Shown piece by piece: positions 1 through 64,000 of a DNA stretch of 64,000 nt. The translations under genes and the position numbers were made by a program. Below the pieces are notes generated by a model. The model searched no databases. It had not been told where the DNA came from and saw only the letters and a list, made by a program, of their open reading frames with translations. Origin of the DNA: Elmis aenea (lineage: Eukaryota > Arthropoda > Insecta > Coleoptera > Elmidae); assembly GCA_947652605.1 (NCBI GenBank), contig OX393581.1, positions 31,056,788-31,120,787 of the forward strand, given 5' to 3'. Each line of letters starts with the position of its first letter. The first letter of the stretch is position 1.

Positions 1-1300
1 AAGAGTGACGAAACATTCGAAACTCCAAATCTTTTTCGTCTACTCGATAACAGTTAATAAACTACGAAAACCGCACGTTTCTATCTCTACCCGTTCTCGA
101 TATACGAAATTGTAGCCCTGAAGATGGGTCTACCTAATTAGAAACGTTATAAAATTTAACTTTGCTTAAAAGTAGCATCGCAATAGCGAAAACCGCACAT
201 TCCTATCTGCAATGGTTTTCAAGTTATAAATGAAGTTAATTTTAACCTGAAGATGGTCCAAAAAGTTCGAAACTTCGTATTAAAAAACTCCCCTCGACAA
301 CACCTACATGTTAGTCAAAACCGCATGTCTGTAGCTCGAACCGTTTTGGAATTACGGTAAAGCCGAATCGTTGTCGACATTTGGCCGAAACAGGGTGTAG
401 GAGTTGGATACTAGCAAGGTTTCGGCCTTCGGCCGAAACCAGGCAACCGTGACAGTGCTATTAAAGAATATAAGCTGGACACTGGCATGTTTCCGGCCTT
501 CGGCCGAAAACATGCGCTGGGTACAGGCAAGTTTTCGGCCTTCGGCCGAAAACTTGCAATCGCTTGCAGACGCTGGATACTGGCAAGGTTTCGGCCTCCG
601 GCCGAAACCAGGCAGCCAAGACAGTCCCATTAAAGATTATGGTCACATCTTTCTCGACAATTTCGACATTCGAGACCGATTTTCGGCGTCGAAACGTCAT
701 CAACTGAAACCCGGTTGTACAGTCGGGAGGGTCCCATGGTTGGTCAAGTTTATCCGTCACAAAAGTTTCCGAAAGTAACACGTGCTCTTCGTCAGATGGG
801 AAAAACCCTCAAAAAATGTGGTTTTGGGACCCCCCCTCTGAATCCGTCCCTGTACGTTTTCGAGGGGTGGCCCAATGGAACTTTTTTGTCGCAGTCGCAT
901 TAATCTTCGAGTACCGGGGTCAGTTTTTCTTAATCGTCACCCGTTGGCGAGATCTAGGTATAGGACGCTTACAAATTTTTTCACATTACCCCCTCCTGCT
1001 CCGTCCCTGGCGCGGTCAGGGGGTTCATATTATGGATTCTCGAATAACTTTCGAGTACCTACCGAACGCCGCTCGCAGAATTTTGGTGACTATCGTTATT
1101 AAAATTATCGACATAATATGATACCTATTGTTATATAGGGGCAACGTGGCGAACAAGTTGTATAAGATTGTTGTAGAATTATTGTGTGGGTAGAAAGAAC
1201 GCTCAAAGAAAATAATTAAGACGTAAAAAGAACGCTCAAAGTAAAAAGAACGGTGCGCGTAGAAAGAACGCGGCGCGTAGAAATTGATGATGGTCATAAA
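1..1300 (+). repeat. Satellite unit 1 (short type)
   Basis: Short unit. The hairpin block at about 410-615 has four stem-loops with different outer stems: CAAGG/CCAGG, GCATG/CATGC, CAAG/CTTG and CAAGG/CCAGG. The inner stem TTTCGGCC/GGCCGAAA is constant. The last hairpin has a TCC loop instead of TTC. The stretch 245-1150 reappears almost unchanged at about 7680-8585 (offset 7436). Confidence 0.85.
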
Positions 1301-2617
1301 AGTGACGAAACATTGGAAACTCCAAATCTTATTCGTCTACTCGATAATAGTTAATAAAGTACGAAAACCGCACGTTTCTATCTCTACCCGTTCTCGATAT
1401 ACGAATTTGTAGCCCTGAAGATGGGCCAACCTAATTAGAAACGTTATACAATGTAACTTTGCTTAAAAGTAGCATCGCAATGGCGAAAACCGCACATCCC
1501 TATCTGCAATGGTTTTCAAGTTATAAATGAAGTTAATTTTAACCTGAAGATGGTCCAAACAGTTCGAAACTTGGTATTAAAACATTCCTCTCGACAACAC
1601 CTACATGGTAGTCAAAACCGCATGTCTGTAGCTAGAACCGTTTTCGAATTACGGTAAGGCCGAATCGTTTTCGACATTTGGCCGAAACGGGCTGTACACT
1701 AGCAAGGTTTCGGCCTTCGGCCGAAACCAGGCAGCCATGACACTCCTATTAAAGAAAATACGCTGAACACTAGCATGTTTCCGGCCTTCGGCCGAAAACA
1801 TGCGCTGGAAACAGGCAAGTTTTCGGCCTTCGGCCGAAAACTTGCAGTCGCTGGATAAGAGCAAGGTTTCGGCCTTCGGCCGAAACCAGGCAGCCAAGAC
1901 AGTCCTATTAAAGAATATCATCACATATTTCTCGACGATTTTTGAAAAAACGCCAAATTTCGACGAAAATCGGCATTCCGGACCTGAAGACGGCGGCCGA
2001 CCGAAACCCGGTCGTGCGGTCGGGAGGGTCCCATGGTCGGTCAAGTTTACCCGGCACAAAAGTTTCCGAAATGAACACGTGGTCTTCGTCAGGCGAATAT
2101 CCATATATGATACCTATATATATCGAAAAAATGCGGTTTTGGGACCCCCCCTCCGAATCCGTCCCTGTGCGTTTTTGAGGGGTGGCCCAATGGAACTTTT
2201 TTGTCGCAGTCGGCTAAACTGTCACGTGACACAAACGGTTTATCTCGATCTCTTCCGGTTTGCGAGATCCAGGTATAGGACGTCTACAAATTTCGTCACT
2301 CAACCCCCTCCTGCTCCGTCCCTGGCACGGTTGGGAAGTTCATCTCATAGATTCTTAAATGAATATTGTGTACCTACCGAACGCCGCTCGCGGATTTCGG
2401 GGAACTATCGTGATTATTATTATCCATATAATATGATACCTATTGTTATATAGGGGCAATGTGGCGAACAAGTTGTATAAGATTGTTTGAAAATTATTGT
2501 GTGCGCAGAAAGAACGCTCAAAGGATAAATTATTTTAAGGTAGAAAGAACGCTCAAAGTAAAAAAAACGGTGCGCGTAGAAAGAACGCGGCGCGTAGAAG
2601 TTGATGATGGTCTTAAA
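1301..2617 (+). repeat. Satellite unit 2 (short type)
   Basis: Short unit with four hairpins at 1704-1895. It jumps from the hairpin block straight to the module starting TTTTTGAAAAAACGCC, skipping most of the extra module. It is nearly identical to unit 4, with a constant offset of 3904 bp over at least 1150-2455. Confidence 0.85.
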
Positions 2618-5204
2618 AGTGACGAAACATTCGAAACTCTAAATCTTTTTCGTCTACTCGATAACAGTTAATAAACTACGAAAACCGCACGTTTCTATCT
2701 CTACCCGTTCTCGATATACGAAATTGTAGCCCTGAAGATGGGTCAACCTAATTAGAAACGTTATAAAATGTAACTTGGCTTAAAAGTAGCATCGCAATGG
2801 CGAAAACCGCACATTAGTATCTGCAACGGTTTTCCAGTTATAAATGAAGTTAATTTTAACCTGAAGATGGTCCAAAAAGTTCGAAACTTCGTATTAAAAA
2901 ATTCCTTTCGACAACACTTACATAGTAGTCAAAACCGCATGTCTGTAGCTCGAACCGTTTTGGAATTACGGTAAAGCCGAATCGTTGTCGATATTTGGCC
3001 GAAACAGGCTGTAAGCGATAGATACTAGCATGGTTTCGGCCTTCGGCCGAATCCATGCAGCCGGGAAAGTATGCGCTGGATACAAGCATGGTTTCGGCCT
3101 TCGGCCGAATCCATGCTGCCAGGAATGTATGCGCTGGATACTGGCATGGTTTCGGCCTACGGCCGAATCCATGCTGCAGGGAATGTATGCGCTGGATACT
3201 GGCATGGTTTCGGCCTTCGGCCGAATCCATGCTACCGGGAAAGTATGCGCTGGATACTGGCATGGTTTCGGCCTTCGGCCGAATCCATGCTACCGGGAAG
3301 GTATGCGCTGGATACTAGCATGGTTTCGGCCTTCGGCCGAATCCATGCTGCCGGGAATGTGCTAAATACTAGCATGGTTTCGGCCTTCGGCCGAATCCAT
3401 GCTGCCTGGAATGTATGCGCTTGATACTGGCATGGTTTCGGCCTTCGGCCGAATCCATGCTGCCGGAAATATGCGCTGGATACTGGCATGGTTTCGGCCT
3501 TCAGCCGAATCCATGCTGCCGGGAATGTGTACTGAATACTAGCATGGTTTCGGCCTTCGGCCGAATCCATGCTGCCGGGAAAGTATGCACTGGATACTGG
3601 CATGGTTTCGGCCTTCGGCCGAATCCATGCTGCCGGGAATGCGAGTGCTGGATACTGGCATGTTTCTGGCCTTCGGCCGAAAACATGCGCTGGATACAGC
3701 GAGTTTTCGGCCTTCGGCCGAAAACTTGCAGTCCCTTGCAGACGCTGGAAGCTAGCAAGGTTTCGGCCTTCGGCCGAAACCAGGCAGCCCCATTAAAGGT
3801 TATAGGCACATTTTTCTCGACAATTTCGACATTCGAGACCGATTTTCGGCGTCAAAACGTCATTAACAGTTTTCGGGATAAACTCGGTCCTATGCACCTA
3901 GACACGCTCTTTCCAACGGTCCGGTCCGTTTTTCGATGCCGAAACTTTTTGTCGGAAGCCGAAAAATTGGCTCGCCGAAAAATGCGATTTTCGATTTTTT
4001 TTTACCGGATTCGGATAGCCCTCGTTGAGCTGAAGCCGAAACGTCTTTTTTCCTCTTTTCAGAGCCGATCCGTTCGGCCAGGAACGTGTCGAAAAAAATG
4101 GGCCCCCTTTTTTTTCGATAGTCGATTTTGACACGAAGATGGTGTCGGATCTGGTCGGCGCCATTAAGGTATTTCTTAGTTGGGCCTAGCTCTTCCCGAA
4201 TCCGAAGGTTTTGAACCCAAGCGGTCTTCCGTTTCGGCTGTGCAATTTCCATTGGCCGATTTTCGACGTCGATTTTGACCCCTAAACCGGCGAAATACGA
4301 TCCTGGTAACATGTACACACCGGCCCTAACTTTTTACGCTCTATCGCGCGGAAACGTCAAAATTTCATTTTTAGCGCCGCATTTATGTTTTTAGAGGGGT
4401 CGAAATTTTCGGGTTCGACGTCGATTTTCGGGGTCGAAACGTCGCCCGGCGTCGGCGCTCCCGACGTCGTTTGTTAGGTATCGACCGACACTATCGAACA
4501 AAACAAACCGCATCGCGATATCTGCACGGGTCGACGAACGACACTGTTTTGAAAAAACACCAAACTTCGACGAAAATCGGCATTCCGGACCTGAAGACGG
4601 CGGCCGACCGAAACCCGGTCGTGCAGTCGGGAGGGTCCCATGGTTGGTCAAGTTTACCCGTCACAAAAGTTTCCGAAAGTAACACGTGGTCTTCGTCAGA
4701 TGGGAAAAACCCTCAAAAAATGTGGTTTTGGGACCCTCCCTCCGAATCCGTCCCTGTACGTTTTGGAGGGGTGGCCCAATGGAACTTTTTTGTCGCAGTC
4801 GGCTAAACTGTCACGTGACACAAACGGTTTTTCTCGATCTTTCCTCGTTTGCGAGATCTAGGTATAGGACGCTTACAAATTTTTTCACATTAACCCCTCC
4901 TGCTCCGTCCCTGGTGCCGTCACAAAGATTATTTCTCGGATCCCGGGTCAACTATCACGTACCTATCGAACGCCGCTCGCGGATTTCGGGTAACTATCGT
5001 GGATATTATTATTGTTATAATATGAACTATATTGTTTTATAGGGGCAACGTGGCGAACAAGTTGTATAAGATTGTTGTAGAATTATTGTGTGGGTAGAAA
5101 GAACGCTCAAAGAAAATAATTAAGACGTAAAAAGAACGCTCAAAGTAAAAAGAACGGTGCGCGTAGAAAGAACGCGGCGCGTAGAAATTGATGATGGTCA
5201 TAAA
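2618..5204 (+). repeat. Satellite unit 3 (long type, with 58-bp hairpin array)
   Basis: Long unit of about 2.59 kb. At 3024-3650 the hairpin block is expanded to 11 tandem copies of a 58-bp subrepeat, followed by three of the differently stemmed hairpins. The extra module lies at about 3785-4560 and holds T-runs and repeated GTCGATTTT/TCGACG words. The unit is paralleled by unit 7 at an offset of about 6119. Confidence 0.85.
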
Positions 5205-6521
5205 AGTGACGAAACATTGGAAACTCCAAATCTTATTCGTCTACTCGATAATAGTTAATAAAGTACGAAAACCGCACGTTTCTATCTCTACCCGTTCTCG
5301 ATATACGAATTTGTAGCCCTGAAGATGGGCCAACCTAATTAGAAACGTTATACAATGTAACTTTGCTTAAAAGTAGCATCGCAATGGCGAAAACCGCACA
5401 TCCCTATCTGCAATGGTTTTCAAGTTATAAATGAAGTTAATTTTAACCTGAAGATGGTCCAAACAGTTCGAAACTTGGTATTAAAACATTCCTCTCGACA
5501 ACACCTACATGGTAGTCAAAACCGCATGTCTGTAGCTAGAACCGTTTTCGAATTACGGTAAGGCCGAATCGTTTTCGACATTTGGCCGAAACGGGCTGTA
5601 CACTAGCAAGGTTTCGGCCTTCGGCCGAAACCAGGCAGCCATGACACTCCTATTAAAGAAAATACGCTGAACACTAGCATGTTTCCGGCCTTCGGCCGAA
5701 AACATGCGCTGGAAACAGGCAAGTTTTCGGCCTTCGGCCGAAAACTTGCAGTCGCTGGATAAGAGCAAGGTTTCGGCCTTCGGCCGAAACCAGGCAGCCA
5801 AGACAGTCCTATTAAAGAATATCATCACATATTTCTCGACGATTTTTGAAAAAACGCCAAATTTCGACGAAAATCGGCATTCCGGACCTGAAGACGGCGG
5901 CCGACCGAAACCCGGTCGTGCGGTCGGGAGGGTCCCATGGTCGGTCAAGTTTACCCGGCACAAAAGTTTCCGAAATGAACACGTGGTCTTCGTCAGGCGA
6001 ATATCCATATATGATACCTATATATATCGAAAAAATGCGGTTTTGGGACCCCCCCTCCGAATCCGTCCCTGTGCGTTTTTGAGGGGTGGCCCAATGGAAC
6101 TTTTTTGTCGCAGTCGGCTAAACTGTCACGTGACACAAACGGTTTATCTCGATCTCTTCCGGTTTGCGAGATCCAGGTATAGGACGTCTACAAATTTCGT
6201 CACTCAACCCCCTCCTGCTCCGTCCCTGGCACGGTTGGGAAGTTCATCTCATAGATTCTTAAATGAATATTGTGTACCTACCGAACGCCGCTCGCGGATT
6301 TCGGGGAACTATCGTGATTATTATTATCCATATAATATGATACCTATTGTTATATAGGGGCAATGTGGCGAACAAGTTGTAGCGGATTGTTTGAAAATTA
6401 TTGTGTGCGTAGAAAGAACGCTCAAAGAATTACTTGAGTAAACGTAGAAAGAACGCTCAAAGTAAAAAGAACGGTGCGCGTAGAAAGAACGCGGCGCGTA
6501 GAAAATGATGATGGTCTTAAG
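5205..6521 (+). repeat. Satellite unit 4 (short type, near copy of unit 2)
   Basis: Same layout as unit 2 and essentially the same sequence until about 6380. After that the region with the 18-mers differs (GTTGTAGCGGATTG in place of GTTGTATAAGATTG, and a different spacer). The identical stretch ends at a definite point. Confidence 0.85.
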
Positions 6522-7670
6522 AGTGACGAAACATTCGAAACTCCAAATGTTATTCGTCTACTCGATAACAGTTAATAAACTACGAAAACCGCACGTTTCT
6601 ATCTCTACCCGTTCTCGATATACGAAATTGTAGCCCTGAAGATGGGTCAACCTAATTAGAAACGTTATAAAATGTAACTTGGCTTAAAAGTAGCATCGCA
6701 ATGGCGAAAACCGCACATTCCTATCTGCAACGGTTTTCCAGTTATAAATGAAGTTTATTTTAACCTGAAGATGGTCCAAAAAGTTCGAAACTTCGTATTA
6801 AAAAATTCCTCTCGACAACACCTACATAGTAGTCAAAACCGCATGTCTGTAGCTCGAACCGTTTTGGAATTACGGTAAAGCCGAATCGTTGTCGACATTT
6901 GGCCGAAACAGGGTGTAAGAGTTGGATACTAGCAAGGTTTCGGCCTTCGGCCGAAACCAGGCAACCGTGACAGTCCTATTAAAGAATATAAGCTGGACAC
7001 TGGCATGTTTCCGGCCTTCGGCCGAAAACATGCGCTGGGTGCAGGCAAGTTTTCGGCCGAAGGCCGAAAACTTAAAGTCGCTTGCAGACGCTGGATACTG
7101 GCAAGGTTTCGGCCTCCGGCCGAAACCAGGCAGCCAAGACAGTCCCATTAAAGATTATGGTCACATCTTTCTCGACAATTTCGACATTCGAGACCGATTT
7201 TTGGCGTCGAAACGTCATCAACCGAAACCCGGTTGTGCAGTCGGGAGGGTCCCATGGTTGGTCAAGTTTACCCGTCACAAAAGTTTCCGAAAGTAACACG
7301 TGCTCTTCGTCAGGTGGGTGAAATCGTCGAAAAATGTGATTTTAGGACCCCCCCTTTGAATCCGTCCCTGTACGTTTTGGAGGGGTGGCCCAATGGAACT
7401 TTTTTGTCGCAGTCGCATTAATCTTCGAGTACCGGGGTCAGTTTTTCTTAATCGTCACCCGTTGGCGAGATCTAGGTATAGAACGCTTACAAATTTTTTC
7501 ACATAACCCCCTCCTGCTCCGTCCCTGGCGTGGTTAGGGGGTTCATATTATGGATTCTCGAATAACTTTCGAGTACCTACCGAACGCCGCTCGCAGAATT
7601 TTGGTGACTATCGTTATTAAAATTATCGACATAATATGATACCTATTGTTATATAGGGGCAATGTGGCGA
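6522..7670 (+). repeat. Satellite unit 5, cut at its 3' end
   Basis: Short unit that stops at ..AATGTGGCGAA and joins directly to TTAATTTTAACC, an internal leader sequence of the next unit, so the 18-mers of this unit and about 230 bp of the next leader are missing. At 7046-7072 one hairpin has its loop in the opposite orientation (GGCC-GAA-GGCC rather than GGCC-TTC-GGCC). Confidence 0.85.
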
Positions 7671-8736
7671 ATTAATTTTAACCTGAAGATGGTCCAAAAA
7701 GTTCGAAACTTCGTATTAAAAAACTCCCCTCGACAACACCTACATGTTAGTCAAAACCGCATGTCTGTAGCTCGAACCGTTTTGGAATTACGGTAAAGCC
7801 GAATCGTTGTCGACATTTGGCCGAAACAGGGTGTAGGAGTTGGATACTAGCAAGGTTTCGGCCTTCGGCCGAAACCAGGCAACCGTGACAGTCCTATTAA
7901 AGAATATAAGCTGGACACTGGCATGTTTCCGGCCTTCGGCCGAAAACATGCGCTGGGTACAGGCAAGTTTTCGGCCTTCGGCCGAAAACTTGCAATCGCT
8001 TGCAGACGCTGGATACTGGCAAGGTTTCGGCCTCCGGCCGAAACCAGGCAGCCAAGACAGTCCCATTAAAGATTATGGTCACATCTTTCTCGACAATTTC
8101 GACATTCGAGACCGATTTTCGGCGTCGAAACGTCATCAACTGAAACCCGGTTGTACAGTCGGGAGGGTCCCATGGTTGGTCAAGTTTATCCGTCACAAAA
8201 GTTTCCGAAAGTAACACGTGCTCTTCGTCAGATGGGAAAAACCCTCAAAAAATGTGGTTTTGGGACCCCCCCTCTGAATCCGTCCCTGTACGTTTTCGAG
8301 GGGTGGCCCAATGGAACTTTTTTGTCGCAGTCGCATTAATCTTCGAGTACCGGGGTCAGTTTTTCTTAATCGTCACCCGTTGGCGAGATCTAGGTATAGG
8401 ACGCTTACAAATTTTTTCACATTACCCCCTCCTGCTCCGTCCCTGGCGCGGTCAGGGGGTTCATATTATGGATTCTCGAATAACTTTCGAGTACCTACCG
8501 AACGCCGCTCGCAGAATTTTGGTGACTATCGTTATTAAAATTATCGACATAATATGATACCTATTGTTATATAGGGGCAACGTGGCGAACAAGTTGTATA
8601 AGATTGTTTGAAAATTATTGTGTGCGTAGAAAGAACGCTCAAAGTAAATAATTGAAACGTAGAAAGAACGCCTAAAGAAAAAAGAACGGTTCGCGTAGAA
8701 AGAACACGGCGCGTAGAAAATGATGATGGTCTTAAG
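7671..8736 (+). repeat. Satellite unit 6 (5'-shortened, near copy of unit 1)
   Basis: Starts inside the leader at TTAATTTTAACCTG. From there it follows unit 1 almost base for base at an offset of 7436 through its hairpins and GC-richer block, then ends with its own variant 18-mers at about 8625-8718. Confidence 0.85.
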
Positions 8737-11337
8737 AGTGACGAAACATTCGAAACTCCAAATCTTATTCGTCTACTCGATAACAGTTAATAAACTACGA
8801 AAACCGCACGTTTCTATCTCTACCCGTTCTCGATATACGAAATTGTAGCCCTGAAGATGGGTCAACCTAATTAGAAACGTTATAAAATGTAACTTGGCTT
8901 AAAAGTAGCATCGCAATGGCGAAAACCGCACATTCCTATCTGCAACGGTTTTCCAGTTATAAATGAAGTAAATTTTAACCTGAAGATGGTCCAAAAAGTT
9001 CGAAACTTCGTATTAAAAAATTCCTCTCGACAACACCTACATGGTAGTCAAAACCGCATGTCTGTAGATCCAACCGTTTTGGAATTACGGTAAAGCCGAA
9101 TCGTTGTCGATATTTGGCCGAAACAGGCTGTAAGCGATAGATACTAGCATGGTTTCGGCCTTCGGCCGAATCCATGCAGCCGGGAAAGTATGCGCTGGAT
9201 ACTAGCATGGTTTCGGCCTTCGGCCGAATCCATGCTGCCAGGAATGTATGCGCTGGATACTGGCATGGTTTCGGCCTTCGGCCGAATCCATGCTGCAGGG
9301 AATGTATGCGCTGGATACTGGCATGGTTTCGGCCTTCGGCCGAATCCATGCTACCGGGAAAGTATGCGCTGGATACTGGCATGGTTTCGGCCTTCGGCCG
9401 AATCCATGCTACCGGGAAGGTATGCGCTGGATACTAGCATGGTTTCGGCCTTCGGCCGAATCCATGCTGCCGGGAATGTGTGCTAAATACTAGCATGGTT
9501 TCGGCCTTCGGCCGAATCCATGCTGCCTGGAATGTATGCGCTTGATACTGGCATGGTTTCGGCCTTCGGCCGAATCCATGCTACCGGAAATATGCGCTGG
9601 ATACTGGCATGGTTTCGGCCTTCGGCCGAATCCATGCTGCCGGGAGTGTGTACTGAATACTAGCATGGTTTCGGCCTTCGGCCGAATCCATGCTGCCGGG
9701 AAAGTATGCACTGGATACTGGCATGGTTTCGGCCTTCGGCCGAATCCATGCTGCTGGGAATGCGAGTGCTGGATACTGGCATGTTTCCGGCCTTCGGCCG
9801 AAAACATGCGCTGGATACAGCGAGTTTTCGGCCTTCGGCCGAAAACTGGCAGTCCCTTGCAGACGCTGGAAGCTAGCAAGGTTTCGGCCTTCGGCCGAAA
9901 CCAGGCAGCCCGGACAGTCCCATTAAAGGTTGTAGGCACATTTTTCTCAACAATTTCGACATTCGAGACCGATTTTCGGCGTCAAAACGTCATTAACAGT
10001 TTTCGGGATAAACTCGGTCTTATGCACCTAGACACGCTCTTTCCAACGGTGCGGTCCGTTTTTCGATGCCGAAACTTTTTGTCGGAAGCCGAAAAATTGG
10101 CTCGCCGAAAAATGCGATTTTCGATTTTTTTTTACCGGATTCGGATAGCCCTCGTTGAGCTGAAGCCGAAACGTCTTTTTTTCCTCTTTTCAGAGCCGAT
10201 CCGTTCGGCCAGGAACGTGTCGAAAAAAATGGGCCCCCTTTTTTTTCGATAGTCGATTTCGACACGAAGATGGTGTCGGAGTTGGTCGGCGCCATTAAGG
10301 TATTTCTTAGTTGGGCCTAGCACTTCCCGAATCCGAAGGTTTTGAACCCGGGCGGTCTTCCGTTTCGGCTGTGCAATTTCCATTGGCCGATTTTCGACGT
10401 CGATTTTGACCCCTAAAACGGCGAAATACGGTCCTGGTGACATGTACACACCGGCCATAAATTTTTACGGTCTATCGCGTGGGAATGTCAAAATTTCATT
10501 TTTAGCGCCGCATTTATGTTTTTGGAGGGGTCGAAATTTTCGGGTTCGACGTCGATTTTCGGGGTCGAAACGTCGCCCGGCGTCGGCGCTCCCGACGTCG
10601 TTCGTTAGGTATCGACCGACACTATCGAACAAAACAAACCGCATCGCGATATCTGCACGGGTCCACGAACGACACCGTTTTGAAAAAACGCCAAATTTCG
10701 ACGAAAATCGGCATTCCGGACCTGAAGACGGCGGCCGACCGAAACCCGGTCGTGCAGTCGGGAGGGTCCCATGGTTGGTCAAGTTTACCCGTCACAAAAG
10801 TTTCCGAAAGTTACACGTGCTCTTCGTCAGGTGGGTAAAACCCTCAAAAAATGTGGTTTTGGGACCCCCCCTCTGAATCCGTCCCTGTACGTTTTGGAGG
10901 GGTTGCCCAATGGAACTTTTTTGTCGCAGTCGGCTAAACTGTCACGTGCCATGGCCCGTTTTTTTAAGATGTCTCCAGTTTGCGAGATCTAGGTATGGGA
11001 CGCTTACAAATTTTTTCACTTTACCCCCTCCTGCTCCGTCCCTGGCGCGCCCAGAACATTCATCTCCTAGAATCTCGAATACACATCGTGTACCTACCGA
11101 ACGCCGCTCGCGGAATTTTGGTGACTATCGTTTATAGAATTATCCATATAATTATATATATATTGTTTTATAGGGGCAATGTGGCGAACAAGTTGTATAA
11201 GATTGTTTGAAAATTATTGTGTGCGTAGAAAGAACGCTCAAAGTTATACTTAAATAAACGTAGAAAGTACGCTGAGCATAGAAAGAACGGTGCGCGTAGA
11301 AAGAACGCGGCGCGTAGAAAATGATGATGGTCTTAAG
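8737..11337 (+). repeat. Satellite unit 7 (long type)
   Basis: Parallel of unit 3, with 11 copies of the 58-bp hairpin subrepeat (about 9143-9770), three other hairpins, and the extra module at about 9915-10690. Scattered substitutions separate it from unit 3, so it is an older copy than the unit 2/4 pair. Confidence 0.85.
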
Positions 11338-12636
11338 AGTGACGAAACATTCGAAACTCCAAATCTTATTCGTCTACTCGATAACAGTTAATAAACTACG
11401 AAAACCGCACGTTTCTATCTCTACCCGTTCTCGATATACGAAATTGTAGCCCTAAAGATGGGTCAACCTAATTAGAAACGTTATAAAATGTAACTTGGCT
11501 TAAAAGTAGCATCGCAATGGCGAAAACCGCACCATCCTATCTGCAACGGTTTTCCAGTTATAAATGAAGTTAATTTTAACCTGAAGATGGTCCAAAAAGT
11601 TCGAAACTTCGTATTAAAAAATTCCTCTAGACAACACCTACATGGTAGTCAAAACCGCATGTCTGTAGATCCAACCGTTTTGGAATTACGGTAAAGCCGA
11701 ATCGTTGTCGACATTTGGCCGAAACAGGGTGTAAGAGTTGGATACTAGCAAGGTTTCGGCCTTCGGCCGAAACCAGGCAACCGTGACAGTCCTATTAAAG
11801 AATATAAGCTGGACACTGGCATGTTTCCGGCCTTCGGCCGAAAACATGCGCTGGGTACAGGCAAGTTTTCGGCCTTCGGCCGAAAACTTGAAGTCGCTTG
11901 CAGACGCTGGATACTGGCAAGGTTTCGGCCTCCGGCCGAAACCAGGCAGCCAAGACAGTCCCTTAAAAAAGATTATGGTCACATATTTCTCGACAATTTC
12001 GACATTCGAGACCGATTTTCGGCGTCGAAACGTCATCAACCGAAACCCGGTTGTGCAGTCGGGAGGGTCCCATGGTTGGTCAAGTTTACCCGCCACAAAA
12101 GTTTCCGAAAGTAACACATGCTCTTCGTCAGGTGGGTAAAATCGTCGAAAAATGTGGTTTTGGGACCCCCCCTCTGAATCCGTCCCTGTACGTTTTGGAG
12201 GGGTGGCCCAATAGAACTTTTTTGTCGCAGTCGGCTAAACTGTCACGTGACACAAACGGTTTTTGTCGATCTTTCCTCGTTTGCGAGATCTAGGTATAGG
12301 ACGCTTACAAATTTTTTCACATTAACCCCTCCTGCTCCGTCCCTGGTGCCGTCACAAAGATTATTTCTCGGATCCCGGGTCAACTATCACGTACCTGTCG
12401 AACGCCGCTCGCAGAATTTTGGTGACTATCGTGGATATTATTATCCATATAATATGATACCTATTGTTATATAGGGGCAACGTGGCGAACAAGTTGTATA
12501 AGATTGTTTGAAAATTATTGTGTGCGTAGAAAGAACGCTCAAAGTAATTTTTTTAAAGGTAAAAAGAACGCTCAAAGTAAAAAGAACGGTGCGCGCAGAA
12601 AGAACGCGGCGCGTAGAAAATGATGATGGTCTTAGA
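11338..12636 (+). repeat. Satellite unit 8 (short type)
   Basis: Short unit with the four-hairpin block at about 11745-11950, followed by the GC-richer module and three 18-mer-like repeats at about 12528-12620. Confidence 0.85.
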
Positions 12637-13597
12637 CGTGACGAAACATTCGAAACTACAAATGTTATTAGTCTACTCGATAACAGTTAATAAACTACGA
12701 AAACCGCACGTTTCTATCTCTACCCGTTCTCGATATACGAAATTGTAGCCCTGAAGATGGGACAACCTAATTAGAAACGTTATAAAATGTAACTTGGCTT
12801 AAAAGTAGCATCACAATGGCGAAAACCGCACATTCCTATCTGCAACGGTTTTCCAGTTATAAATGAAGTTAATTTTAACCTGAAGATGGTCCAAAAAGTT
12901 CGAAACTTCGTATTAAAAATTTCTCTCGACAACACCTACATAGTAGTCAAAACCGCATGTCTGTAGATCCAACCGTTTTGGAATTACGGTAAAGCCGAAT
13001 CGTTGTCGATATTTGGCCGAAACAGGCTGTAAGCGATGGATACTAGCATGGTTTCGGCCTTCGGCCGAATCCATGCAGCCGGGAATGTATGCGCTGGATA
13101 CTGGCATGGTTTCGGCCTTCGGCCGAATCCATGCTGCCGGGAAAGTATGCGCTGGATACTAGCATGGTTTCGGCCTTCGGCCGAATCCATGCAGCCGGGA
13201 ATGTATGCGCTGGATACTAGCATGGTTTCGGCCTTCGGCCGAATCCATGCTGCAGGGAATGTATGCGCTGGATACTGGCATGGTTTCGGCCTTCGGCCGA
13301 AACCATGCTGCCGGGAAAGTAATCGCTGGATACTAGCATGGTTTCGGCCTTCGGCCGAATCCATGCAGCCGGGAATGTATGCGCCGGATACTGGCATGCT
13401 GCCGGGAATGTATGCGCTGGATACTGGCATGGTTTCGGCCTTCGGCCGAATCCATGCTGCCGGGAAAGTATGCGCTGGATACTAGCATGGTTTCGGCCTT
13501 CGGCCGAATCCATGCAGCCGGGAATGTATGCGCTGGATACTAGCATGGTTTCGGCCTTCGGCCGAATCCATGCTGCAGGGAATGTATGCGCTGGATA
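12637..13597 (+). repeat. Satellite unit 9, truncated in its hairpin array
   Basis: Leader followed by a 58-bp hairpin array from about 13036. One copy near 13380-13412 has lost its hairpin. The unit ends abruptly in the linker ..GCGCTGGATA at about 13597, where unrelated sequence containing the Gypsy fragment begins. Confidence 0.85.
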
Positions 13598-13817
13598 TAA
13601 CCGACATGCACTTAGCTCTAATTCTTTTAATTTCATCCACTGTTAATACGGATTTGTAATGTGATTGAATAGAAGTAGAAAACGAATTTATGGGCAATAA
13701 TTCTTAGGATATTAAATTGACTATATAATTATCTGGCGTTTTAAATATGTCACCTAGAATTTCAATGATATTATTGTTAACAATAACTTTACTTTGACAA
13801 TATTGAGTAAAGTCAGA

Positions 13818-15870
13818 TTATGACATATGGGTTTTAACAGTATCTACCTGATACATCCGAGTAAGTGCATCCGCGTTTGAATTAAGCTTGCCCGCTTTAT
13901 GTATGATTTCATAATCATATTCCTGTAGGTTTAAATGAAATTTTATTAGTCTACTACCTGGATCTTTGACGTTAAATAGCCAAACTAGAGGTCGGTGATC
14001 AGTGAGGATTTTGAATTTTCTACCGAAAAGATAGGGGCGAAAATATCTAACCGTCCAAACAATAGCCAATAGTTCTTTTTCGGTTGTTGAATAATTTAAT
14101 TCGGCGTTGTTTAAAGCGCGGCTACAGTACGCTATAGGAAGATCTTTATTGATTTCACCTTGACTTAATATACCAGCAATATGTGTATGACTGGCATCAG
14201 TAGTTACAATAAATTCTTTAGAAAAGTTTGGGTATTGCAGCAATTTTAATTTATCGCAAACAGTTTGACACGATTGAGTCCACACAAAGTGAACACCCTT
14301 CTTTAATAATTTAATCAATGGTGATGTCAATGTACTATAGCCATCAATGAATCTGCGGTAATAACCGCACATACCTAAAAACGTCTTGATATTTTTGATA
14401 TTTACTGGAGTGGGATACTTTACAATTGATATTGTTTTTTGAGGGTCAGGCAAAATGCCTTTTTTTGTAATTAAATGACCCAAATATGAAACTTCCTTTC
14501 GCAAAAAATTGCTTTTGTCGGGTTGGAGTTGTAAATTATAATCTAGTTTTTCTAAAATAGCCCGTAATTTTTTATTGTGATATGTTAGGCTAGATCCGTA
14601 AATAACTATGTCGTCTAAGTAAACGAAACATTTAATGCCTTGTAATCCGGTTAATACGGTGTTCATGACGCGTTGAAAACTCGCCGGAGCCCCTTTTAAT
14701 CCGAAGGGCATACGATTATATTCGAAATGACGTACGCAGTGCTAAATGCGGTTTTTTCTTTGTCGCTTTCTGACATTGGTATTTGATGAAAACCGTTTGC
14801 GAGGTCTAATGTTGAGAAATATTTGCTATGACTAAATTGATCCAAAATTTCAGTTATGTTAGGCAGAGGGTAAGCGTCCCCTACAGTGATATCGTTTAAT
14901 TTTCGATAATCCACCACTACTCTGAATTTTTTGTTTCCCAAAGAGTCCGCCTTGGTTGGTACGATTAATAAAGGGAAATTCCAAGGTGATTTTGAAGGCC
15001 TAATTACTTTATCGGTTAGCATTTTATTAATTTGTGAATTTATTTCTTCACTTTGTGCATGGGCCAACCTGTAAGGCTTTACATGAATTGGTCCTGTATC
15101 AGATTTTGTAGGAATTTTGTGACATGCTGCGGATCTGTATTTTAAAGCATCATCAGGTAAATAAAATGTTTCGGTAAAATGTTCGAATATATTTAAAATG
15201 CTATGTTTTTCCTCTGAGTTTAGATGTGACAAATTAATTAATGATTTTAGAATTTCGAACCGATTAGTATTTGTTGCAGGAGCAACTAAAGTATTAACTG
15301 ACTTTTTGGAATCGGTATTGAAAGGTAATTTTTCGATTTCGACGCGAGGTACCGGTATTTATATATCATTTTTATTAGTGTTAAGCACGGAGACGATACA
15401 TTTACCATTTTCAGATTTGGTTAAGCAAGAAATAAGATATACACCTGGGGCAATGATTTTGGAACTGACTATACCGTCGAATTTGAAAGTAGTGTAGACG
15501 TATACTAACTTTTCACTTCGTGAGTGTAGATTTAGGTTCGCTTGGTTAGAAGGCCCCAGATTTGCGGAATTTTTAAACAAAATAAGTTTGTTGTTGGAAT
15601 AATCGATAATTTTTAATTAGAAAATCTCTGCCTAGAATACCGTCGTCTGCGAAAGAAAAGTCGTCTGGCAAAATATTAAATTGATGTTGATACATTTTGT
15701 TGTTAATTTTAAAGTCAATAGTAGACGTTCCCTGCGTTTAAAATTTGTTACTTGTTATTCCACTTATTTGGATTGACTCGGCGTGATTTATTTCGGAAGA
15801 TGATAAACATGTAGATTTTAGTAAACTTATATCAGCACCATTATCGACTAATAAATTTAAAACACGATTT
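13818..15870 (-). pseudogene. pol: Gypsy pol fragment: protease, reverse transcriptase, RNase H
   Basis: On the minus strand a protease-like LLVDNGADI lies near 15820-15865; the usual D-T/S-G has N at the second position. The linker domain follows (15359-15580, ..IAPGVYL.. and ..NTN..). The reverse transcriptase fingers and palm come next (about 14696-15232, with VVDYRKLND and LDLANGFHQI). A 1-base frameshift falls at about 14725-14740. The palm then continues from MPFGLKGAPASFQ with the catalytic YLDD, followed by RNase H (TDASHTH, TDHRPLVWLF, ADALTR) to a stop at 13818. Integrase is missing. Frameshifts also separate protease, linker and polymerase. Confidence 0.85.
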
Positions 15871-16029
15871 TGAGTATTTGGTAAAACGACTTGAATACAT
15901 TTAACATTACAGTCGTAGTTTAGGTTTAGATCGTCACCGACATTAACGTTTAATGAATTGCTTACATTTTCGCTAGTGCTTGCCTGAGGGTTGGAATTGG
16001 TGAAATTTTGTTAATTGTTAATAAAAGCT

Positions 16030-16890
16030 CGTTTTCGGCAGTTACTTATATCGTGACCCCTGTTTTTGCAATACCTGCAAAATAATTGATATTGGAAATG
16101 GGGTCGCGACGAAGAATTAGATACGTAAAACTTATTTTGGCTGTTACCATAACAAGACGTTGTATCATGCCCGGATTTTTTGCAATCGATTTTGCATCGT
16201 TGTAGAATACCCTATGACTACAGTGATCGTTTGCCAATTCGCTCTCTTTTTGAATCGCGTAATCGAAAGCCGAATTTAAAGTAGTAAAATTGCGTGCCTG
16301 AACTAAAAGTTTTAAGGGATGTCGAATACCCAAAATAAAATAATTTAGAGCTCTGTTTTTTGTATAATTTTGAAATAGTTGCAATTTCTGCGTCACCTTT
16401 ATTTTTAGATAGTTCTTAAATTAATGGATTGACGATTGAATTTAGCCTGTTAAAGTAATAAGTTATATTTTCACTATTGCTTTGCCTAAAATTTATGAAT
16501 TGATTTTCTAAAGCGTTAACAGAAATACGTCTAGAAAAATGTTGATCCAGTATTTGGGTTAATCGCTCAAATGAATTAACTTTTGAATACTAAATAGCAC
16601 CAAACGCTGTTCCAGACAATTTAGTTAAGGTGTACTCTAACAGAACTTCAATATCTGCAGGATCGCAACGTTGAGAAACAATTTTTAAACAATTTGAAAA
16701 TTCTGGATATTTGTTGCAAACACCGTCAAAATTTGGAATAATTTTCAAACAACTATCGAAAGGTAAATATTTACGATTTTCATTTGTTTCTCGGTTGGAA
16801 TTGGAATTTTGTCCGTTTCTGACCATATTGGAAAATTGGAATAAAATAGGATTTTGAAAAGAATTGCGACTCACCACTATCGCTTTAGTC
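16030..16890 (-). pseudogene. gag: Gypsy gag fragment with zinc knuckles
   Basis: The N-terminal part (about 16590-16877) has the Gag matrix/capsid pattern (IIPNFDG, then LTKLSGTAFGAI). A second open piece (about 16046-16396) carries the capsid C-terminal pattern with ..ILGIRHPLKLLVQ. In a shifted frame, two nucleic-acid-binding knuckles are legible. One is a C-x4-H-x4-C remnant near 16160-16190 (CKKSGHDTTSC). The other is complete, CRYCKNRGHDISNC, at about 16030-16075. The break-up into three frames shows that it no longer makes Gag. Confidence 0.75.
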
Positions 16891-17005
16891 CTCGAAGAAG
16901 ACGAACGCTGTCCGCGATGAGGATGCGTTGACTCTGGATTGATTCCGGAGATGCTGCCAATTAGATGCGAAGAAGGACTCCTTCAGGAACTCGACATCGA
17001 AAATA

Positions 17006-17022
17006 TCCCAGCGCTGCCACCA
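17006..17022 (-). other. Candidate tRNA primer-binding site
   Basis: Eight bases inside the LTR end, the minus strand reads TGGTGGCAGCGCTGGGA. It starts with TGG, as sites complementary to a tRNA CCA end do. The priming tRNA was not identified. Confidence 0.45.
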
Positions 17023-17030
17023 GTTTTATA

Positions 17031-17554
17031 TGTTAAAGATCTTGTGTAGTGTAATTACGATCGACGTACCTACCTACACTCGATCGATCACAAGTTAAAC
17101 ACTTTTTACACTTACTCGTACGTTATGTACGACGGTAAATAATCGACGAACGTTTCGACACTTAAGTACGCTTGTTCGTCTTATTTAAATGTGGGCTCGA
17201 CGTCTGCGCTTGGAGTTAGAACTCACTAATAATTGAAAGTCGCCTTTGATTGTCTTTAATAATTTATTTACATGTAGTTTACAATTTGAACGATGTTGAA
17301 TAAGATTTTGGAATCGAATTTGAACTAGAATTTGAATACTTGTATTCGATTTGATGGTTGAACTAAGAATGTCCATTTACAACTTAACTTAACTTACTAC
17401 CTAGATGTTACATACAATGTTATCCCTTTGCTGCGATTGGTCATCTTAGCAAAGGGATTTGCCCCTGAAAACATGCGTTAAAAAGATATTGAAAACTAAA
17501 GACCGGATGCTCAAGTGTCAAGCACCATGGGGGGTTCTAAGCAAAAATGTAACA
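17031..17554 (-). repeat. 5' LTR of the Gypsy element
   Basis: On the minus strand this 524-bp segment begins TGTTACATTTTTG and ends TCTTTAACA, giving the inverted terminal bases TGTTA..TAACA expected of an LTR. It lies just upstream of gag. No second copy exists in the window, so the boundaries rest on the terminal dinucleotides and position. Confidence 0.65.
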
Positions 17555-18022
17555 CTTGACTTAAAGTAACACTAAACAAAATTTATGACTATTTCTTAAA
17601 ATTAGAAAATACATTTACAGTTTACACAGAAAAAAATTCGAAACTAGAATTTATGACCAGCGGTTCATAATAGTCGGAAGGAATGTTTAACGGCTACGAA
17701 TTGAATTTTCGGCGACTAAGACGGGAAGTTACGGTTTCTCATGGAGTCGAAGGACACGAAGGGGCCTTCGAAGTCGCGTGTGGGTTATAGGGATTGTAAT
17801 ACCGGTAAACCGGTTTACCGGTAAATCGCAAAAAATGCTCTTCAAATTTTACCGGTAATTTGCCAGTTTTTTACCGGCAATTCCGGTAATTTTACAATGT
17901 CTTTCTAATCATGATAAAAATCTAAATTAAATAATCGAAAAAAAAAATTACATATATTCAAAGAGAAAAAAAAAGGGGAAAGCATACAAATGGCATATGA
18001 TTGTTTGATTGTTTACTCACTA
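17555..18022. other. Non-coding spacer with ACCGGTAAACCGGT repeats
   Basis: AT-rich. At 17799-17895 several inverted or direct copies of ACCGGTAA occur close together. They may be a decayed terminal region of the neighbouring hAT fossil, which is a guess from proximity only. Confidence 0.4.
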
Positions 18023-18165
18023 CTCGACCAACAAGTGTAGTGGAATCCGAAAAAGCTTTTTCCGCGGCTGGATTATTTTGTACAAAAATTAGGTCGCAAT
18101 TAGGAGACGATAGTTAAGATAAATTATATTTTCTACGTGGTTATTTTTTAAGAAAAGTTTAAAAT
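18023..18165 (+). pseudogene. hAT transposase C-terminal (dimerisation domain) fossil
   Basis: Plus-strand translation gives TSVVESEKAFSAAG, then KIRSQLGDDS, a stop, then DKLYFLRGYF. This is the hAT C-terminal dimerisation signature (S-x-x-SER-x-FS-x-AG ... L ... FL). One in-frame TAA interrupts it. No catalytic core is visible upstream. Confidence 0.75.
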
Positions 18166-18180
18166 AAAAAATATTGTTAA

Positions 18181-18836
18181 TCCTCCAGTGCTAACATGCG
18201 GTCTCACAGACCGACCCCCCAATTTTATCCCCGAAACTAGAAAACGCGTGTGAGGAGGGGGTTAGGCTCATCGCTATCTTCATTATATCTATTTATCGAC
18301 CAGCTGTCGTAGTGGCGAGCGTATTTTAGCGATTTTTGCCAGTTTTTTTACTATTTCGGTCTCACAGACCTGTGTTAGTATTGATGTTACTGATGGGATT
18401 ATTATTACCATTATGTAAAACTTTGTTGGAGAAGAAACTAACTGTGGTAGGCACAATAAAAAAGAACAAACGAGAAATACCCTATGATTTTGATGGTCTT
18501 GATGAAAATACGGGAAAACCACAAATTATTATGATGTACAATGTACAAAGTCTGGTGTTGATATAGTTGACAAACTATGCGCAGGCTATAACTGCGCTAG
18601 TAATACGAGAAGGTGGCCTATGGTAATTTTTTATCGTATACTAAACATAGCTGCCACAAACGCATTTGCAGCATTTAATTCAAAGAGTACAGATTCAAAT
18701 ATGCTTCGTAGTTTTTTTTTTAATATAAAGCACACTTAGAATTTAAATAATACCTATAAAATAAGCTTTGGATGAATTCGGTTCCACAGACCGATGTTAG
18801 TACTCGCGTTACAAAAATCATGTTAGTACTGGAGGG
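18181..18836. mobile_element. Internally deleted piggyBac element
   Basis: Flanked by TTAA on both sides (18177-18180 and 18837-18840). The ends are inverted: TCCTCCAGTGCTAACATG on the left, and CCCTCCAGTACTAACATG on the right when reversed. The TTAA target and the CCTCCAG-type end are hallmarks of piggyBac. At 656 bp it is far shorter than an autonomous element and keeps only the 3' part of the transposase. Confidence 0.85.
18405..18694 (+). pseudogene. piggyBac transposase C-terminal remnant
   Basis: The frame starting near 18405 reads ..LLEKKLTVVGTIKKNKREIP. After a frame change, 18545-18694 reads KSGVDIVDKLCAGYNC, then TRRWPMVIFYRILNIA. Both are C-terminal landmarks of piggyBac transposases (the GT-x-RKNKRE-x-P block, and GVDxVDQ..Y..RRWP). 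A stop and a frameshift lie between them, and the catalytic aspartates upstream are lost with the internal deletion. Confidence 0.75.
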
Positions 18837-18840
18837 TTAA

Positions 18841-19293
18841 TAGTTTGACAACAGGTATATTATGTTAAATCATTTTATATTTTATGTTCAGAATAGTTTT
18901 ATTTTCCTTGTGTTTTTTGTAATGTCGGATTATATTTTTTGTAATATTTTTATTTTATAAATTATATATTGTCATTTTATATTGTGTTATATTATTACTA
19001 CATAAAAATATATTATATACGTTAATGGCTGTTAACTAATATATTGTATTAAACTAATTGGGATAGTTTAGGCTTCAACTATCTCAATCAGTTCCATAAT
19101 AAATAAATTTATATAAATACATTTATTTTTAATATGGTTTTCGGAGTTTTTCCGGGTAATATTTAAATTAAGTCGACGTTTCGGCAAGCTCTCACTATAG
19201 GGGAGACGCAGATAAACTCCGAAAACTACATTAAAAATGTTAGTAACCGCAAAAAATCTAAAAAGAAACAATATAATATAAATATATTTAATA
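18841..19293. other. AT-rich sequence before the gap
   Basis: No gene or repeat recognised. The stretch runs into an assembly gap, so its link to the satellite that follows is not established. Confidence 0.6.
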
Positions 19294-19493
19294 NNNNNNN
19301 NNNNNNNNNNNNNNNNNNNNNNNNNNNNNNNNNNNNNNNNNNNNNNNNNNNNNNNNNNNNNNNNNNNNNNNNNNNNNNNNNNNNNNNNNNNNNNNNNNNN
19401 NNNNNNNNNNNNNNNNNNNNNNNNNNNNNNNNNNNNNNNNNNNNNNNNNNNNNNNNNNNNNNNNNNNNNNNNNNNNNNNNNNNNNNNNNNNNN
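19294..19493. other. Assembly gap (200 N)
   Basis: Exactly 200 undetermined bases between AT-rich sequence and an 18-bp tandem array. The round number suggests a placeholder of unknown true length. Confidence 0.98.
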
Positions 19494-21484
19494 AAGAACG
19501 CTGCGCATAAAAAGAAATTGCGCATAAAAAGAACGCTGAGCATAGAAAGAACGCTGCGCAAAAAAAAAACGCAGTGCATAGAAAGAATGCTGCGCATAGA
19601 AAGAGCGCAGCTCATAGAAAAAACGCTGCGCACAAAAAGAACACTGCGCACAAAAAAAACACCGCGCACAAAAAGAACGCCGCGTATAAAAAGAAAATGC
19701 GCATAGAAAGAACGCTGCGCATAGAAAGAACGCTGCGCATAGAAAGAGCGCAGCGCATAGAAAGAACGCTGCGCATAAAAAGAACGCTGCACATAGAAAG
19801 AACACTGCGAATAGAAAGAACAACGCGCATAAAAAGAAAATGCGCATAAAAAGAACGCTGCGCAAAAAAAGAACGCTGCGCATAAAAAGAACGCTGCGCA
19901 AAGAAAGAACGCTGCGCAGGAAAAGAACGCTGCGCAAAGAAAGAACGCTGCGCATAAAAAGAACACTGCGCATAGAAAGAACGCCGCGCAAAGAAAGAAC
20001 GATGCGCACAAAAAGAACACCGCGCACAAAAAGAACGCTGCACAAAGAAAGAACGCTGCGCATAAAAAGAACGCTGCGCAAAGAAAGAACGCTGCGCATG
20101 AAAAGAACGCTGCGCATAGAAAGAACGCTGCGCATAAAAAGAACGCTGCGCAAAGAAAGAACGATGCGCACAGAAAGAACACCGCGCACAAAAAGAACGC
20201 TGCACAAAGAAAGAACGCTGCGCATAAAAAGAACGCTGCGCATAGAAAGAACGCTGCGCATAGAAAGAACGCCGCGCATAAAAAGAACGCTGCGCAAAGA
20301 AAGAACACTGCGCATAAAAAGAACACTGCGCATAGAAAGAACGCCACGCAAAGAAAGAACGATGCGCACAGAAAGAACACCGCGCACAAAAAGAACGCTG
20401 CGCAAAGAAAGAACGCTGCGCATAAAAAGAACGCTGCGCAAAGAAAGAACGCTGCGCATGAAAAGAACGCTGCGCATAGAAAGAACGCTGCGCATAAAAA
20501 GAACGTTGCGCACAGAAAGATTACTGCGCACAAAAAGAACGCTGCGCAAAAAAAGAACGCTGCGCATAAAAAGAACGCTGCGCAAAGAAAGAACGCTGCG
20601 CATGAAAAGAACGCTGCGCATAGAAAGAACGCTGCGCATAAAAAGAACGCTGCGCACAGAAAGAACACCGCGCACAAAAAGAACGCTGCGCAAAGAAAGA
20701 ACGCTGCGCATAAAAAGAACGCTGCGCAAAAAAAGAACGCTGCACATGAAAAGAACGCTGCGCATAGAAAGAACGCTGCGCATAAAAAGAACGCTGCGCA
20801 TAGAAAGAACGCCGCGCATAAAAAGAACGCTGCGCAAAGAAAGAACGCTGCGCATAAAAAGAACACTGCGCATAGAAAGAACGCCGCGCAAAGAAAAAAC
20901 GATGCGCACAGAAAGAACACCGCGCACAAAAAGAACGCTGCGCAAAGAAAGAACGCTGCGCATAAAAAGAACGCTGCGCAAAGAAAGAACGCTGCGCATG
21001 AAAAAAACGCTGCGCATAGAAAGAACGCTGCGCATAGAAAGAACGCTGCGCATAAAAAGAACGTTGCGCACAGAAAGAATACTGCGCACCAAAAAAACGC
21101 TGCGCAAAAAAAGAACGCTGCGCATAAAAAGAACGCTGCGCAAAGAAAGAACGCTGCGCATGAAAAGAACGCTGCGCATAGAAAGAACGCTGCGCATAAA
21201 AAGAACGCTGCGCATAAAAAGAACGCTGCACATAGAAAGAACGCTCCGCATAGAAAAAACGCCGCGCATAAAAAAACGCTGCGCATAGAAAGAACCCTGC
21301 GCATAAAAAGAACGCTGCGCATAAAAGAACGCTGCGCATAGAAAAAACGCTGCGCATAAAAAGAACGCTGCGCATAGAAAGAACGCTGCGCATAAAAAGA
21401 ACGCTGCGCATAGAAAGAACGCTGCGCATAAAAAGAACGCTGCGCATAGAAAGAACGCGGCGCATTGAAAGAACGCGGCGCGTA
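19494..21484. repeat. 18-bp minisatellite, first array
   Basis: About 110 tandem copies of an 18-mer of the form AAGAACGCTGCGCATARA. Variants at the last positions (CATAGA, CATAAA, CAAAGA, CACAGA) recur in a higher-order pattern. Because 18 is divisible by three, all frames stay open for hundreds of codons with six-residue repeats, which explains the apparent giant proteins on both strands. The array grades into the CGGCGCGTAGAA form seen at the end of ordinary satellite units. Confidence 0.95.
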
Positions 21485-21805
21485 GAACATGATGATGGTC
21501 TTAAGAGTGACGAAACATTCGAAACTCCAAATCTTATTAGTCTACTCGATAACAGTTAATAAACAGCGAAAACCGCACGTTTCTATCTCTACCCGTTCTC
21601 GATATACGAAATTGTAGCCCTGAAGATGGGTCAACCTAATTAGAAACGTTATAAAATGCAACTTGGCTTAAAAAGAGGATCGCAATGGCGAAAACCGCAC
21701 ATTCCTATCTGCAACGGTTTTCCAGTTATAAATAAAGTTAATTTTAACCTGAAGATGGTCCAAAAAGTTCGAAACTTCGTATTAAAAAATTCCTCTCGAC
21801 AACAC
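21485..21805 (+). repeat. Satellite leader fragment between the two 18-bp arrays
   Basis: The first 320 bp of a normal satellite leader (AGTGACGAAAC.. to ..CTCTCGACAACAC) after the first 18-mer array. It is cut off and joined directly to AAAAGAAAATGCG, the inside of another 18-mer array. Confidence 0.9.
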
Positions 21806-23476
21806 AAAAGAAAATGCGCATAAAAAGAACGCTGCGCAAAAAAAGAACGCTGCGCATAAAAAGAACGCTGCGCAAAGAAAGAACGCTGCGCAGGAAAAGA
21901 ACGCTGCGCAAAGAAAGAACGCTGCGCATAAAAAGAACACTGCGCATAGAAAGAACGCCGCGCAAAGAAAGAACGATGCGCACAAAAAGAACACCGCGCA
22001 CAAAAAGAACGCTGCACAAAGAAAGAACGCTGCGCATAAAAAGAACGCTGCGCAAAGAAAGAACGCTGCGCATGAAAAGAACGCTGCGCATAGAAAGAAC
22101 GCTGCGCATAAAAAGAACGCTGCGCAAAGAAAGAACGATGCGCACAGAAAGAACACCGCGCACAAAAAGAACGCTGCACAAAGAAAGAACGCTGCGCATA
22201 AAAAGAACGCTGCGCATAGAAAGAACGCTGCGCATAGAAAGAACGCCGCGCATAAAAAGAACGCTGCGCAAAGAAAGAACACTGCGCATAAAAAGAACAC
22301 TGCGCATAGAAAGAACGCCACGCAAAGAAAGAACGATGCGCACAGAAAGAACACCGCGCACAAAAAGAACGCTGCGCAAAGAAAGAACGCTGCGCATAAA
22401 AAGAACGCTGCGCAAAGAAAGAACGCTGCGCATGAAAAGAACGCTGCGCATAGAAAGAACGCTGCGCATAAAAAGAACGTTGCGCACAGAAAGATTACTG
22501 CGCACAAAAAGAACGCTGCGCAAAAAAAGAACGCTGCGCATAAAAAGAACGCTGCGCAAAGAAAGAACGCTGCGCATGAAAAGAACGCTGCGCATAGAAA
22601 GAACGCTGCGCATAAAAAGAACGCTGCGCACAGAAAGAACACCGCGCACAAAAAGAACGCTGCGCAAAGAAAGAACGCTGCGCATAAAAAGAACGCTGCG
22701 CAAAAAAAGAACGCTGCACATGAAAAGAACGCTGCGCATAGAAAGAACGCTGCGCATAAAAAGAACGCTGCGCATAGAAAGAACGCCGCGCATAAAAAGA
22801 ACGCTGCGCAAAGAAAGAACGCTGCGCATAAAAAGAACACTGCGCATAGAAAGAACGCCGCGCAAAGAAAAAACGATGCGCACAGAAAGAACACCGCGCA
22901 CAAAAAGAACGCTGCGCAAAGAAAGAACGCTGCGCATAAAAAGAACGCTGCGCAAAGAAAGAACGCTGCGCATGAAAAAAACGCTGCGCATAGAAAGAAC
23001 GCTGCGCATAGAAAGAACGCTGCGCATAAAAAGAACGTTGCGCACAGAAAGAATACTGCGCACCAAAAAAACGCTGCGCAAAAAAAGAACGCTGCGCATA
23101 AAAAGAACGCTGCGCAAAGAAAGAACGCTGCGCATGAAAAGAACGCTGCGCATAGAAAGAACGCTGCGCATAAAAAGAACGCTGCGCATAAAAAGAACGC
23201 TGCACATAGAAAGAACGCTCCGCATAGAAAAAACGCCGCGCATAAAAAAACGCTGCGCATAGAAAGAACCCTGCGCATAAAAAGAACGCTGCGCATAAAA
23301 GAACGCTGCGCATAGAAAAAACGCTGCGCATAGAAAGAACGCTGCGCATAGAAAGAACGCTGCGCATAGAAAGAACGCTGCGCATAGAAAGAACGCTGCG
23401 CATAGAAAGAACGCTGCGCATAAAAAGAACGCTGCGCATAGAAAGAACGCGGCGCATTGAAAGAACGCGGCGCGTA
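21806..23476. repeat. 18-bp minisatellite, second array (duplicate of the first)
   Basis: Repeats the first array from 19832 onward at an offset of 1974 bp, with the same order of variant 18-mers. Near 23320-23440 the copies are more uniform (CATAGAAAG repeated) and the offset becomes 1992, a gain of one 18-bp unit. Confidence 0.95.
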
Positions 23477-26400
23477 GAACATGATGATGGTCTTAAGAGT
23501 GACGAAACATTCGAAACTCCAAATCTTATTAGTCTACTCGATAACAGTTAATAAACAGCGAAAACCGCACGTTTCTATCTCTACCCGTTCTCGATATACG
23601 AAATTGTAGCCCTGAAGATGGGTCAACCTAATTAGAAACGTTATAAAATGCAACTTGGCTTAAAAAGAGGATCGCAATGGCGAAAACCGCACATTCCTAT
23701 CTGCAACGGTTTTCCAGTTATAAATAAAGTTAATTTTAACCTGAAGATGGTCCAAAAAGTTCGAAACTTCGTATTAAAAAATTCCTCTCGACAACACCTA
23801 CATGGTAGTCAAAACCGCATGTCTGTAGATCCAACCGTTTTGGAATTACGGTAAAGCCGAATCGTTGTCGATATTTGGCCGAAACAGGCTGTAAGCGATG
23901 GATACTGGCATAGTTTCGGCCTTCGGCCGAATCCATGCTGCCGGGTGTGTATGCGCTGGATACTGGCATGGTTTCGGCCTTCGGCCGAATCCATGCTGCC
24001 GGGTGTGTATGCGCTGGATACTGGCATGGTTTCGGCCTTCGGCCGAATCCATGCTAACGGGAATGTATGCGCTAGATACTGGCATGGAATCGGCCTTCGG
24101 CCGAATCCATGCTGCCGGGAATGTATGCGCTAGATACTGGCATGGATTCGGCCGAAGGCCGAATCCATGCTGCTGGGATTGTATGCGCTGGATACTGGCA
24201 TGGTTTCGGCCTTCGGCCGAATCCATGCTGCCGGGTGTGTATGCGCTGGATACTGGCATGGTTTCGGCCTTCGGCCGAATCCATGCTGCCGGGTGTGTAT
24301 GCGCTGGATACTGGCATGGAATCGGCCTTCGTCCGAATCCATGCTGCTGGGAATGTATGCGCTAGATACTGGCATGGTTTCGGCCTTCGGCCGAATCCAT
24401 GCTGCTGGTAATGTATGCGCTGGATACTGGCATGGTTTCGGCCTTCGGCCGAATCCATGCTGCCGGGTGTGTATGCGCTGGATGCTGCCGGGAATGTATG
24501 CGCTAGATACTGGCATGGATTCGGCCGAAGGCCGAATCCATGCTGCTGGGATTGTATGCGCTGGATACTGGCATGGTTTCGGCCTTCGGCCGAATCCATG
24601 CTGCCGGGTGTGTATGCGCTGGATACTGGCATGGTTTCGGCCTTCGGCCGAATCCATGCTGCCGGGTGTGTATGCGCTGGATACTGGCATGGAATCGGCC
24701 TTCGGCCGAATCCATGCTGCCGGGTGTGTATGCGCTCGATACTGGCATGGTTTCGGCCTTCGGCCGAATCCATGCTGCCGGGTGTGTATGCGCTAGATAC
24801 TGGCATGGAATCGGCCTTCGGCCGAATCCATGCTGCCGGGAATGTATGCGCTAGATACTGGCATGGTTTCGGCCTTCGGCCGAATCCATGCTGCCGGGTG
24901 TGTATGCGCTGGATACTGGCATGCTGCCGGGTGTGTATGCGCTGGATACTGGCATGGAATCGGCCTTCGGCCGAATCCATGCTGCCGGGTGTGTATGCGC
25001 TCGATACTGGCATGGTTTCGGCCTTCGGCCGAATCCATGCTGCCGGGTGTGTATGCGCTAGATACTGGCATGGAATCGGCCTTCGGCCGAATCCATGCTG
25101 CCGGGAATGTATGCGCTAGATACTGGCATGGTTTCGGCCTTCGGCCGAATCCATGCTGCCGGGTGTGTATGCGCTGGATACTGGCATGGTTTCGGCCTTC
25201 GGCCGAATCCATGCTGCCGGGTGTGTATGCGCTGGATACTGGCATGGTTTCGGCCTTCGGCCGAATCCATGCTGCCGGGTGTGTATGCGCTGGATACTGG
25301 CATGGTTTCGGCCTTCGGCCGAATCCATGCTGCCGGGAATGTATGCGCTAGATACTGGCATGGAATCGGCCTTCGGCCGAATCCATGCTGCCGGGAATGT
25401 ATGCGCTAGATACTGGCATGGAATCGGCCTTCGGCCGAATCCATGCTGCTGGGATTGTATGCGCTGGATACTGGCATGGTTTCGGCCTTCGGCCGAATCC
25501 ATGCTGCCGGGTGTGTATGCGCTGGATACTGGCATGGTTTCGGCCTTCGGCCGAATCCATGCTGCCGGGTGTGTATGCGCTGGATACTGGCATGGAATCG
25601 GCCTTCGGCCGAATCCATGCTGCCGGGTGTGTATGCGCTCGATACTGGCATGGTTTCGGCCTTCGGCCGAATCCATGCTGCCGGGTGTGTATGCGCTAGA
25701 TACTGGCATGGAATCGGCCTTCGGCCGAATCCATGCTGCCGGGAATGTATGCGCTAGATACTGGCATGGTTTCGGCCTTCGGCCGAATCCATGCTGCCGG
25801 GTGTGTATGCGCTGGATACTGGCATGCTGCCGGGTGTGTATGCGCTGGATACTGGCATGGAATCGGCCTTCGGCCGAATCCATGCTGCCGGGTGTGTATG
25901 CGCTCGATACTGGCATGGTTTCGGCCTTCAGCCGAATCCATGCTGCCGGGTGTGTATGCGCTAGATACTGGCATGGAATCGGCCTTCGGCCGAATCCATG
26001 CTGCCGGGAATGTATGCGCTAGATACTGGCATGGTTTCGGCCTTCGGCCGAATCCATGCTGCCGGGTGTGTATGCGCTGGATACTGGCATGGTTTCGGCC
26101 TTCGGCCGAATCCATGCTGCCGGGTGTGTATGCGCTGGATACTGGCATGGTTTCGGCCTTCGGCCGAATCCATGCTGCCGGGTGTGTATGCGCTGGATAC
26201 TGGCATGGTTTCGGCCTTCGGCCGAATCCATGCTGCCGGGAATGTATGCGCTATATACTGGCATGGAATCGGCCTTCGGCCGAATCCATGCTGCTGGGAA
26301 TGTATGCGCTGGATACTGGCATGGTTTCGGCCTTCGGCCGAATCCATGCTGCCGGGAATGTATGCGCTGGATACTGGCATGGTTTCGGCCTTCGGCCGAA

Positions 26401-27936
26401 TCCATGCTGCCGGGAATGTATGCGCTGGATACTGGCATGGTTTCGGCCTTCGGCCGAATCCATGCTGCCGGGAAAGTATGCGCTGGATACTGGCATGGTT
26501 TCGGCCTTCGGCCGAATCCATGCTGCAGGGTATGTGAGTGCTGGGTACTGGCATGTTTCCGGCCTTCGGCCGAAAACATGCGCTGGATACAGGCGAGTTT
26601 TCGGCCTTCGGCCGAAAACCTGCATTCCCTTGCAGACGCTGGATGCTAGCAGGCAGCCCGGACAGTCCTATTAAAGGTTATAGGTACATTTTTCTCGACA
26701 ATTTCGACATTCGAGACCGATTTTCGGCGTCGAAACGTCATTAACCGTTTTTGGGATAAACTCGGTCTTATGCACCTCGACACGCTCTTTCCAACGGTGC
26801 GGTCCGTTTTTCGATGCCGAAACTTTTTGTCGGAAGCCGAAAAATCGGCTCGCCGAAAAATGCGATTTTCGATTTTTTTTTACCGGATTCGGATAGCCCT
26901 CGTCGAGCTGAAGTTGAAACGTCTTTTTTCCCTCTTTCCAGAGCCGATTCGTTCGGCCAGGAACGTGTCGAAAAAAATGGGCCCCCTTTTTTTTCGATAG
27001 TCGATTTCGACACGAAGATGGTGTCGGATCTGGTCGGCGCCATTAAGGTATTTCTTAGTTGGGCCTACCACTTCCCGAATCCGAAGGTTTTGAACCCGGG
27101 CGGTCTTCCGTTTCGGCTGTGCAATTTCCATTGGCCGATTTTCGACGTCGATTTTGACCCCTAAAACGTCGAAATACGGTCCTGGTGACATGTACACACC
27201 GGCCATAACTTTTTACGCTCTATCGCGTGGGAACGTCAAAATTTCATTTTTAGCGCCGCATTTATGTTTTTGGAGGGGTCGAAATTTTCGGGTTCGACGT
27301 CGATTTTCGGGGTCGAAACGTCGCCCGGCGTCGGCGCTCCCGACGTCGTTTGTTAGGTATCGACCGACACTATCGAACAAAACAAACCGCATCGCGATAT
27401 CTGCACGGGTCGACGAACGACACCGTTTTGAAAAAACGCCAAATTTCGACGAAAATCGGCATTCCGGACCTGAAGACGGCGGCCGATTGAAACCCGGTTG
27501 TGCAGTCGGGAGGGTCCCATGGTTGGTCAAGTTTACCCGTCACAAAAGTTTCCGAAAGTAACACGTGCTCTTCGTCAGATGGGAAAAACCCTCAAAAAAT
27601 GTGGTTTTGGGACCCCCCCTCCGAATCCGTCCCTGTACGTTTTGGAGGGGTGGCCCAATGGAACTTTTTTGTCGCAGTCGGCTAAACTGTCACGTGCCAT
27701 GGTCCGTTTTTTTAAGATGTCTCCGGTTTGCGAGATCTAGGTATAGGACGCTTACAAATTTTTTCACATCAACCCCTCCTGCTCCGTCCCTGGTGCCGTC
27801 ACAAAGATTATTTCTCGGAACCCGGGTGTCGTATCACGTACCTACCGAACGCCGCTCGCGGATTTCCGGGAACTATCGTGTTTAGAATTATTGTTATAAT
27901 TATATATATATTGTTTTATAGGGGCAATGTGGCGAA
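23477..27936 (+). repeat. Last satellite unit, with the largest 58-bp hairpin array
   Basis: Leader 23477-23897, hairpin array 23898-26545, three other hairpins (one nearly lost at 26650), extra module about 26670-27440, and the GC-richer module to ..GGGGCAATGTGGCGAA at 27936. There the satellite stops and AT-rich single-copy-like DNA begins. Confidence 0.9.
23898..26545 (+). repeat. 58-bp hairpin subrepeat array
   Basis: About 46 tandem copies. The core is a 31-nt near-palindrome with 14-nt arms, GCATGGTTTCGGCC and GGCCGAATCCATGC, around a 3-nt loop. Two linker types alternate (GGGTGTGTATGCGCTGG and GGGAATGTATGCGCTAG). A 903-bp higher-order repeat relates 24540-25040 to 25443-25943. Three copies are shortened: 24478-24490 (25 bp), near 24918 (33 bp) and near 25821 (33 bp). 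Confidence 0.95.
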
Positions 27937-28480
27937 TAAATATTACCTATACTACTTCAATATCTATTCATAGTTCTAAATAAGTTATTTAATAAATACG
28001 CACAATTTAGTGCTTTCGTTCGCCTCTAGAATGGAAGAAAATATTTGAATGTCCATTTATTCAAGACACCCATTATTCACTAAATTAGCACGATATAACT
28101 ACTAAAAATAATTGGGTTTTAACGCAGTCTTCTATAAGTTTAAATTAATCACAAGTTAAAAAAATTAAAAATATATATAGTGCTTACTTACATTTGTCTT
28201 TTTAAACAAATTTACTTATGAATTATGTTTGTAGCAGACTAATGGAAAGTTACAGGTGCAGAAGATGAATCTGCAACTGAAGTCACAGTAACTTGGAGTA
28301 GAGCCTGAAGTCGAAGTAAAATAGCCATCCATTGGTTGACGTGAATGCTGCATTTGATGTGTCGCGGATATTTTTTAAAGTTTAAGGGACGAAAAACATT
28401 TTTTAACTTTGTTCACTATAAAACAGATTACATGTAGTCAATCTTGTATGATTTCCTGAAAAACAAAAGTAAACTAAATT
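27937..28480. other. AT-rich sequence, nothing recognised
   Basis: Begins immediately after the satellite end. Stops are frequent in all frames and no terminal repeats were found. Confidence 0.6.
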
Positions 28481-28733
28481 ATTATACAAATTCAAGCAGG
28501 AATTTATTTATAAAAACATAAATATCACTGTTGAATCTCCCTGCATCTGGAAACACTTACGCCATCGACCAGGAAGCTGTTTGGTTCCTTGCTGGAAAAA
28601 GCTTTTTGGCTGCATTTTTCCCAGTCCAGAATAACTTCGATAACTTCTGCATTTGACTGAAACTTTATTCTCCTAAAAATTCTTTCAAGGATCCAGATAA
28701 ATGAAAATTGGAGGAAAATAAATTCTGACTGTA

Positions 28734-30285
28734 CAGGGTGCCCATTTTTCTAACCTGTTGTATGGGTAACTCCGTTAATATTAGAGATACAGACACGTTT
28801 AAATTAGCAAATTTGTGCAGAATTTAAAGGGAAATCTGATGCCATTTTCAAATTTGACCTACGTCATCAACTTTTTGAAATATTTTGAAAAAACTGACAA
28901 AGGTCGATTTTTTCAAACTTGAATAATTCCGTAACCATATGAGTTAGAATAAAAATAAAAATTGACTTTTATAGATATTTTTACGTAGATTTTAAATATG
29001 TTAACGAAATTTTCATAGCACTCTCGATTTCCGAGTTTTAGCACAAACTTGCATTTTTTTAAATGGAAGTCATAGTTGGCTGTGGTATTATTAAAAAGGT
29101 TATTTTTTTCTCGTTTCAATGATATAAGGTTTGTTATGCTTTACTCTTGTAGTTTTTCTTTAAATAAGCAAAACTCATTTCACATGTTCACAGCCTACTA
29201 ATAGATGGGAGTTATCCCGTGTTGATGTTCTTTTTTTTTTCGATGTGACATTTAAGAGTTGTCTCTTATTGTTAATGTAGCAGTTATTAGCCAGTTACAA
29301 ATTTTAAAAACAAAACCTCAGAGTTTGTCAAATATAATTTATTGTTTGTTTTACGTATAAATCTCTCTCTCGGTCAAAATATTTGATTGAGTTTATTGTA
29401 AATTTCAAAAACAATGTGTTCTAATGAAGAAAAAAACCACATGCTTTTCTATTACTACGCTTGTAATAGAAATAGTAGAAATTCAAGTGAAATGTATTTG
29501 CAAAGATTTATGGAAAAGAGCCAACCAAGAAAGAAATTATTTTCGTTATTAGAAACCAATTTAAAAAAATACGGGTATACCAAAAAGCCTGATAAAATTT
29601 CTTCATTAAAAAGCATTGTTTTTGAAATTTATAATAAACAAAAATTTTGATCAACACGAGAGAGAGACAGTATAACAAACAATAATTTTTTTTTGACTAT
29701 GAGGTTTTGTTTTTAAAATTTGTAACTGGCTAATAACTGCTACACTAACAATAAGAGACAACTCTTAAATGTCACATCGAAAAAAAAAGAACATCAACAC
29801 GGGATAACTCCCATCTATTAGTAGGCTGTGAACATGTAAAATGATTTTTGCTTATTTAAAGAAAAACTACAAGAGTAAAGCATAACAAACCTTATATCAT
29901 TGAAACGAGAAGAAAATAACCTTTTTAATAATACCACAGCCAACTATGACTTCCATTTAAAAAAATGCAAGTTTGTGCTATAACTCGGAAATCGAGAGTG
30001 CTATGAAAATTTCGTTAACATATTTAAAATCTACGTAAAAATATCTATAAAATTCAATTTTTATTTTTGTTCCAACTTATATGGTTACGGAATTATTCAA
30101 GTTTGAAAAAATCGACCTTTTTCAGTTTTTTCAAAATATTTCAAAAAGTTGATGACGTAGGTCGAATTTGAAAATGGCATCAGATTTCCCTTTAAATTCT
30201 GCACAAATTTGCTAATTTAAACGTTTCTGTATCTCTAATATTAACGGAGTTACCCATACAACAGGTTAGAAAAATGGGCACCCTG
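28734..30285. mobile_element. Foldback DNA transposon with TA target site
   Basis: The ends CAGGGTGCCCATTTTTC and its complement are flanked by TA (28732-28733 and 30286-30287). The inverted arms are about 650 bp each (28734-29390 and 29630-30285), leaving a loop of about 240 bp that is almost entirely one small reading frame. A TA duplication with CAGGGTG ends fits Tc1/mariner-type elements, but the superfamily is not certain. Confidence 0.8.
29414..29650 (+). CDS. Small ORF in the foldback loop, possible helix-turn-helix fragment
   Basis: 78 codons, ATG at 29414, stop at 29648-29650. It is lysine-rich, with the pattern YLQRFMEKSQPRKKLFSLLE followed by TNLKKYGYTKKP. The spacing of Y-x2-RF..P..K-x-F..L..L-x-x-x-G resembles the N-terminal helix-turn-helix (DUF4817-like) of insect IS630/Tc-type transposases. 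That match is from memory and weak. It fills the single-stranded loop of the element. It could be a residual DNA-binding domain or chance. Confidence 0.35.
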   Translation: MCSNEEKNHMLFYYYACNRNSRNSSEMYLQRFMEKSQPRKKLFSLLETNLKKYGYTKKPDKISSLKSIVFEIYNKQKF

Positions 30286-30553
30286 TATACTGGTTGGGGT
30301 TATGTTTTGTTCAATGGCAGCCGTATGAGGCCGAGCGTTGTCTTGAAGAAAACATACAGAACTTTGACTTTTTTAATTTTTTCCTGATCACATCTTTTAT
30401 TTTATCCTCCAAAAGTGTTTAGTTAACTGTTTGCGAATCCCAAAAGAATGTTGCAATTACCTTACTAGCTGAAAATAAGCTCTTTGATTTTTTCGGTTTT
30501 AGGGAGGTGGTGTGACACCACTGCATAATTAAACGTTTTGATTTAGTGATTAA

Positions 30554-30709
30554 GGCCCGATTGGATTAAAGTTGAATCTGGGATTAATTGCGGGGTTAAA
30601 CCAGGTTACCCTCTGAACTAGACAAAATCGCAGCATAGTTGGCGCTGTTATTGGTTAGTCTTAGGGATTAACATGTATTTTAACACGTGTTACTTTTTGC
30701 AATCGGGCC
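30554..30709. mobile_element. Harbinger-type MITE
   Basis: 156 bp with TIRs GGCCCGATTG and CAATCGGGCC and a TAA duplication on each side (30551-30553 and 30710-30712). The 3-bp TAA target is typical of PIF/Harbinger. It sits in the mariner fossil. Confidence 0.75.
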
Positions 30710-30760
30710 TAAATGGTGACCATTTCTCACAATATCTTTCTTCATATCGTTAAAGCAAGG

Positions 30761-32989
30761 AAGAAATGGCGTTACGATTCGTCTTCTGTTCCATTTGGTG
30801 GTTACTTTACGATATTTCAGGTGATTTAAATAATTTCTTCAACACGTCCGACACTAATTTGTTTTCAAAAGTTTAAAGAAGCTTTATTCTACTCTTTCCC
30901 TAAATCAAGGCATTCACTTATTGTTCATTCCCCTGGTTAACTGAAGTTGCAACTTGTCTTACACGAGGCCCAGAAAATGAGTACATTGTGGATATTTTAA
31001 TTTTAGATTCTTACTAACCACGTAAAAATACACCTTGTTTGCCAATCAAACTATCTTTTTATCTCTGATGGTTTCCGAGGTTCCTATGTTATCCACGTTG
31101 AATTATACACCCTATAGAACAAAGAAAAATCCATTAGTTAAATGAGTTGTCTCGAGAATTTTGTGGACATCCATAAAAAATATATATCAAGCCCATAAAA
31201 CACTAGGCTGATAAGAAACAGTAAAAAGTTCGTTGAACCATGTCACATAGTTACAATTTTATAAACGCAGTAAATTTGAATAGGGACTTGGTTACTGACT
31301 AATAAAGCCGTCAAGAAGGAACCCCAATAGATAATAATATATCCTAACGGTTGAACGGGTAATCGATAGTTTTACAGTTTTTTTATTTAAACAAAGACAA
31401 GAATGGTGTGTACTAAAATAGAAATTAATGAAACGAAATATTTAAACTTCATCAATGCTGATAGATTAACGGTTTAATTAATTCATTTATTGGCTTAGCT
31501 GACCATTTTATTAGAAAATTTTAGTGATCAAGTTAATGGATCTAGGAAAATGTGTAATAAAGTTAAGAACTATTAAAAGGTATTTTAAGAAGTAATCCTG
31601 TAGAACTCCAATTTCTGTACAATTTTCAGACCCATTACATTTTAAATTATAATATAGTTATAAAAGTTATATTCGTCAGTAAATACACAACTTGTATTTT
31701 GCTTAGGACAAAAGTAATACGTGATTTTCAAAATATTTATCAAAGCAAATTTGATTGTACACTATTTTCAGTATTTTGTTTCCATATATTTAGCTGTAAC
31801 AAAAGTTGAAAAAGACGCCAAAATAAATATCTTAATATGTTTGGTACTGTTTTTTAATTTATGGAAAACAGAAATATGGCTTAAGGGCTATGAGGGTATT
31901 AATATACTTATCAAAAATTAATGTGATCGCTTGGCAATGAATAGTATATTTTCTCTTTGTAGCAATAAGGGTTTGTGTTGTTGAACACTAAATTGTTTTA
32001 AAATTTTAATCATTATCATTTTGTCTAATATTATTAGAACTTAATCAAATATGTTATGATCATATGTTGTAAGTACATTAATTTTGCCACTCTTTGTGCA
32101 TTTCTCCCAAACTTCGCTTGCAATTATAATTTAATTAAATAGCAACAAAATGTAAAATTTAGCTACTGCAGTGAATGCATAATTTCTCGTTCCCTATACT
32201 GTTCGATGGTGAGATAAAAGCTTTATCTTGGCGTCTTTAATAAAAATTTCAAAATCTACACTTATCTTCGGTATTCCTAAACTTAGTTCATTTCAGGCAA
32301 GTTACTTGATTGCAAGTTGCTCGACGTCAAGCATGTAACAAAGTTTACATTTCTCCAGTTATTTGTTCAAGTCCACTTGATTCCAGAAACTTCAGCAAAC
32401 CATTTTCTGTTTTCATTGCGCCAAGTAATGCAAATCGATTTTAGTTGAAGTTAAAATTTAAGGTGACATATTCAGTAAAATATCGATAAACTGCGTTTTA
32501 CCTTAGTAATGTGGAATAATACGATGTACTTTAATAAACTAACTTTTCACTCATTGCTATATTTTTCCCGCGACTTCATTCGCAATAATTTCTTAAGTTT
32601 ACCCTTATAACCAACTACAATTTATAAAGTATCAGAAGGCCTCGAAGACATGTGTTTATGTGAAACTTTGTGGTGAACACTATTCGCTGTTTAAAATAAT
32701 TAACTATGTTTTAGTTACAAACCAAAATACTTTTACGAACTTTCATATATGCAAAGAGGACGCTTTCATGGCGTACTGAAACTTTACATTGTTTTGGAAA
32801 AAAAACACCAACTAACATGACTGGAAAAAAAAAATACTATGCAATTTAAAACACACTACAGCCATTTGAAAAAATGTTGAATAACGTCTTTTTAGTGGAT
32901 GATATACATGAAACATTGAATATATTTTTTGTAGCAATTTTTTACGTCGTCGTTTAATAGGACTTATCTTTCTGATCTACAAAGGCATA
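30761..32989. other. AT-rich intergenic sequence, nothing recognised
   Basis: No ORF with recognisable motifs, no TIR pair and no tandem array seen. The first 200 bp may still be decayed mariner sequence. Confidence 0.55.
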
Positions 32990-34162
32990 CTGGGTGTCCC
33001 AGATAGCATTTACAGAATGGGGATTTCGCTTATTGTAAGAGATGCAGGTTTGCTTTAATTATATGAATAATTATTAAGTGTAAGAGGAGCTACGATCAAT
33101 GTCTAAAAGTATAAAATTTCTCTTACTTCAGAAGTTATAGCAAAACATATTTATAAAAATGTTGAATTTAATTTTTCTCTCATTACCGTTTTGTCATTAA
33201 ATCAATGTTATATGTACTTTTTTGAGGTACTTTTTTTTGTGGAATGTAACTGTTATTTTAGATTTTTTTTATCACATCATTTTCGAGATATTACCCCTAA
33301 TTTTATTTTTTTTATGGGTCGTGAATTTAGCTGTGGAATAGTTAGAAGTGCTTTTTTTCCTATTATGAGATATTACTTGCCATATCTATTTTTATAAATA
33401 ACTCACAAAATCAAGCAAAATTGTATTTGACCAATCATTTATCACGCTATCTAAAAAAAAAGAAACAAAAAACCGCTAATTAAATGTCGAATGACAATTA
33501 TCGTTTGCCCGCGGTATCATTTATTAGAATTTTATAGAACTTATTGTTGTGTAATTCGATAGTCTTGTAGCAAATTATATATTTATGGGTACATTTACAA
33601 ACAAATTACAATAACCAATACTATAAAATTCTAATAAATGGTCCGCAGACAGATGGTAACGGTCATTTGACATTTAATTAGTTTTTTTTCCATAGATAGC
33701 TGGATAAGTGCTTGGTCAAATACGATTTGTTTTGATTTCGTAAGTTATTTAGCAAAATAGATATAGCAAGTAATGTCTCATAAGAAAGAGAAAAAAAAAC
33801 ACATTTAACCATTCCACAGCTAAATTTACAACCCATGAGATAAAATGAAATTAGGGGTAATATCTCGAAAATGGTAAGTGATAAAAAAAAAACTTAAATA
33901 ACACTAACGTTCCACTAAAAAGTATCTTAAGAAACTACAAATAAATATGTCTAATGATTAGGACAAAACAGTTATGAGAAAAAAAATTAACACTTTCATA
34001 TTTTTTGCTATAACATCTAAAGCACAAGGAATTTGGTACTTTTAAAAATTGATTGTAGCTCCTCTAATACTTAATAATAATTCATCTCCTTTAAGCAAAC
34101 CTGTATCTCGTATAATAAGTGAGATCCCCATGCTGGAAATGTTATCTGGGACACACACCCAC
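32990..34162. mobile_element. Foldback transposon with long arms, TA target
   Basis: Ends CTGGGTGTCCCAGATA and, from the other side, GTGGGTGTGTGTCCCAGATA, bracketed by TA (32988-32989 and 34163-34164). The arms of about 480-500 bp read as inverted copies (for example AGAATTTTATAGAACTTATT against TATAAAATTCTAATAAATGG). The hydrophobic reading frame at 33191-33397 lies inside an arm and is not taken as a gene. Confidence 0.75.
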
Positions 34163-34318
34163 TACATCCTTTTCTTAATAAACATTTGTCTCATCATTTA
34201 TACACTGTTAAACCCACCCAATTAATAAAAATCAGAGAAGTGCTTAAAATGAACTTGGAATTAAATGTTTTTTTATTATAATATACCTCTTTTGGCATGA
34301 ATTCTGGGACACATTATA

Positions 34319-34920
34319 GGGGAAGGTCGGGATATATCGGACGGTTAAGCTTTTTTACTATTTGTGAATTTGTTAAAGGTTCAATTTGACCATACTACGC
34401 ATCAAAGCATACTTAGATATGTTGTACAAACACCCATAAACGCAATTACCCCTAGGGGGAAATTTTTTACCATTTTTAGGCACTCGAAAAAGGCCTTACT
34501 TTTTGCCCATTCAAAAAGTTGGAGGGTTATATCGGACATGATTTAATGTTTAGAAAATTACATATTTGTGGTTATCCAAACAAGTTTTTATTACTGTCAA
34601 GGCCTGATCAGATTTAAGCGTAAAACATTAAAAAAATTATTTCTTGTTGCTACCAATACACTTAGAAAGTGATTGTACTTATACGTTTAGGCAGGATCAG
34701 CACTCCAAACTTAGCTTCGTCCACAAAAAAACACTCTCTAAACAGAAAAAACTCCATTGCTTTGACACACGGAAACGACGCATTCTAATGTAGTGTGCGT
34801 TTTCCTTCTACTAGTTCCTGTCAACAGCCAATATCGCGACAGGTGCCTCTGTGCATGGCAAGTGCCCGAAAAACCACTTGTCCGATATTACCCGCTGTCC
34901 GATATTACCCGACTTTCCCC
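34319..34920. mobile_element. Tc1/mariner-pogo-type MITE
   Basis: 602 bp flanked by TA (34317-34318 and 34921-34922). TIRs are GGGGAAGGTCGGGATATATC and, reversed from the right, GGGGAAAGTCGGGTAATATC. GATATATCGGAC-like words repeat near both ends. It has no transposase. Confidence 0.8.
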
Positions 34921-34922
34921 TA

Positions 34923-35971
34923 TGTCTTTAGATATATTCAATAATAATCGTGTGTAGTTACTTGTCACAAGTTGGATTAATAAATTATAAATTCAAACAA
35001 CTTCGCTGTACAATCTGAAGTCAATTTTCAATGAACTACAAATTCATTATCTTTAACGCATAGCAAACAAGCAATAGTTTCCAAAGTAAATTTACTATTT
35101 CCAGCTAATTCTCAAACTATGAAAGTAAACAACTTTATGTTCGCAAAGTTCCAGCGTCTATTTGCATAATTTCAAATTTACCTTGGTATAAAGAAAAATA
35201 AAACTACAAACTAGAAGTGAGCTTCGGCGCGGTTTCAATTAATAGTTGCAAAGTTTTATGAAGTCCCAATGAAACAAGATAAATAAGTCGAACAGATTAT
35301 GAAGAGAAACGCATTCCGAACGATGTCAGCGTCCGCACATACGAGGCAACTCTAAACTACTCAATTTTCACATGCAAATTACGAAGCTCGACGGTAAAAT
35401 AAAATAGTGACGAAGTCGACTTCATACATAGCAGGTTCATATGTAATTTAATCTGGCTTGAGCTCAGCAACAACGTTCGATATGAAAATACAAAGTATCA
35501 CATCATTTTACATACTGAGCTCCGACAGCGTCTATCACTTAACTATAGTTCACAGAGCACTGAAGTGGAGCTGTATAAAAGCAATTCAGTTAAAAATTTA
35601 ATATGTTTGTCGTATTTTGTAATATAATATTACCTATCCGTTAATACGATTGTATCAGGTTTTAAAAAATCATTCACAAAGTATTTTTCGTAATAGTAGG
35701 TACTTAGCATTTTTTTTTTAAGAAGTTCAGAAGTTATTCAGCAGAATCGCCAATTTATTTATTTACTTAATGTTTTGGGATATTCAAAAACGAGCAGAAC
35801 TTTCTTGAAAAAGCTTTTAATTTTGGAAAATAAAATGTATCCAAAATCTAACAAACTTTAAATCTGTCAAATTTTACTCTCGATAAAAGTTTTACAGAAT
35901 TTTAGGTAATCATTACTAGTTTTAAAGGTTTTTATGTTTTTTGAACGGTTTTATGTTCCTACTTACTTACC
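34923..35971. other. Intergenic sequence, nothing recognised
   Basis: AT-rich with a few GC-richer patches around 35220-35420. No coding motif or repeat boundary seen. Confidence 0.55.
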
Positions 35972-36667
35972 AGGGAGGGTCACGATACGTTGTCGCTAAA
36001 ATTTGATTAAGGCTGTGTATATTGCATCAAGAACATCAAAACTGAATGTTTTGCAGAGTTATTCGTGCCATTGGCCATTTTCTTCGAAAAAATAGAGGAA
36101 AACTGAATAATAAAAGTAATTTTTGTCATCGCGTTGGCCATGAAACCGTCCTAGACAAAATCTAAATTTTTCTATTTACCAATGCGCGCATCCTTCGCAA
36201 GTAAAAAAATTTTAGACAAAATCTTAAAACGGTTCCGGAAAAAAACGCGAAAAACGAGGCCTTTGTAAAAACGGTTTTTCCTATGTTAAACACCTATGCA
36301 AGTCGCATAGAAATAGTTATAACAGATATACCACAACTTCTCAAATCATAGCGCTTATGCAGTGGTTCCGTTTTTGACGTTTTTTCCGGAACCGTTTAAA
36401 TTTTTTTTAAAAACTTTGCACCATTTTACTTGCAAAGGATTCGCGCATTGGTAAATAGAAAAATTTCGATTTTGTCTGTGACAGTATTATGGCCAACGCG
36501 ATCGCAAAAATGACCGTTTTATACCAATTTTTTAGTTTTTCCCCTATTTTTCCGGAGGAAATAGCCAGTGACACGTCTTACTCTGCAAAACATTTAGTTT
36601 TGATGTCCTTGATGCAATAAACACAGCTTTAATCAAATTTTAGCGACAACGTATCGTGACCCTCCCT
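35972..36667. mobile_element. Foldback element, almost entirely palindromic
   Basis: Arms of about 330 bp starting AGGGAGGGTCACGATACG and ending CGTATCGTGACCCTCCCT, with only a short loop near 36320-36350. Flanks are TTACC on the left and TGTTAG on the right, and no clear target duplication was found. No ORF of its own. Confidence 0.75.
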
Positions 36668-36991
36668 TGTTAGTTTTTTTTACCTTTGACTTACAGGTGG
36701 TTCGCTTGAATTTCTGTATGAGATGGTGTACCTGTGAAGTTACCGCTATCTTTTTACAGTCAGCACATTCAGGCGGCACCCGCTTAATAGTATTATTAGT
36801 CTTATTTCGATCGAATTCGGACGCCACCCGTCAGAAATTATTAGTAGTCGTTTTAGGACGTCACTCGCCTAACGTTTTATAGTAAATTAATTACCTAATT
36901 AATAGTAATTTAAACCGGATAAAAATTACTCTTGTGTTTGCTCTGGAAACCCATATCCACACCTATAAAATTTCATTTTAGATCCTTAATG

Positions 36992-37247
36992 CAGTGGTTT
37001 CCAGACATTTTGTACCTCCGCCCTTCTTTTTTATAAAAAAATCTTGCGCCCCCCTTACTTTTCGTAACAATCTAATTTCATAAATACTATTCTGATATAA
37101 TAATTATTTAATGGGCTACAAAACAATATACCATATTCTGTATGAATAAAGTTCTTATTGTTTGTTTGTGTTAAAAAAATGATATTTTGGTAACAGCTGC
37201 GCGCCCGCCTTGCAATAGTCTCGCGCCCCACAGGTTGGAAACCACTG
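36992..37247. mobile_element. hAT MITE
   Basis: 256 bp with TIRs CAGTGGTTTCCAGAC and GGTTGGAAACCACTG. The 8-bp target duplication carries one change (CCTTAATG at 36984-36991, CCATAATG at 37248-37255). CAGTG ends plus 8 bp are diagnostic of hAT. Confidence 0.8.
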
Positions 37248-37255
37248 CCATAATG

Positions 37256-38580
37256 GCTTTTGAGTTATAAGAATACTGGCAGACAGACAAACTTTTGAGT
37301 ATGAAGAAATGTTTAGTATTCACACCATACCCGAATACAAAATGTTTTGAAAATAAACGACACCTCGATACAGGTTGATTTATAAGAATTTGTGATGAGC
37401 ATTGAGTACTTTTATTTGTAAATTTTTAAATTAAAAGACATTAATTTATGTGCTTAATAAACTATTGATCGTAGTAGTACTACTACTACTAACGTTTTTA
37501 GTTTTTCTTTGGATGTTCAAAAATAAATAGTGAAACTATTTTTAATATTTTAATTGACTTTATTGTATTTTTATGTTGTTACTTAAATTGATGGAATTCG
37601 TGTGCAACGATTTAATTAAAATAACTCAGTCGTGATAAAATTACGAGATGAGTTTATCTGTAAACCTACAGCGCACGTGGAATTTGTTCCGGAAAAATTT
37701 ATCTTGCAGTCAATTTATGTTGTTCGGAAATAACTGCACGTGTGTTACCTAACTCTCTCTTTATTAGTGTAGTTATTTCCGAACAATACAAATTGGATAC
37801 ATTATTAATTTTGTCCGGCGGATTTCCCGCTGCTATGACATAGGCCTAAGTGTTGTTTGACAAATTATTTATTGTTTTTGATAATTTATTAGACATGTTT
37901 ACCAGCATAAATAGTTTCTCAGAGAGCGATAAAAATCAAAAGTAATAGAACAAAATGCTCTATCATTTATTTTGCAAATAATATTCATTTTATATAAAAG
38001 TAAATATATATTTTATTATAGGAACATTACCTTTGAAATAAATTCTGACAAATTCAAAGTTCCTTTTTTTAATTTCTTTCTATCTATAATAAGTTAATGT
38101 TTGTTTCACTGACATATTTCGAGGTACTGTTCAGCGGTTAACCACGTTGTACTGTTGGTATGCAAGTTATTTTTGGTCTATTTTTTTAAATTTTTATTAA
38201 AATAATTATACAGAATTTTTCGACAGTTGTTGGATTGATGATTAGTAACTGTTAAGCTTTTGGTATTGGTTTTGGAGGTATTTAATCAAGCGACGAATTT
38301 CTATTAATTTTCTTAGAGTATTAAAATAAAAATACGAGATCACAAGAACAGTATAATTTGGTTCAAAATTTGTGATTTTAGTTCAATTTGCTGCTTACAG
38401 GAAAAATATTCGGTATTTTAACATATTACTTAAAACAATAATGATCATGTTTGATGATAATGTCGAAGTTGCTGATAGCTCTTTTAAAAAACTGTTTTCC
38501 TTTTGGTTTACACAGCCACAAAAAAAATATGGAAATAAATTACATCAAATAACAACAATTTTCAAATTAATCATTTATAT
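37256..38580. other. Intergenic sequence with a 16-bp inverted repeat
   Basis: AT-rich. A perfect inverted repeat TTGTTCGGAAATAACT (37720-37735) with AGTTATTTCCGAACAA (37771-37786) may be the core of a decayed MITE. Nothing else recognised. Confidence 0.5.
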
Positions 38581-39420
38581 TTAATGAGCTCTTCGCGGCA
38601 AGTTGGCTCGTGGCTTTTTAACCCGTTTTCTAAATTCTGTTTTATTCTTTGTCTGTTTTTTCCATTCGTTAAGTCCTAGCTTCTTCAGGTTCTTTTTCGC
38701 CACATCTAACCACTTTGTCCGAGGTCTTTCCTTAGCCCTTCTTCCCTTTATCTCTCGGCCAATTACTTGTTTCGTTATTCCTTTTTCCGGTAATCTTCAT
38801 ATTTAGCCCACTCATTCGTTGTGTCTTTAATACATAAATTATATTTGGTTGACCATATTCTCCAGTTTTTCATTTGTTCTTCTACTCCATAGTTTCCTTC
38901 CTTTTTTCCTCCAAATATTTTCCGCAATACTTTCCTTTCACAGACTCGCAATATTTTTTTTTAAAAATTAAGTTTTCATATCTTCCCTTGGTACGTAACT
39001 GCTGGTCTTATAATTGTTTTGTAGATGTTAATTTTTGCTTCCCTTGAGATATTTTTTGACCTGATTACATGGCCTAATGCGGCTAGAAATCTTGGGCCTT
39101 TGATAATTTTTCTTGTATATCAGCTATCTGTTCTCCATTGTTTGATAAAGTGACTTCCAAATAGTTGAAATTTTGCACTCTATCTTGTTTTGCTGTCCAT
39201 TCAGTATCATAAACTTCCTTTTCGTTTATATTTAGTCCTTGCTTCTTTGCTCTTAGTTCGACTCTTTTGATTGCTTTTATTAGATTCTTTTTATTTCTAG
39301 CTACGTTAACTATGTAATCTTGGTAAGTCGTAATTTCTATCCGTTGGCTATAAATTGTCCTTTCGTGGTTATACCTGTACCCTTAGGGCATTTTTCTAAA
39401 ACCATATTAAAGAAAAGTCT
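38581..39420 (-). pseudogene. Non-LTR retrotransposon 3' end (RTE/CR1-like), 5'-truncated
   Basis: The last 53 codons on the minus strand (about 38581-38760) are open and read ..KERPRTKWLDVAKKNLKKLG, the conserved C-terminal tail of LINE polymerases (GRPRxRWxDxxxxDL). Further upstream the degenerate frames keep TIIRPAVTY (near 39000) and a FNYLEVTLSNNG-like block near 39150, in the order expected for the end of a reverse transcriptase. The rest is truncated. Confidence 0.65.
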
Positions 39421-40738
39421 TGGCAAGACAAAAAGTTTTTATCTGAATCGCTTCAATACAGATTAATATAAAAGCGTTTATGTTTCTTAATCGAGATATC
39501 AAAGTTTGTAAGAAGTGAAATATTATTTGTTATTTTTTTAATCTAAAGGAATATTTTCTATTGGGCTTTTCAAAAATAAATGTTCAGTGATAAGGGTGGC
39601 AAATTTATTATTGTGGTTGACAAGTTACAGGGAATGACAAGCTGCAAATTTTTTGCTAGTTATTTATTCTTTAGTTACTTAAAACCCAGCGAATGGTAAT
39701 TACTATCATTTTCAACTGCTTGCAAACGACTCTTTAATTATCCATCAGAATAATATTAACCCATAGGAAATTAATGAGTAACTGAATCGTATAAATTGTA
39801 TGTAATTATTCAAATTATTTTCACGACGGTCGCATACAAACTATTTTAAGTTGTATTTCAATTTATATAACACTGCATTTGGAATGTTTTCCTGTATTCT
39901 GAGCATGCAAAATATCAAAAACGAATTGGTTGCAGTCGAATTAAATCGGTGTGCCGACAAACTTGTGCAATTTGTATGCAGTTGTATTGTGGCAATCGCC
40001 GCTAGATGACAGGAAACTTTGCGTACTTTACAAGCTTTTATCGTTTTTTAGCCAAATGCTTCTGAAATGGATACTTTCCTAAATAAATATTGTTGAAATG
40101 TTTGTTATCACATCAAACAGATAGGGTTGACTGCTCGTAAGGTTTATTTTGTTCGGATGCTGCCTGCTTAATTCTCTCTGAACGTCAATATAGTTTAATT
40201 TTCCCGTTACTTTGAATATAACGAAGACATTGTTTATGTTAGCTGTGTATTTAACGAAATGTAATGGATTTTATCGATGAAACATTGTTTTCTTACGACT
40301 CTTGATTTGCAGGAGAACACAGCGAACAATTATTGACTATTTTCGTTCTATACTTCCAGGTTTCTTGATGGTGGATGAACTTGAAGTAACTTATAACGAC
40401 GTCTGAAAAAATTCTTTAGCTTGTCAGAAAAAACATTCAACTTTTGTTCATTTATTTTTTTGCTCTTAAATGACAAAAACATACCCTTCATATTATATCA
40501 TCAAATAATTGTATCTATGCTTTGAAAAACCCAAAAAATTACAAATAAGCGTTTGGAGGAGCGTAATAAAAAGTAAGTAATTATTTTATCGAATGTATAA
40601 ACAAAGAAACGCTGTTTTTCCTCTGTTATTAAATGATATTTACATTAAGCATTAAGTTGCTTTTTAAATTTTCAATTACATTCTGAAAATAAATTTACGT
40701 AGCCTACTTAGTTTAATAATGTTGCAAAACAACCGAAT
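39421..40738. other. Intergenic sequence, nothing recognised
   Basis: AT-rich, with no TIR pair, tandem repeat or coding motif noticed. Confidence 0.5.
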
Positions 40739-41095
40739 AAACGTATTTTTTTGTGCGATCGTACTAGAAACAGCTGTTTGACGGACGCGTTAGCAACCAT
40801 AAAGTACTGCATTACCAGCCCTATCCTTAGCAACGGCCGTAAAAGTTACTTTTCAGGCCGTTACCCTTAGCAACGGCCGAAAAAGTAACTTTTACGGCCG
40901 TTGCTAAGGAGAGGGCCGTAATGCAGTAAGTACATACGCCGTCGTCTGTCAGTGACAGAGTGTCGCGTAGTTTCTAACCTATAATTTTGAAAATTCTAAA
41001 AATTTAAATTGTTTTTAATTCGATCGCACAAAAAAAAAAGTAATATGCACCTCGGCCAAAACGTACTTTTTGGCCTTGATACATAAATAACTATT
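40739..41095. mobile_element. Non-autonomous partner of the tyrosine recombinase element
   Basis: Its left end (AAACGTATTTTTTTGTGCG.., then CAGCTGTTTGACGGACGCG) matches the reversed right end of the recombinase element at 51600-51759. Its right end (..GACAGAGTGTCGCGTAGTTT to ..TTTTTGGCCTTGATACATAA) matches the reversed left end at 49902-50145. So it is an inverted, gene-less copy. TTTTTGTGCGATCG and CGATCGCACAAAAA form inverted subterminal motifs. The centre (40806-40930) is a long palindrome with CCTTAGCAACGGCCGTAAAA arms. Confidence 0.8.
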
Positions 41096-41514
41096 GTTTT
41101 TGTTCTCATTCTGTTGTACTTGGAAATTGCGAAACGACAAAAATTTAATTGTTTGCTGACTGTAGAAACAAATTTAACTGACCAATTTCGTCAATTTAAA
41201 CTACTTCGTATTTTATAATAGCGATTGTAAGTAACAAGCAATAGTTTATTCATTGATTTTTTTCGTTATTCCAAAAATTTCTGTCATAGAAAAAATAAAC
41301 TTGCCGACTATGCATTATTTTTATGTAAATTACTTTGCCAGTTATATATATTTTTGATAATTATTTGTAAAAACAGCATTCTATGATGTTGTGGACGTTT
41401 TTTTATGTACTTGTCAACGAAGTGTGTTCATATTTTCAAGTAGATTAGTTTCACGATATAAATTCGCAAAAGAGTATGTGGAATATATACGAAAGGCTGC
41501 ACTGAATTGACGTG

Positions 41515-41650
41515 TGAAGTAGTGCTCCTTCACGATAATACACAGCCTCATTCAGTGAGATTCGAGCGGATAATATAAACGAAATCAGATGGGAGGTACT
41601 TCACGTCCTCCAAATAAACGAGACTTGACTAGCTAGCTATATGGTCTTGA
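41515..41650 (+). pseudogene. mariner/Tc1 transposase fragment
   Basis: The plus strand reads VVLLHDNTQPHSVRFERI, the conserved HDN-x-x-PH block around the third catalytic residue, and then degenerates. Nothing else of the gene is clear. Confidence 0.5.
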
Positions 41651-43687
41651 GCTGGACGAATAAATCCTAGCAAGATGTTCAGAATACTGCAATATGCCGT
41701 TAAACTTGAGCCAATAAAAGTTTTCGATTTACCCTGTTGATTTTTATTTACAAAACAAGTAAAATGCAACAGAGCTGTTAGAGCAAATGTATTCTTCTTT
41801 CGGTTTACTCTTAGACCGAATCAAATTATTGCGTTTTTCAATGAAAATTGGTGAGTGGAATTACATACTTTTATTTTAAATATTATATAGGGTTTTATGT
41901 AATCCAATTTGTGTTGTAAAGCATACTATATTTTCAAACTTTTTTTAAACGTTGTCATTTCAAAATTAATCACATGGGGTCCCATAACTTAAAAGTTTTT
42001 GGTAGTTTTAAAAGATAAATTATAAACATAGGTTTATCTTAAAGTTGCAACATCTTTACTTTTAGTTTTATGAACTAAATTAGGTTTAGATTAGATTGTA
42101 ATGGAAGTCCCCAAAAACTTGAAAACATATAAAATTCCTTTGTGAAAATCGCATAAACAGACTTTGATATTGAAGAATGGAAGTACTTATGTTTTTCATC
42201 TGACGATAGAAAATTTATTTCTAACTCTAGCTACATGTTCTGTTTTGATTTAGTCATTATTTGCTGTAGATGCTTTCAACGCGCAAAAGTTTTTCATTTT
42301 GTTGGAAAATTACTTTGTTTTTATTTATTTTGTTTTGATAGTAAAATTGTCAAAGGCAAAGTGAGTTATTTTTGATAATTGCCTCTGGAATCTCAGAAAC
42401 TACAGCAGACAGAAAAACAGTTAATTGGAAAAAAGCTGTGCAGCATTAAAAGTCGAACTCAAAATGAAGTTTATAAAATTTTGAACGAAGCCAAGGCCTA
42501 TTAATTTTTTGTTACCAAACCATTCTCTTTAAAAAAGTATATTACTAACTTTATAACTAATATACATGGCGTTTAAGTTGTCAGGTTAATCCAAAATTAC
42601 AAGAAAACGGTAATAGATAAAATATTCTGTTTATGTGGGATTGTAGTCTATATTAGGGTCTATAAAAAATCCCAGTAACTTTTTAGTAAATTCTAAAAAT
42701 ACGTAATGATTTTGAAATTTTTTCCAGAAAACGGGTTCAACTTTTTTTTTTTTAAATACTGGTATGTTATAGAGTTTGTTTTAAGTCTTGATTTTCTGTA
42801 AAAAAAAATACTCCAAAAAATATTAACGCATGATTAGCATAAGATGGAATCCTTGCAACATTTAAAGTGAAATCCAAGAAATTCAGTTTTTATGCGAGTA
42901 TTTTTTAAAAATTGAAATATTTTTTAAAGAGCTCTGTGGCTGTTCATATGTCAAAAATACTGGCATGAAATGTAATTTTGACTGACGACATTTACTCCAT
43001 GTTAACACATGTCCTTTACAAAAATTAAGTTAATTAAAACGCCCTGGAGCAGCTTTTTGAACTTTTTATACCCACTAATACACATACGAAGTTACATACA
43101 AAATATTTATGGCGAAAGTAATGTGGTGGCCACACCAGTTTATTTGTTCATAAATACCTTATCAACCTTTATAACATTAAAACGAGGAAAACATGAAACT
43201 ATTTAAACAATTACAGCCAACTACGATTTCCCTCTAAAAAAGTTAAGTTCGTATTACATTTCAAAAACAAATATGTATTAGACAAAATCTGTTTACTGGT
43301 GCATACTAGCATACTCCATATAAAATTGTTCACAACTTTTCCTTTAAAGATTTTTCTGTTGTGTAAAACAAACAAAAAAATCGATATAAACAAAAACTAC
43401 GAAAATTATTATTTTTTGAAAGTGTAAAAATGCTATTCGACTTGTAATTCTTTCCCGTTTAACGTTTTCCCCTTTCTTTTAGTTTCCGAAATCCATGTAG
43501 TAATCATCGAAAAAAATCGTCTGTACAAAAATTTGAATTACATTCGAAAGTTTTTTCAGCAAAGTGCAAAAAACTTATAAACGATATTATTTAACGCAAA
43601 TGTCTATTTAGTTTTGACGGATAAACACTGGTTCATAGGTCATTTTTAGATAACTTTTAAAGTTTAAGTTATAATATAGTTGATATA
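41651..43687. other. AT-rich intergenic sequence with decayed repeat pieces
   Basis: The phrase CAGCCAACTACGATTTCCC near 43206 resembles the inner arm sequence of the foldback element at 29040-29080, so part of this stretch is probably an old one-sided relative. No gene seen. Confidence 0.45.
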
Positions 43688-44464
43688 GGTTTGGTGTAAA
43701 TTGCTCGAATACAATTGCTCGAAGGTAAATTGCTCGAATACAATTGCTCGAAATACAATTGCTCGAATGGGAAATTGCTCGAAAGGTAAATTGCTTGAAT
43801 GACAATTGCTCGAAAGACAAATTGATCGAAAAAATGAAAAAATATTACATTTTTATAAATAAAAAATAATTAAATGTACCATAAAAGTTGTTTACATTTG
43901 TTTACACTTAGAAAAATGTATTTAAATTTATTTACAAATACATATACACTTATTCAATTTTTTGTTGAGATAAACACTTAAAATATTTGAAAATATTATA
44001 TACCTACTATATAACTGTTCATTCTGACTATATTGTTGTTATCTTATGTTCAACTATTCATAATGCTTATCTCAACAACAAATAAGAAACCTTCGTAACA
44101 TGTAGCAAATGAGTTTTGAAAGGTTTTACACCTTGTTTTTTTTTTGTTTTCACAGCCTATGTTAATTAAAAAAAAACAAAACTTTTGTAACTTGCGCATT
44201 ATTAAAAATAACAACATCCCGTTATATATTTGAAATAAGAAAAACAGAAGTAAATGTTATGTACATTTTATTGACAAATAAAATATTTTGTATTTATAAA
44301 AATGTAATAGTTTTACATTTTTTCGAGCAATTTGTCTTTCGAGCAATTGTCATTCGAGCAATTTACCTTTCGAGCAATTTCCCATTCGAGCAATTGTATT
44401 TCGAGCAATTGTATTCGAGCAATTTACCTTCGAGCAATTGTATTCGAGCAATTTACCGCCACCC
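43688..44464. mobile_element. Foldback element with iterated TTGCTCGAA arms (Mutator-like)
   Basis: 777 bp between a 9-bp direct duplication GTTGATATA (43679-43687 and 44465-44473). Ends GGTTTGGTGTAAATTGC and, reversed, GGGTGGCGGTAAATTGC. Each arm of about 140 bp is a run of 8-9 copies of AATTGCTCGAA with short varied spacers, and the two arms mirror each other copy by copy. A 9-bp duplication points to Mutator-like elements. No transposase is present. Confidence 0.8.
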
Positions 44465-44473
44465 GTTGATATA

Positions 44474-45814
44474 ACATATAACACTGACAAGATCTATATT
44501 TTAATAGTTACAATTTATAGGTATATTTAAAAAAAAAAATCTGACATCAATAATTTTTAGTTTCATATAAAATAGAACGCGGTAAGTTTGCAGTTTTTAA
44601 CAAGTATTTCTTACACACCTTACATGGGCTTTGGATTTTTACGGTAAAATAAGTGAAATCCTTTAGTACCGAATGTAAAATAAATACGCCTATTGTAATA
44701 AAAGCGTTCATATTTCTTCAAGTTATGCGTTGCTGATGCTGTGATTTTAGATTCGTCGTTGGGATAACCACACTATAGTAAATCTATACGTCATGTATGC
44801 TGAAGCGTCGTCATGAAGACGGCGGGCGTCTGCGTCTCGGCGCCAGGGCTCTTTACTGCATTTACGTTAAATCTGTGTAGCTAGTACATAAATCTTTAAA
44901 TATTGCGGTATTTGAGATGAAACTGGAAGGCGTTGCCTACTGTAAAATATGTTGTAAGTTGAGGTTTGAATTGTGATGGCCCTTTCTTTTTATTGTTTTG
45001 TAATCGTTCCAATATTATAGATTACTGTGGCTTTCTCGTGGCTTAGAAACTATACTCTATTTATTACAGAGGAGCTTTTTATTTTTCAGTGTTTTTTAAG
45101 AAAATATCGCCTTAGCTGATATCAAGATAAGCAGAAGTTTTCATATTTTACTTCTGGGAAACGAAAATGGTTAGGGGAAGTGTCTTTATCGTTGTGAAGT
45201 TGAACTTTTATTTTGTTGCTTGGACTAACCGAAACCGGACAAAAAATATTTATATAGATAGTTACGATTTCATACATCTTATTTTTAGATCTGTATGTAA
45301 ATTTTGTAATTAAAATAAATAAATTAAGCAATTGACAATTTTATGAAGAACTGTACTGTCATTCGAACTATATTTGTAATATTGCTGTGCTTATATTATT
45401 TATCACAATATTACGGAGTTGCAGTCACTGTGACAAATGTTATCAATTTAGATAATTACGATGAATTTGTTGATTGAGCGATAGTTTACTTTAATAATAT
45501 AAAACTTTTCAAGCATAAATATTCTGTCGCTTCTGGTCATGCTGGAAGAAAAATAAAACGTAGTAATATGCATCTCATATCTCTTTGCACGCTGAAATCG
45601 CTAAAAAGAAATAGTTTTAACAAAATTGCTTTGGGTGCAGACGAAGGTTCGTGATCCGGGAATTCCCAGGACTAAATTTTTATCAATTGTTTTTCTCCTT
45701 CACTTTAATTTTATGCCTCTACTGTTAGGTGTGTAGCTTTTGTTATGCATGTGGATTGTGTTGGTATGACTCCCTCTATCTTTTTATATCTTTAGATAAC
45801 TCTCTAACCTTACT
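44474..45814. other. Intergenic sequence, nothing recognised
   Basis: A GC-richer patch at 44800-44860 stands out from the AT-rich background. No coding motif found. Confidence 0.5.
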
Positions 45815-45900
45815 CCACTTGATCCTTGATCGCTATGTTCCTGGCAGCTTCTTTTGTCTCTTCATTCCAGCTTTTCCTCGGCCTCGCTTTTCAACTTTTT
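45815..45900 (-). pseudogene. LINE C-terminal tail remnant
   Basis: The minus strand reads ARPRKSWNEETKEAAR followed shortly by a stop, resembling the RPRKxW tail of LINE polymerases. Very short, so tentative. Confidence 0.4.
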
Positions 45901-46944
45901 TTAAGACAGGATAGACTAGCAAGAGTCGAAATAAAACAACTGAAGTCAGTTATTGTTTTTTCCATGGCAACGTTAATTATTTTTATCCTAAATTTCGCAA
46001 TTTTTTAAGTTATTTAACTTATTTTTGAAAATAGACATATGAAATTCATTGTGAAGTGAAAAAAATAATTTTTATATCTAAGTCATCACCTAACTACTAC
46101 GACTACCTTAAAAAAAGTAGCTTTATTAAATATCTCGCACGGTAATTTATAAATTAAAATTTGACTATCACCATTTTATAGTAAAACAAAATCTAGCAAT
46201 TTTTTTTCTGTGGCGTTTTTATGTAAGTATTACTTAGCAACGATAGCCGAGATATTTTAAGTTTAAAAATTTTGATCAATTTCGGTTTTTTCGTTATATC
46301 ACGCAGCCATGGAATTTTTAAACAAAACAATAACTTATTTGAAATACACTCCTAAATAGCTAAATTTTGTCCCATTTAACCAACCTTGTATTTTCATCAT
46401 TTACGGAGACGGCAATAGTGTCACATGAAAAAGTGAAACACCCTGTATAATTGGTTTGGTCCAGCAACTCTAGTTGTACTCACTCTTATTAACTATTGTC
46501 CTCCCAGTTCCATACAGGACTGGCTTTTTAATATGTTAACACTTGCGATGTGCAAATTTCTATGAACCCAATAGACACGAATGTCATTAACAGTTGGGGA
46601 TGTCATTTCAGCGCTCCAGCAGCGGCTAATTCATTTATTAGTTCATAGTTCACGCATGTGCATGAACCAGTTCATGTAGAGCAGCGATTCTTGTGAGAGC
46701 TTTTAAGGGAGACCGCGAACAATGTATAAAACGTTTTTACTTATTAAAATATCGAAATCTTTAAACAAATATTTTTTGCTCCTTATTTGACGTCGTTTCA
46801 GACTGGTATCGTTTTGAATTAGTAATCTGAGTTCTACAGTGCAATGCATGCAGTGCAGATTGTGGAGACGCACCACGTTTTAAAATAAAGGGAAGGCAAA
46901 TACGATTGACTAACAAAAAATTCAAATTAAGCGACTTCTATACG
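45901..46944. other. Intergenic sequence with a one-sided transposon end
   Basis: ..GTGAAACACCCTGTATAA at 46430-46448 is the right end of an ACAGGGTGTTTCA-type element; its left end was not found. The rest is unassigned. Confidence 0.5.
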
Positions 46945-47808
46945 AAATAGAGCAGGGATGGCAAATAGGATTTGATCAGTGTGCCAAAATAAAATAAAAT
47001 TTAATACAAATTTTTACCCGTGCCAGTACCTAACCTAACCTACCCTACCTACCTACCTACCAGAAACAACTGTCATGATTTTATGTCACTAAATACATAT
47101 GCAATCAGTGGCGTAGCCTGGGGTTGTGCCGCCCGGGGCGGTCCCTAAATTTGCCGCCCCTATAAGTAAGGGTTGTTAATTTTTGATTTTTGCCAAATGC
47201 AAACAGAGATCGACACAAAAAAGTGGGGGGGAAACAAATTGCGCCGCAGGCGATTTTTGTTTTTTTAATTTTAGACGTTAAAACGTGTTTTAAAGCAAGT
47301 TAGATAATGGAGAATACTTTATCATCTTCCAAAACTACAGTTTTACAGTAGAACCTTTTCTGATTTAAAAAAAAAACAGATCGCCTCCACTCCCACGAAA
47401 TTATTTTTAATAAGGGCGAAAAGTCCCTGTTACAATAGAGTTTAAAACTGCATGGAATTTAATGCCTAAAATAAATGAATTGTTTGAAATTTTATTGAAT
47501 GGCTGGTACCGTATCGTAAATTTTATTAGAAACTTGGAATTTCTGTCGTTACAAGGGAGCGGGTTTTCAGTGAAGCAAGGTCAAGTAGCCCGTTTTATCC
47601 TCTAACATCGGTAAGAATTCCTTTTTCTAAAATAAATTTTTATGAATTTATTAGCGCTAGTGCGGGAACTGATTATTATATCTACTGATCCTTCATTACC
47701 CCGAGATTTTCATTTTTACCCCATTTGGGTAGACTAAGGGCCATAACCCACTGGCGCGACCTGTCGCGCGCAATTTTTTGGGCGCGACTAGTTATAACGC
47801 GACAATAC

Positions 47809-47939
47809 CAAAACATCACGTCTCGGCATTGAAAGGGCGGAGTTAACCCGCGAATTTTGCCGTATACGCCCGAGCCATTAAAGTTGAAATATTTTTGACT
47901 TCCAAAACGTCAGTTTCAATGCCGAGACGTGATGTTTTG
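47809..47939. repeat. 26-bp inverted repeat upstream of the Harbinger transposase
   Basis: 47809-47834 (CAAAACATCACGTCTCGGCA..) is the exact complement of 47914-47939, with about 80 bp between. It lies between the left TIR and the transposase ATG at 48000, where the promoter would be. Confidence 0.85.
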
Positions 47940-47999
47940 TTTCTGAACTGGTTTCGAACTGTATCTGTGAACGTAGTTATTGTAGTTTGTAGTTTACAA

Positions 48000-49912
48000 A
48001 TGGAGGTTGAAGAAATGGCATGTCTGTTGTATTATCACATTCGTCGTCGCAAAAAAGAAAAACATAAATATTGGGTCCATCCCATATTTTTAGAACGCCA
48101 TACTAAAGGCGCTTTCAATTTGCTGTATTATGATTTGCGCAAGCATGAAGACAAGTTTTTTAACTATTGTAGAATGAGCGTTCAATCATTTGATGAATTA
48201 CTTGGGCTGATTGCAGAACAAATAAGTGGACAAAATACTAATTTTCGCGAGAGTATACGTCCTGAAGAAAAACTCATCGTAACATTAAGGTAAGTGTTTA
48301 TTTTTTCTAAACATCACAGTTACCTGTTACACAACAAAAAATTAAATAATTAGAATTCATCCAAACAACATTATTGAAATAGGTCACAGTAATCAGATGA
48401 TTGAGAATTAAAACTTTCAATCGACTGATTTGAAGTTTCAGCAAATGGAGGACGAGTGTGGTATTGCTGACGTGAGGTGCTTGGATAATCATTATTCCAC
48501 TGTGAACCATGATGGGACTCATAACCGTCACGTCTGCAATAAGCTTGGTTAGGAGCTTGATATTTTTGAACCAATTTAATAAGGTCAATTTTAGCAGAGG
48601 GCTTTTGCGAATCTGGTATTTTTTTAAAGTCATCCAGCAAAGACAATAAAAACAATTTGTCCGAATCATCCTTGTCGCGATTCTCCCTGGCGCTAATGCT
48701 GGATTTTAAAATATTTACGATCTCCATGCCAATAGGATCTTCAGTTTTCCGTTTTTTTTAAAGTTGTGGACGATTCTGCGTTTCTTCTGTATCTTGAGGT
48801 GTTGCAGTTTCTACATTTTCACAGTCAATATTTGAGGATGTTGGAGCGGTTTCAGTTACGATTTTCAGAAAATGAAGTTGTTCAAAATATATATAAGTTG
48901 TTTTCTTTGTCGCAGAAGATCCACTTCGCACATTTTTTAACCGCCGTACTTCACGAGAATAGCTGTCTCTAAGATTTTTCCACTTTTTTTGTACTTGCAA
49001 ACCTACCATTAAAACAAAAAATATTTTTACAGGTATTTGGCCACTGGTTGCAGTTTCGGAGATTTTTGTCATAACTTTAGACTTGGGATGACTACCGTTA
49101 GGACAATAGTCAGACAAGTTTGTACTGCCATATGGACTGTACTAAAAGAATTAACACTACGAGAACCTACAAAGGAAGAATGGGAAAATATTGCGACGAT
49201 ATTCCAGCAGAGGGCACAATTCCCGAATTGTATAGGTGCCATTGACGGAAAACACATCAGAATCATTCAACCAACTCGAAGTGGATCGCTTTACTATAAT
49301 TATAAAAAATATTTCTCCATTGTGTTACTTGCCATTTGTGACGCAGATTACAAATTCATTTACATAGATGTTGGAGCGTATGGTAAATGTAGTGATTCAT
49401 CAATATTTAAAGATTCGACGATCTATCAAAAACTGATAAACAAGACATTGCAAGTACCAGATAAGTGTCCTATATCAACTACAGATCCTACACCGATGCC
49501 ACATGTTTTCGTCGGAGATGAAGCTTTTCCTCTTACAGAGAACATAATGCGGCCATACTCAGGCACTCATCTGTCCAGAAAGAAAAGTATTTAACTATAG
49601 ATTAAGCAGGGCTCGGAAATACATTGAATGTACATTTGGTATTTTGGCCAATAAGTGGCGTATTTTCCATCGTCCTCTTGATGTTGATATTGATTTTGCT
49701 ATTGATATAGTTAAAACGTGCTGCATCTTACACAATTTTGTTCGCATCAGAGATGGTGTTAAATGCGAAGATACGTTTACCTATTTTCCTACATCCGAGG
49801 AAGAATCACAGGAAAGAAACAGGAGTTCTCGTCTTACAACCTCATATCGAGATAATTTTGCAAGATATTTTGTAAACGAGGGTCAAGTTACATGGCAAAA
49901 TAATAGTTATTT
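48000..49912 (+). pseudogene. Harbinger transposase, two exons, frameshifted
   Basis: DDE nuclease of the PIF/Harbinger family (DDE_Tnp_4; HARBI1-like), which cuts and moves the element. Exon 1 (48000-48289, ATG chosen because MEVEEMACLLYY begins the conserved N-terminus) joins exon 2 (49033 on) through a GT..AG intron to give TLRYLATGCSF, a typical Harbinger block. Catalytic residues are visible: D in GAIDGKH (49244), D in VGDEAFPL (49517) and E in RKYIECTFGIL (49626). A +1 frameshift in an A-rich run at 49579-49590 lies between the second D and the E, so the product is cut short. The 3' end runs into the inserted recombinase element after ..VTWQNN, replacing the natural stop. Confidence 0.88.
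48290..49032 (+). other. Transposase intron containing the opposite-strand MADF-BESS exon
   Basis: Donor AAG|GTAAGTG at 48289/48290 and acceptor TTTTTACAG|GTATTTGG at 49032/49033. The splice restores the frame exactly. On the minus strand this same 743 bp contains the whole second exon of the accessory gene. Confidence 0.8.
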
Positions 49913-51759
49913 ATGTACCAAGGCCAAAAAGTGTAACTTTTTCGGCCGCGTCTGGTTTGCTGGCCGAGACGTAGTCGAGGCCAGCAAAAAGGCAAGGCCG
50001 AAAAAGTACGTTTTGGCCGAGGTGCATATTACATTTTTTGTGCGATCGAATCAAAAACAATTTAAATTTTTAGTATTTTTAAAAATATAGGTTAGAAACT
50101 ACGTGACATTCTGTCACTGACAGATGACGGCGTATGCTGTTAAGGGTGGACGTACTTGCTTAATTCTGTACATAATTAATTTAAAAAACCTTTTTTTGTT
50201 GATTAAGTAAATAAAAAGTACTACATCATAAACAATTTATTTATTAATGGTGTAATTGATTGTGATAGTACATTTATTACAGTTATTCAAATTTACACCT
50301 GAGGCAGTGTCTTGTACATTTTTATTACATATAGAAGTGTTCGCCACAGCGGAAGTGAAGTTTGGAGTTGTAGCATTGATATTAAAATTCTTTTCTTTTA
50401 AAATCTTGTTAGCGATTTCAACTTTGTTGGTTATAGAGTCTTCAACATAACCTTCAGCGACGGTCGAACTCTTCCAACCACCGTGTCGCTTTAGAGTTAG
50501 GATATCACCTCCAGCATCAGCTAATAATGATGCCGATGTGCGGCGAAAACAGTGGCCGGTATATTCATTTGAATTAGGTAATTGTAAATATTTCGCAATT
50601 ACACTAGGCATTTTACCAAAAGTGTGTATTCCAACCACTTGCTTATTGCATTTTCCATTTTGGTATTTCAAGAAAAATGTTTTATGAGTGACGTTAGGTC
50701 TCAATAATGTATATTTTCGATATATTTCTAGCGCACTTACTCCATCGCAAATTTCGTCGGTTACAGTAAACATTCTTGATTTACTTGTTTTTGAATCGGG
50801 TATTTTAATTACAAGGATATCATTATTATCTTTTATATTCTCAATAGAAAGATTACGTAGCTCTTCTCGGCGGCATGCACCAGCAATAGCAAATATTAAA
50901 CATACCTAGAAAATATAAAGCTTTGAATAAAATCGAGTAATTATATCTTCACTTACTTTGTTCATTAAATAGGTTTCATCAGGTGCATTAAGCAAAAACC
51001 TATTTATCTCGTCTCTTACAAATACTTTTGATTTTTTGGCTTTGTAACCCACCTTTTGTTTTTTCAAAAATGCAATGAGTTTACAATATTTGCTTATATT
51101 TACATCATTTTTCGCTATTAAAGTTGCTTTTAACATTGAAAATGTTGACCATAATGTTGAACATTTACATTGTTTCGCTTTTTGAGAAAAATAAGCAAGC
51201 AGGACGTTTTCACTATATTTACTTATTTTTTTATTATTGCACCATTCCATAAATAAATTGTATTGTTTTTCATATAATGTTGCAGATTTGTTCGGCAGAA
51301 GATTTAATTTTACTGCCTCTGCTTCTTCATGAACGTCAGGTGGTGTATTCATGGGTGATGTATCACTCTCTTCGTCACTTCATTGGTCCATCTTTTAATT
51401 ATAAATTAACTATAAATAATTATAAAATTATGTACTTGAACGTTGAACTTTATCTATACGTTGAACTCAGTATTAACATTAACACCAAAATGTTTGGTTA
51501 TAAACTTGACAGTTACCAACTTAAACACCCTACATAGCGGGAACTCGGAGAAATTAGATCAGCACGCACATTAGTACTTAAATGCAAATTTACTTTTTCG
51601 TACGCTGTAGTTACTTTATCGGACGTTGCTAAGGGCAACGGCCGTAAAAGTAACTTTATCGGACGTTGCTAAGGATAACGCCGGTAATGCAGTACTTTAC
51701 GGTTGCTAACGCGTCCGTAAAACAGCTGTTTCTAGTACGATCGCACAAAAATATGTTTA
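49902..51759. mobile_element. Tyrosine recombinase transposon, Crypton-like (level 4)
   Basis: About 1.86 kb inserted at the 3' end of the Harbinger transposase and inside the intron of the MADF gene. Boundaries are set by the points where similarity to the gene-less copy at 40739-41095 begins and ends, so they are approximate to a few bases. It has a left GGCCAAAAAGT..TTTTTCGGCC region, TTTTTGTGCGATCG at about 50034-50048, the recombinase gene on the minus strand, GTTGCTAAGG-containing repeats at 51620-51690, and CGATCGCACAAAAA near 51737-51751. No clear target duplication was found. Confidence 0.85.
50237..51352 (-). CDS. Tyrosine recombinase (Crypton-type), apparently intact
   Basis: Site-specific recombinase of the phage-integrase fold, expected to cut and join DNA through a 3'-phosphotyrosine and so move its element. 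Exon 1 is 51352-50957 and exon 2 is 50905-50237, with a 51-bp GTAAGT..TAG intron. Spliced length is 354 residues, no internal stop. The full catalytic set is readable: R144 (GACRREEL), K in PDSKTSKSR (171 or 174), H250-x-x-R253 (HCFRRTSASLLADAG), the H/W position as W276 (with H273 nearby) and Y285 (GGWKSSTVAEGY). The N-terminal 130 residues match a core-binding (SAM-like) domain in position and composition. No GCR1 or zinc-finger domain is seen. The start ATG is preceded by an acidic DEESDTSP-coding stretch with no earlier in-frame ATG noticed. The family label is from motif memory; KolobokY or another YR group remains possible. Confidence 0.85.
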
Positions 51760-52595
51760 ATATATGAATTTACTAACCGAATTGTTTCTTTTCTTCCAAT
51801 AATATTTCTTCTCCTCCAAGTTTATCCACGATTTCCTCCCATAACTTTTTTCTAACATTTTTATCACTGTATTCACCTAAAGTGATATTCCATATCGGAG
51901 GTCGCTGCTCCACCTCTATAATAAGTGCCTCTATATCAAAATATTTGTTATCCATCACGTTGGACTCACAGAACATACACAAGCGTTATATGTTTGACAA
52001 GTCGCGCGCGACTGACAGTTGCAGTGGGTTATGCTCCATATAAAAACGTGTAATCTAAAGTCGCGCGCGACAATCGAGTCGCGGCGGAATCGCTATTCAA
52101 AATCCTGTCGCGCGCTGCAAGCGAGTCGCGTCGCGTCAGTGGGCGTTGCGCCATATAAATACATAGAAAATTAAGCCGCGCGCGACTCAACGCGACCTGT
52201 CGCGCGCGACAGGTCGCGCCAGTGGGTTATGGCCCTAAAAGTGCTGCCCCAAAAAAAGTGCCGCCCGGGGCGGACGCTACGCTACTGTATGCAATCAAAA
52301 GTTCCGTGCATCGCTACAGTTGGTATTTTATATGAAGATATAGTAATGAACAAATTATTGTATCGATATAAGAAGAGTTGTTATTTTCTGGTATTTTTAA
52401 TTTTTTGATATTTAAATAACATGTAGTTGTAGATAATTAGTATACTAATTAAAAATAAATAAAACTTTTCGAAAAAGTTTCAAATTAAAAAAAAAATTAT
52501 TCATAGAATTCTTTATGGTACCGTCGAAAATCTCTCGCGTGCCAAGTTTGGCACGCGTGCCACCTATTTGCCATCCCTGAAATAGAGGATCCAAC

Positions 52596-52721
52596 TAGCA
52601 ATTAACTATTATATTAACAAAATAACTCAAACATAAAATCTATCACGCTTTTTCAATTATTGCCTAGGCGTCTTGTACAAGTTCACTTTTAAAAAAATTC
52701 CAAATAGTGGAAAATAAAATT
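52596..52721. other. Short spacer between two hAT elements
   Basis: AT-rich sequence between the nest and the next hAT MITE. Nothing recognised. Confidence 0.6.
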
Positions 52722-52729
52722 GTCAAGAT

Positions 52730-53376
52730 CAGTGATGTGAGTGTGTCATATGACCGCGTCATGACAGTTTGTCATGACGGTCATGACGTCACGTCACAAT
52801 GATTTTAAATGACCGTGACCATTCTAACCTCCAAAATTCAAAATGACAGTTTTTCTAACATCCAAAAATGACAGTTTTAAGTTTACATGGTGGTTGTCAC
52901 TTGATTTGTGTTAATCTTAATTGCAATATCGATATTAAAACTATAAAAACCACTATATAAAGTATTCTGAAAGTTGGTAAACACGTTATCCTGCAAGTTC
53001 GCAGCAAAAGGTAGCTACTACTTATGGTTGCCAATTTTGTAGAAAGAGATACGGATTTCATGCCACTAGAATGGCAGAACATTTAATTACAACATGCAAG
53101 AACTGCAAATAAAAGTTTTATTTAAAAAAATTAGCTCTCAGCATAAGTAGTCCAAAATCACCTTCAACTCCCTCGACTTCTAGAGCCTTCTCTGAAGGAA
53201 TACAATACCCAGATAGAGATACTGATACTAATAATTTTGCTTTTTATTTATTATTCCTATTACATATATATTAATTTTATACCATTGTTATAAAAATAAT
53301 CATAAATGACGGTCATATGACCGGTCATGACGGTCATGACGTCACAATCATAAATGACCGTCATTTCACATCACTG
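52730..53376. mobile_element. hAT element, internally deleted
   Basis: 647 bp with ends CAGTGATGTGAGTGTG and TTTCACATCACTG and a perfect 8-bp duplication GTCAAGAT (52722-52729 and 53377-53384). TGACCGTCATGAC-type words are repeated inside both ends. It retains a zinc-finger piece of the lost transposase. Confidence 0.88.
53008..53112 (+). pseudogene. BED zinc-finger remnant of the hAT transposase
   Basis: The plus strand reads GCQFCRKRYGFHATRMAEHL then ITTCKNCK and a stop: C-x2-C ... H ... MAEHL-x-x-x-C, the BED-finger pattern found at the N-terminus of hAT transposases. The stop at 53110 ends it before any catalytic domain. Confidence 0.6.
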
Positions 53377-53384
53377 GTCAAGAT

Positions 53385-54290
53385 ACTATTTATAATAAAT
53401 TATTTAAAACCTACCATAGCTAAAAAAGTTTAGTAAAAATCGAATAAGCTCAACTTATTTACAAAATACTAAAAAATAAACTAAAATCGAATGTTATCAC
53501 AAAAAAACTGTTCTTTGCATAAATACCAAACACGAGGTGCTTTGAGTTTTTATTTGCACCCTGTTTTTTTAACATTGGCCTAAATAATCCTATTGTTTTA
53601 AGTTTAAAAACTTTTAAAATTAGTTTACCTGAATATTTAAAAGATACGGATTAAAAAAGGAGATTTGTTAAAAGCTTAAAGAATATTATTCGTTAATCTA
53701 GTTCGTTCCACATCTTCGTTATGTTAATTTGTTTTAGAATTGAAAGGTTTATTTTTCATTTTGTTTTCTCCAAGCAAAGTTGCTTATATTTTTTTCCCAT
53801 TTGTTTTCATGTACTATTCTTATTCTGCACATCTATTATTTTATAAGCAAGCCAAAATAAATTGTTGCCTGATGTTTGTAACAACTTCGTTACCAGCGTA
53901 AGTTGCTTTAAAGTTGGCAATGATAGTTTTTTTGTTGAAATAATATAACCAAATACATAATTAATAATTTTTTTCAGGTAAAAAAATTTCCTGTCAATTT
54001 GTAAGAATTGTTTTGTGTTGTTTATTATAAAGAGAATAACTAAATTAAATATTAAAAACAAAAAAATTGTACATGCTTTTAGATTTGCAAAGACACGACT
54101 TGTATTCATTACATCGAAGGACGTAACAGGACAATTACACTCTGCTTTTTTGCACAAGAGGTTAATTGTCCAGGAAGGTACTTACACGGTAAGGTTTTTA
54201 TACAAGGGATTATTGTCCGGGAGGTTGCGCTAGGCTAGAACCATCGTAATAATCATTGTTACTACAAAGTAGGGAGCTGCAAAAATATTT
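53385..54290. other. Intergenic sequence, nothing recognised
   Basis: AT-rich with no motif or TIR pair noticed. Confidence 0.5.
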
Positions 54291-54339
54291 TAGGATATTT
54301 AGGGGGCCGCGATTACTAAAACGTTAGGAACCGCTGATG
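54291..54339. mobile_element. One-sided hAT MITE end
   Basis: GGGGGCCGCGATTACTAAAA.. leading to GTTAGGAACCGCTG resembles a hAT terminal CAGCGGTTCCTAAC read from the right. The matching left end was not found. Confidence 0.4.
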
Positions 54340-56185
54340 CAGAGTACGAATTCGTAAAAATCGCTGCTTGAGCAAGCCTAAATATTGGGCGATAAAAATT
54401 GCGTTTCATATTTTGCATGTGAATTAAATACGTAAAGTGAAGTAGAGCTGTGCTGATAAACATAAAAAAAAACTAAACCAAAGTTTAAAATTGGTCTTTT
54501 AAATGTTACAAAATATGTATTGAGTCTTCAAATTTATAATTACTCATGAATTGAGTGCTTTCAAATAATTTTTCTGAAACTGTCTGAACGTTGTGTTGAA
54601 ATACTTGAAATTTATGCTGGTTCTATTGAAGTTAATATTATAATTTCTTTGATGTCACTAGAACGTGTTGTGATATCGAAACGATTGCCGCTAAATATTA
54701 TTTTGCAAATTAATTTGCGTAGGCGGGTGCTGACATTTCGTTGGTATTAATAAATTTTATCTCTAACCTTTGACATTATTTTGATCAAAGGAGCAAGCGG
54801 ATGAGTTTTGTAGCCTGTTATCCTTGAGCCATAAGTCTCATGAATGAAAACTTTCGCAATAGTTTATTGTTTTCAAGTTTATCGTGTTTGTTTGTACATT
54901 GTCACAAGTCGATATCACTAGCTTCGTTGTGCGCATTTATCTGCCCTGCCTCTTTATGAATTTTAAATTAATTTCGTCGTAACATGGCCTTTAATTAAAT
55001 TTATGCGATAGACGGGAGTCCCAGAGGGGATCACGAAACTTTATGTAAAATTGTCGCGAATAAAATCCAGGTCGAATACTTGTAATTTCTTGTTATTATG
55101 TAAAGCAAAATTCCTCACTTAAGTTTACCATGTATTAAGATAAATTTTATTAACTAAAAATTTAAAAAAGAAAGCAAATTATTGAGGAAATACGACACGA
55201 TGCAGAGTATATAAAACTGGCCATAAGCTAAGAATAGGCTAATCATATTGTCCATGAATATATTTTAATAAGATTGAAAGAAGAACCCTAAGATCTTCAC
55301 ATAATTAAAGAAATAATTTGACATTGATGTTGTGAATGGCAATTTATTGACTAAAATTGAGCAATTAAACGTAAAAAAATGCTTTTAGAAAAAATTAATT
55401 GTCTATATTGTCTTTTTGCGTTTGAAAATTTGGTATAATTTTGTTCTTTTACTTATTTATTATTTATTTAACTGTAGCTTAATAATACAAATCATATCTT
55501 ATAGTCTGCAACTGATTGTCATGCATTTTACTTTATACTGTAATTATCTTTGGTAACGATTAATTTTGCATACTTTTTGTTAGCTTTTTAATATTTATTT
55601 ATTCTACAAAGCATGCCAATGATTTTTCTGACGTAAAATGTGGATATTCGTAGTATTGGACTGTTTTGCGAGATTCTTTTTTCTTCATAATAATCCCATT
55701 ATTTTTTATTGTCTTATTTGTCAGCTTAGTGTCACGATGTTTCGTTATCTGTGTCAATCGAATAAAAATCAAATCGCTTTATAAGCCTGAAACAGTTTGG
55801 CGTCGTTTTTATCGTTTTAAAGTTTCTTTAGATGAAAAATTTTGAGTAACCAAACTTAAAACCGTGAAAATATTTTGATTAGATAAAGAAAAATTTAAGG
55901 AGCGTAGTTTTCTTAATTGAGGGAATTTTCATAGTCAACCGAAAAGTAAGTGAGAAGTTAATCACGTCCGAATAGTAAATTTGTTTTGTTTTTATTGGTA
56001 TTAATGTGGAATGACAAAATAACTAAAAAATAACTTTAGGGTTGGTAATAAATTAATGCATGTAATATATTGTGGCATCAATTATTTTTATTTTACTTTA
56101 ATATTATTTAATTTAGTTAATGAATAACATAAAATGCATAATGATGCGTCAGTGTTTGTAAAAAAAAAATTCACATAAAGACATG
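54340..56185. other. Intergenic sequence, nothing recognised
   Basis: AT-rich. No gene, terminal repeats or tandem repeats noticed. Confidence 0.5.
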
Positions 56186-56940
56186 GCCAACTAGGGTTTC
56201 TATTTAAAAAAATATAAGTTTATTTTATATCTCGAAAGTCAAAGTCGCTAAAATTATTTTAATTTCGTTTTTAAATTACGCATAATCTGTATAGAAAACC
56301 TTAATAACATTTTGTTCTATTTTAATAAATAAAGAAGTTATAATAAATTTTTAAAAATGATGAAATTTCATTTTTCGTCGAAAAGCGATATGAAAAATCT
56401 GATTAGATAGGTGTTTTTTTCTCAAAAAAATTGCCCAAGAGACCGATATCAGATTTTCGCTCTATTGCGCTAACTGAGATACCCTGTAAAACATTCGAAT
56501 TTGGTCCACCCTGTTCTATACGGTCCGTCAAAAAATAAATAAGCTATACAATCAACTTGTTGTTTTTGTTGGTACACTACCGGTTTTTAAACATAAGGAA
56601 TATTTGTAAAGATGTCATACAAATAAAGTAAAATAGGTTGCCTAAACTGTATGATCACACTGTGTAGGCTCCCACAGACAGAGGCGGTACATAGACAAAC
56701 TCGTAGTAGTTACATCTATCTTGATTTAACTTACTAGCCAATTTTTTTAGTTATTTTATTAACTTTATTTTAATATCAAATCCTCAATGTTGCTGTTTCT
56801 GAATGCAGTTTTTTATTCTGCATCTGAAAATGTGAAAATGTACAGGGTGTTTCATTAAAAAAATTAAATTGGGGTAATTTTCTGCTAAATCGGAAATGCA
56901 AAAAATGTATTATGTCAATAAATTTCTATTTTGTTACCAC
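56186..56940. mobile_element. Decayed one-sided pieces of ACAGGGTGT-type elements
   Basis: GCCAACTAGGGTTTCTATTTAAAAAAATATAAG.. resembles the inner arm of the foldback at 28734-30285. ACCCTGTAAAACATTCG (56491) and ACAGGGTGTTTCATT (56841) look like old outer ends. No complete pair with a TA duplication could be assembled. Confidence 0.4.
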
Positions 56941-57193
56941 ATCGTCATGCTAAATTTGAAAAAAAAGGTTTGAAAATATCTTTCTCCTAACCCTATATAA
57001 TGACCTTTCTGGTGTGCCGTAGTTTCCAAAATATCTTTGCATAATTTGTTCCAAATATCCATTTTTTTATGCGATTCTTTAAAAAAGACAGCAGTACAAT
57101 TAAGCGTATTTAAAATGATCGCTGCGTTTATATTGGATTTAGTAATATCGCTAACCACTAAATTTAAAATATGATAAACATCATACGAGTATA

Positions 57194-59325
57194 CACCGTA
57201 AAAAGTTTTTCTGTACATTTACCACGATAATCATTGGCTTTATTTAGCCATGGATAATCAAAGTAAATTTCCAACTTAAAATGTAAATTTACATAAGTGA
57301 TGTAAAATTACAAAAGTAGTGTAAAACATTTTTACAGAAAAACTGTAATAATTTACATTTAGTTTATAGTAAATTTCCATATAAGAAAGTTAATGTTATA
57401 ATGTTTCCATCTTATTTAAGGGAACGTTACACCTAATATGTAAATAATATGTATTTTACTGTATAGTATAATCTGTAAATTAACACCAATATATTGGGAG
57501 TTTACAGAAATTTTTAGTGTTATTACAATTTGTGTGTGTTGAGTGTGATTAAGTGTGATTAAGTGTGTCAGAATCGAGGCCATTAGAAAGATTTGAGGCA
57601 TAAGCAGTTTTTCCGATCAACAATGACTGCAATTTTGAATACCTACAATCAACGTTGACATACTGCTACCACTACAAACTTTTAATAATACATAATTATA
57701 AACACAGTTTTTTTTTACAAAGAAATCTCCAGTAATGGAGATGTTGTAGGTTGTGGTACAATAAAAATATTAAACATGTTTAATATAAATTTTATTGGTC
57801 TATAAATATAAAAAAAACTTAGCCCTAATAATGACTTAACATAAAAAATATACATTGCAATTTGGCTTTAGATAATGACATTTTTATAAAAACAAATATG
57901 TTAGTTCAGGTACATAACTTCTGCTTCTTAAATGATACGAAAATATCTTAAATTTATAATAACTAAAACACAAATAATATGGAAATGCAGACAAAAGTCT
58001 TTTACAAAATAATGATACATGAATAACTTAACAAACTATGATGAATGTTATAATAGTATAGACCTAAATCTAAATAATAACTTTAAGATAGGTATGTAAT
58101 AAACATGGGATACTTTGTTTCCTTTATTTCAAGTAATTTTGACAGGAGCAACATAATTCTTATTCCGTTTATAATATTTTTCACGCAAATAATTTGTTCC
58201 TAATTTTTTATGCGCTAAGTAAAAAAGATCTTCTGTGATAATGCGCTTGTTTACTTCTATTCCAATTTCTGACGATTTGTTAACAATAAATGAATTATTT
58301 AATTGGCTAATATCTCCGAGACCGTCTATTAACGTTTGTAACGATTTTTTTTGGTAAAAAGAACTTTGATTCCAATGTTAAATAAAGAGAAGAAAATAAC
58401 TTACTGAGTAATTTTAAACTCTCACTACTTATTTCATCAGCAACACTTTCAAACACACTCAGCTCCAGATCTTCAGAATTATTATTAAGCTTACTGATTT
58501 TCATTTTAGCAATTAGTTCAACTTGCGATCTTTTTTCGTAATAAGTAATGTTTTCTTACAAAATGAGACTGAATGGTAAATAAACTATCAAAAGAATTTT
58601 TTACATTGCAATATGCCTTCAGTGGACATTTAACTCGTTTTACAGCTTTTATAGGTTTATAAAAATGACTGGTAAAAACCTTTTTTTGGTAACTTTTAAA
58701 ATCACAGTTTCCACATTACATTTATATAAGAAATTATTTGAGACGTTAATTTCATAGTGCATTCTGGTTAGGTGCGTGACAAACGCTCCGTATTTTCGGA
58801 ATCGCATAGAGCAGCCATCGTGCAAACAATTAAAGCTGTTTGCAGTTTATCGGTGCAAGTGATTGTGTAAATCGTATTTTCTTATTGTAGTAAATGTTGC
58901 GTTGCAGACGCTGCATTTATACATTTTTTGTAAAAAAAAAGAATTTTTATTCACCTGCAAAACTCACAGAACACTTCCAACCACATAGACATAGCATAGA
59001 ATAGACAATGCACAATGAACAAATCTTAAAGAAACCGACACGAAAACGTGTTACAACCCGCAATTCGGTGTATGTGGTGGGATAATTTTACATAGTTTCC
59101 TCATGTAAATGTCCAGTAAGACTGTAAATATTAAGTAATTTTACATAACGTTTTGTAGTTTTAATTTCATACTGTAAAATACTTGTAAAGTTCACCAAAA
59201 CTTAGTATTTTTACTATTAAACGAATGGAATAAGCCATTTACATTGTTTTTGTGGTAATTTTTATGTAAACTTACATATTAGCACATGTAACTTAGGTGT
59301 ATTTTTACATGCATTTTTTACAGTG
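57194..59325. mobile_element. CACTA/EnSpm-like element
   Basis: 2132 bp bounded by CACCGTAAAAAG and, reversed from the right, CACTGTAAAAAATGCATG, with a TA duplication (57192-57193 and 59326-59327). Both sides carry many subterminal TTTACAT/ATGTAAA words. CACTG-type ends, a 2-bp duplication and dense subterminal repeats fit the CMC/EnSpm group. The element carries a zinc-finger pseudogene but no recognisable transposase. The superfamily call is tentative. Confidence 0.65.
58129..58924 (-). pseudogene. C2H2 zinc-finger accessory protein of the CACTA-like element
   Basis: From ATG at 58924 the minus strand encodes YKCSVCNATF..HNHLH, then a stop, then FNCLHDGCSMRF..THLTRMH. After frame changes come CGNCDFKSYQ..SHFYK and a C-x5-C finger ending SHFVRKH. 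A middle region (KLNNNSEDLELSVFESVADE) and a C-terminal block (LGTNYLREKYYKRNKNYVAP) follow to a stop at 58129. This layout, four finger-like motifs plus a YVEP/YVAP tail, matches a transposon-associated zinc-finger family I recall from insects and fish. Its role is unknown. Stops and frameshifts make it non-functional. Confidence 0.6.
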
Positions 59326-59542
59326 TATGGATTTGGTTGGGATAATAATCTTTGATTAAATTTGAAAACCCTTTATATGCACCTTGCATATTTGCTACTC
59401 TATCTGTGGTATTAGAGATTCATTTTGCTAGATCAATTTGATTTCTGTTAATTCCTTTTGCGTAATACCTATTCCCGAAGCATCAGTACAATTTAGAAAA
59501 TTTAAAAAAAATTAAATCATTAATGCAGCTCATCGAACGACC

Positions 59543-59578
59543 GGCCCACCGGGAATTTTCCCGGTAAACCGGTGGGCC
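59543..59578. repeat. GC-rich double hairpin
   Basis: GGCCCACCGGGAATTTTCCC followed by GGTAAACCGGTGGGCC: outer arms GGCCCACC/GGTGGGCC enclose CCGGGAATTTTCCCGG. It stands out in AT-rich DNA and may be a transposon end. Confidence 0.6.
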
Positions 59579-60854
59579 AATTGCAAAATGAAAAATAGAA
59601 CGATTAATGTGGTAAGCGTTACCTTAGATGCTGTGTATTTTTTTACATGTAGTTTTTTTTTGTTGTTGTTAATGTTTAGTAAGGTATTTATTTACTTTCC
59701 AGTTACGTCCTAGCATTTTCAGAAACATGTTCGATAGCTCGGAAGCCACTGTAAATACCTTAATCCGATTGAAAAGCAAGTACACACCGGTTTGCTATGT
59801 ACACATAGTTAAAGGAAGTTGTTAAATTATTGATAAATTTATTGTCATGGGATTCTTGATCATTTCCTAGTTCGTCTGCGCTTGTTGTGTAACGTAATAT
59901 TTGAAGGTTATGGGCACGTCTGCATATTACGATACAAGTTGTGTGCCCTAAAGCAATGTCAATTGATAATATTCATTGTAATAGCTGGCTGTAGCGGTTA
60001 TGTTCTTATGTCATTACTATAAATATGGTTGCAATCACGTCCTGTCTTATCGTGTACTCATTATTGTACAGTTTAAGTACTCAGTGTTACTCTGGATTAT
60101 CTAATTTTGGTTAAATAAATTAATAGTTGATAGCGCTTGCTGTTGGTGTAACTGTTATTACTGTTTCGGTTGTTGACGACGATAATTAGATTAGTCTAAT
60201 TAATTAACTCGAAACTTGCAGATACAGTTCACTTTCTACCACTTCAATTAGTAGATGTTCATATAGTCTTGTTTGAGATTTAGGTGGATTTATAATTGTT
60301 TTATTAAGTTTAACAGAAATCTGAGTTTTATAGCAATGGATAATTAACATTTTACGTATTTTTAGTTGTAGTGGGTAATTTTCATAAAGAAAATAAGAAA
60401 CGCGAGTAATTTATTGTTTTGTAATCAATTATTTAAAAAAAAAAATGAATATAATAAAGCCCTAATTTCTACTTGTTTTATGTTTTTACAATCAAAAATA
60501 TGTTTTTGTACAGTAAATGAATGTTTTTCACATGGCGTTCACCTAGAGCGAATTTCATAAATTATTATTGCGTTTTCCATTCCAGGTCTTCAACTTTATA
60601 TCTCTTACCGTTTACGAGATCTTAATAACATGACGCACGGTATATATTACGTGTAATTTTTTTTACTATGAAAGTAGTTTATTACTTAAATTTCGGTACA
60701 TTTCACTATTCACACTCCAATTAACTTTATTTTAAAATTAAGTTTTTTGTTATCGCTAATAAGTCGTTTAGGTATATAAATTGACGGAGTCAAGGTTATT
60801 TTGCATTATCAAATTTTTATTTTTTTGAAACTATTTTGAGATATTGCAGCTACA
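59579..60854. other. Intergenic sequence, nothing recognised
   Basis: AT-rich with no motif or repeat boundary noticed. Confidence 0.5.
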
Positions 60855-60856
60855 TA

Positions 60857-61467
60857 CCGGGTGTAAGTGAAGTGTGTTACCTAAACCCCTTTTTTTCTTT
60901 AGTTTTGATTTTAGATATATGAAAGTTTAGACCTATTACTGCGCTTAACAGGATTTCTTAATAAATCTTCACATAATTTAAAGTTTTTGAAGCAAACTCT
61001 TAATAAAAATTCATAGTTGCATTTAAAAAAAAATTGACTTTTTGTCGAAAAACCGATTCCGCAACCTTCAAAGCCGATTAAAGTGACCTAAATTTATTTG
61101 AAATATACGAAAACGTTTTTTGGGCAATTGTTGACATAATAAAATTCAATTTATGCAGGTCACGGCACACTTATTAAAAAATTAAATTTTGTTTCAAAAA
61201 TTATTTGAGGTTATAAAAATTAACCAAAATAGTGCAGTTGTGTCCAAAATCGCTTCCTCTTTTCAAAAATGTAAAAATATACAGGGGGTTTCAAATTTAA
61301 ATAACAAACTTGGGGTCATTTCCGGCGAAACCGGAAGTGAAACAATTGTGTGCATGTGCTCAAAAAGCCCCGTCTTTTGCACATATCATATGTCTAAAAT
61401 CTCATTTATCTAAAATCAAAACTAAAGAAAAAGAAAAGGGGGTGTACCACACTTCATTTACGCCTGG
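60857..61467. mobile_element. TA-flanked inverted-repeat element
   Basis: 611 bp between TA (60855-60856 and 61468-61469). Ends CCGGGTGTAAGTGAAGTGTG and, reversed, CCAGGCGTAAATGAAGTGTG. The inverted similarity continues inward through the TTTCTTTAGTTTTGATTTTA region. An internal ATACAGGGGGTTTCAA at 61281 suggests an older related piece within. No transposase. Confidence 0.7.
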
Positions 61468-61469
61468 TA

Positions 61470-62940
61470 TACTGTATAAGTAAGTAAAGTACTAATTTAA
61501 TTAAGCTCTGTGATTGTTAATTAGTGTTGCTCATTTTGCGAATTGTTCACTTAAAGTATTGTTTTTGATATGTTCATTCAGTGGACGTTTTACCGAGAAA
61601 TTAAACGGTATGATTTTAGCTTATTTTCAAATCAAATTTTATGATACATTCTTTGATGTAAATTGCGTGGAAAAGTATTATTTGTTTTCTGCATGTTTTT
61701 TTTTTAAATATTAGTAGTACAACATTATTGTGCAATGCGCAGTAGATTGTTTATAGTTAACGTAGCGTATAGACTGTAGAATGCACGTTTTGACTATTTT
61801 GTATCGAATTCTAATAAAATAACTATCAAAATCCCAACTTCCACATAAAATCAAATTTTGTATACCTACACGTATTTATTTGTCTGGCGCGAAAATGTAA
61901 TACCAAATTCGGGCAATAAATAAGGGAAAAGCGACCAACAGCTATTGTTTAAAATTGATTTCATGTTAAAACGTCCGGAGCAGATTTTAAATTAATTACC
62001 AAAACTATTCGACAACAAAATAAACCGCACATGGGACAAGTGAAATTGAAATTTAGTGATATTTGTTGTGGTGAAAGCAGACTGTAAATCAATTACTTTG
62101 CGAAAACTGTCATTTATTTTCCACAAAATGTATGCAATGAAACTGCGCTTACTTGTAACATCAGCATACATCAATCATTCCCGTATTAGTTCGGCGAAAT
62201 TTTAATTTAATAGCTCTGATAATGCACTATGAATATTCACGAGCGAGCGCTCCTACTGGTGGAACTAACATAACTCGTGATGTTACGAAGCTAACGGGTT
62301 CAGATAGAAGAATAGAGAGATAAAGTGAATAGCAAATTATTTGGATGTAATGTTGTATTAGTTATAAAAGGAGGAAGAGAAGTTTACGTTGTTCCCGTAA
62401 GTAATTGATTTCATTGGGTGATGGTTCGAAAATATCAAGTGTCTAACGTTGTTTGTTAAATGTCGGAACTATCTGATTACAAGTATAGCAACAAAATAGT
62501 TTGGGATATCGACGTATAAAGCAAATACTCTGACTTTATTCATATAACGAAGCTTAAGAGAAGAGAATGTCTGTAACATCGTCGTTTTTCTTATTATACA
62601 TATACGATGCTTAATTTATTTTTTATCATTTATAATTCGCACAATATTATTATTCTACTTATTTTATGTGTTAGAACTATTTGTAAACGTATAAAGGCAT
62701 CTTCTGAATGACTATATCACTGCCATCGATCTCTGAATAATTGTAACAACAATCTATCAAATTATCTACATAAAACTCTTTATTTCTGCTATCTTGATCA
62801 ATTTTGAAAATTGAAATTTTAAAATATAATGATATGGGAAGCTTACCATGCAATCTAACAACTGACAGGCAGAATAACAAGATATTTGTTGCTTTGGCAA
62901 CCTTTAGATATAGAGTGGAGAGTAACGAACGAATAAGTAC
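61470..62940. other. Intergenic sequence, nothing recognised
   Basis: AT-rich. No coding motif or repeat noticed. Confidence 0.5.
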
Positions 62941-63080
62941 GATCGATAAGCACTGACAGAAAAAAGCCGATTAATAGGCTCCCGGTCGATAAGCGCTGGT
63001 AGGAAAAAGCCTGTTAATAGGCTTTCGGTTAATAACTATTGAAAGCAAAAACCTATTAATAGGCTTCCGGTAGGTAAAGT
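62941..63080. repeat. 43-bp tandem repeat with palindromic core
   Basis: About three copies at a period of 43 bp (starts near 62964, 63007 and 63050), each with an AAGCCTATTAATAGGCT-type palindrome followed by a CGGT-x-GATAAG-type linker. Confidence 0.75.
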
Positions 63081-64000
63081 GTTAATAGAAAAGAAAAAAA
63101 GAACGTATTTTTCGAACGATAAGACCCCAAAATTATGAAACAATTGTTAGAAAACGTTCTTCGTGAAAAGTTTGTTTAATTCAAATCCTTTTAAAAAATA
63201 ATAAGGTCAAGTCATTGTAAATTTCAATCCTTAATCTGTAATGTAGTAGACTGTAGAGTGCTTTTTGAAATTTCTTTAAAACAAGTGAACATCTACCACA
63301 ATTTTAGAAGGATTGAGAAATGTAAACATTCACAGTAATTTTTTAAAAATTGATTAAATATACTCGTAGTTATGTAACTTGATAAGGTATACTATTCTAA
63401 TTTTTTAGGAAGGTTACTATGCCGTTTTTTAAAGTTTTCCCTTGAACCTGTAGGCAGTTGTATTGAGCTTTTGGTTTTGTATAACTTTATTTGTACGTTT
63501 CTTGACGTATCTGCCAAAAATACCAGTGTGAAAGTTTTTGTAGCGTAACAAATCGCTTTATTTGGAGGGTTAATCTTCCGCTATTGTGTAGTTTTTCTGC
63601 AGCTAACGTCGAACGACAAATAATTTCCGCGCATTGGCGAGATAGATCGTGATATAAGTGAAGTGTCACAGTATCTAAGTGCGTGAATTCGTCAAGTCGA
63701 GGCACTCAGGCACGGGGACGGGGACCCCAGGTGTTTGTGCTCGTCTTAGATGGATCTCACGTCAGTTGAACCCATGTAGACCGGCCATCACTCAACAGGA
63801 CAGGGATAACTTCCCTTTCATCTCTCTTCAGGTCTAAATCTCACAAGTGCGTGAGGTGCGTGTGTTTCCTCGATTATTTTCTTGTAAAAACAATGTAAAA
63901 CCTTTCGATTTTAACATCCTTAAAGGATCACTACGTTAATGGATAACTTCGTTTATGAAGCCATTACTTTTATTATTATGTTTAGTTACATCGTGAAATT
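63081..64000. other. Intergenic sequence with a GC-richer patch
   Basis: Mostly AT-rich. About 63590-63860 is clearly GC-richer (GGCACGGGGACGGGGACCCC and CpG-containing words) and could be a promoter or 5' exon of a gene beyond the window. The 72-codon minus frame at 63487-63705 shows no known motif and is not called. Confidence 0.4.

Follow-up and report, generated by a model that had tools for sequence, protein, structure and literature searches.

The 64,000-nucleotide stretch of Elmis aenea DNA analysed here (the window) contains a tyrosine recombinase (YR) gene lying between the two parts of an interrupted Harbinger element, and so raises the question of what kind of mobile element carries this gene, whether it has moved recently and how it enters its targets. 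The end recognition, target choice and amplification of animal Cryptons, with which such a gene invites comparison, are not settled in the excerpts of PMC3212892 and PMC8969392.

The recombinase gene and the limits of its element

The gene is encoded on the reverse strand, with exon 1 (50957..51352; 132 codons, ATG at 51352) separated by a 51 bp intron (50906..50956, GTAAGT..TTCTAG) from exon 2 (50237..50905), which supplies the catalytic domain and the stop codon. A preliminary description of the locus had claimed a gene free of stops and frameshifts, a clean intron and a full set of catalytic residues, and all three claims hold. The spliced product is 354 amino acids long without internal stops; R144, K171/K174, H250, R253, W276 and Y285 stand at the positions given for them and supply the R..K..H-x-x-R..H/W..Y signature of tyrosine recombinases; and the intron occurs at the identical codon boundary in all six paralogous loci fetched, and none of the 38 copies with both ends has lost it. 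Exon 2 matches the Pfam Phage_integrase family (3e-11), and profile relatives in the PDB include XerA (8.4e-5), Cre (0.0025) and IntI4 (0.039). When the window exon 2 is aligned with 34 relatives hand-picked from the 120 listed (35 sequences in all), every catalytic column is either invariant or conserved to 90% or more. No further domain in the window protein exceeds the Pfam cut-off, and reverse transcriptase (RT) and RNase H are absent from the 1.85 kb element, the YR gene being its only gene. Among relatives with DNA context, two loci at 27% identity lie in viral_contigs and proved uninformative.

The whole transposon spans 49904..51750 on the forward strand, as established from 39 left and 38 right junctions and from empty sites; it is written with the left end (TAGTTATTTATG..) as 5', and its right end is CGATCGCACAAAA (51738..51750). 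The interval originally proposed, 49902..51759, therefore located the element correctly but was slightly too long, since the AA at 49902-49903 is common to target and element and the last nine bases are target. On either side lie the parts of the interrupted Harbinger, the left at 49037..49901 (forward strand, with DDE_Tnp_4 in two reading frames) and the right at 51760..52244, as far as it is matched in other copies, with a MADF fragment at 51776-51982 on the reverse strand. The flanking open reading frames match DDE_Tnp_4 (1.8e-19) and MADF (1.1e-6), and the DDE gene belongs to the Harbinger and not to the YR element. The insertion into a Harbinger, already recognised in the preliminary description, is confirmed by eight other Harbinger copies in which the window site is uninterrupted and equals the joined flanks at the junction, with 0 bases gained and 0 lost. 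The same eight copies, together with the YR enzyme, rule out a Helitron or Harbinger-borne origin. An empty counterpart of the L021 insertion is exact around the junction and 78% identical overall, and those of L009, L022 and L036 are diverged (66–76%).

The search for other copies and empty sites that the preliminary description had suggested returned, besides the eight empty Harbinger sites, at least 40 close copies of the YR element in the 516 Mb genome. Among the 40 copies fetched, a left end with readable flank is present in 39 and a right end with readable flank in 38 (in L011 the flank on the right is masked). Two readings that might have undermined the first interpretation, membership of a larger element and domestication as a host gene, do not survive this comparison: the copies share the same ends and do not form part of a larger element, and a gene present in 40 or more copies, whose readable flanks are all unrelated, is not a single-copy host gene at a conserved locus. 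The gene is intact and in frame in 22 of the 38 copies having both ends, and the median divergence of copies is 0.8%. Because it is present in many copies with unrelated flanks, empty sites, intact genes and such low divergence, the element is, judging from these copies, young and recently active, as the suggestion of a live or recently live transposon had anticipated. Its ends are found approximately 3,000–4,000 times in the genome, largely in short derivatives, which include natural mini-elements of about 342 bp. These thousands of short copies, along with the terminal hairpin, inverted junction copy and target rule set out below, are new relative to the preliminary description. Because this burst is recent and offers genes that are still intact, exactly defined ends, empty sites and a target rule, its mechanism can be tested directly with the mini-elements.

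Junctions, spacer and target sites

The two junctions differ in whose bases they retain. The left junction nearly always has the element's own 6 bp spacer, TAGTTA (49904..49909 in the window, forward strand), which is kept at 43 of 45 left ends in a scan made without the spacer in its pattern, whereas the right junction has that of the target, with 42 different hexamers among 57. In the window the target side of the right junction (51751..51759, forward strand) consists of the target spacer ATATGT followed by TTA. The target consensus is about AA|A-N5-T-T/W, including the 6 bp spacer. For the 53 of 58 right junctions with nine clean flank bases, position +8 is T in 52, +9 is A or T in 52, +1 is A in 51 and +7/+8 are TT in 45, compared to a TT background of 14%; the corresponding counts for autonomous copies alone (n = 38) are 38, 37, 38 and 32. 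One junction outside the 53, L104, violates the T(+8) rule. A target-site duplication (TSD) is ruled out, as flank repeats in 51 pairs score 1.63 against a null of 1.61 and 216 of 500 shuffles are equally high.

Read together, the ends of these copies show a conservative crossover between the right-end/left-end junction of the element, CGATCGCACAAAA|TAGTTA|TTTATGTACC, and a loosely defined site in the genome, AA|AN5|T(T)W, and place the crossover at the left edge of the 6 bp spacer; the element spacer is therefore left at one junction and the target spacer at the other. Two left ends are exceptional, those of L034 and of a neighbouring element in L040: their first ten bases are missing, and each begins with TATGTA, where the hairpin stem has its base. 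Since the right junction of L034 follows the usual pattern, a small deletion or trimming of the end seems a better explanation there than a swapped spacer.

The left-end hairpin and the inverted copy of the joined ends

Adjacent to the left junction, the forward strand at 49912..50028 forms a hairpin (z -10.4 as single-stranded DNA) with the apex GGCC-GA-GAC-GTA-GTC-GA-GGCC. Comparison between families of this one genome reveals left-end hairpins in the YR family of the window element, in four further YR families whose proteins are 41–54% identical to that of the window, and in a single non-autonomous family; their stems differ, and z ranges from -5.2 to -11.3, compared to 0.1 and 0.9 for two interior controls. 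The hairpin is more stable on the top strand in five of the six families and in 27 of 30 fetched copies, by a small energy difference of 0 to 6.4 kcal/mol (of the right-end controls, one leans to the top strand by 1.8 kcal/mol and another by 0). An apex of the form GA-stem-GNA-stem-GA occurs in four of the six families, at equal distance and on the top strand only, and in 0–3 of 2000 shuffles; GNA loops and tandem GA pairs are especially stable. Among the 30 fetched left ends this motif is on the top strand in 12 and on the bottom strand in two (L067 and L083), and it is dispensable, being absent from the remaining 16, which include the short copies L071, L073, L089–L091 and L096. In family F4 the gene is reversed relative to the ends and the hairpin strand is unchanged, which argues that the hairpin serves the ends and not the mRNA. 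Near the right end there are subterminal palindromes (51610..51740, forward strand, z -4.9).

Part of the hairpin, and adjoining the left end, is a segment that we call J (50018..50048, reverse strand), an inverted copy of the right end joined to the left end. Within it, TTTTGTGCGATCG (50036-50048) reproduces the right end exactly in reverse complement. J matches the family's own right end exactly in F1, F2 and F4 (for F4 the right end was taken from L079 and J from L080) and with two changes in F3, and in these four families the own J matches better than every foreign J; shuffled right ends were equally good in 0, 1, 0 and 18 of 5000 trials for F1, F2, F4 and F3 respectively. For F3, J led to the prediction of CGATTGCAGAAAA as the right end, and precisely this sequence was present in L095, which was fetched later; a form with one change in L067 was present in earlier data and recognised only after the prediction. 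There is no convincing match in F5 (4 of 13 positions mismatched, 520 of 5000 shuffled ends equally good) or F6 (five mismatches, 2709 of 5000). Of the 39 autonomous copies 38 have J, as do all 17 non-autonomous F1 copies for which the fetched stretch includes the right end. Compensatory change between J and the right end was looked for by eye in young sub-families and none was seen; L089 and L090, for example, have the right end CGATCACAC and a J without the matching change. L083 and L067 have inverted loops with near-perfect arms.

Affinities of the element and how it may integrate

By its structure the element is plausibly of Crypton type, having like Cryptons in general a YR and neither RT nor DDE transposase. 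It shares with CryptonI and CryptonA, as characterised in the excerpts of PMC3212892, an insect host, a YR as its sole protein, the lack of a C-terminal domain and of terminal repeats, and abundant non-autonomous derivatives; the same source gives more than 2,700 autonomous and non-autonomous Crypton copies in medaka. It differs from the CryptonA-derived DUF3504 in that neither the window YR nor any of its 34 aligned relatives matches PF12012 at E ≤ 0.1. Cryptons in the fungal definition have 4–6 bp terminal direct repeats, and a short direct repeat is their only mark in excerpts of a curation guide (PMC8969392), while the window element has none above null in 51 pairs. According to the excerpts of PMC3212892, however, animal Cryptons also lack such 4–6 bp repeats, and 50 copies of one CryptonI family have no terminal repeats. 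For animal Cryptons those excerpts describe neither a hairpin at the ends nor an inverted junction copy, nor do they give a target motif or empty sites, all of which are resolved here; neither a hairpin nor an inverted junction copy in Cryptons was reported in the titles and abstract openings searched.

The account that we lean towards, while giving it slightly under an even chance, is an autonomous Crypton-like YR DNA transposon with conservative crossover in which only the top strand is exchanged and the hairpin and J act as a built-in splint. The element would take the form of a single top strand, probably circular, with the right end joined to the left end (CGATCGCACAAAATAGTTATTTATG being the candidate circle junction). 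In the folded strand J would pair with both ends, creating a double-strand-like recombination site in which it replaces the missing bottom strand; the YR would then link the top strand to the target, and the second strand would be made by host replication or repair, as in integron attC x attI recombination. At attC one strand is used and resolution is replicative, and spacer heterology blocks the second strand exchange (excerpts of PMC2727003). Exchange of the top strand only is what we infer; the one-sided left junctions (43/45) are compatible with it, and directional repair of a double-strand reaction would give the same junctions.

The stricter proposal, an animal counterpart of integron attC in which the YR integrates a folded single strand with J as splint, we consider rather unlikely. 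Integron cassettes and IntI have in common with the window element the YR family and a folded single-strand site that prefers one strand (excerpts of PMC2727003), and one-strand exchange at one spacer edge would fit the junctions seen here. The window element differs in being a complete eukaryotic transposon that encodes its recombinase itself and enters loosely defined AT-rich targets, and for which single-strand use is proposed. Single-strand recombination by YRs is described for bacterial integrons and some phages and is not known from animals. Subterminal hairpins and insertion at a short motif without TSD are also features of IS200/IS605 elements and Helitrons, which use HUH nucleases; the window element shares the hairpins and the insertion without TSD, while its enzyme is instead of the phage-integrase family. 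If true, single-strand integration would give one family a route to thousands of copies.

Several observations fit a double-stranded circle, as proposed for Cryptons and Tn916-like elements, which we regard as a substantial but lesser possibility. Only the first strand exchange would succeed, because the spacers differ, and repair would follow, with the hairpin and J serving as accessory YR-binding sites or cruciforms. The half-sites form by inspection a rough inverted repeat around the 6 bp spacer, and the joined-end sequence is present in the tandem copies L031 and L090. The crossover point of other right ends (twice in L031, and in L090 and L079) and of an F2-like J in L027 (81–83% over 75 bp) is occupied precisely by F1 elements, a pattern that also counts in favour of the leading account; the J and right ends entered in L027 and L079, however, were chromosomal and thus double-stranded. 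A double-stranded circle leaves unexplained the likeness of J to the right end of its own family in four of six families, as well as the difference between strands and the mismatches conserved in the hairpin, and random repair predicts mixed junction types where 43 of 45 left ends conform to a single one.

The layout of J also recalls the internal complementary region (ICR, or circular junction) of DIRS-1-like elements, which in excerpts of PMC3266345 likewise carry the joined ends internally in inverted form and have a YR, no TSD and a short A-rich crossover. The window element has such a region inverse-complementary to both ends, with the right-end match in four of six families, and no TSD, and it is thus conceivable that J circularises linear cDNA made by an RT from another element. 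We consider this very improbable: all 38 copies with both ends still have the intron, so spliced mRNA was not the template, and in F2, F5 and F6 (1.64–1.71 kb end to end; the ends of F5 and F6 from one copy each) the YR gene alone was seen, as in the window element. A DIRS element with its own RT is ruled out for the latter by its single YR gene and retained intron; it differs further in that J lies beside the left end in a hairpin and that the ends share no inverted repeat beyond the J pairing. An internal circle-junction copy without RT would be relevant to how the ICR of DIRS elements arose, and a folded single-strand layout, if true, would link Cryptons to DIRS through the same logic. Finally, J and the palindromes may be by-products of an ancient self-insertion near the left end, their arms kept alike by fold-back gene conversion and without a role in movement. 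The insertions of elements in each other's ends (L031, L090, L079, L027) provide a precedent, and the inverted loops of L083 and L067 resemble products of fold-back template switching. Such an origin seems improbable nonetheless, given that the hairpin spans all six families and that J persists in each of the 17 short copies retaining the right end, which have lost most of the interior.

Copy number, gene and protein relatives

The window element, a tyrosine recombinase (YR) transposon of family F1 (49904–51750, inside a Harbinger element), has at least 40 copies in the 516-Mb genome according to a DNA search, with best identities of 95–100%; this is a lower bound, as no more than 40 of the 2539 first-look candidates were scored. 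The 38 copies with both ends display a median pairwise divergence of 0.8% (ungapped columns); all 38 have kept the intron and 22, counting the window copy, have an intact frame. Genome-wide, matches to the left end (24 bases, up to 3 mismatches) number 2028 + 2031 and those to the right end (26 bases) 1504 + 1572; a backward control of the end search gave 0. Since some left-end matches belong to a non-autonomous family, F3, ~3,000 is the safer element count. Internally deleted elements of 342, 380 and 657 bp are among the examples fetched, and thousands of copies have precedent, more than 2,700 having been reported for medaka (PMC3212892).

The YR gene lies on the minus strand, where exon 1 (51352–50957) and exon 2 (50905–50237) are separated by a 51-bp GT-AG intron and encode a protein of 354 aa. 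Catalytic residues had been read in the preliminary description as R144, K171/174, H250xxR253, W276 and Y285, and these are indeed their positions. Exon 2 matches Phage_integrase, which was matched by 34 of 35 sequences when the exon was aligned with 34 chosen relatives, and at all six paralogous loci fetched the intron falls at the same codon boundary as in the window gene. A tblastn search with exon 2 gave 130 matches, and further YR families, at about 45–56% identity, are among them. Protein relatives number 1013 at E ≤ 0.001; named ones among the best 120 are labelled uncharacterized, hypothetical, unnamed, Tyr recombinase domain-containing or, for some JGI entries, 'integrase', the best named matches coming from fireflies, longhorn beetles and darkling beetles. 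The nearest solved structures by profile are XerA (8.4e-5), Cre (0.0025) and IntI4 (0.039). The closest relative among those 120 is a metagenomic protein of 467 aa (P0003, 66% identity) that runs on into a MADF domain, which may be a chance neighbour or a fusion; MADF also adjoins the window element within the Harbinger.

Ends, target and junctions

Of 40 copies, 39 start with the left end AATAGTTATTT (at most 1 change) and 39 have CGATCGCACAAAA or a close variant of it as right end; the flanks are unrelated. Eight empty Harbinger copies of the window site read GGCAAAATAA followed directly by ATATGTTTAATATATG, and the window junctions are GGCAAAATAA to TAGTTATTTATG on the left and CGATCGCACAAAA to ATATGTTTAATATATG on the right; relative to the empty copies, insertion gained or lost zero bases, a conservative crossover. 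The empty-site counterpart of copy L021 is exact around the junction and those of L009, L022 and L036 are diverged (L007, L018 and L038 were left out because their alignments were too poor).

With flank positions numbered rightwards from the crossover, starting at +1, we compared 53 of 58 right junctions with nine clean flank bases (38 autonomous, 13 non-autonomous and 2 of family F2; L011, L084, L092, L093 and L100 were dropped). A occupies +1 in 51, T +8 in 52 and A/T +9 in 52, with TT at +7/+8 in 45 compared to 14% TT further out; the 38 autonomous junctions have A at +1 in 38, T at +8 in 38, A/T at +9 in 37 and TT in 32. L104, seen later and outside the 53, is without T at +8. To the left of the crossover the two bases AA are nearly invariant (71 and 70 of 71), although 30 of the 71 came from a genome-wide search pattern that itself contained AA. 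The target is therefore about AA|A-N5-T-T/W (bar, crossover), that is, a 6-bp spacer between two AT half-sites, which is the usual YR geometry, YR spacers being quoted as 6–8 bp (PMC3212892).

The outcome is nearly one-sided. Left ends were located in the close copies L001–L040 and in L103 and L104 by an interior word, TATGTACCAAGGCCAAAA, rather than by the spacer, which yielded 45 left ends (two other matches were the internal junction copy, J, described below); TAGTTATT is kept within 2 changes at 43 of them. Right spacers comprise 42 different hexamers among 57, the sole TAGTTA being that of the tandem L090. Two of the 45 left ends (L034 and a neighbour element in L040) are without the first ten bases and start exactly at the hairpin-stem base; the end may have been trimmed at the hairpin, or these may be junctions of a different type.

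Terminal hairpin and inverted junction copy

Folded as single-stranded DNA, the first 130 nt of F1 gave z = -10.4 and the left ends of five other families -5.2 to -11.3 with differing stems; two control stretches from inside the element gave 0.1 and 0.9. These families are the YR families F2 (L075, L077), F4 (L079, L080), F5 (L078) and F6 (L076), together with F3, whose members (L067, L069, L070, L086, L095) have the first 22 bases of the F1 left end in common but their own interior and right end, CGATTGCAGAAAA. With elements written left end 5', the top strand folds better than the bottom in five of six families (F5 is a tie) and in 27 of 30 copies, the strand-difference controls, right-end palindromes, giving 1.8 and 0. 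In F4 the YR gene, but not the hairpin strand, has the opposite orientation with respect to the ends. Four families, F1, F2, F3 (L069) and F4, have a GA-stem-GNA-stem-GA motif at a distance of 65–67 nt from the end, confined to the top strand. Of 30 individual copies fetched, 12 carry it on that strand, 2 carry it on the bottom strand and 16 lack it. F5 and F6 have GA/GA internal loops as well, judged by eye.

Immediately inward of the F1 hairpin is TTTTTTGTGCGATCG, which is the right end in reverse complement. This stretch and the second arm of the hairpin make up J, an inverted copy of the joined ends. In F1, F2 and F4, J is an exact match to the right end of the family it belongs to; in F3 (L067) there are 2 changes, and in these four families it fits that end better than foreign right ends. 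In F5 and F6 it has no convincing match to the own right end. Of the autonomous copies 38 of 39 carry J, as do 23 of the 25 non-autonomous F1 copies fetched (17 of 17 where the fetched stretch reached the right end) and 3 of 5 F3 copies; it was lost from the deleted F3 copy L095. The left ends of L083 and L067 have the hairpin loop inverted between near-perfect arms, as if flipped by fold-back template switching or by recombination between left end and J.

F1 elements have entered other elements at the precise crossover position: in F1 right ends (L031 twice, L090), in an F4 right end (L079) and in an F2-like J (L027). Thus either kind of sequence, right end or J, can be a partner in recombination at the base predicted. 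The F4-type element concerned, its right end hit by a window-family element, occupies L079:910–2843. L031 also holds partial copies in tandem; where the right end of one meets the left end of the next, the sequence is exactly the circle junction predicted.

Routes of integration

Two-strand exchange between an element and a target with unlike spacers leaves mismatched spacers at both junctions, resolvable either way. In integron recombination, the second exchange is described as blocked when the spacers differ, and attC sites recombine through a single strand, with resolution by replication (PMC2727003); such one-strand exchange would leave junctions like those of the window family. We lean, with slightly less than even confidence, towards integration of a folded single strand: the top strand, single and probably circular, would fold, J holding both ends side by side, the YR would exchange it with the target, and the host would copy the exchanged strand. 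A double-stranded circle whose second exchange fails seems to us a less probable route, though a serious competitor to the folded strand. In DIRS elements an inverted junction copy has been described, together with a reverse transcriptase (PMC3266345); the window element has the inverted copy in common with them, and we give little weight to a DIRS-like RNA route, and little also to hairpin and J as a by-product. Among the titles and abstract openings listed from an open-licence library, which is not all print, none reported a YR transposon combining such a copy with lack of reverse transcriptase.

Animal Cryptons, as described by Kojima and Jurka, have no terminal repeats and abundant non-autonomous copies (PMC3212892). 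Nothing found here contradicts placing the window element with them.

A second, short transposon lies in the window at 52730–53376, with 11-bp inverted ends CAGTGATGTGA/TCACATCACTG and a flanking 8-bp duplication, GTCAAGAT (52722–52729 and 53377–53384); we take it to be hAT-like.
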